Below, one piece after another: positions 1 through 64,000 of a stretch of 64,000 nucleotides of DNA (its first letter is position 1; each line of letters opens with the position of its first letter). The position numbers and the translations under genes were made by a program. Under the pieces are notes generated by a model. The model had not been told where the DNA came from. It did no database searches and saw nothing but the letters and a program-made list of their open reading frames with translations. Source of the DNA: Hippopus hippopus (lineage: Eukaryota > Mollusca > Bivalvia > Cardiida > Cardiidae); the NCBI GenBank assembly GCA_946811185.2, contig OX328109.1, forward strand, positions 34,332,129-34,396,128. Direction: 5' to 3'.

Positions 1-187
1 TCTATTTATATCAGCTTGGAAAATTCTAGATTAGTCTTTTCTAGAAAGATGACATCATCGATTAGTAAACAGCTTGTTTACCAACAATCTGTTTCTAAAA
101 ATAACCACAATGGAAAAACCAATAAATGATCTTCATGTTTCTAGAATATTCTGAAAACAGGTCACTGTATATCCTATCTATATAACA
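1..187 (-). repeat. 3' LTR of copy 1, first 187 bp only
   Basis: This is nearly identical to 4020-4203. It ends on the + strand in TAACA (183-187), the complement of the TGTTA that opens the LTR, and is cut by the window edge. Confidence 0.92.
139..151 (-). promoter_or_regulatory. Heat-shock-element-like site in LTR
   Basis: TTCTAGAATATTC, three alternating nGAAn/nTTCn units at exact 5-bp phase, the binding pattern of HSF. The same site is present in all four LTRs of the window. Confidence 0.55.
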
Positions 188-198
188 CTTCCCCTCCT
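188..198 (-). promoter_or_regulatory. Polypurine tract of copy 1
   Basis: Read on the minus strand this is AGGAGGGGAAG, directly beside the LTR start. It is the expected plus-strand DNA primer and corresponds to 63135-63145 in copy 2. Confidence 0.8.
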
Positions 199-375
199 AA
201 AGGAAAAGAAAGTTTTAAGAAGTAAAACTTTTTTTTGTCTGAAGATAGAAAATATCATTACACATAAATGTACATGAAAATACATAAAGACAAATGTTAA
301 CTAAATACAAATTGAAATATTATACATGAAGACAAATGTTAACTAATTACAAGTCTATTCACTTTTAACAAGATT

Positions 376-1262
376 AAATGTTAATTTGGCTTTAGTCAGT
401 CTATCAAAAAATTCTGTGATAGTCTTTAGATGTTAATCCCAATCATCGCTGTGAATGATGACATCATCGATGTAGGCTCTACAGTCGTCCAATCCAGATA
501 TTATCATGTTGATAAGACATTTAAATGTTGCTGGCGAGTTTTTCATCCCAAAAGGCATAACTTTGTACTGATAAAGTCCATCAGGAGTTACAAATGCAGA
601 GATCTCTTTGGCCCTTTCATGAGAGGAATTTGCCAAAATCCTTTTAAAAGATCAAATTTAGTAATATATTTTGCATGACCAATATTGTCAATGCAGTCAT
701 CAACTCTTGTCACTGGAAACGAATCAGTCTTGGTCACAGTATTAACTTTTCTATAGTCAGTGCACATACGAAAAGTTCCATCTGGCTTTGGTACAAGAAT
801 ACAGGGAGAACTCCATTCACTTTGACTAGGTTGAATAAAGTCATTGTCCAATAGATACTTTATTTCCTCTCTAAGATGCTCCAGTTTCTTGGGATTCATT
901 CGATATGGATGTTGTTTCACTGGTTTTGAATTTTCAGTGTCCACATCATGGTATATTGTTTCTGTCCGTGTTGGAATATCAGGGAACAGGTGCTCATATT
1001 CAGAAATTAACTTTTTTAATTCATTTTTTTTATTATTATCTAAATGTGAAAGTTTTTGATCTAAATTTCTTAAAATGTCAGAATTCTGAAGTTTTGAACA
1101 AATAGGGTTAGACTTATCAAAGTTCATTTCTTCACAATTTATGTCTTCATGGTTATTTTGATTTTGAGGGACTGAGGAAACTACATTTATTGGCGAAATG
1201 TTTGAATCATCCCTATCAACATATTCTTTTAACATATTAATATGACATAATTGCTTTTGCTT
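376..1262 (-). pseudogene. Reverse transcriptase of copy 1, broken
   Basis: Gypsy-type RT: the SEWSSPCILVPKPDG, FRMCTDYRKVN, FDLLKGFWQIPL, MPFGMKNSPATF and AYIDDVIIH blocks are all readable, the last with the YxDD catalytic pair. The frame shifts near 620-636 (after WQIPL) and a stop follows at 433-435. The following RNase H is missing: sequence jumps from the end of the RT thumb region to the 3' untranslated part near 360. The start of this reading frame follows directly on the integrase GPY/F end (minus-strand CHINMLKEY), separated only by a TGA at 1265-1263. Confidence 0.92.
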
Positions 1263-1265
1263 TCA

Positions 1266-2250
1266 CCTGTCAGGAGTTCTTATCACATAATTTAAGTCAC
1301 TGACCTTTTTCTCTACGGAATAAGGACCAAAATATCTTGCTTGTAGAGGTCCACCAGGAATTGGTAATAGAGCTAAAACTTTATCTCCAGGTTTAAAATT
1401 TCTTTCTTTAGTATTCTTGTCATATCTTTCTTTCATTTTACATTGAATTTTCTTTCAATTTGATTTTGCAACCTCACAAGCTTTGAATAATCTGTTTCTA
1501 AAGTCAGATACATACTGAAGTAAATTTAAAGGAGAATCTTCTTGAGAAAGAAATGTTTCTTTTAAAAGTTTTAAAGGTCCACGAACTGTGTGACCAAAAA
1601 CAAGCTCAAAGGGACTAAAACCAAGAGATTCCTGTACAGTTTCCCTTACTGCAAAGAGTAATAGATGTATACCTTCATCCCAATCTTTTTGTGTGTCAAA
1701 GTAATATGACCTTTGAAGGTCTGATGTAACCGTTCAAGGGCACCTTGGCTTTCAGGATGATATACAGATGACCTATATTGTTTAATTCCCAACTCGTGCA
1801 TCACTTGTTGGAAAATGCAAGACATAAAATTTGACCCTTGATCAGATTGAACCGATTTAGGAAGTCCTACAAAAGTGAAAAATTTCACTAAAGCTTTGAC
1901 AATTGTTTTAGATTTTATATTTCTTAAAGGTATTGCTTCAGGAAAACGGGTGGAAGCACACATAACAGTCAAAAGGTACTCATTATCAGCCTTAGTTTTT
2001 GGCAATGGACCAACACAATCAATTATAATCCTGCTAAAAGGTTCATCAAATGCAGGGATCGGCTGTAGTTTAGCCTTAGGTATGACCTGGTTTGGTTTGC
2101 CTACCATTTGACAAGTATGACAAGACCTACAATAATCTGATACATCTGTTTTTAGACTAGGCCAATAAAAATGATTAAGAATTTTGTGATAGCTTTTATT
2201 GATAACTAAATGACCTGACATAGGCGTTTCATGAGCTAAGCTTAATATTC
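1266..2250 (-). pseudogene. Integrase of copy 1 (upstream of RT), broken
   Basis: Reading down from 2250: the zinc-binding segment (His of AHE and GHL, then CRSCHTC), followed by the DDE core with Asp in IIIDCVGPLP, Asp in QSDQGSNF and Glu in SQGALERLH. A GPY/F module follows (PGGPLQARYFGPYSVEKKV at about 1380-1300) and ends in CHINMLKEY. A frameshift near 2250 separates it from the protease linker, another near 1660-1680 breaks the core from its C-terminal part, and a stop lies in the connecting segment near 1455. Integrase inserts the cDNA copy into the host genome. Its place before RT is copia-like although its sequence is gypsy-like. Confidence 0.92.
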
Positions 2251-3238
2251 TGATCTATAAGATTTAGGAATGACGACTTGATGATTGACAACCCACTCAT
2301 CATCAACAGAGACTTCAGGAGGGTGCCACTTTCTCATTAATATGCCATTTTTTATATAAAAACAGACAGGTTCCTGTGAAAGATCAGTTTCACTGACAGC
2401 TTTTTGAAATAAAGGTGCAAATTCTGGATCATTGTGTTGGTCTTCACTTAGTTTTGACCTTGACCTTGTATCATGGTCTTCATTAACTAAGGGTGAATAT
2501 ATAGAATCAAATTCTAATGAATTATGTTTAGAATTTGTCTGACTTTCAGACGAGTTTTGTGAAATAGATCTGTTAACTTCATTTTTAGATAGATGACCCA
2601 ACAAAGAATCAGATAAGTCAATATAAGACTGATTTTCAGTCAAAATGGCTTTCTTTGCCATAGCTCTAGTAACTGCACATGATGGGTAAAGGTCAGGAAT
2701 TTCTTCCTCAATCGGATCGGGTGATTGATCCATGTAAGGTGTGTCAGTTACAAATGGATTAACAATTACCTTATCCCCGGCTAAATCATTGCCTAATAAC
2801 AAATGAACACCTTTAAAAGGTAAAATTTTTTTAATACAAACAGTCACTAGACAATTGATTAAGTCTGAAGACAAATAAATGTTATGAAGCGGAACATTAA
2901 CAAATCCACATTCTACACCCTGAATAAGGACACTTGTCCCAGAAGAAGTCTTCTCAGAAAAAAGCAGGACATCTGCTAAAATAAGAGACTGAGAAGCTCC
3001 AGTATCACGTAAAATTTAAATAGGGGTAGACTGGGCAAAATCACTTTTTAGTGACACAAAACCATCTGACAAGAATGGTTCATAAATCTCCATAGCAGTA
3101 TCAGTCTCAGGTACTTTGGCCTGGACAAAGGTTTGGTCTTTAAAACATGAATGGGGTGTAGACTTCAATGAAGTAAAGCCTGTAGGCTTAAAACTTTCTT
3201 GTTTTTCCCGTTTTCTTTTTAAAACAGGACATTCAGAG
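2251..3238 (-). pseudogene. Nucleocapsid tail, protease and linker of copy 1, broken
   Basis: This begins just after the zinc-knuckle position (KRKREKQE). It carries the retropepsin motif RDTGASQS near 3010-2990 and the flap-like LLLGNDLAGDKV near 2800, then a low-complexity Ser/Asn/Glu linker to the integrase. An in-frame TAA at 3018-3016 lies three codons before the catalytic Asp, so no active protease could be made from this copy. Confidence 0.88.
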
Positions 3239-3449
3239 ACACAAGAATGAGAGACAGAGCAGACGAGTCAAGTATTTCTTCATCAACTAAAAACTGAACA
3301 ATAGAATTCTTAATTTCATGCTTTAACATAGTACCTTTAATGGCAGTCAGTTTATAATGAGAAGCAAGATCTAATAAATCAGACTTTCTTGCGAAATTTA
3401 ACAACTCATGAGAAGGCTCTGCAATAATTTTTTTAAGATCAAAAGATAT
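3239..3449 (-). pseudogene. Gag N-terminal remnant of copy 1
   Basis: This matches the first 70 or so residues of Gag in copy 2 (LLDLASHYKLTAIKGTMLKH and following). The start codon equivalent to copy 2's ATG is ATA here (3449-3447). After about 70 residues the reading jumps straight to the post-zinc-knuckle segment, so matrix/capsid and the knuckle itself are deleted. Confidence 0.88.
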
Positions 3450-3486
3450 GATTGCTTTTTGCTGGTTCAGTAGGATAAAAATCAAA

Positions 3487-3495
3487 TTTTATTTT

Positions 3496-3524
<29 letters not shown>
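3487..3524. repeat. (TTTA)n microsatellite
   Basis: About nine TTTA units in the untranslated leader of copy 1; the leader of copy 2 is only AT-rich here, so the array grew after insertion. Confidence 0.9.
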
Positions 3525-3526
<2 letters not shown>

Positions 3527-3606
3527 ATTTTTGTTATCTAATAAACTTTAATACTGTAACAAGTTCAAAATAATTTCAAAGTATATCCAAAATGACTAGA
3601 TGATCA

Positions 3607-3624
3607 ATCCCGGGGCAGCCCCCA
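3607..3624 (-). promoter_or_regulatory. Degenerate tRNA primer-binding site of copy 1
   Basis: The complement matches the tRNA-Pro primer site of copy 2 (TGGGGGCTCGTCCGGGAT) at 15 of 18 positions; the three central bases differ. It lies five bases inside the LTR end. Confidence 0.75.
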
Positions 3625-3629
3625 ATTTC

Positions 3630-4203
3630 TATTACGAGCCAAGCGTAACGAGAAAGAAAACCAGCAACAAGCCTTTAACAATTAACAATATTTATTAATG
3701 AACAAAGACAAAAAGAGTACAATAAGAGTTGAGTTTACATGAAATTTTGACAATTTTTAATCTTGGAACAAGATTAGAATAAGTCCCTCAAAATTAAGAA
3801 TTATGTTTAGATTACAAAAAGAATGAAATATCTGGTTCCTAAAACCTAAATTAACAATAGTTTAACTTGCAAGTAGATATGAGCAACCTGTTTAAATAAA
3901 AGAAAATTCCAACTTACAGATGTATATCCAAAGTTAAATCCAACACTTTTCACTAATTCTGTATCCACAAAGCCACAAGTCTAACTTCAAAATCCAAAAT
4001 CACCAAGTAAGTCATTTTTATTTATATCAGCTTGGAAAATTCTAGATTAGTCTTTTCTAGAAAGATGACATCATCGATTAGTAAACAGCTTGTTTACCAA
4101 CAACCTGTTTCTAAAAATAACCACAATGGAAAAACCAATAAATGATCCTCATGTTTCTAGAATATTCTGAAAACAGATCACTGTATATCCTATCTATATA
4201 ACA
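3630..4203 (-). repeat. 5' LTR of copy 1
   Basis: 574 bp. The minus-strand start is TGTTA (4203-4199) and the end TAATA, where TAACA is expected (one mutation). It aligns along its length with the LTRs at 58332 and 63146, including the heat-shock-like site (4155-4167) and a TATAAATA box near 4016-4028. Confidence 0.92.
4155..4167 (-). promoter_or_regulatory. Heat-shock-element-like site in 5' LTR
   Basis: TTCTAGAATATTC, alternating GAA/TTC units with 2-bp gaps, about 40 bp inside the LTR start. Confidence 0.55.
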
Positions 4204-4245
4204 TAATCTTGGTACTATAACAAATTGCGGTATAAGGATAACCCT

Positions 4246-4441
4246 GTACGACACAATCTCAAGTCTTAACAACCACGAGAAAAGCTGAAAACGCTTGTAA
4301 CCAGCATTTTCTCCTTTTCTCACAATTATTTCTACCCTATCAAGGAAACATTTCGTCTTTCAGGTCACCCTTTTAATTCGTTGTCGGCAAATGTTTTTAT
4401 TTTGGACGAGTCTTTAATTTTGTCTATTGGTAAAGAGTTAA
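4246..4441 (+). repeat. Family C MITE, 5' part damaged
   Basis: The right half is clear (CCAGCATTTTCTCC, then ..TGGTAAAGAGTTA). The left arm of the hairpin is mostly deleted. It abuts the LTR of copy 1. Confidence 0.7.
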
Positions 4442-5460
4442 ATCAACAAATTAGTATTATTCATTACAAATCAATATTTTAAATAGCGACATTAGAAATA
4501 AAATAAAAAAAAAAAAACATCGTCTAAAACTAAAAATAAACGGCGAAATAACAATTTTTAATTACGAATGGAAATTGTGATACAAAATTTGATTGGCTTA
4601 TTCATTGACGTGATCTTGATGTTTCGACATAGACAAGGAAACACGAGTAATACTATCTTTACCTATAAGTACTTATTTTGCGCGAGACGTTAAACCGATG
4701 TCCCGTGTGACAGTGCTATATGCTGAGTACGTTAAAGGAACAGGCGTAACTTCGATTGGGCCAGTTTCGTTTTATTTCTTGCATTATTCCCCTTAACAAA
4801 ACAAACAGTCTTCATATGGGCAACCGGTGGCGACTATAAACAAACGATAGTAAATCAGGCAATTAACCTTTTATGGGTGCACAATGTGTCGGGATTAAGT
4901 ATGCTGGGTTTAATGGTTAAACTTCCCTGGGTGTTGATTTTCTTTCAAAACCACACACATGTTTTAAATCATAGAACTTATTTGAATAATCCTGAAAAAA
5001 AAAAAAATGAATTTTAGGGAGCAACAATGTGGAGGAATGTAAAATAAGCTTTTCATCACATGTAATACACGTTTATGAAACAACATGATGAAATAAGCAG
5101 GGACAAGGAATATCACAGTTGGTGAGCTTAGCAAATAGTATTTTTCAAATACAATATATCTATGAGTCTATCTATTTACCCTGATTCTACCGTTAGAAAC
5201 CATTCACATATACTGCGGAGAGTGTAGAGCAATATCAACCTCTACATACATGGAGTCTGATCTTGCTGTATCATCTCCGCTGATTTATCTGTACTATCAG
5301 TTATACAAACCCAGTTTAATGCCAATAAATTTAAAGGAATCTATTTGTTAAATCGTCAACAATTGAAATTCCACAGGATAAGGGTCAATAAACATAACCT
5401 CATTTTCCAAATAACTTTTCAAACAAGAACATAAAGAAATGACCCTTTATTCAGTATCTT
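4442..5460. other. No gene recognised
   Basis: AT-rich sequence without convincing exons. 4680-4770 (GAGACGTTAAACC.., CACGTTAAAGGAAC-like) resembles part of a common molluscan SINE, but only weakly. Confidence 0.4.
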
Positions 5461-5669
5461 GACCCTTAGTTTGCTAAGCGCAACTCAAGGACCTTTTGCT
5501 GACAGAGTAGATCAAGATCAGACTGCACAGACCGTGAAGCCTGATCTTAGATCTACTCTGTCCGATAAGGTCATTTTGTTCCCCAAAGGATGATATTGAA
5601 ATAGCAATATTTGGGTATTTACTATTGACCTTAAAAGTTTCATTTAACCAATATAGCAGGTTAAGGGTA
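5461..5669 (+). repeat. Family D MITE
   Basis: Full length with ends CCCTTAG.. and ..TTAAGGGT. The central hairpin GATCAGACTGC.. has a few mutations. Confidence 0.8.
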
Positions 5670-5796
5670 AAATGGATTCTGCTGTGGTTTAATGCCTCTT
5701 TTTTTTTTTCTTTTGAAGGACGAATTAAAAACAACATGTAAATCCTGGCTCCCTGGGTTTTAAGAACTGTCTTTTTTTTTCTCGACAGTTTTAGGT

Positions 5797-5990
5797 ATAG
5801 TTGCGAAGGAGGTGAGCCTCGGCGTCACACAGAAGGTTCCTAGTTGGAATCCCGTAATAGGGGGGGGGGATCCAACCTAGGTAACTGTCCACAACAGGAA
5901 GCACGGACTGGTATGGTTTCTAGGAAGCAATCGTCGAGAATGACTGGCAAATGAAAAAAAAGCTGACATGTCCAAAGAGAAAGCATTTGC
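5797..5990 (+). repeat. Possible tRNA-derived SINE fragment
   Basis: TAGTTGCGAAGGAGG followed 35 bases later by GTTGGAATCCC resembles A and B boxes of RNA polymerase III. A related stretch lies at 18990-19160 (GAATCCCAAGTTGAGC.., TTTCTAGGAA). It contains a G run at 5862-5870. Confidence 0.35.
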
Positions 5991-6000
5991 AAGCGACATA

Positions 6001-6228
6001 TTAACCATTTACCAAACAATCCCTGGTTTTTACGAGCCAGAGGAAGAAGCCTTCCGAAAACATTGTGGGAAAAGGAGAAAATGCTGGTAACCAGCATTTT
6101 CTCCTTTTCCCGCAATGTTTTCTACTCTTCTAAAGTCAAGTTTCAATTTTTGAGTCACGTTTATTTTGTCGTCTGCAAATGCTTTCAATTTGGACAAGTC
6201 TAAATTTTTGTCATTTGGTAAAGAGTTA
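6001..6228 (+). repeat. Family C MITE
   Basis: Complete: TTAACCATTTACCAAAC to TTTGGTAAAGAGTTA with the intact AATGCTGGTAACCAGCATT hairpin. Confidence 0.85.
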
Positions 6229-6261
6229 CATGCGTTTCAGATAATGAGATATATGGCTTTA

Positions 6262-6989
6262 TATGGTGGCATATTTCTGCCATGAGATTCAAGTTAACTA
6301 TTGCGATAATTTAAGAAAACCATCGCGATATAACAAAATTTCCTGGAAGTATTATCTAGAAAATAGAAAAGTTAAACGATAAAGATATCGCGATAATTCT
6401 CACTTTTATCACAATTTCTTTTGTTTTTGTGCCCACAACTAACGCTCACGGTATCTACGCATACAAATAGACACGGATTCGGAAAATCTTTGGGAAAACC
6501 AGATTATAAATATACATGTAAACGAATTCTCCTTTTCCCTGAATGGTTTAAAGTCGGTCGAAAGAGGCATTTCGGGTCATCTGGGTGTTTATAAGACTTT
6601 ACTTCATTTCATGAGAAGCCAAAATTTATCGATTAAGCTACAATTACAACTAATTCGAATTTAAACTTACCGCCGTCTTGTAGAGTCAAAAATTATCGAG
6701 TTCACCCAAATGGCGGATTCGATATTTAAAGCTATCGAGAAACCGGTAGAACTACAGCGATAATTTTATTTCAAATGTCAGCTTCATGCTCGAATGAGAA
6801 TATTTGCGTTAAAATATTTACTGATCAGTGTGGACTTTTTAGATAACAAAGTTTATCGTGATAATTTTGGTTTCAGAAAATTTTTCACTATCTAGATAAA
6901 GTTTCCAGGTAACTTTGATTTGTCGCGAAAGTTTACTAAAATTATCATGATAGTTATCTCGTATCTCGTGGCAGAAATATGCCACCATA
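6262..6989. mobile_element. 728-bp element with ~50-bp terminal inverted repeats
   Basis: TATGGTGGCATATTTCTGCC at the left end is repeated inverted as GGCAGAAATATGCCACCATA at the right end. The similarity continues inward (GTTAACTATTGCGATAAT against ATTATCATGATAGTTATC). No transposase frame is present, so it is a non-autonomous DNA element. A target duplication is not obvious. The interior repeats the motif ATCGCGATAA. Confidence 0.65.
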
Positions 6990-7385
6990 CCTTGGAATGG
7001 GAAGAAAACTTTCCGCAACATTTTCTTCCTTTTTCTATATTTTTTCAACAGTGTACTGAAAACGCAGCAATGTTTTGTAAAAGCTTAATACACACTTTAA
7101 AAGTTGTTTCATGGATTTACTCATTAGATAAGTTGTGAAAATTTCCTCCCTTGCACTGTTTAGTCGCTTAATTTCTGTACTCACGGAAACTTTATATTCA
7201 GTGTCATTAAAGGGAAACAAACAAGCGATTGTTAAGATTGTCCATGTTATCAGTGTTATCGTTGTTTATCACCTATGGCTGCTTTCTAAGGGCAAGATTT
7301 CTTTTCCTGGTAAAATATGACAAAAATAAAACCATTTCACACTTTTGCTACCTTTTTTTCATATGAATTTAGGTCCTCTTCCTTC
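6990..7385. other. No gene recognised
   Basis: Short overlapping open frames only, without codon or splice support. Confidence 0.4.
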
Positions 7386-7609
7386 ATCAAACAGTAACGA
7401 ATTTTAACGAACGTGAGGAAGAGGTCCTCTAAAAACATTATCGAAGATGGATGATATGCTAGTGACCAGCTGTTTTACCCTTTTCCACAATGTCTTTTTT
7501 TTAACACTGAAACTACAACTTTTATCACCAGACCCAACTTTTATTTGTCTCGTGCAAATGCTTTCAAAACGGACTCGTCCAATATTTTGTCTTCTGTTAA
7601 AGAGTTAAC
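7386..7609 (+). repeat. Family C MITE, diverged
   Basis: The GAATTTTAACGAACGTGAGG side and the GTTAAAGAGTTAA end are recognisable; the central hairpin is eroded. Confidence 0.6.
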
Positions 7610-7756
7610 ATTCTGCCAGACAACATGTGTGTCGGCGGGTAGATAGATAAAAAAATGAGACCAAAGTAGTTGTTGAAGAACTCCAAGAAAGAAATGAATA
7701 CGTGCAACCATCCTCGTGATATGACTGGCATATTCTTAACAACAGCATTAATTTTA

Positions 7757-7960
7757 ACTTTAAACCTGCTGAATTAGTAAAATGGAATCTTCAACCCGAT
7801 GGTAAAAAACCTAAATGTTGCTATGTCAAATTTATGTTTTTGGAGGGAAAAAGAAATCTCCTTATCGGATAAAGTAGATCCAAGTTCAGACTGTAGTTTT
7901 GAACATAATCTACACTGTCCGCAAAAGGTCCTCGATCAGCGCTTAGCTGTCTAAGGGTTA
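7757..7960 (-). repeat. Family D MITE
   Basis: Reversed copy: the ATTTGGG/ATGTTGCTAT side on the left, CTAAGGGTTA at the right end, and an eroded central hairpin. Confidence 0.7.
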
Positions 7961-8335
7961 TATGTAACTGCAAGCAAACCGTTTTATATTCCAGCGCCAA
8001 TCCGATTCCAGGACTTTCAGCGCTTTGATTTGTATCATGCTGGACTGGTGCCAGTAATTTAACGTAACAGTGACACTGTCCATGACCCACGACAGTTGTG
8101 CTACTTTACTTCCTATTGGCCGAGGAAAAGCTGTTCCCATGAATCATTAATTAAGCATTGCACTGGTTGGATACGTGATGGTAATTTTCGGAACCTTTGA
8201 CCAATGAATAATCGCATTACAGATCATTTATATCAGTGTATACCTTCTCTGACCATAGTGATTAATTTCCAATTTTTATCAACAAAATCTCCAAAATCGT
8301 CGTCATAGCAGACCTTAATGTAAGTCCTTTAGCTA
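7961..8335. other. No gene recognised
   Basis: Unique-looking sequence, no supported feature. Confidence 0.4.
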
Positions 8336-8374
8336 AACATCCCGAATTTTAACGACCCTGAAGAAGACGGTTTT
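8336..8374 (+). repeat. Family C fragment (left side)
   Basis: CCCGAATTTTAACGACCCTG matches the C left side, cut at TTAA by the following D element. Confidence 0.55.
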
Positions 8375-8583
8375 TAACCCTTAGGCTGCTAAGCGCGACT
8401 CACTGACCTTTTGCAGACAGTGTAGATCAAGATCAGACTGCACAGAACGTGCAGTCTGATCTTGGATCTACACGGTCCGATAAGGAGATACTGTTCCCCA
8501 AACATAATTTTGAAAAAGCAATATATGGGTTTTTACTATCGAATTGAAAATTTCATTTCAGTTATTTAGCAGGTTAAGGGTTA
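8375..8583 (+). repeat. Family D MITE
   Basis: Complete, TTAACCCTTAGG to AAGGGTTAA, near-perfect central hairpin, inserted at TTAA next to a C fragment. Confidence 0.88.
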
Positions 8584-8725
8584 AAAAACAATTGTTTTCT
8601 GTGCATGTCAGCATGAATTTGTTTTTCATAAATATTGTAAGCTATAAACATGCAAGTGCTGTTTTTTATGCAGAATAAATGTAATGTTATATTATGAATG
8701 TAGCAGTCAAATGATGATTTCTGTC

Positions 8726-8815
8726 GTTGAAAGGACAGAGAAACGTTGGGAAAGGGAGAAAATACTGGTTACTGGCATTTTATCCTTTTCCCACATTGTT
8801 TTAAACCCTTCTTTT
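8726..8815 (+). repeat. Family C core fragment
   Basis: GGGAGAAAATACTGGTTACTGGCATTTTATCC: the C hairpin with flanking arms. Confidence 0.65.
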
Positions 8816-8828
8816 TCTTCAGTTAAAT

Positions 8829-9192
8829 GCATCTTCTTGATGCATTATACCAATCAAGACATTATAATAATAATTGGCTTGCAACACGCGAAAAGGGGCA
8901 TTCGGATATTTGCGTGAAGTGTCGTCTCGGATCAGCCTGCGCAGTCCGCGCAGGCTAATCCGAGACGGCACTTTACGACTACAATAGATTTTGTTCTTCA
9001 GTAGACTTGTGCAAAACAGAAAATTACATAAAAACGGAAAGTGTCGTTTCGGATTAGCCTGCGCGGACATGCAGAAAATTTACCAAAAACAAAAGGTTTC
9101 GACACAGGTCAGCCTGCGAGGACTGCGCAGGCTGACCTTGTCGATACTTTTTGCAGATGCATTAAACCTCCCTTTCACAGAGCATAACTCAT
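8829..9192 (-). repeat. Family B MITE split by a truncated family A copy
   Basis: B end at 8829-8866, then family A from 8874 to about 9066 (first hairpin whole, second cut in its stem), then B resumes with ACATGCAGAAAATTTACC, its hairpin and the GATGCATTAAAC end. The A copy stops exactly in the stem sequence GCCTGCGCGGAC. Confidence 0.75.
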
Positions 9193-9497
9193 TTGGTTTT
9201 TTATCAAAGCAAAAGTGTCACCTTGTGCCACATAACAGCGCAAAGGACCAAACCACCTCTCAACTTCGTTCAGTTGCTCCACACGATAACTTTTTAAATC
9301 AAGGGCGGTAAGAAAAGAAAAGCCCTAAGCAATGTGTTTAAAGTAAACCACTAGTTGTCTTTCTTGAATATTTTACTTTTGACAACAAATCGAATGCAAA
9401 AGAAATCGATATAAAGCCTCTCTCTTTCAGAATGTCTTCAAAGATTACGAACATCTTGTACCAAAGAAAAGACTGTAAGTTTTGTAAATGCTAATCC
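9193..9497. other. No gene recognised
   Basis: Unique-looking sequence. Confidence 0.4.
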
Positions 9498-9663
9498 TGG
9501 GCCCTAATCGTGGCATTCTTAGTCTAATTTCATGAATTTTATACATTTAAAAGTAATTCAACTTCTGATTGGCTAAACCAAGTGGTTTTAGCCAATCTGA
9601 AGTTGTGTCACTTTTAAAATTTATAATTAGGACAAGAAAGTTCTTAAGAATAGTTGGTGAATA
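9498..9663. repeat. Family E MITE
   Basis: Central inverted repeat CTTCTGATTGGCTAAACCA / TGGTTTTAGCCAATCTGAAG, right end AAGAATAGTTGGTGAATA. Confidence 0.75.
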
Positions 9664-9668
9664 GGAGC

Positions 9669-9832
9669 TCTGTGTCCGTATTTAGATACCATTCTTAAGA
9701 ACTTAGTCTTGTTTTACAGAATTTTCTAAATGTGAAAGTAACTCAACTTCAGACGTTGTGATATTTTCTCTTTAGAAAATCTTGGAGAAAGAGACCAAGA
9801 ATGTTCTGAAGAATGGTTGGTGAACAAGGACC
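9669..9832. repeat. Family E MITE, second copy in tandem
   Basis: TGTCCGTATTTAGATACCATTC start and AAGAATGGTTGGTGAACAAG end; the centre is degraded. Confidence 0.65.
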
Positions 9833-10189
9833 CAGATCTTATTTCATGCTTTCCGGTAGTTTATCCAGAAATACCAGTGAAATATTTTTCGATATTTCAT
9901 GGTTACGACCACTGAAAATACCGATTTTTATATTCTAACTCTTCAATTAAAGGCGGAAACAGTTGTTCCCGCGCACTAGTTACCTAGGTAAAATGTACGT
10001 GCCTCACAACCAGATGAAGATATGACGTAATTTACCTTACAATTCTCGCTCTTGACGTAATAGTGTAATGCGTTGCTATGCGGGGGGGGGGGGGGGGTAC
10101 GCCACGGGGAATAACTGAAAGAACTGTACTGGATTTTGATTAAGTTCCCCCCAGAAAGGGTTAAAAGCATGAAATACATAGAATATTTG
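9833..10189. other. No gene; long G run
   Basis: Otherwise featureless; 10082-10097 is an uninterrupted run of 16 G. Confidence 0.5.
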
Positions 10190-10201
10190 TTTTTTTCTGT
10201 T

Positions 10202-10326
10202 GGTGAAAGATCGAAATTTATTTCATCTCGTGAACATCATCGGTAATATTTTCACTCGTGGCTGTGCCACTCGTGAAAATATTACCGATGATGTTCACGA
10301 GATGAAATAAATTTCGATCTTTCACC
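10202..10326. repeat. Long palindrome, two 61-bp arms around 3 bases
   Basis: Arms 10202-10262 and 10266-10326 pair at 59 of 61 positions (the GA/TC step beside the loop fails). Not part of families A-E. It could extrude as a cruciform or give a hairpin RNA. Confidence 0.9.
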
Positions 10327-10494
10327 GAAAAAATCAAACATTCTCTATTTCATTCGTTCTTGACATTTTATGTATTATACAGAATGAACCTTACAAACAT
10401 GTTGTCTGTTAAAAAATCAGACCCCAATTAATTGCAGTTTCGATGTTGCTCTTGTCCACAATGTCTCAACAAAGCAAGGAATGTTGTTCATATA

Positions 10495-10545
10495 TTAGAC
10501 TACATGTTTTGTGCAGTCTGATCTTGATCTACGTTAGACACAACA
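10495..10545. repeat. Family D fragment
   Basis: Only GTGCAGTCTGATCTTGATCTAC and neighbours remain. Confidence 0.6.
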
Positions 10546-10778
10546 GCATTTTCAGTTGTTAAAGGCGCTCCAGGAGTTGAGGAATTGAGCTATTGAAGAG
10601 AAACCAACCGGAAGAATAAGCGACAGACCTACATTATGATTGATTGATGAATGTTAAGAAGATTGATAAAGAATTTACGTTTTAAATGAATGACTCATTA
10701 TTGGATAGAGGTTTGAATGAAAGGATGAGAAGATAGTTGACTGATGAGTGTTTGGAGTTCAATTCGTCGATAAGTTGA
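10546..10778. other. No gene recognised
   Basis: AT-rich, increasingly TGA/GATT-rich toward the array that follows. Confidence 0.4.
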
Positions 10779-10860
10779 TTTATTTGATTAAATTGATTGA
10801 ATTGATCAGTCGATTGACTAATTGACTCGATGATAGATTGATTGGTTGATTAATTAGAAA

Positions 10861-10901
<41 letters not shown>

Positions 10902-11720
10902 CAGATAGACAGACAGACAGAAAGATAGATTGATTGATTGATTGATTGATTGATCGATCGATTGGTTGATTAATTGATGCATTGATCAATTGATGCATGG
11001 ATGCATTGATTGATGCATTGATTCAATAATTGATGCATTGAATGATGCATGGTTACATTGATTGATTTATTGATACATTGATGGGTACATTGATTGATGC
11101 ATTTATTGATCCATGGATTGATTGATTGATTGATCGATCGATTGGTTGATTAATTGATGCATTGATCAATTGATGCATGGATGCATTGATTGATGCATTG
11201 ATTCAATGATTGATGCATTGAATGATGCATGGTTACATTGATTGATTTATTGATACATTGATGGGTACATTGATTGATGCATTTATTGATCCATGGATGC
11301 ATTGACTGATACACGTATACAATGATTGATACATTAATTGAAACATAATTACATTGATTAATTCATTGATTGATGCATCGATTGATGCATTGACTGATAC
11401 ACTGATTAGTGCACTGATTGATACACGGATTGATACATTGATTCAATGATTGATACATGGATACATTGATTGATATATTGATTGATACATTGATTAATTT
11501 ATTGACTGATGCATTGACTGACACAAAGATAGATCCACTGACTGATTAATTGATTGATACATTGATAGATACATCGATTGATTTATTGTTTGATACATTA
11601 TTGATAAACTGATTTATTGATTGTTTGAATGAGCCATTGATTGATTCATTGATTGAGGCATTGAATGGTGTATAGATTAACGCACTGAAGCACTGATTGA
11701 TGCATAGATTCATTATTTCG
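10779..11720. repeat. Degenerate (GATT/GATACATT)n array with a 180-bp duplication
   Basis: About 0.94 kb of GATTGATTGATGCATT-like units, including a pure (ATAG)n block at 10861-10903. Segment 10936-11115 is repeated almost unchanged at 11116-11298 (TGATCGATCGATTGGTTG at 10951 and 11131). Confidence 0.93.
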
Positions 11721-12827
11721 ATGCATGTATAGTTTTTAGTATTTTGAAAGATGGATGTTCAACTTGATATCTTGACTGCTTGCTGGCTTGCTGGCTGATT
11801 GTAGATTGCCTTTTTGATCGGTTTTTGATTTGTTGTTCGATTGATCCATCATTCTTGAGAACTTTCTTTTTTTATTTTTGGATCGATCTTTTGATAAATT
11901 AATATATATAGATAGATTCACTGATCGAATTTCCCATGTCTGCATGAATTACCAGCACGCACATATAAAAGTGAAAGGGATAGTAATGTTCTACTTTTAC
12001 TCAACAGCTACGATAATCTATTTTCAATATGCTTCACACCCCATGCAAACCTATAATTCTAGCTAGAAAGACAGGCAAACCGATTTTATCTATACTACAT
12101 GCTAATGTTTTGGTGCGGATTTCTCTATAAAAGTTTTGTATGCTGGCAAAGGCTCATCAAAGAAATAACATCTATGTACATGGATGTGTATCGATATAAG
12201 ACAAGAAATACTTTATGCGGTTAAATCGAATTTTTAAAACAATGTAAAATTGTAACGGTACAGCTAACATGACGCAGAACGGTAATTATCGAACTAACAG
12301 AGTGTAAGAAATGGTATTTATATAGCTAGAAACAACGTATATAGTAAATGAAAGCAGTAGGACGTGAGATGACAAGACAGGTCCGTGATCAAATCCCTCG
12401 ACTTAATTACGGGTGATATGCAACTACCTGGTACAGTTCTTTGCCTGAAGTACACCGCTTTACCGTTCTTAAAATTGTAAGACTCCACTTAAAAAAAAAA
12501 GAAACACAAGCCACAACTTTCTATCGAAATCTTTGTGAATACATTTCCGTTGACAATCAGTTTGTCTTTAATGTGGTCTATCAATTCCATTGGCAGTTTT
12601 CACCGACAAATTGATAGATGTGAATAATTCCACCGTGGTTGTAGATGTCGTTGCTATTCCATTTTCCTTGGCGCCGTCATATCGAACTCCGTGTGACTGA
12701 CAGGAGTCCGAACAGAACAGAACAGAGCAGAATACGCAAACCTTTTTCATATAGACGAGGTAAGATGTAGTTATGGAATCGGCCGAGCTCCGACGAGTGT
12801 TGGTAGGTAAGACATTAACAACATAAT
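11721..12827. other. No gene recognised
   Basis: Mostly unique. 12382-12400 (GGTCCGTGATCAAATCCCTC) faintly resembles a pol III B box, so an old SINE is possible. Confidence 0.35.
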
Positions 12828-13047
12828 ATGGGCCATGCTCTATAAAATGAGGGTTTAATGCATCTGCAAAAAGTATCGACTTATGTCTGCAGTCCGGGCA
12901 AGCTTACATGTTTCGAAACTTTTTGCTATTTGCATTTCTTTTCTACAGATCAAAGGATCATTCTAACTCGTAATCTAGTTAGACAAAATGGATATGATGG
13001 ATCCATAATTAAATGTATGTGATTACTTTCTTTGGTATAATTCTTTA
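12828..13047 (+). repeat. Family B MITE, diverged, right end lost
   Basis: GGGCCATGCTCT start, TTTAATGCATCTGCAAAAAG, a damaged hairpin, then GGATCCATAATT and TTTGGTATAAT. Confidence 0.7.
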
Positions 13048-13114
13048 CTTGAAGGCACATTAAAAACCCTTTGACTCATATGGTATCTAAACGCTGGAAA
13101 CACTGTAAAATATC

Positions 13115-13322
13115 AACCCTTAGGCTGCTAAGCGCGACTCACTGACCTTTTGCAGACAGTGTACATCAAGATCAGACTGCACAGAACGTGCAGTCTGATC
13201 TTTGATCTACACTGTCTGATAAGGACATGTTTCCCTAAAAAAATACCTTTGAAATAGCAAAATTTGGGTTTTTACTATTGGCTTAAAAGTTTCATTTCGC
13301 TTATTTAGCAGGATAAGGGTTA
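13115..13322 (+). repeat. Family D MITE
   Basis: Complete, CCCTTAGGCTGC to GGATAAGGGTTAA, perfect central hairpin. Confidence 0.88.
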
Positions 13323-13347
13323 ATGGTGAAAAGACAAAGGTGAAACT

Positions 13348-13550
13348 AGAAACTATTAACTTTTACCAAACAAAAACAAAATAGACTGGTAAATCTTGAA
13401 AGAATTTGCACGCGCCAAATCAAATGTGGATCTGTCTTTGTAAACATAGTGCGGGAATGGAGATACAAGCATTTCCTTATTTTCTTGCAATGTTTTCAAA
13501 AACTCTATTCTCAAGAGTCGTTAGAACACTTTGTTGCTTAGTAAAGGGTA
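13348..13550 (-). repeat. Family C MITE, old
   Basis: Recognisable only as TTTACCAAAC, AATCAAATGTGGA and TTTTCTTGCAATGTTTTC; hairpin lost. Confidence 0.45.
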
Positions 13551-13703
13551 TAAATATGTACTGTTAGGGTAATGATAAAACTAGAAACAGGGTAATCTGT
13601 AAAGTGGTGTTTTTAATAATGGGTAATGGGTAGGCAACATCAGTAATATATCATTCACAAGAAAATATTGATGCCTAGCACCAAGGCCGAAAAACTTACA
13701 GCC

Positions 13704-13910
13704 CTGGTCCCGTATTCACCTACTGTTCTTAAGAATATTCATAGTCTTATTCTACAAGATTTTCTAGAGCTGGAAGAAATACAAATTCCGACTGGATAAA
13801 CCAAATGGTTTAGCCGGTCAGAAGTTTTGCTACTTTCAAATTAAAAAAAAAAAAAATCTAGAAAATAAGGCTAAGTACGTTCCTAAGAATGGTTATTGAA
13901 TAATGGGCCC
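13704..13910. repeat. Family E MITE
   Basis: CTGGTCCCGTATTCACC to GAATGGTTATTGAATAATGGG, with an inner inverted repeat ATAAACCAAATGGTTTAGCC. Confidence 0.8.
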
Positions 13911-14839
13911 TTGTGAAAATTTCCTTAAACTGTCCTTATCGAGTTATAGGCGAAGATGGTGAATTGCGTCTGTTACAAGATATTAAAATTTTTTGATTCC
14001 TTTGTTTTTCATGGAATTAAATAAATCAAGTTATTACTTGTTTTCCCACGATTACCTTTTATTCTTTCTCCGGAAAAGCTGAATGCGTATGCTTTTGACC
14101 CACTTTTTGGTATTGCTATATTCAAATGAATAGATTGAAATTTGCGATTGGTCGAAAATGTAGTCATATTAATTCTGCAGGTCCACGCAGGTCTATGGAA
14201 GGGGGATTTGCGCCGTTTATCGTTTATAAAGATATATCTTGTTATCATGGGTTAAGCCATATGATCATTTGATTTCCCGCGCTAAGCTACAAATGGGAAT
14301 CACATGACTAGCTGCATTAAAATGTTCCATCGGGCCAACTTGTCCACTGGGATGAGATAGACTAATATTTTTTTTTTTTGCAAACATAACGTAAACCGGA
14401 TCGCTCAAGAATACTATACACTTTAAGTAGATCTAGCATAATTTTACTGAAGTTTCGAGAATTTTTGTTTAGGCATTTTGATCTTAAAACAAAACGTATA
14501 AACAACTTCCACGCAGAAACACATTGGCATAATTTACAAGCGAGTGAAAAATATAGCGGAGTCAAAATAATGCTACACCGTAAGATTTCACATTAAATTT
14601 TGTTAATGTTCATGTTTGGCCACCGTAAAAACTGGGGAAAAATGGCAGGTGCAATGTTGTTCATGCTTTGAAAAGCGCGCTGTCTATATCAAACAAAGCA
14701 TGTTCTATGTAAGGTAAATTAATTGCGAAATTATTTTTTGTTTGTAATTACACGTAAATGACAACATTACGCTTTTCTCATATGACGGCGGATTGACGTC
14801 TCTTTGCAAGACTTTACACTTTGGTCTTCTGTGGAAATA
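13911..14839. other. No gene recognised
   Basis: About 0.9 kb of unique-looking AT-rich sequence. Short frames at 14009-14248 and 14362-14565 (-) lack any family resemblance or splice support. Confidence 0.4.
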
Positions 14840-15102
14840 TCTAAGCCATTCTCTGTGAAAAAGAGGGGTTTAATGCATCTGCAAAATGTTTCTACCCAGG
14901 TCAGCCTGCACAGTCCTCGCAGGCTGACCTGTGTTGAAACATTTTGCTATTGGTCAATATTGTGCAGGTCTAAGGACCATTATATCCCAGGATGTTTGAC
15001 AAAATGTATTTTATGGATACATAATTACGTGATGACTTGCTTGGTATAATGCATCACTGAGACGTATTAAATCCTCCTTTTCCAGGACATGGCTCGTTTC
15101 TA
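14840..15102 (+). repeat. Family B MITE
   Basis: Complete with an intact GGTCAGCCTGCACAG.. hairpin near its left end and the ACATGGCTCGTTTC right end. Confidence 0.85.
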
Positions 15103-15109
15103 AATACAG

Positions 15110-15413
15110 GCGTCGAGCCCCGGAATCTCTGTGGTAACATTTAGGACCAGCAATCAAGCAGTTGTGAAATCGAGTTTCAGCCCTGCTTCGAGCCTTTCTT
15201 CTTGGACTGGTGGCATTTGTTGTTTCTGAGCTTATTTCTCTGCTAACACTGAGTATACGTGGCATAGATTTTGCTCATGTGGGAAAGTAGCCAATGGAAA
15301 GAGCGTTATGTTTTGTTCTAATTTAAGAAAGTCCAGCCGCAAATGGAATGGTGCATTGGCCGCCGACTCATAGCTGAAATCTGAAGAAAACGGCGTTAAA
15401 CACCAAACAAACA
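15110..15413 (+). repeat. tRNA-derived SINE, sense orientation
   Basis: The head GTCGAGCCCCGG.. and a tail ending GGCGTTAAACACCAAACAAA are shared, in reverse, with the SINEs at 31684, 46128 and 54298. The middle is diverged. It has replaced the left half of the following B copy. Confidence 0.65.
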
Positions 15414-15414
15414 T

Positions 15415-15590
15415 GCAAACCTTGCTTTTGGTTATTTTTCAGCATGTCTAAGGATTATTCTAGCTCATGATTCAATAGGTTGTTAGACAAAATGGATTTT
15501 ACGGATCCATAATTCTGTGATGATTTGCTTGGTACAATGCTTCTCGGAGACGCATTTAACCCCCTTTTGCCAGAGTATAGCTCATATGAA
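15415..15590 (+). repeat. Family B MITE, right part only
   Basis: Starts at TTGCTTTTGGTTATTTTTCAGC and runs to CCAGAGTATAGCTCAT; truncated by the SINE. Confidence 0.75.
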
Positions 15591-15639
15591 CACGACCTCT
15601 TTTGTCGGCTGAGAGAACGGTCCTCTGAAACTCGGAAAG

Positions 15640-15765
15640 ATTATTATCTTACAGGCTTGACTAAACATATTAACAGTATAGACCTAAGATCAGATTGCAG
15701 GTTTTGTGCTGTCTGATCTTAATCTATGCCATCCGAAAAGGCCCGTTCTTGCATTTGCCGCTGAA
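15640..15765 (+). repeat. Family D-short MITE
   Basis: TACAGGCTTGACTAAACATA, then the hairpin GATCAGATTGCAGGTTTTGTG.. and GCCATCCGAAAAGG. Confidence 0.65.
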
Positions 15766-15965
15766 AGCGTTAAAAACGAGGAAAATCCTACATTTGTGTA
15801 AGTTTTTTTCGAGTGTAATAGTACATGTACCAGCGTATGTTGTAAAACAATAAATGAGTTTTGCATGTTTGTGGTCGTTAACCCTTAACATTATCAATAC
15901 CAAATATATAAACACGACCTTGTACGGCGGCTGAAAAAAAAAATCAGCTGGAAATAGCAAATAAT
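15766..15965. other. No feature recognised
   Basis: Short AT-rich spacer between two D-short copies. Confidence 0.4.
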
Positions 15966-16097
15966 TTAATCTTATAGGCATCAACAAACAAGCTGATGGT
16001 ATAGGTCCAAGACCAGAACTTCACTTTCTTTGCAGCCTGATCTTAAACTATACTGTCCGCAAAAGCCCATGCTTTCGCCTATGGCGCTAAAACGGTA
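15966..16097 (+). repeat. Family D-short MITE
   Basis: TATAGGCATCAACAAAC .. GGTCCAAGACCAG .. CTGTCCGCAAAAGCCC .. GGCGCTAAAACGG. Confidence 0.65.
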
Positions 16098-16176
16098 AAG
16101 AATGGTAATTTCGTTTACTTGTCTAAGTTTTATCGTGTGTAGAGGGTCAGTTGGTACATATATGTTGCAAAGCATC

Positions 16177-16443
16177 ACGAGCCATGCTCTGTCAAACGGG
16201 GATTTAATACATCTCCGTGATGCACTGGTACAAGCAAGTCATTTTATATAGTTATGGATTCATTAAGTCTATTTTGCCTGATGAATGCCTGGATCTGGTG
16301 GTAGAATGGTCCTTTGACAAGCAGAAAATTTACCGATAGCAAAAAATATCGACCCATGTCAGCCTGCGCGAATTGCGCAGGCTGACATGAGTGGATACTT
16401 TTTGCAAAGGCATCAAGCCCCTTTTGATAGAGCATGGGGCATA
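16177..16443 (-). repeat. Family B MITE
   Basis: Complete reversed copy with hairpin ATGTCAGCCTGCGCGAATTG.. at its right side. Confidence 0.87.
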
Positions 16444-16569
16444 GATGTATATAGCTTTTGCATCTTTGTAGGCTTATTTCTTTAAAGAATTTAAAAATCA
16501 AATGGAAATTTTCCTCGGATAGCATTATCCAAAATGTTGAGATTTCAACCTTTTTTTTCGCTGGAAAAT

Positions 16570-16660
16570 CTTACTGTACCGCACAGTGTAGATTTAGGAT
16601 CAGACTCAACGTTTTGTATAGTCTTATCTTGGTCTACGCTGTCATTAAAAGTGTACTAAC
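16570..16660. repeat. Family D fragment
   Basis: CAGTGTAGATTTAGGATCAG and the complementary CTTATCTTGGTCTACGCTG. Confidence 0.6.
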
Positions 16661-16783
16661 TGCCTTACAGTCTAAAGGTATTTTTTAAGAGGGGGAGAAT
16701 TCAAAATGTTTATATTCGAGGTTACCTGTTGGCCGTCGTAAGCCACTGTCAAATAAAAAAAAATATCCTTTATCTTTTATTTC

Positions 16784-17006
16784 TTTACAAAATAATCCAG
16801 AGATTTATCACACTCCTTAGAAAACAGGCCATGTCAAACATTGTGGGAAAAGGAGAAAATGCTGGTAACCAGCATTTTCTTCTTTTCCCACAATGTTTTC
16901 AACCTTTCCAAAACCAACTCCATCACTTGGGTCACATTTAATTTGCCGTCTGCAAATGCTTTTATTCCGGAGAAGTTATAAATGTTGTCGCCTGGTAAAG
17001 AGTTAA
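16784..17006 (+). repeat. Family C MITE
   Basis: Intact hairpin GAAAATGCTGGTAACCAGC and right end TGGTAAAGAGTTAA; left end diverged. Confidence 0.8.
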
Positions 17007-17705
17007 AGGGCATAAGCTAAAACATGGACTTTTGCGGACAGCATAGATTTGAGTGTATAATTGTAATGTCATTTTTGTTGCTCATTTGCTATTGAGTGAA
17101 AACTTTGGAAAAATCGTTCTCATTGACCTTCTGCTGCTCTTTTATTGGCAAACCCAGTTATAAAAAAGAAAATTACAGCAATGAGGATAAGGATGATGAT
17201 AATAACGACGACAACGACGATGAGAATGATGATGATGATGATGACGTTTATAATGTTGATGTTGATGAAAGCGTCTCAACCGATTGCGTTGTTTTCTGTT
17301 TCACCTCACACAAAACAACCCTTGAGAAATCATAATGAAAAAGGGTCCTTGCCGATAATAGACAATGTTTCTTTATATAGTCATGGTCACAAAAAAAAAA
17401 AAGAATGAAATACTACAGATGTCCTCAGTTTCTAAAAGCACTGCCACATTAACACCAGGAGTACCTTTCATTTAATTGTGTAATTTAGGCAAATTATTTT
17501 GGATTATATACATGCATACAATCCCTGCTTTACCAAAGATATAAGCTGCCGTAGAGTTATGCAAATATTTTCGCAAATTGTAAAATTGTGCAGTTCAGTG
17601 AACTTCTTTTCCGACTTGATGTTTGCTTACCTAAACTGCCTAGAGAGAGTAACTAAGGGACCGGTAATCATCAACCATTCTAAACCCCTATTACGGGCTT
17701 ATCCT
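17007..17705. other. No gene; (GAT/GAC)n-rich stretch
   Basis: 17180-17270 is an imperfect GAT/GAC trinucleotide array that creates acidic open frames in two phases; neither looks like a protein domain. Confidence 0.5.
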
Positions 17706-17860
17706 TGATTAACTCTTTACAAAACGACAAAATTTTAGACTCGTCCAGTTCTAAAGCATTTGCAGATGATAAATAGTGTGTATCGAATGATTAAATTTAT
17801 CATATAAAAGATAGAAAACATTGTGGGAAAAAGAGAAAATGCTGGTAACCAATTTTTTTC
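17706..17860 (-). repeat. Family C MITE, truncated after the hairpin's left arm
   Basis: TTAACTCTTTACAAAACGAC .. GGGAAAAAGAGAAAATGCTGG, then unrelated sequence. Confidence 0.75.
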
Positions 17861-18193
17861 AAAAGCTGTCTTTCAAAAGGATTGTTATTCAGATTGACTG
17901 GTGAATACAGGCCCAAACAGACAATCATATCAGATCTGCTCTACAATTATTTTTCCTGATAAAACAGTGCAGCAAGAGTGCTTGGTATCAACTGTCTCAA
18001 AGGGACATTTACTTTTCGTTAGAAATACGTTTAAAGCCGCTTTCAACAATACCTGTTATATTACGTAGACGCCCACTTAATTGTACTTCTTTGTTCCATC
18101 AGTAATCGGAAACGGTTGTGCGGTACCTTGCCAAGGGACACTCCGTCACAAGTGGGGATGGAACTGGATACTCGACTTTCTTAGCTCTTCGCA
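17861..18193. other. Old SINE fragment in unique sequence
   Basis: 18035-18180 (AAGCCGCTTTCAACAATACC, TTGCCAAGGGACACTCC, GGGGATGGAACTGGAT) matches the style of the reversed SINEs at 21955 and 41091. No gene. Confidence 0.45.
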
Positions 18194-18398
18194 ACACAAT
18201 CCCGACTTTTAACGAGCCTGAGTAAGGAGGCTTCTGAAAACGTTGTGTGAAAAGGAAAAATTACTGGTAACCAACATTTCCCACAATGTTTGCTTTCCTT
18301 CTGTAAACAAATTTCAATGTTTGAGTTGCGTTTATTTTGTCCTCTACAAATGCTTCAAATTTTGACAACTCTAAAATGCTCTCCTTTGGTAAACAGGG
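18194..18398 (+). repeat. Family C MITE, hairpin reduced
   Basis: CAATCCCGACTTTTAACGAGCC to CTCCTTTGGTAAACAGG. The centre has lost most of its right hairpin arm. Confidence 0.72.
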
Positions 18399-18989
18399 AC
18401 AAAAAAAAAAATAATAATAAGTATGACTCGGTTTACGATAAGATTTTAGTCACAAAACATTTACAAAGAAATCCAATCCTATCCAAATGACGCATGATAC
18501 ATTCTTTAGCACTACGAACTCCCAAGAGAACGAGAGCATCGATTATCTTAGAACTTATTAAATGCTCCCTTCGCTATATATATCGAGCTATTTGCCTAAC
18601 GATGATGTATCGGGGAAAAGCGAATTGATGGGTTGATAAAGTGAACTGTTAGGATAACACTGAGCGTGGGAAATATATCATGATGTTTAGAGGATGGTTT
18701 GTGACAATTGAAATCAGGTTTGTTTTTATTTAAATATATATTATATTTGTAAATTATGACCGTTTGTTTGCTTTCCAATATATAAACTGGCATTTATTTT
18801 CTATTCATTTCTTTCAGTATTAGTATTTAAAATCTTTTTGGTGGTAGTATTATGATTTTATTAATTTGATGTATAAGTTATGAATTGGTAGCCAAAATTT
18901 GGGTTTAAAATTTCATATTTTTTTCGAAAAGCGCTTTTATTTTCTTTAAACTGTGTTTTGACGGGGCTTTCAACTGAATCGCAGTGAAA
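18399..18989. other. No gene recognised
   Basis: AT-rich unique sequence. Confidence 0.4.
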
Positions 18990-19160
18990 CAAGGGTTAAA
19001 CGTCAAACGTCAACCCTTTACGTCAGAGTTTTAAGACTTGAATCCCAAGTTGAGCGATGCCAACCTTTGGGATGATCCACATCACAGCGAAAGGACTGGT
19101 TAGCTTTCTAGGAAAAAATCATCGAGAGGGGTTGATGAAAAACTGCAGAACTTATTTCCC
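18990..19160 (+). repeat. Possible SINE fragment related to 5797-5990
   Basis: AAGACTTGAATCCCAAGTTGAGC .. GGACTGGTTAGCTTTCTAGG is the only similarity seen; ends unclear. Confidence 0.3.
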
Positions 19161-19177
19161 GATCGAGGTAAATAACT

Positions 19178-19351
19178 ACCCTAAAGAAAAAGGCTTATAA
19201 AAACATTGCTAACCAGCATCTTCTCCTTTTCCCGCATAGTTTTCTGCCCTCTTAAAGACAATTTCAATCATTTGAAACACGTGTAATTTGTCGTATACAA
19301 ATACTTTCAATTTCAACAGTTCTAAAATTTTGGCGTTTGGTAAAGATTTAA
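19178..19351 (+). repeat. Family C MITE, damaged
   Basis: Left hairpin arm missing; AACCAGCATCTTCTCC through TTTGGTAAAGATTTAA present. Confidence 0.7.
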
Positions 19352-19531
19352 TCAAACTGACAAACTTTTTGTTCACTTTTTTTTTTCTGTGTTAAAAGAG
19401 CACTAGGCAAAGGCTCTGCATTGTCCTTGTGGCAGGACACTTCCGTGAGACCGGCTTCATCAGGTGATATCACCCAAAGAGCCGCTTGATTATTCATCCA
19501 ACGTTCTAAAAACCGTTCTGTATCATCTTAC

Positions 19532-19796
19532 ATGGCCTGCAACATGTGAAAAGGGGCATTCGGACACTTGCGTAAGTGTCGTCTCGGATCAGCCTGCGCA
19601 TTGCGTGCAGGCTAATCCGAAACGACACTTTCCGTTTTTTGTAATTTTCTATTTCACGCAGGTCTACTGTGGGAAAAAATCTAATGTAGTCGTAAAGTGC
19701 CGTCTCGGATTAGCCTGCGCGGACTGCGCAGGCTGATCCGAGACGACACTTTACGCAAATGTCCGAATGCCCCTTTTCGCGTGTTGCAAGGCATAT
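19532..19796. repeat. Family A MITE
   Basis: Complete. It has terminal inverted repeats ATGGCCTGCAACATGTG / CGCGTGTTGCAAGGCAT and two internal hairpins separated by a ~60-bp spacer (..GTCTACTGTGGGAAAAAATC..). Confidence 0.88.
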
Positions 19797-19949
19797 TGAA
19801 ATACACCGTCTCAAAAATGCGCAATATTTGGGTTTTAAACGGACATTTAAATAACATTCTTTTTTTTTTGTTTGTTTAAACGGACGTGTAAGCTTGTCAC
19901 AAGAGTAATAATTAAACTTGGTTTCCTTTAATTTTTAAGCTCCAAAGAC

Positions 19950-20465
19950 ATGAGCTATGCTCTGGCAAAAGGGGGTTTAATGCATCTTCTTGATGCATTA
20001 TACGAATAAATTTATCACACATTTATAGATGTATAGCTTGTAATTTGTGTTACAACCGATTGAACCACGAGGTAGACTGGTCCTTGGACGTGCATAAAAT
20101 TTCCCCACAATGTTTTATACCCTTTTAAAGACAAATTCCGTCATAGGAGCCACTTTTAATTTGTCCTTTGCAAATGCTTTCAATTTTTTGTTTAGTCTAA
20201 AATGATATGGCCTGCAACACGTGAAAATTCAGACATTTGCGTAAAATGTCGTTACGGATCATCCTGCGCAGTCCGCGCAGGCTAATCCGAAACGACACTT
20301 TCCGTTTCTATGTAATTTTCTGTTTTGCACAAGTCTACTGTAGCACAAATTCTAATGTAGACGTAAAGTGCCAAAAGCATAAAGTTTCAACTCATATCAG
20401 CTTGTGCGGACTGCGCAGGCTGACATGAATCAATATCTTTGCAGATACACCTTTTACCACAGAGC
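19950..20465 (-). repeat. Family B MITE interrupted by C and A fragments
   Basis: B left part 19950-20098. A C fragment follows at 20099-20200 (CCCACAATGTTTTATACCC ..). A truncated A copy lies at about 20206-20370. B then resumes (CCAAAAGCATAAAGTTTC, hairpin, GCAGATACACC). At least three insertion or recombination events are stacked here. Confidence 0.72.
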
Positions 20466-20934
20466 ATAAGTCAACTATAAATTCGACCTCTTTCGACAAG
20501 TGAAAAAAAAGCGTACAAGAAAATATTGATGCATAACATCAATGGCGTCGCAAATCAGTTGTTTCTGAAATAGGGCACATTACAGCGGTTTAATTTTTTA
20601 CTCCAAGGGCATCGCTTGAACAAACTTCGTAGAGGTCCACGTGGTGATACTACATGACTAGTATTTAAACTCTGGGATACGATCTGGTTTTTATCGATCT
20701 GGCAGTGAAAGTACAGTATTTTACATATTTAAAAAAAAATCAGTCCAAATAGAAAAAGAAAGTTGGTACGGTCTCGATCTGGTAATGAAAGTACCGTATT
20801 TTTACAAAAAATATTTTAAAAAAAAAACAACACTGAACCAGTCCATGTAGTAAACAACATAGCTACCTCCACAGGCACTGTTCAAAAGCGAATAAAGATA
20901 TAGTGCCGCTGCTCATGCAGCGCTACAGCAATCA
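20466..20934. other. No gene; short duplicated segment
   Basis: 20690-20860 holds two imperfect ~90-bp copies (CGATCTGGCAGTGAAAGTAC / CGATCTGGTAATGAAAGTAC). Otherwise unique. Confidence 0.5.
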
Positions 20935-21070
20935 TCTGAAACTCCGAAAGACTTCTACTTCATAGGCTTAACTAATTATGCGGACGGAATAGATCCAAGA
21001 TCATATCTCATGTTCTGTGCAGTCTGATCTGGAAGCCTCTATTTTCGCTCATAGCGCTGACTAGGTTAAA
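20935..21070 (+). repeat. Family D-short MITE, diverged
   Basis: CATAGGCTTAACTAAT .. GATCCAAGATCATATCTC .. GCTCATAGCGCTGA. Confidence 0.6.
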
Positions 21071-21163
21071 GAAAACATTTTAAGAAATCAGAAAAAAAAT
21101 CAAGCTTTAGAAAAAAAGATTAAATGGCCGGAAAAGCCTAGAATTTTACATCTAATTCAAATA

Positions 21164-21269
21164 TGGCTTGCAACATGCGAAAAGGGGCTTTCGGACATTT
21201 GCGTAAAGTGTCGTCTCGGATCAGTCTGTCCAGTCCGAAAGCCCCTTTTCGCGTGTTGCAGACCATATA
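21164..21269. repeat. Family A MITE with internal deletion (~105 bp)
   Basis: Both termini and 30-40 bp inward are intact, but both hairpins and the spacer have collapsed into GATCAGTCTGTCCAGTCCG. Confidence 0.82.
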
Positions 21270-21655
21270 GTGTTTATTCAAGAATGAACAGAACTTCTCT
21301 ACAATCTTATCTATACCTACTCAGTCTTCAAAGGAAACTTACGATAAAATGCGCAATAAGATGAATTTATGTCATTTTTGCTTATCAATATGTATTGTCA
21401 GCTATTTCTAGTTCATGCAATCGTCAAAAAGAAAAACAACCTAAGAAAACACAGAATACAACTCCTCTGCAACAAGTTGTTGTTGTTGCTGCTGTTGCTG
21501 CTGCTATTGCTGCTCACGGTTGTTGTTGTTTCTTATTTCAGAATCAACTTGTATACATACAGGATCAGTTTTTATTTGTTTGCTTGTTGTTTGTTAAAAT
21601 GAATTTTATATCGCTTTCAACACCATTTGATCCCTACTAAAGGGACATGTTATAC
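21270..21655. other. (TTG/CTG)n stretch, no gene
   Basis: 21475-21533 is an imperfect TTG/CTG trinucleotide array; two open frames through it (21369-21602, 21395-21640) are repeat translations. Confidence 0.55.
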
Positions 21656-21656
21656 C

Positions 21657-21917
21657 GATTGCAACACGCGAACAGTGGCATTCGGACATTTTCGAAAAGT
21701 GTCGTCTCGGATCAGCCTGTGCAATTTGTGCAGCCTAATCCAAGATGACATTTTCCGTTTTTATGTAAATTTCTGTTTTGCGCAAGTCTACTGAAGAACA
21801 AAATCTAATGTAGACGTAAAGTGCCGTCTCGGATTAGCCTGCGCGGACTGCGCAGGCTGATCCGAGACGACACTTTACGCAAATGTCCGAATGCCCCTTT
21901 TTCGCATGTTGCAAACC
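21657..21917. repeat. Family A MITE
   Basis: Complete with two hairpins; left hairpin somewhat mutated (CAGCCTGTGCAATTTGTGC). Confidence 0.87.
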
Positions 21918-21954
21918 AATTATAGTCATTCATGCCATTCCTGGGTTTCACAAA

Positions 21955-22075
21955 CACTAAGCCTGGGGTTCCACAGTGCCTTGCTCAGGGACACTCCAGC
22001 ATGTCGGATAATGCAGCCGAGAATCGAATCACGATTTCTTTAGTGCGAGTATAAACCCAACACCGTAACCACGCT
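21955..22075 (-). repeat. tRNA-derived SINE fragment
   Basis: The minus strand contains GTGATTCGATTCTCGG (B-box-like) about 35 bases after GTGGTTACGGTGTTGGG (A-box-like). The downstream body resembles 18035-18180. Confidence 0.5.
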
Positions 22076-22234
22076 TTAAAAAGGAGTCTTTCAATGATCC
22101 GAAGTCTGGCTCTGTGCCGTCTAATCCTAATCTATGCGTTTTAGCAAGAGCTGAATAGATTACTTATTTAGGAAGGATGAGTTTAAAACATCTAACAATT
22201 TTCTGGATGAAATTCCAGCCATTGTGTTTTTCAA

Positions 22235-22248
22235 AGGGGGGGGGGGGG
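22235..22248. repeat. G homopolymer run
   Basis: At least 10 consecutive G near 22237. Confidence 0.8.
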
Positions 22249-22395
22249 CGGCTAGGACGGACATTTCGCGCCCACATTCTTTGACTCATCTGTATATGAT
22301 TGATAAACTGTAGCATGCAAATTTTGCCAGCTATTAACTATAAATAAATAAATCTTACTTCATCTGGAAATATTTTTCACGCATCTGTCATTCCT

Positions 22396-22480
22396 GGCTT
22401 GTGAAAACATTGTGGCAAAAAGAGAAATTGCTCTTAAAGAGCAATTTCTCTTTTTGCCACATTATTTTCACGAATCTCAC
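22396..22480. repeat. Short perfect hairpin related to family C
   Basis: GTGGCAAAAAGAGAAATTGC pairs with GCAATTTCTCTTTTTGCCAC around TCTTAAAGA. A sister hairpin lies at 56262-56345. Confidence 0.75.
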
Positions 22481-22540
22481 TTTTTAACTTGAACGCAATC
22501 GTCAATATTTGATTATTTTTCATTTGTTTAAATATCTTTA

Positions 22541-22802
22541 GAATGACTGTCCTGTGAAAAGGAGGGCTGAATGCATCTCCGTGATACATTGTCCCAAGCA
22601 AGACATCACAAAGTAAGGGATCCATAAAATCAATTCAGTCCCACAACTGATTTGATGCAGAGGTAAAATGGTCCTTGGACACTCAGAAAATCTACAAATA
22701 GTAAAAAGTATCGTCCCATGTCAGCCTGCGCGGACTGCGCAGGCTTACATAGGTCGATTTTTTGCAGATGCATTAAGCCCCCTTTTGACAGAGCATGGTT
22801 CA
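22541..22802 (-). repeat. Family B MITE
   Basis: Complete reversed copy; hairpin ATGTCAGCCTGCGCGGACTG. Confidence 0.87.
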
Positions 22803-22910
22803 GTCAAAGTATCATTAATGAAGGAGTTTTTAAATTGCTGTATCATTGTTTATTATTCAAAAGAGTAATAAATCACTGCAAATGCGAATGCACGCATCAT
22901 ACATGTATAT

Positions 22911-23178
22911 GAGTCATGCGTTCTCTATGAAAAGGAGGCCTAGTGCATCTGCGAAAAGTATTGACCCAGGTCAGCCTGTGCAGTCCGCGCAGGCTCACCT
23001 GAGCCGAAACTTTTCGCTATTGGTCAATTTTCTGTATTGCCAAGAGTCAGCCTACCTCATGATTAAGTCGGTTGTTAAAAATCTGGTTATTATGGATCCA
23101 TAAGTATGTGATTGCTTGCTTTGCTATCATGCAAAACGGAGATACATTAAGCCCCCTGTTTCCGCAGCACGGCTCATA
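22911..23178 (+). repeat. Family B MITE
   Basis: Complete; faces the next copy tail to tail. Confidence 0.87.
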
Positions 23179-23183
23179 TTATG

Positions 23184-23452
23184 TATGAGTCATGCTCTGG
23201 AAAAAGGGGGCTTAATGCATCTCCGTTATACATGATACCGGACAAGTAAACACATAATTATCGATCCATAATAGCCACTTTCTTAAACAACTGACTTAAT
23301 TATATAGTAGAATGGTCCTTGGACATACAGAAAATTTACCAATAGCGAAAAGTTTCGGCCCAGGTCAGACTGCGCGAACTGCGCAGGCTGACCTGGGTGG
23401 ATACTTTTCGCAGATGCATTAAGCCCCCTTTTTCACAGTGCATGACTTATGT
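23184..23452 (-). repeat. Family B MITE
   Basis: Complete reversed copy, six bases from its neighbour, so 22911-23452 forms one imperfect inverted repeat of about 540 bp. Confidence 0.88.
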
Positions 23453-23883
23453 TTTCGATACAGCCGTAAAAAGGATCTATTAAGGTGTAATAAGCAGTTA
23501 ATTTGAAGCTCCTGAATACTGAATTCTTTTTTTGCGATTTCATTTTTTTTCAGTCGTAAAATGGTGCATACATCTTCTATGCAGGCTGATCATAATCTAC
23601 ACGCATGAAAAGAAAAAAAGACATCGAAAGTCGTCTTTGGTGAATACATTACTTTTTTGACAATTTTAAGATTCTCTACATTTGACTGAACATAAACATG
23701 AATTAGCCTGCATATTTGCAATATTCTACCGAGGAGGCCACATCACCGTCTACAAAATGTTGTATCGCAATGAAAAGTAGATTTTTTTTTGCTAATTGTA
23801 AAATTCACAAATTATTAACCGTAGGTTGAAGCCGGAAACAAATGCCATCTAATATTCTGTGGTTTCCCTCACAGTTCACTTTC
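23453..23883. other. No gene; weak D-short remnant
   Basis: 23570-23620 (TGCAGGCTGATCATAATCTAC) is all that remains of a D-type hairpin. Confidence 0.4.
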
Positions 23884-24151
23884 TATATGGCTTGCAACAC
23901 GCGAAAAGGGGCATTCGGACATTTGCGGAAAGTGTCGTCTCGGATCAGCCTGCGCAGTCCGCGCAGGCTAATCCGAAACGGCACTTTACGACCACATTAG
24001 ATTTTGTGCTACAGTAGACTTGTGCAAAACAGAAAATTGCATAAAAACGGAAAGTGTCGTTTCAGATTAGCCTGCGCGGACTGCACAAGCTGATCCGAGA
24101 CGACACTTTATGAAAATGTCCGAATGCCCCTTTTCACGTGTTGCAGGCCAA
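23884..24151. repeat. Family A MITE
   Basis: Complete, TATATGGCTTGCAACACG to CACGTGTTGCAGGCCA, both hairpins and the GATTTTGTGCTACAGTAGAC spacer. Confidence 0.9.
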
Positions 24152-24159
24152 TTATCATT

Positions 24160-24367
24160 TTAGAGTAAATAAAATTGAAAGCATCTGCAGAGGACAAATT
24201 AAATGTGACTCCTATGACGGAATTTGTCTTAGAAAGGCTATAAAACATTGAAGGGGAAAAAGAGAAAATGCTGGTTAACAGCATTTTCTTCTTTTCTCAC
24301 AGTGTTTTCTAAAGCCTCCTTCATAAAAGTCGCTGAAACTTGGGGTTGTTTGGTAAAGAAATTAAAC
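24160..24367 (-). repeat. Family C MITE
   Basis: Hairpin GAAAATGCTGGTTAACAGC; right end GTTTGGTAAAGAAATTAA. Confidence 0.78.
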
Positions 24368-24583
24368 CTTTACCGGTTGAAATTATTTTAGATCAAATTG
24401 GAGGTATTTGCTGAAGATAAATTAGATTTGACTTATATGATGAAATTTGTCCTAGAAAGGATAGAAAAAAAAAGTTGGAAAAAGAGAAAATGCTGTTTTT
24501 ACTAACATTTTTTCCCCTTTTCCACAAGGTTTCAAAAGGCTTCTTCATTTAAACTGTGGTTGTTTGCTTAAGAGCTAGGTCTT
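24368..24583 (-). repeat. Family C MITE, diverged
   Basis: Directly follows the previous copy; hairpin partly lost. Confidence 0.65.
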
Positions 24584-25012
24584 TACTAGCCGAAATGATT
24601 TTAGACCAAATTGAAAATGTTTGCAGACGACAATTAACCATCAACCTGCTAAAAAAGTTAAAGACAACTTTCAAGCCGATTGTAAAAACCGAAATGTTAC
24701 TATTTCAAATTTTTTTTTTTTATTCGGCGGGAGGGGGTGGGGAGGAATATATCTCATTATCAGTCAACATTAGACTGCACGTTCTGTGCAGTCTGATCTT
24801 GATCTACACTGTCCACAAAAGGTCCCTAAGTCGCGGTTAGAAGCCTAAGGGTTAAATATGGATCAAATTATGGAATTTGTTAGAAAGGTTAGAAAACATT
24901 GTGGGCTATGGAGAAAACGTTGGTTAAAGAATTTATCTCTTTTTCCTTCAATTTTTTGGAAACCTTCGACCTCACTGTCGTTAAAACTCACGATTCTTTT
25001 GTAAAGTGTGAA
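24584..25012 (-). repeat. Family C MITE interrupted by a family D MITE
   Basis: C sequence stops at GACAATTAA (24637) and resumes at TTAAATATGG (24852). Removing the D insert and one TTAA restores the family C reading GACAATTAAATATGGATC. Confidence 0.82.
24638..24855 (-). repeat. Family D MITE inserted at TTAA
   Basis: Flanked by TTAA on both sides (24634-24637, 24852-24855). Right end CCTAAGGG; hairpin partly intact. Confidence 0.85.
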
Positions 25013-25237
25013 CCAATCACTTTTAGCAGAATCTTGATTTTAATTTCTAAGACAGACCTTACGTTAAGCTAAGACAAAAACCCAAACTGTCACTTCCTTT
25101 CCGTACTTCAATTGATATAAATACTGGTATTTTCTTTCATTCAAAAATACTTTTTCTTGTGGCGTAAGGAGAGAAAAAAATACAGATAGCTTCAGCAATG
25201 ATTGATGATCTAAGCGCGCACCAATAGATAAAAGTAT
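25013..25237. other. No feature recognised
   Basis: Unique-looking spacer. Confidence 0.4.
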
Positions 25238-25502
25238 ATGAGCCAGGCTTTGTGAAAAGGGGGCTTAATGCATCTGCATAAAGTATCGACTCATGTCAGC
25301 CTGCGCAGTCCGCGCAGGCTGACATGAGTCGAAACTTTTTGCCATATGTAAATCTTCCGCATATCTAAGGACCAGTGTACCTCATGACGCAGTCGGTTGT
25401 TATACAAATTTGATTTTATAAATCCATAATTACGTGATGATTTGCTGAGTATCACGTATCATAAAGATGCAGTAACCCCCCTTTTGCAAGAGCATGGCCC
25501 GG
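25238..25502 (+). repeat. Family B MITE
   Basis: Complete with a perfect ATGTCAGCCTGCGCAGTCCG hairpin. Confidence 0.88.
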
Positions 25503-25956
25503 CTACTTTTGGTTGTGTGTTTTGTTCGATTATTTTTACTGAGAATAACACTTTTTTCTTCACTCTTGCTTCTATCAAAGTTTTTTCTTTTTATGTGATG
25601 TTGATTGTGGTGGGGGGAGAGATTGATAGTGGGTTTTTTTTTTACCGCGTGAAATGCCAAATATATGGGATTGACATTTCATACCGATGAAAAATAAAAC
25701 ACAATAAACTCAGTCAACTCATCCACCTCTACTAGTATATTACTCTCAGACGAAAACCATGTCTTTTTACGGTCGGCCGATTTCATAACAATAGTGTAAA
25801 CCGGTATCCCGTTCTTCTAAAATACCCATTATATCGTTTATGTAATGTCGCAATGCGTTTTACCTGTCTTACCTGTTATGTGTTTGTTTTGTAATATTGT
25901 GTTTGTCAACAAAGGCAAAGATTATCATCTGAGAGTAATAACAATAATTTTCAAGG
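25503..25956. other. No gene recognised
   Basis: Unique-looking sequence with a G-rich patch at 25611-25618. Confidence 0.4.
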
Positions 25957-26075
25957 CTGTAATAGACACGAAACCCTTCAAGGAAACCGAGGTCAGACTA
26001 CAGGTTCTGTGCTGTCTGATTTTGATTTGTGCTGGCCGCAAAAACAGCTTATGTTGTAGTTTGCATTATAAGGCT
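25957..26075 (+). repeat. Family D-short remnant
   Basis: GGTCAGACTACAGGTTCTGTG .. GTGCTGGCCGCAAAA. Confidence 0.55.
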
Positions 26076-26249
26076 TGAAGCATGACTTCAGTACGCATTC
26101 AAACATGTATGCGTATTTACATTTTTACGGTTATCTATCAATGCATTCAGTGGACGATCGAGATTCAGTGCGCAAACTGTCAAACCCGAACGTTCAAAGT
26201 TCGGTCTTCACCTGATCCTTTTATGGTAGAAATGTCTTTGATGACCCTG

Positions 26250-26360
26250 CAGGAACTGCACAGAACGTACAGTCTGATCTTGGATCTATACCGTCCGCTT
26301 GTTTAGTCAAGCCTGTAAGATATAAAAGCCTTACCGAGTTTCAGTGGCTTGTATTTTGCA
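26250..26360 (-). repeat. Family D-short MITE
   Basis: ACTGCACAGAACGTACAGTC .. CTATACCGTCCGCTTGTTTAG .. TTACCGAGTTTCAGTGG. Confidence 0.7.
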
Positions 26361-26431
26361 GCTGTTGAATGAGGTCGAGTATATACATACATGTATATTT
26401 GGCGTGTTATGAGGCTCAACCTTGCAGAGCC

Positions 26432-26579
26432 ATGAGCGAAAAGAAGGGCTTTTGCGGACTGCATAGATCAAGATCAGACTACACAGAACGTGCAGTCTCA
26501 TCTTGGATCTATAGCACACGCTTGTTTCTTCAAGCCAAGCAAGATGACAGCCATACTGAGTTTCAGTAGGTTGTATTCT
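26432..26579 (-). repeat. Family D-short MITE
   Basis: GGCTTTTGCGGACTGCATAG, hairpin, CGCTTGTTTCTTCAAGCC, and the GAGTTTCAGTAGGTTGTATT end shared with 26250 and 28190. Confidence 0.75.
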
Positions 26580-26787
26580 AACCCTTTACCTGCTGCATAA
26601 GTTTAATGAAACTTAAACCGATTGTAAAAAAACCCAAATATTGCTATTTCAAATTTATTTCGGGTGGAAAAATATCTTTTGATAGGAAAGTGTAGATCCA
26701 AGATCAGACTGCACGTTCTGTGCAGTCTGATCTTGATCTACACTGTCCGCAAAATGTCCTCGAATCGAGCTTAGTAGTCAGGATTAA
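26580..26787 (-). repeat. Family D MITE
   Basis: TAACCCTTTACCTGCTGC to AGTCAGGATTAA; central hairpin perfect. Confidence 0.85.
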
Positions 26788-27263
26788 GCCAGCATAAGGG
26801 TTTACACCGTGTATTTATGAGCAATAACTTTCTCTGATGTAAAACTGTTGCACTCTAGAAATGTTTGCGTTTTATAGATCGTTGATGATTCTACTAGGTA
26901 CAAAACATGTGTTTCTCTTGCTTTTTATGCCTTTTGCATCGGTAAAACGATTAGAAAGTACGTAAATATACATGAAATAGTAATCATACATAAGTTAACT
27001 TCAGAGGAAAAGTAATCCTCGGAAAATCCCCGGATGTATTCGGTTCCTAGGTACAAACACAGGTATTTGACGGTGTTTAAAACTGATTATAATCTACAAA
27101 TGACTTCTTTTGCTTTGCATATCAGCAGCTTACTTTTGGAAACATAGTAGCACGAGCATAAATTGTTTGTAACGATTATTTCTTTTTTTTTTTGTATTTG
27201 CCACGGTATTTTCTATAATTCTCTTTACGGAAATCTAAGAATGTATTTTGTTTGTATATACAT
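26788..27263. other. No gene recognised
   Basis: Unique-looking AT-rich sequence. Confidence 0.4.
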
Positions 27264-27752
27264 GTATTTGAGTCATTCTCTGTGATAAGGGGCTTTCATG
27301 CATCTGCAAAAACTATCGACCAAGGTTAGCCTGCGCAGTCCGTATGGGCTGCTTGGGCCAACTTTTTTCTATTGGTTACTTTTCTGCGTCTCAAAGGACC
27401 AATCTACCTCATGGTTCAGTCGGTTGTTAGACAAAGTGGATTATATGGATCCAGAATTATGTGACGACTTGGTTGGTATGATGTTTGGCAGAGATGCTTT
27501 AACCCTTTACCAAACGACAAATTTTAGGCTCTTCAAAACTGAGAGCATCTACAGACGACAAATTCAGAATTGCTACAAATGAGCTTTAGGTCTCTGATAG
27601 AGTAGAAAACATTGTGGAAAAAGGAGAAAATGCTGGTTACCAGCATTTTCTCCTTTTCCCTCAATGTTTTCAAAAGTCTTCTTTCCCAGGGTCGTGAAAA
27701 CCAGGGATTGTTTGGTAAAGGGTTAAATCCTCTTTTGCCAGAGAGCCGCAAA
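27264..27752 (+). repeat. Family B MITE interrupted by a family C MITE
   Basis: B runs to GAGATGCTTTAA (27502) and resumes TTAAATCCTCTTTTGCCAG at 27723. Taking out the insert plus one TTAA restores the usual B end GATGCATTAAGCCC..TTTTGCC. Confidence 0.85.
27503..27722 (-). repeat. Family C MITE inserted at TTAA
   Basis: CCCTTTACCAAACGAC to TTTGGTAAAGGG, flanked by TTAA (27499-27502, 27723-27726). Hairpin GAAAATGCTGGTTACCAGC intact. Confidence 0.9.
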
Positions 27753-27996
27753 TTTATTAGCTTTTAATGCAATATACTACACAACATATACAAACGAGTT
27801 TCTCGCCTTGCCGCTATTTCTGAAAACACATCACAGCAAAGGGAGAAAACTGCTCTTGACGACCAATTTTTGTCTTTTTTTGCCTTACTGTTTTCTTATG
27901 CATTCATCTGTTAAACCTTGGTTTACTTTGTTTATCCGTATTAAACAAGGATATTTTTAAGCAGTCCAGTGCAAAAAAGTGAAGTGAATTAATTCC
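27753..27996. other. Weak C-type remnant
   Basis: 27826-27900 (GGGAGAAAACTGCTCTTGACGA..) resembles the 22396 hairpin. No gene. Confidence 0.4.
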
Positions 27997-28180
27997 CCTT
28001 AACTTTGGCTGCTATGCACGAATCAATGCGCGTTTGCTGTCTGCGACAGAACAGGCAGTCCGATCTTGAATCTATATCGTCCGATATGCTAGGATTTTTC
28101 TCAGTGAGAAGATCTTTGGAATCTCAGTATTTGGGTTTTACTATTGGCAGAAAGTTTCATTTTCCAGCCCTTTTTAGCCT
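27997..28180 (+). repeat. Family D MITE, diverged
   Basis: CCCTTAACTTTGGCTGC .. TATTTGGGTTTTACTATTGG .. GCCTATTTAGC. Confidence 0.65.
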
Positions 28181-28189
28181 ATTTAGCGC

Positions 28190-28340
28190 CACTGGCGAGA
28201 ACAGAGACTTCTGCGGAGGATGGCATAGATCTAGAGCAGCCTGCACAGATCATGTTGTCTGGTCTTAGGTCTATACCGTCCGCTTGTTTTTTCAAGGCTA
28301 TAAAATAAGAATCTCAATGAGTTTCATCAGATTGTATTGT
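28190..28340 (-). repeat. Family D-short MITE
   Basis: GACTTCTGCGGAGGATGGC .. CTATACCGTCCGCTTG .. GAGTTTCATCAGATTGTATT. Confidence 0.7.
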
Positions 28341-29263
28341 GGTTATGCAATAGAGAAGGCAAACATTTGAATATGATCTCCAAAAACTACCTTCCTACAC
28401 GCTTTATTTCCAAAACATGACTAATCTTTATTTCCTTCCCAGTTCAACTATGGAAATCCGTGACCCTTGTATGGCTAAGAATTAATTTTTAACTCGGTTG
28501 TTTTCGGAGAAAACCTGAGATATTGCCAAAGCCCTATCGTCGTCTGCATCGTGCAAAAACCTCGACGTTTTATCGGATCTTTGTAATTACTGAAGATAAA
28601 CACTTCAAGGTTTGTCTGGTTCTGGACGATCCAAAGGGGCATCCATACGACAAGGGCATCTAAGGCTAAAATATTTAAACATAGTTATGTCCCTTCTTCG
28701 ACCCAGATATCGCCTCAAGGACGCTGTACTCTTGCCTAATTAAAATTGTGTCATTAAATGTTAGTTTACAGGTATGTGTCTTTGAAAGTATTTCTTCATT
28801 TCTAAGATACGCTCGTGTCAAAAAAATGAACCGACCATAGAAATTACCATATATTTGCATACGATATCCTTTGATTCTTGAGATACAGCTACTTTAAAAA
28901 AAAAAAGAATACGTTATGTGAATTTTAGCGAATTTAAGTTAAGTCTTTTAGAACGAAAAAAGTCACCAAACATGCTGCAGGTGTGAATAATAACATTTTC
29001 AAGACACTTTTTTTCTCTTGAAAACAACAGATCCTGGTTCATATACTATTCATTTACTATTTAAATTCGATTTTTGCTTACAATTGGTTTAGCAGCATGA
29101 CACAGTAACAGACTTTCAGTACTTTCAGCGCTTTGATCACTGTCGTTTCTATGCTGTATTTTCATTTCACAGATGTTAAAGGAGAGATAGATGGTATCAA
29201 CACACAAAGAATGTTATCGCATACTCAAAAGCATGTTGATGAAAAGTCTACTAAGTTTAGTAT
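28341..29263. other. No gene recognised
   Basis: About 0.9 kb without recognised repeats or convincing exons. Confidence 0.4.
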
Positions 29264-29467
29264 TTAACCCTTATCTGCGACTCACTGACCTTTTGCGGAC
29301 AGTGTAGATCAAGATCAGACTGCACAGAACGTGCAGTCTGATCTTTGATCTACACTGTCCGATAAGGACATATTTTCCCTAAAAAATACCTTTGAAATAG
29401 CAAGATTTGGAGCTTTTACTATCGGCTTAAAAGTTTCATTTCAATTATTTAGCAGGTAAAGGGTTAA
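29264..29467 (+). repeat. Family D MITE
   Basis: TTAACCCTTATCTGCG to AAAGGGTTAA, perfect hairpin, TTAA on both sides. Confidence 0.9.
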
Positions 29468-29506
29468 AGTGGGTAAAGATACTTGGATGTTTGGAATTAA
29501 GTGCAA

Positions 29507-29624
29507 AAAAATTGTTGGAAAAGGAAAAATTGCTGGCCAGCATTTTCTCCTTTCTCTACAATGTTTTCCGATATCCTCAACTGCAGAGTCGTAAAAATTA
29601 ACGGATCGTATTGTAAAAGTTAAC
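29507..29624 (+). repeat. Family C remnant
   Basis: GAAAAATTGCTGGCCAGCATTTTCTCC with shortened arms. Confidence 0.6.
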
Positions 29625-29676
29625 ATTGAGCGAGATTGCCTAATTACTTCGTGAAACAAATTTGCAGTAGACGATG

Positions 29677-29887
29677 TTAATTCTTAGGCTGCGAAGCGCG
29701 ACTCAGTAACCTTTTGCGGACAGTGTAGATCAAGATCAGACTGCACAGAACGTGCAGCCTGATCTTGGATCTACACTGTCCGATACGGTGATGTTATTCA
29801 CCAAAATATATTTTTAAGTTTACAATATTTGGGTTTTTATTATCGGCTTGAAAGTTTCATTTAATTTATTCATCATGATAAGGGTTA
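29677..29887 (+). repeat. Family D MITE
   Basis: TTAATTCTTAGGCTGC to ATAAGGGTTAA, TTAA on both sides. Confidence 0.88.
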
Positions 29888-30722
29888 AAATCGTTTATGT
29901 AAGGTAGGGATAATCAAAATGACTTCCGGTTTAATTATAGAATGGGCGTTAAAACATTGTGTCAAGAGAAGAAATTGCTCGTTATGGACAATTCGAATTT
30001 ACATGGTAAAGCAGTCAGTAGTTTGGAGAAAGTGTTTTTCTAGTCCATTATATTAGCGACATATCTATGTACATGGCTTACGTTACATTACTGAGGTATG
30101 GCCATAGCCCTGTTTTAAACGCCATACACACGAACAAACTTGAAACAGTATTTCCTTTTTTAATAGTTTCAGGTCAGAAAGCTAGATCCAAAGCAAGGTA
30201 CCACTCATTGGCATTGAAAATAGTAGATGTTTCCAGCAATTTGAGGGAAAGACTAAACAGTTGATTTGGAATTCAGTAGGACATTCCACTCAGCAACATC
30301 CGAGACCGTTTTTGGAATATAAAGCAGGAAGATTGGGTGGTTTTTTTTTTTATTTCTCTCGCGTATTTTGTGATACTTAAACAAAGTATACTCACCAATA
30401 ATCTTAGGAAAATAAATTTGAAACTGTTTCGATGATTCCGACACATAATTATATAACTAGGATATATCCGATTGAAGAAAATCACGGAAACATAGGTAAA
30501 CTTTCCATTAGATTTCAAGTCATTGTAGTCTTTTGATACCTTGTTCGTTCAAGTTCGAAAATAGTGCTTCAGAGATTGTAATTCATGGTGCATGTAGATC
30601 TTACCGCGCGCTTATGTAGTAATTTATCGACTGAAAAACAGTGTAAAAAGGGAAACAGTAGATCTACATCATTATAAAAATCAGACTAAATAGCGAATGA
30701 AGAAATTTGCAACAGGGTAAAA
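29888..30722. other. Upstream region of the small secreted-protein gene
   Basis: No repeats recognised. ATTATAAAAAT at about 30671-30681, 40-50 bp before the ATG, could be a TATA box. No promoter can be proven from sequence. Confidence 0.35.
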
Positions 30723-31169
30723 ATGAACTTTCACCAGGTTTTACTTATTATGACCTCTGCCATAATAATTGGAGGGATTTCAGCTAGAAAGTCAGACAGA
30801 AGTACAAAAACAAGACACCGTGGAAAATCAAGAAAGAAAGACGATGTTACACAAGCATCTCTAGAGACATTGCATCATGATAAATTCGCGAATCAACGGA
30901 AGTTGCGTGTGGATGACGTCGTTAGTTTTGCTTGTCTACCAGAAAAGACTGACAGACTGGTTTACCGATTCGAGAACAAAACCCACGTATTCATCGGATT
31001 TGATAGGTTGGAAAGTAGGGAATTGAATGTGTTGACTTGGAAAATCAAGGATAAACGTGCTGGTACGTGGAAAATACTTTCTTTTTATACAAGCTATTTC
31101 ATAACTTCCTATGACAAAGGAGCCATTGAGATTTTCATAATCTCACCAAACATAAAAAAAAAAGACTGA
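30723..31169 (+). CDS. Small, probably secreted basic protein of unknown function
   Basis: 148 codons from ATG. Residues 1-21 form a good signal peptide (MNFHQVLLIMTSAIIIGGIS, then Ala-Arg), followed by a very basic stretch (KTRHRGKSRKKDD). About 100 residues with alternating hydrophobic/charged pattern follow, which could be a beta domain (SFACLPEK.., ENKTHVFIGFDR, with one NKT glycosylation site). I do not recognise the family. The frame ends in IKKKD just after a run of ten A at 31154-31163. One extra A would carry the frame on for about 20 residues (LNKAVITVEPKSKKRDKSN) to a TAA near 31223, which reads as a more natural end. The true end is therefore doubtful. Single exon as far as visible. 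Confidence 0.5.
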   Translation: MNFHQVLLIMTSAIIIGGISARKSDRSTKTRHRGKSRKKDDVTQASLETLHHDKFANQRKLRVDDVVSFACLPEKTDRLVYRFENKTHVFIGFDRLESRELNVLTWKIKDKRAGTWKILSFYTSYFITSYDKGAIEIFIISPNIKKKD

Positions 31170-31230
31170 ATAAAGCAGTGATAACTGTCGAGCCAAAATC
31201 AAAGAAGAGAGACAAAAGTAATTAAAAAAA

Positions 31231-31620
31231 AATAGTTTTCAATGGTATTTCCTGAAAATTAATGGACTACGAAGTCTCTTGAGGTATTTTCGCGACAGAT
31301 ATTCTAAAAAACTTGTGGGAATGTGACATGATCAATAACATGCTGACAAAGCCTCGTATTCAAATCAGTATGATGACGTCATATCGGGTGTGATAAAACT
31401 AGACGATGTTACCAATTGTTAAACGACCATTCCGTTATTAAAAAGGGCCAAAATTGCATCTTTTGGCAATATTTAACCGTCCACTTTCAACGTTTGCAAA
31501 GGAAAATGTATTTTAGTGTATTAATCGCTCTTTTAAAGAAATTTTGATTTACAACATAAAAAACTAAATAGCCCGTTTTGAGTGTTCCAGCCATAATGGC
31601 CTTTTAATGGTATACAAATT
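31231..31620. repeat. Dispersed repeat R1, first copy
   Basis: Similar over at least 250 bp to 55405-55630 (TTTTCAATGGTATTTCCT, CATGATCAATAACA, CAAATCAGTATGATG, GCCAAAATTGCA). The resemblance may begin inside the 3' end of the preceding gene. Confidence 0.65.
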
Positions 31621-31683
31621 GATTGATTGATTAATTGATTGACTGATTGATTGATCGATCGATCGATCGATCGATTGATTGAT
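31620..31683. repeat. (TTGA)n microsatellite with (GATC) core
   Basis: ATTGATTGATTAATTGATTG .. GATCGATCGATCGATCGATCG. Confidence 0.92.
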
Positions 31684-31979
31684 TCTCTTGGGTTTAATGC
31701 CATTTTTAACACTTATTCAGTTATATCAGGGCGGCCAGCGCACCTACCCATGCTTTTCTGGAGTTTCTTTTACAAGTGCTTCGCACGATATTCTTCCCAA
31801 GCCATGTGCTGCTATCCCACGTAACCGTCGAAACAATGAACAGAGCTGAGAGAATAATAAATCCTGTCGCACTGACTAGCATTAACCCTCGGAAGATATT
31901 GGCCAAGCCGGGAATTCGAACCGGCGACCCCCTTGGTTTCAAGCCCTACACGTTACTGACGAAGCAACCGGGGCTCGGT
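31684..31979 (-). repeat. tRNA-derived SINE
   Basis: On the minus strand the head has an A-box-like segment (GGTTGCTTCGTCAGTAACG) and B-box GGTTCGAATTCC. The body is shared with 45190, 46128 and 54298, and the tail ends GGCATTAAACCCAAG. The left side meets the TTGA array. Confidence 0.78.
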
Positions 31980-31990
31980 GATATGTATTT

Positions 31991-32253
31991 TAGCCATGCT
32001 CTTTCAAAAGGGGGCTTAAGGCATCTCCATGATACACTGTACCAAGCAAGACATTACATAATCATGTATCCATAAAATACATTTTGTCCAACAACCGGCT
32101 GAGTCCTGTAGTAGAATGGTCCTTTGAAATTTAGAAAATTAAAAAATTGCAAAACGTTTCGGCCCATGTCAGCCTGCGCGGACTGCGCAGGCTGACATGG
32201 GTCGATACTTTTTGCAGATGCATTAAGCCCTATTTTCACAGAACACGGTTCAA
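31991..32253 (-). repeat. Family B MITE
   Basis: Complete reversed copy with a perfect hairpin at 32161-32205. Confidence 0.88.
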
Positions 32254-32423
32254 TTGTTTTTTAAATGTTTTTGATTTTATACGTAATTATCATTTTCAGA
32301 GATCCTTGAAAGAAGGGTTATACGCAATCTAGATGCCATAAAATCAAATATTGTGCGCAAAAGGTTAAAGGTCAGCACAATTTTATCGGCGACAAATTCT
32401 CGTGAGTCCTTTTCTAGATAATT

Positions 32424-32690
32424 GAGCCATGCTCTGGTAAAAGAGAGCTAAATACATCTCCGTAATGCATGATACCGAGCGAGTTATCATATAATTATGG
32501 ATCCATAAAATCTATTTTGTCTGACAATCGACCGAATCACTAGTTAGACTTGTCCTTTGACATGCAGAAAAAATGACCGATGGCAAAAAGTTTAGATCCA
32601 GGTCAGCCTGCGCGGACTGCGCAGGCTTACCTAGGTCGATACTTTTTGCAAATACATTAAGCACCCTTTACACAGAGCATTGCTCATATT
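32424..32690 (-). repeat. Family B MITE
   Basis: Complete reversed copy; hairpin slightly diverged. Confidence 0.87.
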
Positions 32691-32788
32691 ATATACTTGT
32701 CATTTCATTTTTATTGATAACAACCATCTGAAATAATCGTGAAGGCGTAATCTTAGGTCCAGACATTCTTCGTCAACTACTGCGGACA

Positions 32789-32910
32789 CGGTCCGTATTC
32801 ACAAATTATTCTTCAGAACATTCTTAGTCTTATTCAATTTTTTTTCTAATTTTAAAGTAACACAACTTTTGAATGGTTTAAACCAAATGGTCCAGTCAAT
32901 CAGAAATTAG
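32789..32910. repeat. Family E MITE, left part
   Basis: ACGGTCCGTATTCACAAATT .. AAACCAAATGGTCCAGTCAATC, cut by the SINE. Confidence 0.65.
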
Positions 32911-32935
32911 TGTAGATTGTTTATTTGTATTGGAG

Positions 32936-33185
32936 TTTAAAGCCGCTATTAACAGCTTAGGTCATATCACGGCGGCTAGTGCACCTTTGCATGTGTTTCC
33001 TGACTTTTTAACACCTCTACTGACAGGTACTTTCTTTCCAGGGCGCTGACTAGTTTTCTCAATTGCATCATAGGTGAAAGGCGAACAATCGCCGCAAAGA
33101 GAGTTTGGTGAAACCAGGTATCGAACCCACAACCACCTGGTCACGAGTCAGCTACGCTAACCACAAGGCTACCCGGCCTGGCACG
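32936..33185 (-). repeat. tRNA-derived SINE, different head
   Basis: On the minus strand TAGCCTTGTGGTTAGCGTAG (A box) and GTGGGTTCGATACCTGG (B box) precede a body unlike the 46128 type, but the tail GTGCACTAGCCGCCGTGATA is the same. A second tail fragment lies at 33310-33358. Confidence 0.72.
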
Positions 33186-33404
33186 TGATCGTCATGAATG
33201 ACCATCCTGCGCCAAATACGATTGGAAAAGAAAGCGGACTTAGTTATACTACGTGGACATTGCCAAATTAATCTTACCTGAGATAACCTAGATTAATTCA
33301 ATTTTTGTACAACCGCTTTCAACAATAGTTAAGTCACATCACGGCGTAAGCACGCGTCGTTTCACTCTTTGGGCTATATAAGTACTAGTACCAAGCCTGG
33401 ATAT

Positions 33405-33583
33405 CGTATTCACAAATTATTCTTATGAACAACCTAAGTCTTATTGAAAATTTTCTGAATTTGAAAGTAACACAACTTCTGATTGGCTAAACCATTTGGT
33501 TTAGCCAATCAGAAGTTGCGTTACTTTATGAATCTAGAATGAGATCAAGAATGCTCTTGAGAATAGTTGATGAATACGGACCA
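33405..33583. repeat. Family E MITE
   Basis: Complete with a near-perfect inner inverted repeat ACTTCTGATTGGCTAAACCA / TGGTTTAGCCAATCAGAAGT. Confidence 0.85.
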
Positions 33584-33756
33584 TAGAGGGGAAAAAACCT
33601 TTTGGGATGACATTTTCCAGCCGAAACGCGGGACACCAGGTTAACAAATTTCACTAATAACTATGGATAACATGGGACCTATACATGTATGTAGAAGAAA
33701 AACACGTCCCTTATCCAGTAAACTACTTAGTAGTGTATGTTATCTCACAAAGCATA

Positions 33757-33959
33757 TTAACTCTGAGGCTGCTAAGTGCGACTCTCTGACCTTTTGCGGA
33801 CAGTGTAGATCAAGATCAGACTGCACAGAACGTGCAGTCCGATCCTTGATCTACAATGTCCGATAAGGAGACATGTGTCTCCAAAAAATAAATTTCGAGT
33901 AGCATTATTAGTTTCGGCTTAAAAGTTTCATTTAAGTTATCTAGCAAGTTAAGGTTTAA
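33757..33959 (+). repeat. Family D MITE
   Basis: TTAACTCTGAGGCTGC to AAGGTTTAA, TTAA on both sides. Confidence 0.85.
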
Positions 33960-34082
33960 AAGCAAAAATCCCCTCCAAGGGAAGCTACTCCACCAAACAA
34001 ACTATAAGACCTATTGCACGAAATATCCCCGCTCTAGCTTGCAACACCCAAGACTCATTACTGGATGTTTGCACGCCCAAAC

Positions 34083-34305
34083 CAACCCTTTACCAGTCGG
34101 CCAAATTAAACTGGTACAAATTATGAGCACTTTGCAGATGACAAATGAAAAGTGACTTAAATGATTGGATTGCTTTTAAAAGGTTTAGAAATGCTGCACT
34201 GAAAAAAAAAAAAGAGAAAATATTGATTGACAGCATTTTCTCCGTTTTTCTAACAAAAAATTTAAAAATATTTTCATTTTTCGGGCTGTAAAAAACGGGA
34301 TTTTG
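34083..34305 (-). repeat. Family C MITE, diverged
   Basis: AACCCTTTACCAGTCGGCC, damaged hairpin GAGAAAATATTGATTGACAGC, ..GGGATTTTGCAGC. Confidence 0.7.
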
Positions 34306-34509
34306 CAGCAATGAGAGTAAGTATTGATATACACACGTACTTGTTTTTTTTTTTTATCTTTCAGATTTAGAAAAGCGATTCAACGAAGACATGAATACTT
34401 GTGAAACAAGCGTTACCAGCAGATATTGTCTGATCCAAGCGTTTGCCAGTCTCGCACAACGAATGAAAAATGTGATTTTTCACGTCGATTGTTTTAAACC
34501 TACTATAAA

Positions 34510-35130
34510 TAGATGAAACTTTGCTAGCTTTTGACGTCATAGGTAAAGGTGAAGGTCAAAGGTCAAGGACATCGGGGAAAACAGCTTGGCTTTGAAATGT
34601 TTCGTGCTTTGAAATTGTATAAATGAAACCAAAAAATATTGCTCATGTGTAGTACACCCATGATACTTTGATAGCTTTTTACGTTATAACCTGAGGATCT
34701 GAGGTAAAAAGCTTGGTATTAATATGTGTTCATGCTTTGTTTGAAATATGTCAAAATAGTCAAATACAGATAGAATACCCCGCTAGCTTAGGACGTTATT
34801 ACTAAAGGTCAATGACGTTACATGAAATACCTTGGAATTAACATGCGTTTTTGTGTTGGATAAAAAAAAAAAAGCCAAATACCCTTAATATGTAGAATTT
34901 AGATCGATATGTTACTCTGCTATCTTCTGACGACATTGCTAGAAAAACAACTAGGTATTAATAATATCATGTATTCGTGTGTTGTTAGAAATCAGCCAAA
35001 AATTGTTGCACATGTTCAATACGGATGTGATTCTCCTCAAGCTTATGACGCCATAACAAACATTGGGGGAAATAACTTGGTACATACATACACGTGTTCA
35101 CGCGTTTTGAAATTAAAAAAAAATAGTTAA
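34510..35130. repeat. Degenerate tandem repeat, about five units of 110-140 bp
   Basis: Each unit carries 'GCTAGCTTNTGACG(T/C)CAT', then 'CTTGGTATTAA(T/C)ATG' and 'GTGTTCNTGCNTTG'-like words in the same order (units near 34520, 34665, 34775, 34905, 35020). Units are only loosely similar, so the array is old. It includes a GGTCAAAGGTCAAGGAC run at 34554-34570. Confidence 0.55.
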
Positions 35131-35283
35131 GTAGACGGTATGGATTCCAGATGAGACTGCATGTTTTATGGCAATGCTTTCACCCGTTTACTACCAATTG
35201 AATAATTCCGACATTTTTCAAGGTCTAATAGTTGATTTCTGAGCCAGTTCTGAAAAGATTTTGGTCAAAGTTTAGATCGGGTA

Positions 35284-35375
35284 TCGGACGGCTTCGACCC
35301 ACGATCAGACTGTACGTTCTGTGCATTCTGATCTTGATCTACGCCGTCCTTAGAAAGCATTCTAAGATGCCACTG
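35284..35375 (+). repeat. Family D-short MITE
   Basis: TCGGACGGCTTCGACCC .. GATCTTGATCTACGCCGTCC. Confidence 0.65.
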
Positions 35376-35484
35376 GCAGGGTAAGAGTAAAGTCTTTTGC
35401 TGTAAAATAATAATTCAACTTCTTTGAAAAAAAGAAAATCACTTACACTAAGAAAGATTCTTATTTCCAAAGCATGACTAAACG

Positions 35485-35565
35485 AGGGAACGTTATAGAT
35501 CCGAGATCAGACAACGCATTCTGTGCAGCCTGGTCTTGATCTGTGCTTTCCGTACATGTTTTAAA
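35485..35565 (+). repeat. Family D-short MITE
   Basis: GATCCGAGATCAGACAACGC .. CTTGATCTGTGCTTTCCG. Confidence 0.6.
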
Positions 35566-35683
35566 TTCAAGTTGCTCATTAGCAGTAAGACTCTTTAACT
35601 GTTAAAATATCAACTCGAGACTTCTGAAGGTAAAAAAAACTTAAACTCAGAAATGTTTCAATTTTATAAAAGGATTGTCTAAG

Positions 35684-35786
35684 TACTAGTAAGCGGACGG
35701 TAAAGATCCGAGATTAGACTGCACGTTCTGTGCAGTCTGATCTTGATCTTTGCCGTCCGCATAAGTCCCTATTTCTCTTATGGCGT
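35684..35786 (+). repeat. Family D-short MITE
   Basis: AAGCGGACGGTAAAGATCCG .. perfect hairpin .. CTTTGCCGTCCGCATAAG. Confidence 0.75.
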
Positions 35787-35808
35787 TCAAATGTTGAAGA
35801 ATTTGTTA

Positions 35809-36020
35809 TTAATCCTTATCCGGCTAAATAAATAAAATGATATTTTAAATACGATCATAAAAACCAAAATATTGCTATTTCAAAATCATATTTTGGGGAA
35901 TAACATCTCCTTGTCGGACAGTGTAGATCCAAGATCAGACTGCACGTTCTGTGCAGTCTGATCTTGATCTATACAGTCCGCAAAAGGTCAGTGAGTCGCG
36001 CTTAGTAGCCTAAGAGTTAA
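35809..36020 (-). repeat. Family D MITE
   Basis: TTAATCCTTATCCGGC to CCTAAGAGTTAA; TTAA at both ends, perfect hairpin. Confidence 0.9.
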
Positions 36021-36135
36021 CGGTTTCACGAGTACGCAGTCATCACGAAACAATAGTAAGTGGTTTACCGTACTTCAACTTAACAGTATTACTTCCGTGT
36101 ATAGAAATTAAATGCGTCATGCTTTATGGAAAGTG

Positions 36136-36316
36136 TACGGTGGCACAAAAGTGACATGGAAGATATATTTTATACTACGTGCGCACGCAGTAGCTAATAC
36201 GTGCGCACGTAATAAGTAATACGTGCGCACGCAGTAGTATTACGTGCGCACGTATTAGCTACTGCGTGCGCACGTAGTATAAAATATATCTTCCATGTCA
36301 CTTTTGTGCCACCGTA
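36136..36316. repeat. Perfect 76-bp inverted repeat with 29-bp centre
   Basis: Arms 36136-36211 and 36241-36316 are exact complements as read. The word ACGTGCGCACG occurs five times, including in the centre. No mismatch in 76 bp implies recent origin or gene conversion. It replaces the left end of the adjoining B copy. Confidence 0.93.
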
Positions 36317-36562
36317 AAAGTGGGTTAAATGCAGTTGCAAAAAGTTTCGACGAAGATCAGCCTGCGCAGTCCGCGCAGTCTGACCTGAAGTCGAACCTTT
36401 TTTGCGTCAGGTTAATTTTCTGCATATCCAAGGACATTCTACATCAGGATTTAGCCGATGTTCGACAAAAAGAATTTAATGGATCGAAAATTATGTGATG
36501 ACTGATTTGGTATAATACATCAGAAAGATGCATTAAACCCCTTTTTGCCGAAGCATTGCTCA
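36317..36562 (+). repeat. Family B MITE lacking its left end
   Basis: Begins at GTGGGTTAAATGCAGTTGC; hairpin and the GATGCATTAAACCCC end present. Confidence 0.78.
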
Positions 36563-37305
36563 AATCCTTTTCCAAACGCTCATGAGCTTGAGTAAGAGGT
36601 TCCGAATTCGATCTTCAATCGCGATGCTTTTTAGTTGCAATGTCCTTTGGCAAGACACTTAAGGGCCCTATTTTAGTACCAGTCAAACCCAGAACACACA
36701 GACATGGGTTAGCTGTCGCTGCAATATAGTTGAAATAAAAATGAAAGCTGTGAAAAAATTATTCAATAGATCAATCAGTCCATGATGACACCAGCACGAG
36801 GCTGGGGCCGTGTAACGTCTTGCTCAAGGACAACCCTTTGGCTAGTGCAGCGCTTGGGTAACGAAGCAAGATTTTCTGATGATAACTCAAACCCTTTGAT
36901 ACTTTGACCCTTTTCAGTGCCATAGGTGAAAACAGAACCTGCAGTTTACTCTTCGATTCGTATTATCAACTTGTTGCGTCAAACCTATATAATTTAATAT
37001 AAGTTGTTTTCATGAATATTGGCGAGTTCTGATTGGCTGAAAATTTTTTTTCATAGCTCCATGAAAAAAAAATCACGTTATGCCGGAACTACTTTCCTTG
37101 AAGGTTACTCAGTGCGGGTCCTACACACTGCCGTGTTCATTTACTTTCGTTTTATTGGTTAATTTTCAGTATTGGGGAAACTACTTCCCTTTGTATCCTT
37201 GCGCCATACAAATATGAGTGGAAGGGGCTTAGAAACTCCAAATGAATGCAGTTTGAATTATTTCCGTGGGTGTATGTTGTCTGTAATACGTGTATTAATT
37301 TATAA
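36563..37305. other. SINE-like pieces, no gene
   Basis: 36600-36720 (GAATTCGATCTTCAATCGCG, TTGGCAAGACACTTAAGGGC) and 36780-36890 (GAGGCTGGGGCCGTGTAACG, CTTGCTCAAGGACAACCC) look like parts of reversed tRNA-derived SINEs. 37050-37080 is a small hairpin of CATGGAGCTATG type. Confidence 0.45.
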
Positions 37306-37456
37306 GGAATGAAGAGAATTTTTTTTTTTCATGGAAGTATGAAAAAAAAAAACCTAATCACACTTTTGTATGAAACCGCTTCGCGGTTTCATACAGTGTG
37401 ATAAGGTTTTTTTTTTTTTCATACCTCCATGAAAACATAAAAATTCTCTTCATTCC
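37306..37456. repeat. Long imperfect palindrome
   Basis: GGAATGAAGAGAATTTTT at the left pairs with AAAAATTCTCTTCATTCC at the right. The inner part pairs as TATGAAACCGC / GCGGTTTCATA around TTC. A/T runs of unequal length sit between. Total 151 bp. Confidence 0.85.
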
Positions 37457-37551
37457 CTAAATGGCAAATATCTGCCTGGATTTCAGTAGTTGTTATTTTC
37501 AGCCACAGAAAGAGGCCGTGTCCGTTTATTTTGTGCTGAAAGAATTAAGTC

Positions 37552-37805
37552 TACCATACTACAAAATTTTAGACTCGTTCAAATTAAAAGCATTTGCAGA
37601 TGACATGTTAAATGTAGCCCACAAGATCACTTATGTCCTTGAAAGTGTTGAAAAAATCATGGGAAAAAAAGAAAATGCTGCTTACCAGCATTTTTCCTTT
37701 TTCCTACCATGATTTTAAATGGCTTCTTCTTCAGAAAATGGTGAATATGCTAATACTTTCAATTTTGAACTGGTCTAAATTTTTGTCGCCGGTTATAAAA
37801 TTGAG
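37552..37805 (-). repeat. Family C MITE
   Basis: ACAAAATTTTAGACTCGTTC .. GAAAATGCTGCTTACCAGC .. degraded right end. Confidence 0.72.
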
Positions 37806-37895
37806 TATAAGGTCAGAAATGAACCCCGATTCTACCTAAATAAGAACAAATTCAGTTTGAACTTGTCTTGAGTGCCCCTCCCCCTCCGCCTTTCA

Positions 37896-38051
37896 TTAAT
37901 TCTTTACCAAAATACCCAATTTTGGATTCGACCAAATTGAAAGCACGATAGGTTATTTGTTGCTAAACTGATGATATCTGTTTTTGTCTGTGTTTGTTTG
38001 CCAGCATTTTCTCCATTACACAAAATTCGGGTTTGTTTGGTAAAGAGTTAA
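37896..38051 (-). repeat. Family C MITE with internal deletion
   Basis: TTAATTCTTTACCAAAA and GTTTGGTAAAGAGTTAA ends with TTAA on both sides; the left hairpin arm is deleted. Confidence 0.78.
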
Positions 38052-38069
38052 TCCGCTTTCATTCATTGT

Positions 38070-38303
38070 TTAACAATTTACCAAACAACAAAATTTTAGA
38101 CCTGTATAAATTGAAAGCATTTACAGACGACAAAATAAATGTGGTGCAAGTGGTTCATTTTCGGTTGAAAGTGTAGAAATAATTGTGAGAAAAGGAGAAA
38201 ATGTTGGTTACCAGCATTTTTTCCTTTCACAACAATGTTTTCAAGAGCCATTTTTAGATGGGTCTTTAAAACTCTGTAGGAATATTGTTTGATAAAGTGT
38301 TAA
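38070..38303 (-). repeat. Family C MITE
   Basis: Complete, TTAA at both ends, hairpin GAAAATGTTGGTTACCAGC. Confidence 0.83.
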
Positions 38304-38454
38304 ACGGGAGGAAGAGTTCAGTCAGGTCATTTCTCTTGAAACTATCCGGTCCTAATATTTCTGTGTAAGCCGTCTTTTCCTAGAAATGTATGTTTTTGAT
38401 TCATCAGTGTAACACGGAAGTTTTATCAAGAAGCTTTCGTGTATGATATTTAAC

Positions 38455-38665
38455 AATGCTATGTGAAAACAGGGCTTAATGCATCTGCAAAAAGTATCGA
38501 CCCATGTGAGCTTGCGCAGTCCACGCAGGCTCACATGGGTCAAAACTTTTTGCTATCTGTCGATTGTTACACTAAAGGGATTTTTTAGATCAATAATTAT
38601 GTGATGACTTGCTCGGTATGATACATCACGGAAATGCACTACAAGTCCTTATGGCTCTTATATGT
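38455..38665 (+). repeat. Family B MITE with shortened middle
   Basis: Perfect hairpin ATGTGAGCTTGCGCAGTCCA.. at left; about 50 bp of the centre is missing. Confidence 0.8.
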
Positions 38666-38690
38666 CTGACGAATCGCAACCTTTTATCCG

Positions 38691-38872
38691 TAACCAAGCA
38701 ACAACGAGTTTTAACGACCATAAGAAGAAAGGATTTTGAAAAGAAATGTGGGAGAAGGAGAGAATGCCGGTACCCTTTCAAGGACAAAACCAACCATTAC
38801 AGATACATTTAATATGTGGCCTGCAGGTGTCCTCAATTTGGAAAAGTCTAAAATTTTGTTGTGTAGGAAAAA
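38691..38872 (+). repeat. Family C MITE, hairpin deleted
   Basis: GAGTTTTAACGACCATAAG .. GAGAATGCCGGTACCC .. TCTAAAATTTTGTTGTG. Confidence 0.65.
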
Positions 38873-39078
38873 GTTAATCCTTTACGAAATAATTCTGTTT
38901 TCTAAAGGTCCCCAAAACTCCCGAAAACATTGTGGGAAAAGAAGAAAATGATGATAACCAACAATTTCTCCTTCTTCCTCAATCGTTACTATCCTTTCAA
39001 AGGCAAATCCCTCCATTTGAGCCATGTTTAATTTTCATCTGCCAATGTTCTTAATAAAGACACGTCTAACATTGTTTC
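38873..39078 (+). repeat. Family C MITE, diverged
   Basis: TTAATCCTTTACGAAAT .. GGGAAAAGAAGAAAATGATG .. CATTTGAGCCATGTTTAATT. Confidence 0.65.
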
Positions 39079-39132
39079 ATTTTTATTGTGGTTTATACAG
39101 ATCAGAGAGTAACTAAAATATTTAGAGGAAAA

Positions 39133-39495
39133 CAGGCTCAGTGCAATCGGCAACCCGGTCTATATTTATGAGACCCGGCTCAGTGCAATCGGAAATCCGG
39201 TCTTTCTATTTATAGATCACGCTCAGCACAATCGGGAACCCAGTCTATATATTTATACATCAGGTTCAGTGCAATCGGGAATCCGATCTATATATTCATG
39301 AGACCGGGCTCATTGCAATCGGGAATCCGGTCTAAATATTTATAGATCAGGCTCAGATCAATCGGGAATCCGGTCTATATTTATGAGACTAGGTTCAGTG
39401 CAATCGGGAATCCGGTCTATATTTAAGAGACTAGGCTCATTGCAATCGAGAATGTGGGTCTATTTTTATTGGATCAGGCTCAGATCAATCGGGTT
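39133..39495. repeat. Minisatellite, ~50-60 bp unit, about seven copies
   Basis: Each unit has GGCTCAGTGCAATCGGGAAT, CCGGTCTATAT and TTTATGAGACC or TTTATAGATCA. Two unit types (GAGACC and GATCAG) roughly alternate, suggesting a higher-order dimer. Confidence 0.9.
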
Positions 39496-40587
39496 TTTGT
39501 AGGTGGAGTCTTATTATTTCACGAGCAGTAAGGCGGCTTATTTCCGGCAAAGAAATGAACAGCGTATGTAAATATCATCAACCGAGGTTTTTGATCAACG
39601 GATCACCCGAGGTTTGCCGAATGAATCTTGATCATGTGACATTTCCACAAGCCTTTGCGAAATTCAGGACCTCTCTAGATTCTCTAAATCTAAATATCCC
39701 ATACAGTGAGATTTTCCCTGTGAAAAGACTTTGAAAACGTAATATTTGGGTGGTCGATATAGGCTGAATTTTTCCATTTAATTAGATTTGCCGTTTAGGA
39801 AGTAAAATCATGAGCATACACTTATACATGTACTTCGAGTCATGTCTATTGATCCATAATCACGTTTGAATCAGTGCAATATTGATGTATTGATCGTCAG
39901 TTCAACTGAAATTGTGGCAACTTTAAAGATACAGTTTTCAGCCAGTTTGTAACCCATTTCACCCTAATTTTATGAAATTATGATCTTTCTTGTATTTTCA
40001 TGCCAAATGTTGCCCTTGATGGCTGCAAGATTGCACAGATTACAACGGATAGAAAATGTATTTCATGTTTTTGAGGTCTTCAAAGCAATCGCTTTTGTCG
40101 TGTCTGGTGAGAACAAATCCTTGTGTTTTTTATCCCTTACACGATATATATTGTTAATTTATCTATGTTTACACAACTGAGCTATTCTACACACTTTCAA
40201 TTTTTAACAGTTTTTTTTCTCTTTAGCTGTAAGGATGTATCTTTAAAAGAAATCAGTATAGTAAGATGCGGATGTTGCTTTATCAACATTCTAGCGCACG
40301 CATTTCTTCGAAGGCTAAATTTAGACAACCGTAATCGTAATAAAAATAGCACAAGCTTTGAATGATTGTTAAAAAATGAAAACATATTTGATGAAAAAGT
40401 AAAAATTTAGGGGACGGGGTCAACGAACAAGTCCTTCAAAAGCCACTTGCTTCTTTTCGCACGATATTTTCGAAAACTTACAATTTCAGGATTATAAAAG
40501 TTTAAACTTGGGGGAATAATGTCGATTCACAATACGGAAATTGAATATTTGAGATAGACACGGACTGAAATTTACACTTTACTTAGC
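39496..40587. other. No gene recognised
   Basis: About 1.1 kb without recognised repeats; open frames here (39980, 40123) lack domain resemblance. Confidence 0.4.
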
Positions 40588-40771
40588 AATCCCATGTTTT
40601 AACGATCCGGCGAAAGAATGTCTCTGAAAACAATGTTGGATAAGGAGAAACTGGTGTTAACCAGCATTTTATCCATTTTCCACCATTGTTTACCCATATT
40701 AAACGAATCCTGTCCTAAACCACGATGTTTTCAATATAAACGAGTTTAAAAAAAATGTCATCTATTAGAGT
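40588..40771 (+). repeat. Family C MITE, diverged
   Basis: CAATCCCATGTTTTAACGATC .. TGGTGTTAACCAGC .. AGAGTTTAA. Confidence 0.7.
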
Positions 40772-41000
40772 TTAACTCTTTACCAAACGACAAAATTTTA
40801 GACCAGTTCAAATTGAAAGCATTTGCAGACGACAAATCAAGTGTGACTTAAACGTTTTCATTTGATTTGGGAAAGGTAAAAAACATTGTGTGAAAAGGAG
40901 AAAATGCTGGTTTCCAGCATTTTCTCCGTTTCCCCATAATGTTTTCAAAAACTTTCTTTCGTAAGGTCGTTAAAAGCCGGAATTGTGTGGAAAAAGGTCA
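40772..41000 (-). repeat. Family C MITE
   Basis: TTAACTCTTTACCAAACGAC start, GAAAATGCTGGTTTCCAGC hairpin; right end slightly altered. Confidence 0.83.
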
Positions 41001-41440
41001 ACCCGTTACACCATTGCCGTTTTATCGAACCAGGATTTCAGCAATTTATGTACATAAATTAACCACTGATTAGTTTTGAATGAATATTTAAATGATGATT
41101 TACGCCGCTTTCACCAGTCCTAGGCCAGGGCTCTGTAGTGTCTTGCCCAAGGATGCTCCTAGGAGGGACCCAGTGGATCGAGTGAAACTCGAGCCCGGGG
41201 CCTCCAGGTCACAGGTCCTACACTTTACCACTGAGCCACACAGGATCCCAACCCATGATAAGTATAAATATGATTTTCATGGAAATAGAAAGGCTAAATC
41301 TTTGTATCAAATCGTAAAAGGTTATTTTTAGCAAACTCTGTGTTCCTTTTTCCTGAATAGTTGAATGATGTGTGCGTAGTCAATACAGATAAAGTGCAAA
41401 ATTAATGTATATCAGCCGTTAAGATGATGTGCACAAGATA
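41001..41440 (-). repeat. tRNA-derived SINE (41091-41250) in unique sequence
   Basis: Minus strand TGTGGCTCAGTGGTAAAGTG (A box) and CGGGCTCGAGTTTCACTCG (B box), body ending GAAAGCGGCGTAAATC. The remainder is unique. Confidence 0.65.
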
Positions 41441-41508
41441 CGACTACTATTGCAGACAGTGTAGATTGAGATCAGACTGCCAGCATCTAATAGTCTGACC
41501 TTTAATCA
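41441..41508. repeat. Family D fragment
   Basis: GCAGACAGTGTAGATTGAG and a broken hairpin. Confidence 0.6.
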
Positions 41509-41522
41509 TCAAAAACATATGA

Positions 41523-41787
41523 AATGAGCCCTGTCACATTGAAAAGGGGCTTAGTGCATCAACGAAAAGTATCAACCCATGCCTGCCTACGGAGACTGCA
41601 GGCTGACATGGGTCGAAACTTTTTGCTATCAGTCAATTTTTTGCATGTCAAAGGACCTTTCTACCACATGATTCAGTCGGTTGTTAGACAAATAACTATG
41701 CGATGACTAGCTTGGTATAATGCATCATTGAACTGGAAGAAAGCTTCTTTTGTCAGAAAACCCTTTTTTGCCAGAGCAGGGCTTATG
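41523..41787 (+). repeat. Family B MITE
   Basis: Complete though diverged; hairpin has lost symmetry. Confidence 0.8.
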
Positions 41788-41834
41788 TATGTTAACAGGT
41801 ACTCTGACAAACTATAGCCACGCAAGATCTTCAT

Positions 41835-42066
41835 TATTTGCCCTTTTCCAGACGACAAAATTTCTACTCGTCTAAATTGAAAGCGGTTGCAGACGACAAA
41901 TTAAATGTGGCTCAAATGATGTGGTGTATTTGTGAAAAGGAAGAAAACATTATGGGAAAAGAAGAAAATGCTGGTTTCCAGCATTTTCTTCTTTTCCCAC
42001 AATGTTTTCATAAAGCCTTCTTTCTCAAGGTCATGGAAAACACGTGATTTTTAGGAACAGGATTAA
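41835..42066 (-). repeat. Family C MITE
   Basis: GACGACAAAATTTCTACTCG .. GAAAATGCTGGTTTCCAGC .. ..CAGGATTAA. Confidence 0.8.
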
Positions 42067-42082
42067 GATCTTCCTCTTTCGA

Positions 42083-42298
42083 CTAAACGCTTTACCACAC
42101 AACGACCCCTGGGAAGAAGAATTTTGAAAACAATGGAGGAAAAGGAGAAAATGATGCTTACCTGTTTTTTTCCCTTTCCCACCATCTTTCCATCCTTTCA
42201 ATGACATATTTAGTCATTTGAGCCACACTTAATTTGTCGTCTGCGACTTCTTTGAATTTGGATGAATCTTAAAATTAGTCGTATGGTAATGGTTTAAC
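42083..42298 (+). repeat. Family C MITE
   Basis: CTTTACCACACAACGACC .. GAGCCACACTTAATTTGTCG .. GGTAATGGTTTAA; hairpin decayed. Confidence 0.75.
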
Positions 42299-42327
42299 AT
42301 GTCCGTTTCATTGACGGTGATCGATCC

Positions 42328-42406
42328 AGTTTTGCCGATAGTGTAGTTCGGGATAAGACTGTAATTAGATTACAGTCTGATCTTTCGTTCACACTGTTCG
42401 ATGCTT
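42328..42406. repeat. Family D-type hairpin remnant
   Basis: GACTGTAATTAGATTACAGTC inside GATAGTGTAG .. CACACTGTTC. Confidence 0.6.
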
Positions 42407-42424
42407 TTTTGAAAGAAAAAATCC

Positions 42425-42613
42425 TGGTTAAAATCTTGTGCAGACGGTGTAGATCATGAACAGACTGCACAGAACGTGCAGTCTGATCTTGGATATACAC
42501 TATCCGATAAGAAGGTATCCCTCCCCCCCCCCCCCAAAAAAAAAACTTTTAAATAGCAACGTTCGGGTTTTTTTAATGTCGGCTTGAAAGCATCATTTAA
42601 CTCATTTAACTCA
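42425..42613 (+). repeat. Family D MITE, left end lost
   Basis: Perfect hairpin, then a C12/A10 homopolymer block at 42522-42544 and GTCGGCTTGAAAGCATCATTT. Confidence 0.78.
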
Positions 42614-42842
42614 TTAACCCTTTACCAAACAATCCAGGGTTTTAACGACCTGGATGAAAGATATTTTTGACGACACCGTGGGAAAAGGAGAAAATGCTGG
42701 TAACCAGCATTTTCTCCTATTCCCACAATGTTTTTCCTACCCATTCCAAGACATATCTGATAATTCAAGCCATGTTTAATTTGTTGTCTATAAGTATTTT
42801 GAATGCAGACGAATTAAAAATGTTGTTGTCTGGTAAAGGGGA
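42614..42842 (+). repeat. Family C MITE
   Basis: TTAACCCTTTACCAAACAATCC .. intact hairpin .. GTTGTCTGGTAAAGG. Confidence 0.85.
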
Positions 42843-42869
42843 GAGCAGGAAAAATGGTTTAAAGAAAAC

Positions 42870-43303
42870 TTAACTCCTTACCAGAAGACAAAATTTCAGA
42901 CAAGTCCAAATTGAAAGCAGTTGCAGACGACAAATTAAACGTGGACCAAATAATTTCAATTGTCTTTGAAAGGGTGGAAAAACATTGTTAGAAAAGGAGC
43001 AAATGCTGGTTACCAGTATTTTCTCCTTTTCCCACAATGTTTTCTACAGCCTCAATTCACCAGTATTATTAACTCTTATCCTGCTATATAAGTGAAATGA
43101 AACTTTTAAGCCGATAGTGAAAACCCAAAATTCGCTATTTCAAATGTAATTTTTTGAGGAAAATACGTCTTTATCGGACAGTGTAGATCAAAGATCAGAC
43201 TGCACGTTCTGTGCAGTCTGATCTTGATCTACACTGTCCGCAAAAGGTCAGTGAGTCGCGCTTAGCAGCCTAAAGGTTTAAACAGGATTGTTTGGTAAAG
43301 ACT
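42870..43303 (-). repeat. Family C MITE interrupted by a family D MITE
   Basis: C runs to CACCAGTATTATTAA (43072) and resumes as TTAAACAGGATTGTTTGGTAAAG at 43278. Confidence 0.85.
43069..43281 (-). repeat. Family D MITE inserted at TTAA
   Basis: TTAACTCTTATCCTGC to CCTAAAGGTTTAA; perfect hairpin. Confidence 0.9.
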
Positions 43304-43389
43304 GGATTGTGTATAAGGCTTAAATCACAGTAAGTGTTGTACAGTTCGTAGCGTGAGTGATTAATTGATTGAGAAAGGATGTCGTCTGG

Positions 43390-43800
43390 GCTGCGATTTG
43401 TCGATTCATTCTGGGTGAGTAGTTCAATATTTTACTGTGTGTCTGTCTGTCCGTCTGTCCACCTGTTCCGCTGTCTGTCCGTCAGCTCTGTCTGTCAAAC
43501 ATGTTCGATGTCGTTCTGTCTGTGTGTTGCGATTTGTCGATTCATTCTGGGTGAGAAGTTCGATATTAAACTATGTGTCTGTCCATCCGTCTGCACATCT
43601 ATTCGTCCGTCCGTCCGTCTGTCAAACACGTTCGATGTCGTGCTGTCTGTGTGTTGCATATTGTTAATTCAATCAGAACGACTAGTTTGAAACCTGTCTG
43701 TTTGTGTGTCTGTCCGTGTGTCTGTCTGTCTTTGTCCTTCCGTCCGTCCGTCCGTCCGCACAGACAGACAGACAAACAGACAGAGCCACGAGAAACTCGT
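43390..43800. repeat. Minisatellite of ~130 bp units rich in CTGT/CCGT
   Basis: GCGATTTGTCGATTCATTCTGG recurs at 43393 and 43529 and, diverged, near 43655. GTCAAACANGTTCGATGTCG appears in each unit. The last unit runs into (CTGT)n(CCGT)n and reverses to ACAGACAGAC. Confidence 0.85.
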
Positions 43801-43940
43801 TAAGGGGAAGCGAAAAAGTAAATGAGAAGAAAAAAAAATCTGTTCGTTTTTGTAGTCTTCGGGATGTTTTCTTTCAGTTATTTCTTTGTTCATAGTTGTT
43901 TCCCCTTTCATCAAAGCAAAGTTGGTAACTTTTTTTACGT

Positions 43941-44012
43941 TTTGCGGAAGATAAAGGTTCGAGATCAGATTACACAAAACGTGTAGCCAGATCTTGGATC
44001 TACATGGTCCAG
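43941..44012. repeat. Family D-type hairpin remnant
   Basis: GAGATCAGATTACACAAAACGTG .. CAGATCTTGGATCTACATGG. Confidence 0.6.
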
Positions 44013-44166
44013 TCATTCGTAAACAATCTCTACATTCAATGGATTGTGTTTTTTTGCCATTGAAAAAACGAAAAAAGACTTTGGTATGTGACAAAAAATT
44101 TTGGAATGCTTGTACACTGAACAGATAAAGCAAATACGTCTTTTTCTGCTTGTTTGATTGCTATCC

Positions 44167-44372
44167 TAATCCAGTACCACACAATCCCGAGTAAGGAAGA
44201 AAGCTTTCGAAAACATTGTGGGAAAAGGAGAAGATACTGGTAACAAGCATTTTCTCCTTTGCCGACAACGGGTTCTTTCTTTCAAAAGACAATTTCAGTC
44301 ATTTTAAAGTCACGTTTAATTGTCGTCTGCAACAAGTTTAAATTTTGTCGTTTGGTATAAAGAGTAACGATC
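44167..44372 (+). repeat. Family C MITE
   Basis: CACAATCCCGAGTAAGG .. GAGAAGATACTGGTAACAAGC .. GTCGTTTGGTATAAAGAG. Confidence 0.75.
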
Positions 44373-44463
44373 TACATGTATCCGCCTTTCTTTGCTAGTT
44401 TGTCCGGTTGTACCTCTACCCTTCTTCTTAGAGGTTTTTTTTTTAATTTTGATGTTTTGAAAC

Positions 44464-44465
<2 letters not shown>

Positions 44466-44501
<36 letters not shown>

Positions 44502-44613
44502 CTCTCTGTCTGTCTGTCTGTCTGTCCGTCCGTCCGTCCGTCCGTCCGTCTGACTGTTGGTCAGTCTCTCTGACTGTTTGTCTGTCTGTCTGTCAGTCTG
44601 TCTCTCTCTCTCC
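44466..44613. repeat. (CT)n-(CTGT)n-(CCGT)n compound microsatellite
   Basis: CT x 16 or so, then CTGT x 5, CCGT x 6 and further CTGT units. Confidence 0.95.
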
Positions 44614-44629
44614 ATTGAATTTTGGCTTT

Positions 44630-44781
44630 TCTTCGATAGGATAGAAAACGATGTGGCATTGTGGGAGAGAAAGAAATGCTGTTTATCAGCGGTTTTGTTT
44701 TTCCTTTTCCAACAATGCTTTAAAAAGTTCTTTCCTTCGGGGTCGTTTGAACTCCAAATTGTTTTGGCAAAAAGTTGGTTA
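44630..44781 (-). repeat. Family C remnant
   Basis: GATAGAAAACGATGTGGCATTGTGG .. CCAACAATGCTTTAAAAAG .. TTTTGGCAAAAAGTTGG. Confidence 0.6.
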
Positions 44782-44869
44782 CACTTTCGTCAGGAAAAGA
44801 CTAGTGCGTGATCAGCCAAAGTCTGATTGAAAGGCAGTTTTCGTGAGGTGTCATCAATAATTTCCTTTT

Positions 44870-45081
44870 TTAACCCTTAAGCTGCTAAGCAAGACTCACT
44901 AACCTTGTACGTACAGTGTAGGTCAAGATCAGACTGCACAGAACGTGCAGTCTGATCTTGGATCTACACTGTCCGATAAGGAGATATCTTTCTTCCAAAA
45001 ATACCTTTGAAATAGCGAATTTTGGGTTCTTCCTATCGGCTTGGAAGTTTCATGTTAGTTATTTAGCAGGACAAGGGTTAA
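44870..45081 (+). repeat. Family D MITE
   Basis: TTAACCCTTAAGCTGC to ACAAGGGTTAA; TTAA on both sides, perfect hairpin. Confidence 0.9.
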
Positions 45082-45189
45082 GCCAAAGGGCTTGGTTAGC
45101 TCATGAAAATGTATGTGTTGGAGAATAGCGTCAACTTGTTTATTGAATACAGGTTTTTTTTTGCGTGGCTTAATGTGTTAGCTTCTGAA

Positions 45190-45450
45190 CTGTTTTGTTG
45201 ATTGTATTGAATGTATGATGTTTAACGCCATTTTCAACATTATTTCAGTTATATCGCGGCTGCCAGTGCACCTATCCATGCTTTCCTGGAGTCTTTTACC
45301 ATTACGCCGCACAATTTTCTTTCCAAGCCACTGGCTGCTTTCCCACATAACCAATGTCGAGACAATGTGAGCGGTGGGAGAGGAATGAATCCTGTCGCAA
45401 TGACTATCATCAATCCTCGGAAAGAAATTGGCCGGGCCAGGGATCTCTGA
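45190..45450 (-). repeat. SINE lacking its tRNA head
   Basis: Same body and tail as 46128-46444 (ATGTTTAACGCCATTTTCAAC .. CTCGGAAAGAAATTGGCCGG), but stops before the promoter boxes. Confidence 0.8.
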
Positions 45451-45858
45451 TCTATTTTGATGTACTGATAACAAATGAATGAATAGAAATTTGTGATTGG
45501 TCAAAAATATAAACATGTTTATTCTAAGGGAACCTGCCTATTTGCTGGCAAATTTACGCCTCGTAATTTTTGTTTTAAAAGATTTTTTGTTTCTTTTTAT
45601 CTTCTTGCTTTTAGTCTTTTACATAAAATATTGTCATATATATTATCTTCTCGTTTAGTTAACCGCCATGTGTTGTGTCCCTTATTATTAATTAAATGTA
45701 TTATTTGCATTTATATAACTAGAACGGTCCGTTCAATACCAAATGAAAAACTCGGCCAATATCAGCAAAATTTGGCCAATACAAGAAAATGTTGGTCTAT
45801 ATGATTCAACAAAAAAAAAAAAACCCGAAATGGACGACAAATCCCGGTCGTTGATCTA
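45451..45858. other. No gene recognised
   Basis: Contains three CGGCCAATA-like words at 45751-45790 but no supported feature. Confidence 0.4.
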
Positions 45859-46127
45859 TGATTCATGCTCTGTGAAAAGGGGAAATTAATGCATATGCAA
45901 AAAGTATCGAAACCAGGTCAGCCTGCGCGGATTGCTCAGGCTGACCTGGACCGAAACTTTTTGCTATCAGTCAATGTTCAACATGTCAAAGGACTACTCT
46001 ATCTCATGACCCAATCGGTTGTAGACAAAATGGAGTTTATAGATCCATAATTGTGTGATGACTTGTTTAGTACGATGCACCACAAGGATACATGAATCAC
46101 CCATTTACAAGAGTATGGCTCGAATTA
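45859..46127 (+). repeat. Family B MITE
   Basis: Complete, hairpin AGGTCAGCCTGCGCGGATTG. Its right terminus ATGGCTCGAATTA is the SINE's target site. Confidence 0.85.
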
Positions 46128-46444
46128 TTGATCGATTGTATGGTGTTTAACGCCGTTTTCAACATTATTCAGTTATATCGCGGCGGCCAGTGCACCTATC
46201 CATGCTTTCCTGGAGTCTTTTACTAGTACTCCGCACAATCTTCTTTCCAAGCCACTGGCTGCTTTCCCACATAATCATCGTCGAAACAATGGTCAGCGGT
46301 GGGAGAGGAATGAATCCTGTCGCAGTTACTATCATCAATCCTCGGAAAGAAATTGGCCGAGCCAGGGGTCGTAGCCAGGGATCGAACCCTGGACCCCGTG
46401 TTCTCAAGTCCTGCACGCTACCGACTGAGCTACCGGGGCTCGGC
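46128..46444 (-). mobile_element. Full-length tRNA-derived SINE with 13-bp target duplication
   Basis: The minus strand starts GCCGAGCCCCGGTAGCTCAG (A box TAGCTCAGTCGG), then GGGTTCGATCCCTGG (B box), a body of about 200 bp and the tail ATGTTGAAAACGGCGTTAAAC. It is flanked by ATGGCTCGAATTA at 46115-46127 and 46445-46457. Such elements are transcribed by RNA polymerase III and copied by a LINE's machinery; the partner LINE is not in the window. Confidence 0.9.
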
Positions 46445-46457
46445 ATGGCTCGAATTA

Positions 46458-46667
46458 AATCGGCATAAATCAAGTGATCTCGTTTTCGCCGAGTTGAAGG
46501 TCCTCAGTCTGCGAGCCTCGGGTGAATACACAAGACATTATTCGGCCAATACGAAATTACTGGTTTTGCCTTTATTGCCGCCAACGAAATGGATTCACTT
46601 TATCTTACGGTTTAAAAGTATATTTTGTTGCATTTAAAGCTAGCTTTGATCTATAATTAGCATTAGG
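46458..46667. other. No feature recognised
   Basis: Unique-looking spacer. Confidence 0.4.
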
Positions 46668-46745
46668 TAGCGGGTTGTGTAGATACAAGATCAGACTACA
46701 CGTTAAGTGTAGTCTGATCTTAATCCACGCCGTCCTCAAAGGTTT
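46668..46745 (+). repeat. Family D-short hairpin remnant
   Basis: GATCAGACTACACGTTAAGTGTAG..GATC within GTGTAGATACA .. CACGCCGTCC. Confidence 0.7.
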
Positions 46746-46835
46746 TCCAAGGTGTTTGCAGTGAAAGAGTAGATAGTAGATAGTTACTATCCGCAGGTCG
46801 AATCAAAGAGTAATTGAGAAATGCCCAAGAAATAC

Positions 46836-47063
46836 ATGAGCAGTTCTCTGTAAAAATGGAGCTTAATGCATCTCCATGATGCATGATACCAAGCAAGTCA
46901 TCACATATTTATACATTCAGAAAATCCGTTTAGTCTAACATTTGACTAATACTGGAGGTAGAATGGTCATGTCATGGGACATGCAGAAAATTTAAAGATA
47001 GCAAAAAGTTTCCACCCTACTTTTTGCAGATGCATTAAGACCCCTTTTCAAAGATCATGGCTT
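46836..47063 (-). repeat. Family B MITE with its hairpin precisely missing
   Basis: GCAAAAAGTTTCCACCC is followed at once by TACTTTTTGCAGATGC. In intact copies a hairpin of about 40 bp lies between. Confidence 0.85.
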
Positions 47064-47124
47064 TTAAATCCACAAGCCCTTGCGTTTACGAAAGTCACAG
47101 AAAATAAGCGATTCATGAAGCTAA

Positions 47125-47235
47125 GCCAATCATCGCATAATTATGGATTAAAAAAAGAAAAATATTAAATCTCTAACAAACGAGTAACCCATGAGGTAGA
47201 ATGGTCCTTGGACACACAGAAAAATGACCATTAAA
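47125..47235 (-). repeat. Family B fragment
   Basis: AGCCAATCATCGCATAATTATGG .. GAATGGTCCTTGGACAC. Confidence 0.65.
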
Positions 47236-47250
47236 ATGTTGAAAATGTTT

Positions 47251-47515
47251 GAGCCATGCTCTTAAAAAGGGGGCTTAATGCATTTGCGAAAAGTATCGAC
47301 CCAGGTCAGCCTGCGCAGTCCGCGTAGGCTGACCTGGGCCGAAACTTTTCGCAATTGTTCAATTTTCTGTATGTCCAAGGACCAGTCTACCTCATGATTA
47401 AGTTGTTTGTTGAAAAAAGTGAATATCATGGATCCATTAGTAAGTGATGGCTTGCTTGGTACCATGGACCACGGAGATGCATTAAGCCCCCTTTTGTCAG
47501 AGCATGGCTCGTTTC
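47251..47515 (+). repeat. Family B MITE
   Basis: Complete with both ends; one mismatch in the hairpin. Confidence 0.9.
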
Positions 47516-47612
47516 TAAAGAGCCTGCACGGACTGCGCTGCCTGGACTGAAGCGATACTCATTAACAGATGCAGTAAATTACCTTTTCCCGGAGCATGGC
47601 CCATATGTGTAC
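47516..47612 (-). repeat. Family B right-end fragment
   Basis: AGCCTGCACGGACTGCGCTGCC .. GGAGCATGGCCCATATG. Confidence 0.65.
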
Positions 47613-47697
47613 ATGAACAGATGCATTTACACCGTATATCATGGAAGCTGTAAAAATGTTTGGCACTATCGTTTACTGTGACGACTCAATCAAATTT

Positions 47698-47770
47698 TGA
47701 GAATGGCGTAGATTAAGACAAGATGCACAAAACGTGCAGTCTGATCCTAGATCTACAACGTTCTCTACCC
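47698..47770. repeat. Family D-type hairpin remnant
   Basis: GACAAGATGCACAAAACGTGC..GATC. Confidence 0.6.
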
Positions 47771-47817
47771 GATACTAAACAATGATCAAGACCATCTTCA
47801 ATTGCAGTGCCAATCTA

Positions 47818-48045
47818 CATCTGCCCCTCGAAAGAATTATAGGCTTGTCCAAATTCAAAGTATTTTGCAGACGACAAAATAAATATGACTCATAACTTGC
47901 AATTTGTTACGAGAAGGGTAGAAAATAGTGTGGAAAAAGGAGACAATGCTTGATACAAGCATTGTCTCCTTTTCCCACAATATTTTCATAAGCTTTCTTT
48001 CTCAGGGTCGTTAAAAGTCGGGACTGTGTGGTAACCAGTTCAGTC
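47818..48045 (-). repeat. Family C MITE
   Basis: Hairpin GACAATGCTTGATACAAGC, pairing conserved despite base changes. Confidence 0.78.
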
Positions 48046-48228
48046 GGCCTTACTTTGGACAAAATCAAAACACTCAAAGTACGAGAAAATAAGGCGTCAT
48101 TGATGTTCTATCGAGCATTTAAAACCGCCTCAAGATATTAGAGGACCTTTGAAAGTTAGATCACGTGTCTCTCTGTTTCAAATGCAGCGAAAATGGATAA
48201 AGAATTGTGCACAAGGTCACGTAGAGAT

Positions 48229-48460
48229 TTAACCCTTTACCAAACGATCCCTGGTTTTTACGACCCAAAGGAAAGAAGCCTTCTGAAAACATTGTGGGAA
48301 AAAGGAGAAAATGCTGGTCACCAGCATTTTCCCCTTTTTCCCACAATGTTTTCTACTCTTCTAAAGTCAAGTTTCAAATTTTGAGTCACGTTTATTTTGT
48401 CGTCTGCAAATGCTTTCAATTTGGACAAGCCTAAAATTTTGTCGTTTGGTAAAGATTTAA
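48229..48460 (+). repeat. Family C MITE, best-preserved copy
   Basis: TTAACCCTTTACCAAACG to GTTTGGTAAAGATTTAA, TTAA on both sides, complete arms around AATGCTGGTCACCAGCATT. Confidence 0.92.
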
Positions 48461-48555
48461 TCTGTAACACTGCAACATATCTTGCCGACAGCCATTCGCC
48501 GAACACTTCCGGTCTAACTATTTCATTTTTACGCGCAGCATTTATATGTCTTGGA

Positions 48556-48629
48556 GATGCTACAGATCAAGATAGACAGCACAGAGTGTGTAGTCTGATC
48601 TTTGCTATACACCATCCGCTTCTGTAAGC
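48556..48629 (-). repeat. Family D-short remnant
   Basis: CTACAGATCAAGATAGACAG .. CACCATCCGCTTCTG. Confidence 0.6.
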
Positions 48630-49142
48630 TAAACGACTATCAACGGTGTTTATATTTACAATGGGGGGGGGGCCATTCCTGTAAATTAAATTGTCTCCCT
48701 TGCCTGATAAAGACTAAAGGTAACCAAATAACAGATTGGTCCATTCACCTGCATTCCTTTGTTTTTATCCTTGGTTTCTCTGGGGATATTGCGATAAATA
48801 TAATAATGATTTAGGATATATGTGGAAGGCCCCCATGTAATTCAAATCAAATTCTGTTCTTAATCATCAGGAACTACGTATAGACCGATACATAAAACAA
48901 TCTAAATAGATTTACTTAACTTTTTTCTCAAGAACATAGCTATTCAGTGCAAGAAAATTAAGGATGAAAGCCAAGTAATCAAGGGAAATAACTGAAGAAT
49001 GTTCCTCATTGAAACGTATTACATGTTATGGAAAGGTCTGATTGATTCATCTGGCAGTGACAAAGTCAGAAAATGTAATAATATTTGTGGTCTAAGGCCG
49101 GATAGAAAACAAAAGAAGGAAGTTGCTTCGGTAAAACTATAC
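48630..49142. other. No gene recognised
   Basis: A G9 run near 48663; otherwise unique. Confidence 0.4.
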
Positions 49143-49387
49143 AAGCCATGCTCTTGCAAAAGGGGGCTTAATGCATCTCCATGATGCATGATACCAATCA
49201 AACGATCAGATAATTATGGATCCATGATAGCCACATTTTTAACGACCGATTCAATCAAGAGATAGACTGGGCCTTGGACACACAGAAAATTGGCCAATAG
49301 CGAAAAGTTTCGGCCCAGGTCAGCCTGCGCGGACTACGAAACTTTTCGCAGATGCATTAAGCCCCCTTTTCACAGAACACGGCTCAT
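49143..49387 (-). repeat. Family B MITE with half of its hairpin deleted
   Basis: Left stem CCCAGGTCAGCCTGCGCGGAC is present, then directly TACGAAACTTTTCGCAGATGC; the right stem is gone. Confidence 0.87.
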
Positions 49388-50105
49388 AACTTTTATCATA
49401 GCAACGCAGTCTGTTGACAGCCATTCGTGTTTCCGGTTGAAGAAACGGCATCAATAACAAGCCAAAGCCAAACAGAAAAACGAGGAAAAAAAAAAAACTT
49501 TTGGATAAAAAGAGAGGGAAGTAACTCCAGCAAAAGCGTAATTTTAAGATTCTTCTTTTTGTCTGGGAAGCACATTTTACATTTTGCATAAAGGTTTCGG
49601 TTTTTAAAACTAAAAAGAATTAATGGTATTAAAACCCAAATGAATGGTGTAAGTGATTTCAGTAAATGGTAAGAAAAAAGTTGTCTTGGTAAAACATCTT
49701 GAGAACAGCATTAGGTCCAGTGTTTCTAGTCTAAAGCGCGTAAGAATTCCTGGCGTAATTTAGTAAAATACCTGACTAAAGCCTGAACACATTTGCTTCT
49801 TAAAAAAAGAAGCCAGGAGATTTCAGAATCAGTGTTTTCAAATAGTTTATTGGCTTTTAATTTCAACATTGTAAGGAATTAAATGAATGAGGGAAAAAAA
49901 ACAACACTTTTTATAATGTTGCTTGTGTAAAGGCACACCACAACAATAAAGGGAGGTAACTATGTTAGTCACAACAGCATCATATAGCCATTCTTGAACT
50001 TTTAAACATGAAACAGAACTGCTTTAGCGTACTATATTAACAGAATGCAAAATTTCATTGCAAAGGATCGATTTTTTTCCCCAAGACTATTTTGGCCAGC
50101 ATATC
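49388..50105. other. No gene recognised
   Basis: AT-rich unique sequence. Confidence 0.4.
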
Positions 50106-50180
50106 GCACAAAATAGAATCAAGATTAGACTGCATAGTGTGTACCGTTTGGTCTTGATCTACACTGCCTCTAAAAATATC
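50106..50180. repeat. Family D-type remnant
   Basis: AAGATTAGACTGCATAGTG .. GGTCTTGATCTACACTGCC. Confidence 0.6.
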
Positions 50181-50407
50181 TAAAGTTGCCCCAAGGATAA
50201 ATAGAGTGGTGGGTGTATAAGGACGCCGGAGTGTATCAATTTCAGGAGACGGACTTTAATGGAAATCTTGGGTTCGACTTACTATGTAAACACACAAAAG
50301 AGGGACAAAAAACATGTAAGGACATCGAAGAATTCTTTCGGAAGAAGTAAGTAGGCAATCTCTCCTTTTAAAAAATTATTAAACATTTTCCATCATCATC
50401 ATCGTCT

Positions 50408-50441
<34 letters not shown>

Positions 50442-50620
50442 AATAATATTTATATGTTGATATTAAGTCGAGCTTAGTAGCTCTATTCGTAACGCTCATG
50501 GCCTTAAAGCAGCGGCTGCTGGTTCGGTTCTCCAGCTCGGCCATTTCTTGACTAAAATTGATGGAAGACATCTGGATAGAATTCATTCTTTTATCACCAA
50601 GCATTCTTAATTGCATTCTC
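50181..50620. other. (ATC)n(ATT)n microsatellite in unique sequence
   Basis: 50392-50441 is CATCATCATCGTC followed by (ATT)n. No gene. Confidence 0.6.
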
Positions 50621-50717
50621 AATGGATATTATGGATCCACAATTTTGTCATTACTTGCATAGAATAATGCATTGCAGAAATGCATAAGCCCCTTTTTGCC
50701 AGAGCTTGGCTCATTTA
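50621..50717 (+). repeat. Family B right-end fragment
   Basis: ATTATGGATCCACAATTTTG .. CAGAGCTTGGCTCATTTAG. Confidence 0.7.
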
Positions 50718-50994
50718 GTTTAACTGGTCAGGTGTAGTGTCACTTTGACATTTAGGAAATTATGGAGAATTAGCTAGAAATGTTCTTTTACTACCCTGGT
50801 GACGGTTATTGTTGTCTTAAAGTAGACGTATAGACATTGTATTTCATGAGACTATTTCTTTTTTATTGTCGTAGCTCATGCTGCATTTTTTTCCGGGAAG
50901 TCATAAATTAAATCTTAATTATATATCATTATTTCTCATACATAATCATACAGTTACTCTATACTTTGTAAAAGCTAAGTACAAACTGTATAGT
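50718..50994. other. No feature recognised
   Basis: Unique-looking sequence. Confidence 0.4.
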
Positions 50995-51185
50995 TTAACC
51001 GTTATCGTGCTGAATAACTAAAATGCTAATATTTCCATTTCAAAAATATGTCACAGTTAGGAGAATAATATCTCCTTCTCGGACAGTGTAGATCTAAGAT
51101 CAGATTGCACGTTCTGTGCAGTCTGATCTTGATCTACATTGTCCGCAAAAGGTGAGTGAGTCGCGCTTAGCAGCTTAAGAGTTAA
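50995..51185 (-). repeat. Family D MITE
   Basis: TTAACCGTTATCGTGC to CTTAAGAGTTAA; TTAA at both ends. Confidence 0.87.
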
Positions 51186-51459
51186 ATACAAATATATTTT
51201 ATGTATTTGTTCTCACTCAAGTATTGTCCCTTTGTTACTGCTTTGAATGGCTTAATTACCTCCCTTCGATAATTGCAAATGGAATGAAAAGTTCAAAGTT
51301 GGGATATTTTAGATACTATCTGAGACAAAAATCATAAGTACATACACTACAGTCCCTGTACGAGATGTAAATGATAGGTTTGTCCATATTCGCAAAGTAC
51401 ACGATTTCTTTTGTTGTTAAATTGCATTCGTCGGTAACGTGTGAAATCATTTTAGGATG
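51186..51459. other. No feature recognised
   Basis: Unique-looking sequence. Confidence 0.4.
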
Positions 51460-52072
51460 GTCCTCGCTGGTACCGCGGTACATAATTTTACCGAAAATTT
51501 GTTACAATAGAGAGAAGTCGCTTGTATTATTTTCTAATACTGTAATGAAGTGTTGCATGTAAAGTTACAAATTATGTTGCTATCAAAGTTTTAGTCGTGT
51601 TTTTCATACAGAAATATCTAATTCAAGCTACCATGTTGACAACGGGTGCTCCAAACGGAGTCCACTGTGGTACCGCGTTACCTCCTGTAATTTGGAAAAT
51701 TGCAATGAAATGATTTTTTGAACATTTTTAGAAAATGATTTAACAACCATAGTTTTTGTATCCAGCGAGGATTATGACGTCACAGCAGACAACATTCACT
51801 TGTCAAACATGAATAATCGGTTTTAGGGAGAATAGGGGGTAATTATTTTTAAAACATGGAGGAAAACTGTGGTTTATAATTGCGTAATTGGAATATTGAA
51901 ATTAACTTATCAGTAATGAAGAAATATCCGATATTTTTTTAACCGATGCGATTCTAAAACACACCTGCTTTCGATCTGATGGAGTAAATAGTTGATAGGT
52001 GGCGGTACGTATGCAAATTAGGTATTTTTCGGATTACCGCGGTATCATCGATGACGCGGTACCAGCGAGGAC
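51460..52072. mobile_element. 613-bp element with 18-bp perfect terminal inverted repeats
   Basis: GTCCTCGCTGGTACCGCG at 51460-51477 and its exact complement at 52055-52072. Related words recur inside (GTGGTACCGCG, CCAGCGAGGATTATGACG, TTACCGCGGTATC), so the ends appear internally duplicated. No transposase. No clear target duplication. Confidence 0.72.
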
Positions 52073-52096
52073 GACTGTATATCCTATATCTTGCAG

Positions 52097-52171
52097 ATCT
52101 AAAGCTCAACAACAGTACAGCAAGTCCTTGAAAGGTCTTATCCGGTCTGCGGATATCAAGGAGGAAACTGG
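52097..52171 (+). CDS. F-BAR-like protein, internal exon (first visible)
   Basis: A 75-nt exon preceded by TATATCTTGCAG and followed by GTAAGA. It starts with one base completing a codon and ends with two bases of the next, so it needs a partner exon upstream; none was found. The 24 codons read SKAQQQYSKSLKGLIRSADI then KEET. The YSKSL word is typical of helix 1-2 of F-BAR/FCH domains, which dimerise and bend membranes. Its frame joins exactly to the exon at 53097. Confidence 0.72.
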
Positions 52172-52235
52172 GTAAGAAAGATATTGTTTGCACTTCCTCA
52201 CGCTGATTTTGATATAAATCTTTAATTGAGCTTTG

Positions 52236-52292
52236 GTCTGTTAAAACAGGGCTTAATGCATTACCAAAAAGTGTCGACCTAGGTTAACCTGG
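52236..52292 (+). repeat. Family B left-end fragment
   Basis: AACAGGGCTTAATGCATTACC .. GTCGACCTAGG. Confidence 0.6.
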
Positions 52293-52296
52293 CTAG

Positions 52297-52389
52297 TTGT
52301 AGTAGTAGTGGAGGGAGTATTAGTTTTAGCAGTAGTAGGAGTAGTTCTTGTTCTTGTTCTTCTTCTTCTTCTTCTTCTTCTTCTTCTTC
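52297..52389. repeat. (AGT)n and (TTC)n trinucleotide arrays
   Basis: GTAGTAGTAGTGG.. then CTTCTTCTTCTTCTTCTTC, inside the intron. Confidence 0.93.
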
Positions 52390-52467
52390 ACTAGAAACTA
52401 GACTGCGTGGTGACCATGGTCTTTGGTTGAATCTCTCATTTCTTAACTTTTTTTTAATAACCTTTTT

Positions 52468-52697
52468 CACCCTTTACCAAACAATCCCGTGTTTAAAAGA
52501 TCATGAGAAAGAAGCCTGTTGAAAACATCGTGGAAAAAGGGGAAAATGCTGGTAACTAGCATTTTTTTCCTTTTTCTACAATGTTTTCTACCCTTTCCAA
52601 AAGAAAAACCCTTTATTGAGCTTCATTTAATTTGTTATCTGCAAGTGCTCACGATTTTGACCAGTCTAAAACTTTGTCGTTTGATAAAGAGTTAAGT
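52468..52697 (+). repeat. Family C MITE (intronic)
   Basis: CCCTTTACCAAACAATCCC .. AATGCTGGTAACTAGCATT .. TTTGATAAAGAGTTAA. Confidence 0.85.
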
Positions 52698-52723
52698 CCA
52701 ACCTTGTCTTTTTTATTATCTCT

Positions 52724-52992
52724 ATATGGCTTGCAACACGCGAAAGGGGGCATTCGGACATTTGCGTAAAGTGTCTTCTCGGATCAGCCTGCGCAATCCG
52801 CGCAGGCTAATCCGAGACGGCACTTTACGACTACATTAGATTTTGTGCTACAGTAGACTTGCGCAAAACAGAAAATTACATAAAAACGGAAAGTGTCGTT
52901 TCGGATTAGCCTGCGCGGACTGCGCAGGCTGATCCGAAACGACACTTTACGCAAACGTCTGAATGCCCCTTTTCACGTGTTGCAGGCCATAT
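52724..52992. repeat. Family A MITE (intronic)
   Basis: Best-preserved A copy: ATATGGCTTGCAACACG to CACGTGTTGCAGGCCATAT, both hairpins nearly perfect. Confidence 0.92.
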
Positions 52993-53096
52993 CATCTTAA
53001 ACCTCGTCAAGAAGATCCGGGTGTATTTATAAACGTGCATGCATGCACGTGCAAGTATGCATTTATAAAAAGAAAACCCTTCTATCTTATTTAAAG

Positions 53097-53238
53097 CGAA
53101 CTAGGCAGAAGTTGGGCGGAAGTTAAAGAACAAACAGAAGCTATTGCACGTTATTATGAGACGTCGGCGCATGAATACAACAAATTAGCAGACGACCTGG
53201 GGAAATTTCTTGACAGCAGCAAAACGATGACAAAGCAG
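53097..53238 (+). CDS. F-BAR-like protein, second visible exon
   Basis: A 142-nt exon between CTTATTTAAAG and GTTTGT. The first base completes a Gly codon with GG from the previous exon; 47 codons follow, ending on a codon boundary. The protein (ELGRSWAEVKEQTEAIARYY, then ETSAHEYNKLADDLGKFLDS) is a charged helix with the 'LG-x-x-W' and 'L-x-x-x-L' spacing seen after helix 1 in F-BAR domains. I cannot say which F-BAR subfamily (PSTPIP, PACSIN, GAS7, NOSTRIN and others share this plan). Confidence 0.8.
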
Positions 53239-53876
53239 GTTTGTTAGATGTCGATTTTCATGTAGAAGATAGTATAGTTTATCTTTTACTTTCAAATGAT
53301 TTTTCCTTCGACAAAGGGCCTTTTAAAACGTTAAAGGTTCAGAGGTGGCCGAAGGTAAACACCTTAGTGTTTAAATGCATTTACATGAAAAAAATATACT
53401 GGTTAAAGTACGGAAATTATTGTGAAGATGACAATCTGTTATAGTATGGTCGGTGCAAGTTTTAGTCTCTGGTAGGAAAAAAAATTAAAATCAGGTAAAA
53501 AGTAAACAAAAGATAAAACGACCTGGCAACTTTTGACCTTGTTTTAAAATTCATTTTTCTGCCAGAGAGTAACACTTGAAACAACCGTTAAATAACAGAT
53601 TGTAATCTTTATAATGATTTCCATGCTTTTAAACAGTAATATTGAAATCTAGATGCAGTTAAACATCCCTATTGTTTAATTTTGGCAGCTATTGTGCCTT
53701 TTAGATAAAGGAAAAAAATGCTGATAACCCCGTAGGCGGCGCTGGTGAAGTTGGGATGGTCTTTGACAAGGCACTGCAGCAGTCATGCTCAGTGCTAATG
53801 CGATCTAGGGTGTAAATATCTGATTAAATTGTATCAACGATATAGCTGGAAAATTGTTGAAAGTGACATAAGCAAA
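53239..53876. other. Intron sequence
   Basis: Includes 53440-53527, a segment resembling 54880-54963 in the same intron (ACAATCTGTTATNGTANGGT); a short local duplication or dispersed repeat. Confidence 0.5.
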
Positions 53877-54140
53877 TGAGCCATGCTCTGACAAAAGGGG
53901 GCTTCATGCATCTCCGGGATACGTTATACCAACTATGTCATCAAATAATCATGGACCCATAAATACCATGTTGTATGACAAACGTCGGAATCATGAAGTA
54001 CACTGGTCCATTGACATGCAAAAAACTGACTGACAGCAAAAAGTTTCGACCCAGGTCAGCCTGCGCGGACTGCGCAGGCTGACCTGGGTCGATACTTTTT
54101 GCAGATGCATTAAGCTCCCTTTTCACAGAACATGGCCCAA
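53877..54140 (-). repeat. Family B MITE (intronic)
   Basis: Complete reversed copy with a perfect hairpin CCAGGTCAGCCTGCGCGGAC. Confidence 0.9.
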
Positions 54141-54297
54141 ATCTTACGAAAAAGCTCAGCTACTGTATTATTTGGAAGTGAAAAGCACGTGTCTGTTATA
54201 GGTCGAAGATCGGGTGAAGGAGAAACAGAAAACGAAGAAAACGCTGTACAACCGGACCATGGACGTGTGTATTTTTCAATAGTATTGTACTTGTACT

Positions 54298-54580
54298 TGT
54301 TTATTATTGTATGGTGTTTAACGACTCTTTTAACATTATTTCAGTTATATCGTGGCGGCAAGTACACCTATCTTTGCTTTCCTGGAGTCCTGGAGTTTCT
54401 TCGGCCAGTACATTGTGCAATATTTTTCCTTGGCCATTGGCTGCTTTCCTACAAGACCATCCTCCAAACAATGATCAGCGATGAGATAATCCTCGGAAAG
54501 AAATTAGCCGAGCTGGGGATTTGAACCAGCGACATGTTCTCAAGGCCTATACGCTACCGACTGCGCTACTAGGGCTTGGC
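54298..54580 (-). repeat. tRNA-derived SINE (intronic)
   Basis: Same type as 46128-46444. On the minus strand AGCGCAGTCGGTAGCGTATA and GGTTCAAATCCCC serve as A and B boxes; tail GTCGTTAAACACCATAC. Confidence 0.8.
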
Positions 54581-54711
54581 TACTGTACATGTAACGAATT
54601 CACTCTTTACGTCAAAGTTTTTTCAGTTCACAAATAAAATTTGATACAAAGCAATGGAATCTATCTTTAAACTGATAGAAACATTATGGAGAAAATCTTC
54701 TTTTTTTTTTT

Positions 54712-54832
54712 CAACACCAGCTGGTTCATGAGATAAAACGGTCCTTGGATATGATACAAAATTACCTAAAGCAAAAGGTTTCGACACAAGTCAGCCTGTC
54801 CGGAGTTCTTTTCACATAGCATGGCTTATTTA
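54712..54832 (-). repeat. Family B fragment (intronic)
   Basis: GGTTCATGAGATAAAACGGTCC .. GTCAGCCTGTCCGG .. TCACATAGCATGGC; most of the hairpin is lost. Confidence 0.65.
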
Positions 54833-55169
54833 GATTTAAATCATACCATTTGAACCTATGGAAACTTTTATTAAAATTACAATCTGTTATGGTACGGTTG
54901 GTCCAAGTGTTAGGCCCTGGCAGAAATATGAATTTTAAAACTAGGTAAAAATAAAAGGCCGAGTCGCTCTACGTATCTACTACAAGAGTTTAGATGGATT
55001 TGCATTTTCAGTCATCGAAAGAGGTCACGGTTTCTATATTTGGGACAGAAAAGAGTTAGTCTAAAGCTATGAAACTTTTCCATATACTTTGCGAACACCT
55101 GTCGAAACTCTCGTGCATGGCCCTCAATACTTTTTGTATCTTGATTATGGTTATTTTTTTTTCTCGCAG
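54833..55169. other. Intron sequence with 3' splice site
   Basis: Ends in a T-rich tract and CTCGCAG before the third visible exon. Confidence 0.6.
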
Positions 55170-55274
55170 CTCAAAAGTGTCTATTTTGAGAAATGCCGGG
55201 AATTACTGCTGATTGAAAATCAGTTTGACGTCTCTAGCGCTAGTGTGACGTCAAACCAGAAGGAAAGAGAGAAG
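55170..55274 (+). CDS. F-BAR-like protein, third visible exon
   Basis: 105 nt, 35 codons, in phase at both ends, between TTTTTTTTTCTCGCAG and GTAAGG. It encodes LKSVYFEKCRELLLIENQFD followed by a Ser/Val/Thr stretch and QKEREK. A conserved-looking YFEKCRE segment fits the long helix 2 region of F-BAR domains (compare the Y-x-x-K-C pattern there). Confidence 0.8.
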
Positions 55275-55404
55275 GTAAGGTCTTTTTGAAGTCCAAGCAA
55301 GTTGTTATAAACTCACCAAATTTAAAAAATATATTATCACTGAATCAAATAAGCCGACAGCTTAAAAATCATCAATAAAGAAGAAATACAGAAGTAAGAA
55401 AAAA

Positions 55405-55745
55405 ATGTTTTTCAATGGCATTTCCTTAATTGGCTACGTAGCCTCTTTAGGTATTTTTGTCGTGCCAGAGTTTTGAAAGACTTTTAGGAATGTCACATGA
55501 TCAATAACAAGCATCGAACAAGGACTGCTATACAAATCAGTATTATGATGTCAAATCTGATGTAATAAAATGGAGTACCAGTTGCAAAACGACCTCCCCA
55601 TTATTAAAGCGCCCAAAATTGCACCTCTCTCTCTCTCTCTCACTAAACCGAACAGTTTATGATTGTAAATAAAATTATACTTAGTTGTTTTAATGGTATT
55701 TTACAAGACATTTTATGATTTACGACATAAAAACTATAAGGGCCC
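55405..55745. repeat. Dispersed repeat R1, second copy
   Basis: Counterpart of 31231-31620 in the same orientation. Contains a short (TC)n at 55624-55642. Confidence 0.65.
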
Positions 55746-55831
55746 GGCCCCTCCAAGTTCCCCAGCTAGGCGCTTTCGCCATAGTTTCCTTGCTGGTCCC
55801 GTTTACTCTTTGCTGTGACTTTCTGGGTACT

Positions 55832-56953
55832 TATTCACCAACGATTCTTAAGAACGTTCTTAATTTTTCCTCCAGAATTTTTAATTTTTTTTTTTTTTTT
55901 TTTTGTAATTTGAAAGTTACACAACTTCTGATTGGCAAAATCATTTAGTTTAACCCGTCAGAAGTTGTGTAACTTTCAACAAATTAGAAAATCTTACAGA
56001 TAAAAGACTAAGATCATTCTTAACGACGTATATCACAAATGTTCGCCCGCATCCTACTGCGCATATGTTTTTTTTTTTCATGGTAACACTATTGGTGCAC
56101 TGAAACAAGTAGCACTTTCTTCGAGGAGTATTAGTGAAGAGAGAAAAAAAAATGGATCTGTGAACTCTCACCGTGAAATGATCAAAATACTGTTGACACG
56201 GCGTTACACACCAAACAAGCAAACAAAGGCAGGAAATTTAAAGCTGTGGAAGTATAGCTGTTTCCACTTTGAAAATTATTGTTGGAAAAGGGGAAATCGC
56301 TCCTAATGAGCAATTTCTCCTTTTTCCCATTATGTCTGATGAACTTTTATCATATTTTTTTCCTTGAAAAAAATTAACTTCCACAGTGACCTTCATCCTT
56401 GTATCCTTGTTTTCTGGCGAAATAAGCACGGATAGGTGCCATTTTTATTTTTTTTTTTTTCATTGTTCAGAATTATGAATACTACAAGTGTTGAAATTTT
56501 AAGAAAACTGTCCGTTAGAAAGTATGTATTTATTAAGGGTTAACCTTTAATTTTGTCAAATTATCTTCCTTTATAACCCAATGTTCTGTATATAACATGC
56601 ATATTTATACAATTACCATGATCAAAACCAGGCTTTTTTATATTTTTTGTGCAAAACTAAATGAATTTTTATTAAAATGATGTATATTTGTAATTTTTTT
56701 CCGGTAATTTTTCTGCTTAAATGACTGTTAAAGAAAGGCGTGTTAAATCCAATATAAGCTGAACTTTGGCACTGTATATACCCTTTTCAAAGGCAAATTT
56801 CTCAAAAACGAGCAATGTGACCCATATCTTTTTTACTGTAATCTCTTAGAGACATGATGAGCTTTGTATGTACAGAGTTAAAAAAAAAAATCTGTCCGTT
56901 AGAAAAATTTGTGATATACGTCGTTAAGAATGGCTGGTGAATACGGACCCTAG
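55832..56953. repeat. Family E MITE split by a 900-bp insertion
   Basis: Left part 55832-56023 (TATTCACCAACGATTCTTAAG .. GATCATTCTTAA); right part TTAAGAATGGCTGGTGAATACGGACC at 56924-56949. A poly-T run sits at 55884-55904. Confidence 0.82.
56024..56923. mobile_element. 900-bp non-autonomous element with TTAA target duplication
   Basis: 17-bp perfect terminal inverted repeats CGACGTATATCACAAAT (56024-56040) and its complement (56907-56923), flanked by TTAA at 56020-56023 and 56924-56927. It contains a SINE-tail remnant (ACGGCGTTACACACCAAAC, 56190-56215) and a C-like hairpin (56262-56345). No transposase frame. TTAA targeting suggests piggyBac machinery, but the ends do not begin CCC. Confidence 0.85.
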
Positions 56954-58187
56954 TTGTAACAAAGGGGGGGGGGGGGCTCGTCCAGGATGGACTCACCCCT
57001 GTCAGATAAACACTGTTTGATACTTCATGTCAGATGGCTTCAGTTCGTCAAAACATCAAGCTCGAAAAATGCTTTCCATCTAGAAAATGTTGAAAGGAGG
57101 GGACGGTTAGGACTAGCACAATTACCTCCCCTTAATGCAAATGAGAGAGGCTTTAAGCAAAATCAGTTTAAAGTGCTTATGAAGGTATATGAGCAGAGCC
57201 TGAAGCATATTCCATTTAAAATTGCGGATGTCTCACTAATTTTGTTCTTTTTGTCCAGCATACGAGTGCTCCAGTTACGTACTTTTGCCCTATAAGTCTG
57301 GCTCGTCTTGTTTGGTCTTATTTGCGACTAGTAGTATCAGCGTGCATTAATTCTTGTTTCAGACATTTTACATCTAAACTGTCAGATTTATCACATAACT
57401 CCTCTTGTTTTAAATGTAATACAGCCATTACGAATTTACTTGTCTCACACACGTGTGAGATAAGAAAATAGTTCTGTATTTGGTTGACACTTTGTAATTA
57501 TACACCATATTTCTAAAAGATTGCTGACCCAGGTTCCAGAGTGAAATTAACTGTCAAAATTCGTTATCATGATAAAGTTGTTAATTTAATCAATTTTAGA
57601 TTCAGAACAAAATCAGTATATGCAAGTTTCCTTGGAACTATATTTCGTTCGTAATATACCTGTCAAAGACGCGACTAGGCTTCATGTAAATTTCTTTACA
57701 TATTATAAATGTATGCCTAGGTTTTAATACATTATGGACTATAATTCTTGTTATACTGTTATGTGATAAAAATAATCTGACATTCGCTGGCTTTTGAAGT
57801 AAAAATTAATTAAACTCGTCCACAAAAAGTATTAAGCTCGCCATAGGCTCGCTTAATAACATGTTTTGTAGACTCGTTTAATAAACTTTTATCTTGAACA
57901 GCAACTCATGTCCGATCCTATATATCCAATATTAAACAAAATTTATAGAAATGGCTCTTCCATAGTCCTCATTTATTTATCTATTTATTTATTTATTTAT
58001 TTATTTAATCTATATATTTTGATTCATCATTCTTTTTAAAGAATCCGATTTCGTATTAAACCGTGGTTGCCATGGAAACAAAATATGGGGAAAATACATT
58101 TTTAATTTTATCCTCCAAAACCCGCCAATCTGACTTCACAACAAATTTGGAAGGTTGACCGCTTTCTTATGATCTTTAATGACTCAA
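56954..58187. other. Intron sequence; possible primer-site remnant
   Basis: GTTGTAACA, then a G run and GGGGGCTCGTCCAGGAT at about 56972-56988, resembles the LTR end plus tRNA-Pro primer site of the LTR elements. An open frame follows (56987-57295) but shows no Gag similarity that I can see. 57966-58007 is a (TTTA)n microsatellite. Confidence 0.4.
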
Positions 58188-58327
58188 ACATTAGGCTGCT
58201 TAGCCCGACTCCATGTTTCTTTTTGTGGACAGAGTATATCCAAGATCAGGCTGTTCAGAAAGTGAAGTCAGATCTTGGAATTACACTGTCCTTTATGATG
58301 AGACCTTTTTCTGATATTCATCTTAAG
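58188..58327 (+). repeat. Family D fragment cut by LTR element
   Basis: TTAGGCTGCTTAGCCCGACTCC .. GATCTTGGAATTACACTGTCC. The D right half does not reappear beyond the retrotransposon, so it was truncated before or at insertion. Confidence 0.65.
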
Positions 58328-58331
58328 ACTG
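58328..58331. repeat. Target-site duplication ACTG (left)
   Basis: ACTG here equals 63774-63777 beyond the 3' LTR. Confidence 0.85.
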
Positions 58332-58965
58332 TGTTATGTAAATGGGATATACATGTAACCTGTTTTTGGTATCACTTTCACTCTATATACAGAATATTCT
58401 AGAAACATAAAGAACATTCATTGGTTTTTCCTTTGTGGTTATTTTTAGAAACAGGTTGTTCGTGAACAAGTTGTTTACCAATCCATGTCAATAAATAACT
58501 TGTTGTCATCTTTCTAGAAAGACTAATCTAGAATTTTCCAAGCTGATATACATGTAAATAGGAGTGACTTACTTGATGTATTTGGATTTTTGAACTTAGA
58601 CTTGTGGCTTTGAGGATACAGAATTAGTGAAAGTGTTGGATTTAAATCTATTCAATCGGAATATACAGTAGATCTGTAAGTTGGAATTATTTATTTCTTA
58701 AACAGGTTGCTCATATCTATTTGCAGATTAAAAACTATTGTTAATTTAGGTTTTAGGAACCAGAAATTTCATACTTTTTGTAGTCTAAACATAATTCTTA
58801 ATTTTGAGGGACTTATTCTATTTCTTGTTCTAAGATTAAAAATTGTCAAAATTTCATTCAAACTTAACTATTATTGTACTCTTTTGTCTTTATTCGTTAA
58901 AAAATATTGTTAATTGTAAAAGGCTTGTTGCTGGTTTTCTTTCTCGTTACGCTTGTTTTGTAACA
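58332..58965 (+). repeat. 5' LTR of copy 2
   Basis: 634 bp, TGTTA...TAACA. It differs from the 3' LTR by scattered substitutions and a small insertion in the TATA region (GATATACATGTAAATAGG at 58545-58562, against TATAAATAGG in the 3' LTR). Confidence 0.95.
58391..58405 (+). promoter_or_regulatory. Perfect heat-shock element in 5' LTR
   Basis: AGAATATTCTAGAAA: GAA-TTC-GAA with 2-bp gaps. Position relative to the LTR start is the same as in the other LTRs. Confidence 0.6.
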
Positions 58966-58970
58966 GAAAT

Positions 58971-58988
58971 TGGGGGCTCGTCCGGGAT
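58971..58988 (+). promoter_or_regulatory. Primer-binding site, tRNA-Pro type
   Basis: TGGGGGCTCGTCCGGGAT, five bases after the LTR. It is the complement expected for the 3' end of tRNA-Pro with CCA and is the same 18-mer known from proline-primed retroviruses. Confidence 0.88.
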
Positions 58989-59122
58989 TGATCATTTAGT
59001 CATTTTGGATATAATTTGAAATTATTTTGAACTTGTTACAGCATTAAAGTTTATTAGATAATAAAAAGAATAATAAAATAATAAAATTTAATTTTATTGT
59101 ACTGAACCAGCAAAAAGCAATT

Positions 59123-60299
59123 ATGTCTTTTGATCTTGAAAAATTTATTGCCGAGCCTTCTCAGGAGTTGTTAAATTTGGCAAAAAAGTCTGATTTATTA
59201 GATCTTGCTTCTCATTATAAACTGACTGCCATTAAAGGTACTATGTTAAAGCATGAAATTAAGAATTATATTGTTCAGTTTTTAGTTGATGAAGAAGTAC
59301 TTGACTCGTCTGCTCTGTATTTCTTTCTTGTGTCTCAGACAGACGTTAAAATTAATATTGAGTTAGAAAAATTAAAACTACAGATAGAAAAAGAAGAAAG
59401 AATGAAAGAAAAAGAATTAGAAAAAGAAAAAAATGTATGCTGAATTAGAAGAAAGTGAGAAGGATAGGCAATTTCAGTCGAGAATGAAAGAAATAGAAAA
59501 TAAAGAAAAACCATATTTGCATGTGATTAATGATTTTGACATAACAAAACAGCTCAGTCTTGTTCCACCATTTCAAGAACAGGAAGTGGATAAATACTTT
59601 TCATATTCTGAAAGATTTACCGAAAATTTGAAATGGCCAAAAGAACACTGGACCTTACTCTTGCAAAGCGTTGTAACTGGAAAGGCTCACGATAATTTTT
59701 CTCAGCTAAATAATGAACACCTTTCTAATTATGATAATGTTAAGGAATTGATTCTAAAGGCTTATGAATTGGTACCTGAAGCATATAGACAAAAATTTAG
59801 GAATTGCAGAACAGAAAATTGTAAAACCCGTGTTGAATTTGCTAGAACTAAAGAACAATTATTTGATAGGTGGTGCCATTCAAAGAAAATAGATTCAGAT
59901 CATAGAAAACTTAGACTATTATTGTTAGTTGAAGAATTTAAAAGGTGCATTAATTCAGATATAAAAACTTTCTTAGATTAGAAAGAAGTTGAAACTTTAG
60001 AAGAAGCTGCTTGCCTAGCAGACAACTTTGCCTTGACGCATATGGTCTCTTTCATAAATAAATCAAACCCTCGAAAGCCTTTTTATTCATCTACTGGTCC
60101 TAAACCAAATTTTAATCAACATAATGACAATTCCAATCAGAATAATCCCAAACCCAAGTCCCCTTATGAAGCCAAAGGTCAAAATCCCTTATCTCGACCC
60201 ACTTGTAATTATTGCAAAGAATCAGGTCATATTATTTCTGAATGTCCTGTTTTAAAAAGAAAACGGGAAAAACAAGAAGGTCATAAGCCTACAGGCCTT
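59123..60299 (+). pseudogene. gag of copy 2, SCAN-like capsid and zinc knuckle, broken
   Basis: Starts ATG-SFDLEKF. N-terminal segment LLDLASHYKLTAIKGTMLKH resembles a SAP-like helix pair. A Lys/Glu-rich coiled coil follows (59345-59435), then the capsid region: VDKYFSYSERFTENLKWP, VTGKAHDNFSQL, AYELVPEAYRQKFRNC, EFARTKEQLFDRWC, EEFKRC, ACLADNFALTH, block for block like the vertebrate SCAN domain. The nucleocapsid knuckle is CNYCKESGHIISEC (60204-60245). A one-base frameshift in the A-rich run near 59420-59435 and an in-frame TAG at 59979-59981 break it. Gag appears to continue in frame into the protease. Confidence 0.92.
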
Positions 60300-61217
60300 A
60301 CTTCATTACAGTCTACACCTCAGTCATGTTTTAAAGACCAAACCTTTGTCCAGACCAAAGTACCTGAGACTAATACTGTTATGGAGATCTATGAACCATT
60401 CTTATCAGATGGTTTTGTGTCACTAGAAAGTGATTTTGCCCAGTCTACCCCTATTAAAATTTTACGTGATACTGGAGCTTCTCAATCTCTTATTTTAGCA
60501 GATGTCCTGCCTTTTTCTGAGAAGACTTCTTTTGGGAGAAGTGTCCTCATTCAGGGTGTAGAATGTGGATTTGTTAATGTTCCGCTTCATAACAATTATT
60601 TGTCTTCAGACTTAATTAATGGTCCAGTGACTGTTGGTATTAGAAAAAAATTACCTTTTAAAGGTGTTCATTTGTTATTAGGCAATGATTTAGCCGGAGA
60701 TAAGGTAATTGTTAATCCACTTGTAACTGACACACCTTGCATGGATCAAGCACCCGATCCAATTGAAGAAGAAATTCCTGACCTTTACCCGTCATGTGCA
60801 GTTACTAGAGCTATTTTGACTGAAAATCAGTCTGATATTGACTTATCTGATTCTTTTTTGGATCATTTATTTAAAAATGAAATTAACAGGTCTATTTCAC
60901 AAAACCCGTCTGAAAGTCAGACAAATTCTAAACATAATTCATCAGAATTTGATTATATATCTTCACCCTTAGTTAATGAAGGCCATGATACAAGGTCAAG
61001 GTCAAAACTAAGTGAAGACCAACACAGTGATGCAGAATTTGCACCTTTATTTCAAAAAGCTGTCAGTGAAACTGATCTTTCACAAGAACCTGTCTGTTTT
61101 TATATAAAAAATGGAATATTAATGAGAAAGTGGCGCCCTCCTGAAGTCTCTGTTGATGATGAGTGGGCTGTCAATCATCAAGTCGTCGTTCCTAAATCTA
61201 AAAGATCAGATATATTA
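60300..61217 (+). pseudogene. Aspartic protease and linker of copy 2
   Basis: Part of the open frame 60033-61409. The retropepsin active site DTGA lies at 60468-60479 (RDTGASQSLI) and a flap/second-half motif LLLGNDLAGDKV at about 60675. It is followed by a ~130-residue Ser/Asp/Glu linker. The protease itself looks intact here, unlike copy 1, but the upstream stop prevents its normal expression. Confidence 0.88.
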
Positions 61218-61379
61218 AGCTTAGCTCATGAAACACCTATGTCAGGTCATTTAGGTATCAATAAAACCTATCACAAAATTCTTAATCATTTTTATTGGCC
61301 TGGTCTAAAAGCAGATGTATCAGATTATTGTAGGTCTTGTCATAAGAGAAAAAAAGAAGAAGAAAAAAAAAAAAAAAGT
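61218..61379 (+). pseudogene. Integrase N-terminal remnant of copy 2
   Basis: His of LAHE and GHL and the CRSC pair of the zinc-binding domain are present. At CHK (61341-61346) the sequence breaks into an A/G-rich run (61344-61376) and rejoins at the end of the GPY/F module. The whole DDE core, about 0.8 kb in copy 1, is missing. Confidence 0.9.
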
Positions 61380-61413
61380 CACCGACTTAAATTATGTGAT
61401 AACAACTGACAGG

Positions 61414-61416
61414 TGA
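61414..61416 (+). other. In-frame TGA between integrase and RT
   Basis: Context GACAGG-TGA-AAGCAA, 30 bases before the RT ATG and in its frame. The same codon and context occur at 1265-1263 (-) in copy 1. Confidence 0.9.
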
Positions 61417-62320
61417 AAGCAAAAGCAACTATGTCATATTAATATGTTAAAAGAATATGTTGATAGGGATAATTCAAGTATTTCACCAATAAATGTAGTT
61501 TCCTCAGTCCCTCAAAATCAAAATGACATTAACCATGAAGACATAAATTGTGAAGAAATGAACTTTGATAAGTCTAACCCTATTTGTTCAAAACTCCAGA
61601 ATTCTGACATTTTAAGAAATTTAGATAAAAAACTTTTACATTTGGATAATAATCAAAAAGATGAATTAAAAAAGTTAATTTCTGAATATGAGCACTTATT
61701 CCCTGATATTCCAACACGGACAGATACAATATACCATGATGCGGACATTGAAAATTCAAAACCAGTGAAACAACATCCATATCGAATGAATCCCAAGAAA
61801 CTGGAGCATCTTAGAGAGGAAATCAAGTATCTATTGGACGATGACTTTATTGAACCTAGTCAAAGTGAATGGAGTTCTCCCTGTATTTTTGTACCAACGC
61901 CAGATGGAACTTTTCGTATGTGCACTGATTGTAGAAAAGTTAATACTGTGGCCAAGACTGATTCGTTTCCAGTGCCAAGAGTGGATGACTACATTGACAA
62001 TATTGGTCATGCAAAATATGTAACCAAATTTGATCTTCTAAAAGGATTTTGGGAAATTCCTCTCACTGAAAGAGCTAAAGAGATCTCTGCATTTGTAACT
62101 CCTGATGGACTTTATCAGTACAAAGTGATGCCTTTTAGGATGAAAAACTCGCCGGCAACATTTCAACGTCTTATCAACATGATAATATCTGGATTGGACG
62201 ACTGTAGGGCCTACATCGATGACATCATCATTCACAGCAATGATTGGGATGAACATCTAAAGACTATCAGAGAATTTTTTGACAGACTGAGTAAAGCCAA
62301 ATTAACAATTAACTTGTTAA
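61417..62320 (+). pseudogene. Reverse transcriptase of copy 2
   Basis: Open from ATG 61444. The integrase terminus CHINMLKEY leads directly into the RT region. Blocks: SEWSSPCIFVPTPDG, FRMCTDCRKVN, TKFDLLKGFWEIPL (first catalytic Asp), MPFRMKNSPATFQRL, YIDD at 62212-62223. The frame is lost at an A run near 62322 (AAC-TTG-TTA-AAA-GTG), where the normal reading continues as SEFCHASLSFLGHVV. The usual Gly of MPFG is Arg here. RT copies the element's RNA into DNA. Confidence 0.92.
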
Positions 62321-63014
62321 AAGTGAATTTTGTCATGCTAGTTTATCATTTTTGGGTCATGTTGTTGGACAAGGACAGGTAAAACCCGTAGAAGATAAAG
62401 TAAAAGCTATTTCTGATTTTCCTGTACCTACATGCAAAAGACAACTTATGAGATTTCTTGGTATAGCTGGTTACTACAGAAAATTCTGTGGTAATTTTTC
62501 TGTCATTGCTGAGCCACTGACAAGTCTTCTCAGCAAACGCAAAAAATTTATATGGAATGATGATTGTCAAAAAGCTTTCGATAAAGTAAAAGCCATACTA
62601 AAAAGTGAACCAGTTCTTTTAGCTCCTAATTTTGAAAAAGAATTTAAGCTTGCAGTAGATGCTAGTGATACTGGTGCAGGTGGTGTTTTACTTCAAGAAG
62701 ATTGTAATGGTTTAGATCATCCAGTTAGTTATTTTTCTAAAAAGTTTAACAAACATCAGAAAAACTACTCAACAATAGAAAAAGAGTGTTTATCTCTAAT
62801 TCTTGCTCTTCAGCATTTCGAAATATATTTGTCGTCTTCTCCTGTACCCATCATTGTATATAGTGATCATAATCCTCTGATTTTTAACCATAAAATAAAA
62901 AACAAGAATCAGCGTTTACTCAGATGGAGTCTGTTTTTACAAGAGTATAACATGGATATCAGACACATAAAAGGTAGGGATAATATTATCCCTGATGCTT
63001 TGTCTAGAGTTTAA
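62321..63014 (+). pseudogene. RT connection and RNase H of copy 2
   Basis: Frame 62352-63014 reads through FLGIAGYYRKFCGNFSVIAE and the RNase H domain. AVDASDTGAGGVL (Asp at 62658), STIEKECLSL (Glu near 62778), YSDHNPL (Asp at 62865) and IPDALSRV mark the acidic residues. It stops right after DALSRV, with no integrase behind it, and about 130 bp of untranslated sequence lead to the polypurine tract. RNase H removes the RNA strand during reverse transcription. Confidence 0.92.
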
Positions 63015-63134
63015 CTTGTAAATAGTTAACATTTGTCTTTATGTATAATGTATTTTCATGCACATTTATGTGTAATGATATTTTCTATCTTCAAACAAAA
63101 GAAAGTTTTACTTCTTAAAACTTTCTTTTCCTTT

Positions 63135-63145
63135 AGGAAGGGAAG
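63135..63145 (+). promoter_or_regulatory. Polypurine tract of copy 2
   Basis: AGGAAGGGAAG immediately before the 3' LTR. Confidence 0.9.
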
Positions 63146-63204
63146 TGTTATGTAAATGGGATTTACATGTAACCTGTTTTCGGTATCACTTTCACTCTAT
63201 ATAC

Positions 63205-63219
63205 AGAATATTCTAGAAA
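63205..63219 (+). promoter_or_regulatory. Perfect heat-shock element in 3' LTR
   Basis: AGAATATTCTAGAAA, followed seven bases later by another GAATATTC (63226-63233). Confidence 0.6.
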
Positions 63220-63360
63220 CATAAAGAATATTCTTTGGTTTTTCCATTGTGGTTAATTTTAGAAACAGGTTGTTAGTAAACAAGTTGTTTACCAATCCAT
63301 GTCAATAAATAACTTGTTGTCATCTTTCTAGAAAGACTAATCTAGAATTTTCCAAGCTAA

Positions 63361-63370
63361 TATAAATAGG
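63361..63370 (+). promoter_or_regulatory. TATA box of the LTR
   Basis: TATAAATAGG, conserved as TATAAATAAA in copy 1. The 5' LTR of this copy carries a changed version. Confidence 0.6.
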
Positions 63371-63773
63371 AGTGACTTACTTGATGTATTTGGATTTTTG
63401 AACTTAGACTTGTGGCTTTGAGGATACAGAATTAGTGAAAGTGTTGGATTTAAATCTATTCAATCAGAATATACAGTAGATCTGTAAATTGGAATTATTT
63501 ATTTCTTAAACAGGTTGCTCATATCTATTTGCAAATTAAAAACTGTTGTTAATTTAGGTTTTAGGAACCAGAAATTTCATACTTTTTGTAGTCTAAACAT
63601 AATTCTTAATTTTGAGGGACTTATTCTATTTCTTGTTCTAAGATTAAAAATTGTCAAAATTTCATTCAAACTTAACTGTTATTGTACTCTTTTGTCTTTA
63701 TTCATTAATAAATATTGTTAATTGTGAAAGGCTTGTTGCTGGTTTTCTTTCTCGTTACGCTTGTCTCGTAACA

Positions 63774-63777
63774 ACTG
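63774..63777. repeat. Target-site duplication ACTG (right)
   Basis: Equals 58328-58331. Confidence 0.85.
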
Positions 63778-63821
63778 TATGTCGCTAAGGCGAGGTTTTA
63801 CTGTGCGTTTTTTTATTTTAG

Positions 63822-63867
63822 TTAAAAGTGAGACTGGAGAAATGTCGGGAGGCCATGGAAAAATCTG
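63822..63867 (+). CDS. F-BAR-like protein, fourth visible exon
   Basis: 46 nt between TTTTTATTTTAG and GTATGC. It enters in phase from the third exon (..QKEREK then LKVRLEKCREAMEKS) and leaves one base of the next codon. The repeated EKCRE motif in two neighbouring exons is notable. If the donor were not used, the frame would run 15 more residues to a TAG. The next exon lies outside the window. Confidence 0.75.
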
Positions 63868-64000
63868 GTATGCATGAATTCTTCCTTCAAGAACGATTTT
63901 ATTTTTAGATCTAAAATAAAAACATTGTTTTAATATATGAAAATATATTGTTGTTATATAACCTCACAAAAGTTCAGACGGCGAGTCTTGCTGTTTCCTC
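63868..64000. other. Start of next intron
   Basis: GTATGC donor, AT-rich sequence, nothing else recognised. Confidence 0.55.

What the first reader, a model, noticed from the sequence alone, without database searches (positions are those of the whole stretch)
58332..63773. Gypsy-type retrotransposon with copia-type gene order (integrase before reverse transcriptase)
In both copies the integrase zinc domain follows the protease linker. In copy 1 the whole integrase, ending in GPY/F and CHINMLKEY, runs straight into RT. RNase H ends at DALSRV with no integrase after it. All domains read as Ty3/gypsy, not Ty1/copia. This order in gypsy-like elements is known for the Gmr1 group, first described from deuterostomes; a copy in what looks like a mollusc would widen its range.
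Basis: partly seen in the sequence, partly recalled or inferred. Interest (0 to 1): 0.82.

Follow-up and report, generated by a model that had tools for sequence, protein, structure and literature searches.

The report
Gmr1-type retrotransposon, integrase before polymerase
An invertebrate genome, probably a bivalve's, carries many copies of a Ty3/gypsy-type jumping element whose integrase lies before its reverse transcriptase, as in the known Gmr1 group; it is a new member of a known kind, possibly in an animal phylum where it was not yet reported.

Summary
Copy 2 (58332-63773) has LTRs, a 4-bp target duplication, primer site, polypurine tract and the order gag, protease, integrase zinc domain, RT, RNase H; 131 bases later comes the 3' LTR. 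Copy 1 (minus strand) has the whole integrase running into RT. This is the family's normal layout: integrase parts precede RT in 20 of 20 copies examined and in 10 of 10 scanned relatives. Gag matches SCAN in 7 of 7 copies scanned, a mark of Gmr elements in print. So it is Gmr1-type; a tree with named Gmr1 sequences could not be made. Gmr1-type elements are already published from crustaceans and an annelid. The 2018 mollusc survey names no Gmr1 clade among its finds in the passages I saw, so a mollusc would be new to me; the host looks bivalve-like (at least 150 C1q domains) but is unproven. Both window copies are defective, and some copies elsewhere share deletion junctions in integrase or RNase H.

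The parts
58328..58331 (+). target-site duplication ACTG, left
   Evidence: identical to 63774-63777
58332..58965 (+). copy 2, 5' LTR, 634 bp
58971..58988 (+). copy 2, primer binding site TGGGGGCTCGTCCGGGAT (tRNA-Pro type, label recalled)
   Evidence: present intact or with small changes in 7 of 7 other copies measured
59123..59443 (+). copy 2, N-terminal gag region
   Evidence: shared with copy 1
59433..59981 (+). copy 2, gag capsid; SCAN match at about 59775-59972
   Evidence: Pfam SCAN E 2e-6, 27.9 bits vs cut-off 27
60201..60248 (+). copy 2, CCHC zinc knuckle (below curated cut-off)
   Evidence: Pfam zf-CCHC E 0.0011
60468..60482 (+). copy 2, protease active-site motif DTGAS
   Evidence: motif read directly
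61188..61346 (+). copy 2, integrase zinc-binding domain; core deleted downstream
   Evidence: Pfam Integrase_H2C2 E 2.8e-19
61378..61443 (+). copy 2, remnant of the integrase C-terminal region up to CHIN
   Evidence: tblastn with P0002
61444..62382 (+). copy 2, frame starting MLKEY, with reverse transcriptase
   Evidence: Pfam RVT_1 E 5.8e-28; PDB Ty3 RT E 1.4e-41
62352..63014 (+). copy 2, end of RT and RNase H, ending DALSRV
   Evidence: Pfam RT_RNaseH E 3.3e-34
63135..63145 (+). copy 2, polypurine tract AGGAAGGGAAG
63146..63773 (+). copy 2, 3' LTR, 628 bp
63774..63777 (+). target-site duplication ACTG, right
3632..4203 (-). copy 1, 5' LTR (approximate)
   Evidence: L029 positions 1672-2243 converted
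2242..3015 (-). copy 1, protease and linker
1646..2254 (-). copy 1, integrase zinc domain and core
   Evidence: Pfam H2C2 9.1e-14, rve 5.3e-13
1262..1712 (-). copy 1, integrase C-terminal region with GPY/F, two stops
   Evidence: tblastn with P0002
364..1262 (-). copy 1, reverse transcriptase, frameshifted; no RNase H follows
1..189 (-). copy 1, start of 3' LTR (approximate), continuing beyond the window
   Evidence: L029 positions 5686-6232 converted

Best explanation
Two defective copies of a multicopy Gmr1-type Ty3/gypsy LTR retrotransposon family. Shown: LTRs, 4-bp target duplication, primer site, polypurine tract, gag and pol in one frame in some other copies, SCAN-like capsid, protease, integrase with zinc, core and GPY/F domains, then RT and RNase H before the 3' LTR. 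Inferred: it moves by the ordinary LTR-retrotransposon cycle (transcription from the LTR, capsid assembly, tRNA-primed reverse transcription, integrase-made 4-bp staggered insertion). Having integrase before RT changes the order of parts in the polyprotein, not the enzymes used. Copies without integrase core or RNase H presumably move with enzymes from fuller copies.
For: Integrase parts before RT in 20 of 20 copies; RNase H after RT in 11 of 11 copies that have it, with an LTR next downstream. Relatives from other genomes: 10 of 10 chosen for a Pfam scan have integrase parts N-terminal to RT; 8 of 240 proteins hold both motifs, integrase first in 8 of 8. RT's best solved match is Ty3, E 1.4e-41. 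SCAN in 7 of 7 gags scanned and in 87 of the 120 listed gag relatives (my count). In the capped lists, 0 of 150 SCAN hits lie within 3 kb of any of 70 ordinary Retrotrans_gag hits, and 55 pairs of a SCAN hit with a protease-linker hit downstream were found. Gag, linker and integrase hits carry the same open-frame length (970 aa) at C14:41314343-41316334. Exact 4-bp duplication in window copy 2 and in 5 of 7 others.
Against: No named Gmr1 sequence was on hand, so clade membership of RT and integrase is untested. The relative search only takes proteins of 0.55-1.75 times the query length, so RT-first proteins are less likely to show both domains. The window copy's SCAN score is just over the cut-off (27.9 vs 27), though other places in the genome reach 52 bits; of the seven gags, 2 also match Retrotrans_gag and 4 match Epsilon_antitox, a bacterial family, presumably by chance. 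A gag profile found no SCAN chain in the PDB at E up to 10. The gag structure model was poor (pLDDT 62) and had no significant PDB match. The integrase's best solved match is foamy virus integrase, ahead of Ty3.
Confidence: 0.9

Rival explanations
1. An ordinary gypsy element (integrase last) in which the integrase was moved forward by a local rearrangement shared by these two related copies.
For: Both window copies are related and damaged.
Against: The 20 copies examined, on 16 contigs, have the same order, with an LTR next downstream of RNase H in the 11 that have RNase H. Ten scanned relatives, 53-79% identical to the window RT, share the order.
Confidence: 0.03
2. A true Ty1/copia element or a copia/gypsy hybrid.
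For: The domain order is the copia one.
Against: RT, RNase H and integrase match gypsy-type or retroviral-type models and chains, and no copia-type RT model was reported.
Confidence: 0.01
3. A separate gypsy lineage that gained the copia-type order independently of Gmr1.
For: No named Gmr1 reference was available; RT and integrase were compared only with mostly unnamed relatives and PDB chains.
Against: The SCAN-like capsid, reported from Gmr elements only in a frog survey, is shared.
Confidence: 0.07

Closest known systems
Gmr1 group of Ty3/gypsy retrotransposons (Gadus morhua Gmr1; tetraodontiform Gmr1-Gmr4; crustacean GyRex4/GyRex5; annelid LGF3)
   Same: Integrase before RT, gypsy-type domains, SCAN in gag as in frog Gmr elements (PMC4131045, passages), one gag-pol product and 6.1-6.5 kb consensus length in tetraodontiform fish (PMC11117352, passages).
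   Different: Host is an invertebrate with bivalve-like features; LTRs of about 600 bp here against 337-518 bp in those fish; direct sequence comparison with named members not done.
Ty3 and ordinary gypsy clades (Mag, CsRN1, C-clade)
   Same: RT, RNase H and integrase families; Ty3 RT is the best solved relative of the RT.
   Different: Integrase follows RNase H there (general knowledge); in this genome the listed SCAN hits and ordinary Retrotrans_gag hits do not coincide.
Ty1/copia
   Same: Order of integrase and RT.
   Different: Domain families; no copia-type match reported.

Membership tests
Gmr1 group | integrase upstream of RT in an otherwise gypsy-type pol | tested here: met
Gmr1 group | gypsy-type RT, RNase H and integrase | tested here: met
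   (integrase's best solved match is foamy virus, then Ty3)
Gmr1 group | SCAN-like capsid in gag (published for frog Gmr elements and as origin of the SCAN domain) | tested here: met
   Pfam; not seen against PDB sequences; papers, passages
Gmr1 group | gag and pol in one frame, as in tetraodontiform Gmr1-Gmr4 | tested here: met
   same open-frame length given for gag, linker and integrase hits at C14:41314343-41316334 (970 aa) and C18:14643471-14645468 (938 aa), and for gag and linker at C10:53904604-53906055 (1252 aa); paper, passages
Gmr1 group | RT and integrase group with named Gmr1 sequences in a tree | not testable with these tools
   no named Gmr1 or gypsy-clade reference was obtained; ordinary gypsies of this genome could not be fetched
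Ordinary gypsy (integrase last) | integrase after RNase H | tested here: not met
Ty1/copia | copia-type RT family | tested here: not met

The most novel reading that the evidence does not exclude
SCAN-capsid, integrase-first gypsy elements are an old and common lineage across invertebrates, reaching bivalves and octocorals, so the source of the vertebrate SCAN domain is far older and wider than the vertebrate literature suggests. An integrase 77% identical to a protein labelled as octocoral would then point to movement between host phyla. Within this host, deletion forms lacking integrase or RNase H spread by recombination between co-packaged RNAs.
Probability: 0.25. Interest if true: 0.55.

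Novelty: new member of a known kind. Interest (0 to 1): 0.35.

Why it matters
It adds an abundant invertebrate family, with SCAN-like gag preserved in many copies, to a small and unusual group. If the host is a mollusc, it adds a phylum whose 2018 survey did not name the group among its finds in the passages I saw. It also supplies many sequences with which to date the SCAN-type capsid.

Tried and rejected
The rearrangement reading was tested on 20 copies and on relatives and rejected. That the shared integrase deletion is a spliced intron was considered and rejected: the shared junction is a 4-base ATTT microhomology with no GT at the left end. That integrase-less copies form one lineage was tested on the upstream region (21 rows). 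The tree is star-like, with 2 well-supported of 18 inner branches. The five copies need 5 changes, at least 2 of them forced by the supported branches, and are no more clustered than shuffled labels. Recombination or repeated deletion therefore remains open. In the flanks compared, no two copies that share a junction match each other; some other pairs match through what look like dispersed repeats (upstream flanks of L030 and L035 not compared).

Led nowhere: scans of viral and prokaryote contigs for relatives (none confirmed); gag against PDB sequences (no SCAN chain); gag structure model and fold search; Rfam on the window (0 matches); the mollusc haemocyanin family in the genome (0 hits, and the control rang nowhere, so absence is not shown); a paper search by phrase (0 papers). 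Whole-genome searches with the integrase and RVT_1 families or the RNase H protein did not complete, so a genome-wide tally of gene order was not made.
Full report
What is there. The finding's coordinates are exact. Copy 2 has LTRs at 58332-58965 and 63146-63773, both TGTTATG...GTAACA, with ACTG duplicated on both sides. A primer site TGGGGGCTCGTCCGGGAT follows the 5' LTR after five bases (tRNA-Pro type, a label I recall), and a polypurine tract precedes the 3' LTR. In between lie gag (SCAN match E 2e-6), a weak zinc knuckle, DTGAS, the integrase zinc domain, RT and RNase H. RNase H ends at 63014, and 131 bases separate it from the 3' LTR. The integrase core is deleted from this copy; an A-rich stretch marks the junction.

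Copy 1 lies on the minus strand. Its protease linker (2242-3015), integrase zinc domain and core (1646-2254), integrase C-terminal region with GPYSVEKK and CHINMLKEY (about 1712-1262) and RT (from about 1262 down) follow each other, with a frameshift and two stops in the integrase. RNase H and most of gag are missing. With the fetched stretch L029 its LTRs lie at about 4203-3632 and from 189 beyond the window start.

Is the order normal for the family? Yes, as far as examined. The window is part of a 1.07-Gb genome in 34 contigs. A protease-linker query found 494 candidates, of which 150 were scored and all 150 matched; an integrase query found 2067 candidates, 150 scored and matched. These are lower bounds and include the window's own copies. 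I fetched 20 copies: window copy 1 and 19 others chosen by hand from the upper half of the protease-linker list. In 20 of 20, integrase parts lie between protease linker and RT; in six of them (L030, L039, L041, L043, L046 and, in part, L036) integrase sequence is shortened. RNase H follows RT in 11 of 11 copies that have it and is missing in 9. In those 11 an LTR match is next downstream, further away in L034 and L037, which hold extra sequence. No integrase match follows RNase H within the stretches examined.

In other genomes, 10 of 10 relatives that I chose for a Pfam scan, because integrase domains or motifs had been seen in them, have integrase core or C-terminal domain before RT (P0110 and P0111 look like near-duplicates). 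Of 240 relatives hold both an integrase and an RT motif, integrase first in 8 of 8; another pair of motifs on 360 proteins found 3, also integrase first. The search's length limit makes RT-first proteins harder to see.

What it is. RT and RNase H match gypsy-type models and the best solved RT is Ty3; the integrase's best solved matches are foamy virus integrase and then Ty3. Gag matches SCAN in 7 of 7 copies scanned; Retrotrans_gag matches 2 of 7 and a bacterial antitoxin family 4 of 7, both weakly. Of the 120 listed gag relatives, 87 carry a SCAN label by my count and 33 carry none. In this genome 150 of 411 SCAN candidates were scored, all 150 over the curated cut-off. None of these 150 lies within 3 kb of any of the 70 ordinary Retrotrans_gag hits, and 55 pairs of a SCAN hit with a protease-linker hit downstream on the same strand were found; all three lists are capped. 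Against PDB sequences the gag profile found no SCAN chain.

Published passages: SCAN was found "in over 50% of Gmr elements only" in frogs (PMC4131045), and SCAN resembles the gag capsid C-terminus of Gmr1-like elements (PMC4592553). Tetraodontiform Gmr elements have one gag-pol product and 6.1-6.5 kb consensus length (PMC11117352). Here gag, linker and integrase hits carry the same open-frame length (970 and 938 aa) at two places, and gag and linker hits the same length (1252 aa) at a third. Of seven copies measured, six are 5.3-6.5 kb long and one is 6.8 kb; LTR divergence is 0.010-0.044, and the 4-bp duplication is exact in 5 of 7.

Membership. The Gmr1 features that could be tested are met. 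The tree with named references was not possible, so I say Gmr1-type with confidence 0.9 rather than a placed Gmr1 clade member. An integrase tree of the window and 42 of the 120 listed relatives puts the window integrase with unnamed proteins, apart from the Paramuricea-labelled one (quick method, 6 well-supported of 40 inner branches).

Host and range. The genome has at least 150 C1q domains, many in tandem clusters (150 scored of 266 candidates), which from general knowledge is typical of bivalves. Mollusc haemocyanin gave no hit, with a control that could not ring. Bivalve is an inference. Gmr1-like elements are published from crustaceans as the first in protostomes (PMC3587641, passages) and from the annelid Lamellibrachia (PMC8220671, passages); a second annelid paper notes that clade as one not found in its own analysis (PMC8556966, passages). 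The 2018 mollusc survey names the Gmr1 clade in its background but, in the passages I saw, not among the known gypsy clades it found in molluscs (PMC6238403). It also lists 16 new MolGy clades, and I cannot exclude that one of them is Gmr1-like. Paper searches listed no later report of Gmr1 in molluscs by title or abstract start; this covers only the open-licence library.

Mechanism. Shown: the parts and their order. Inferred: the standard LTR-retrotransposon cycle. Deleted forms: five of the 20 copies (L030, L039, L041, L043, L046) share one ATTT-microhomology junction that removes the integrase core, some with further nested deletions. L029, L030, L032 and L035 share an RNase H deletion, and L046 and L048 share another, whose right end L038 also has. 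In the flanks compared, no two copies that share a junction match each other. In the upstream region the integrase-less copies are scattered, though the tree is weak. Spread of deleted forms with help from fuller copies, with recombination, is the likeliest reading but is not proven.

Noticed in passing
G000 C11:33820734-33854327, C7:13892521-13909503 and other places (outside the window): A second SCAN-gag family in the same genome, many hits in open frames of about 1435 aa, some in tandem arrays with periods of about 5555 and 5573 bases. Its domain order was not read.
   Followed up: no
L030, L039, L041, L043, L046 (integrase); L029, L030, L032, L035 and L046, L048 (RNase H): Copies at different genomic places share exact deletion junctions that remove the integrase core or RNase H, suggesting that defective forms multiply.
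   Followed up: partly
window 10924-11664: Array of GATTGATT-type repeats with a 180-base higher-order unit at 97% match.
   Followed up: no
window 4309-54809, many places: Many dispersed repeats in both orientations lie between the two element copies: 24 direct-repeat families and 107 inverted pairs were found over the whole window, the element copies included.
   Followed up: no
window 39133-39493: Tandem array of a 43-base unit, 8.4 copies.
   Followed up: no
window 30690-31169, + strand: Open frame of 159 aa with what looks like a signal-peptide-like start; no Pfam match.
   Followed up: partly
P0132: An integrase relative (81% identity) sits on a 1966-base contig labelled Campylobacter, possibly animal DNA in a bacterial assembly.
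   Followed up: no
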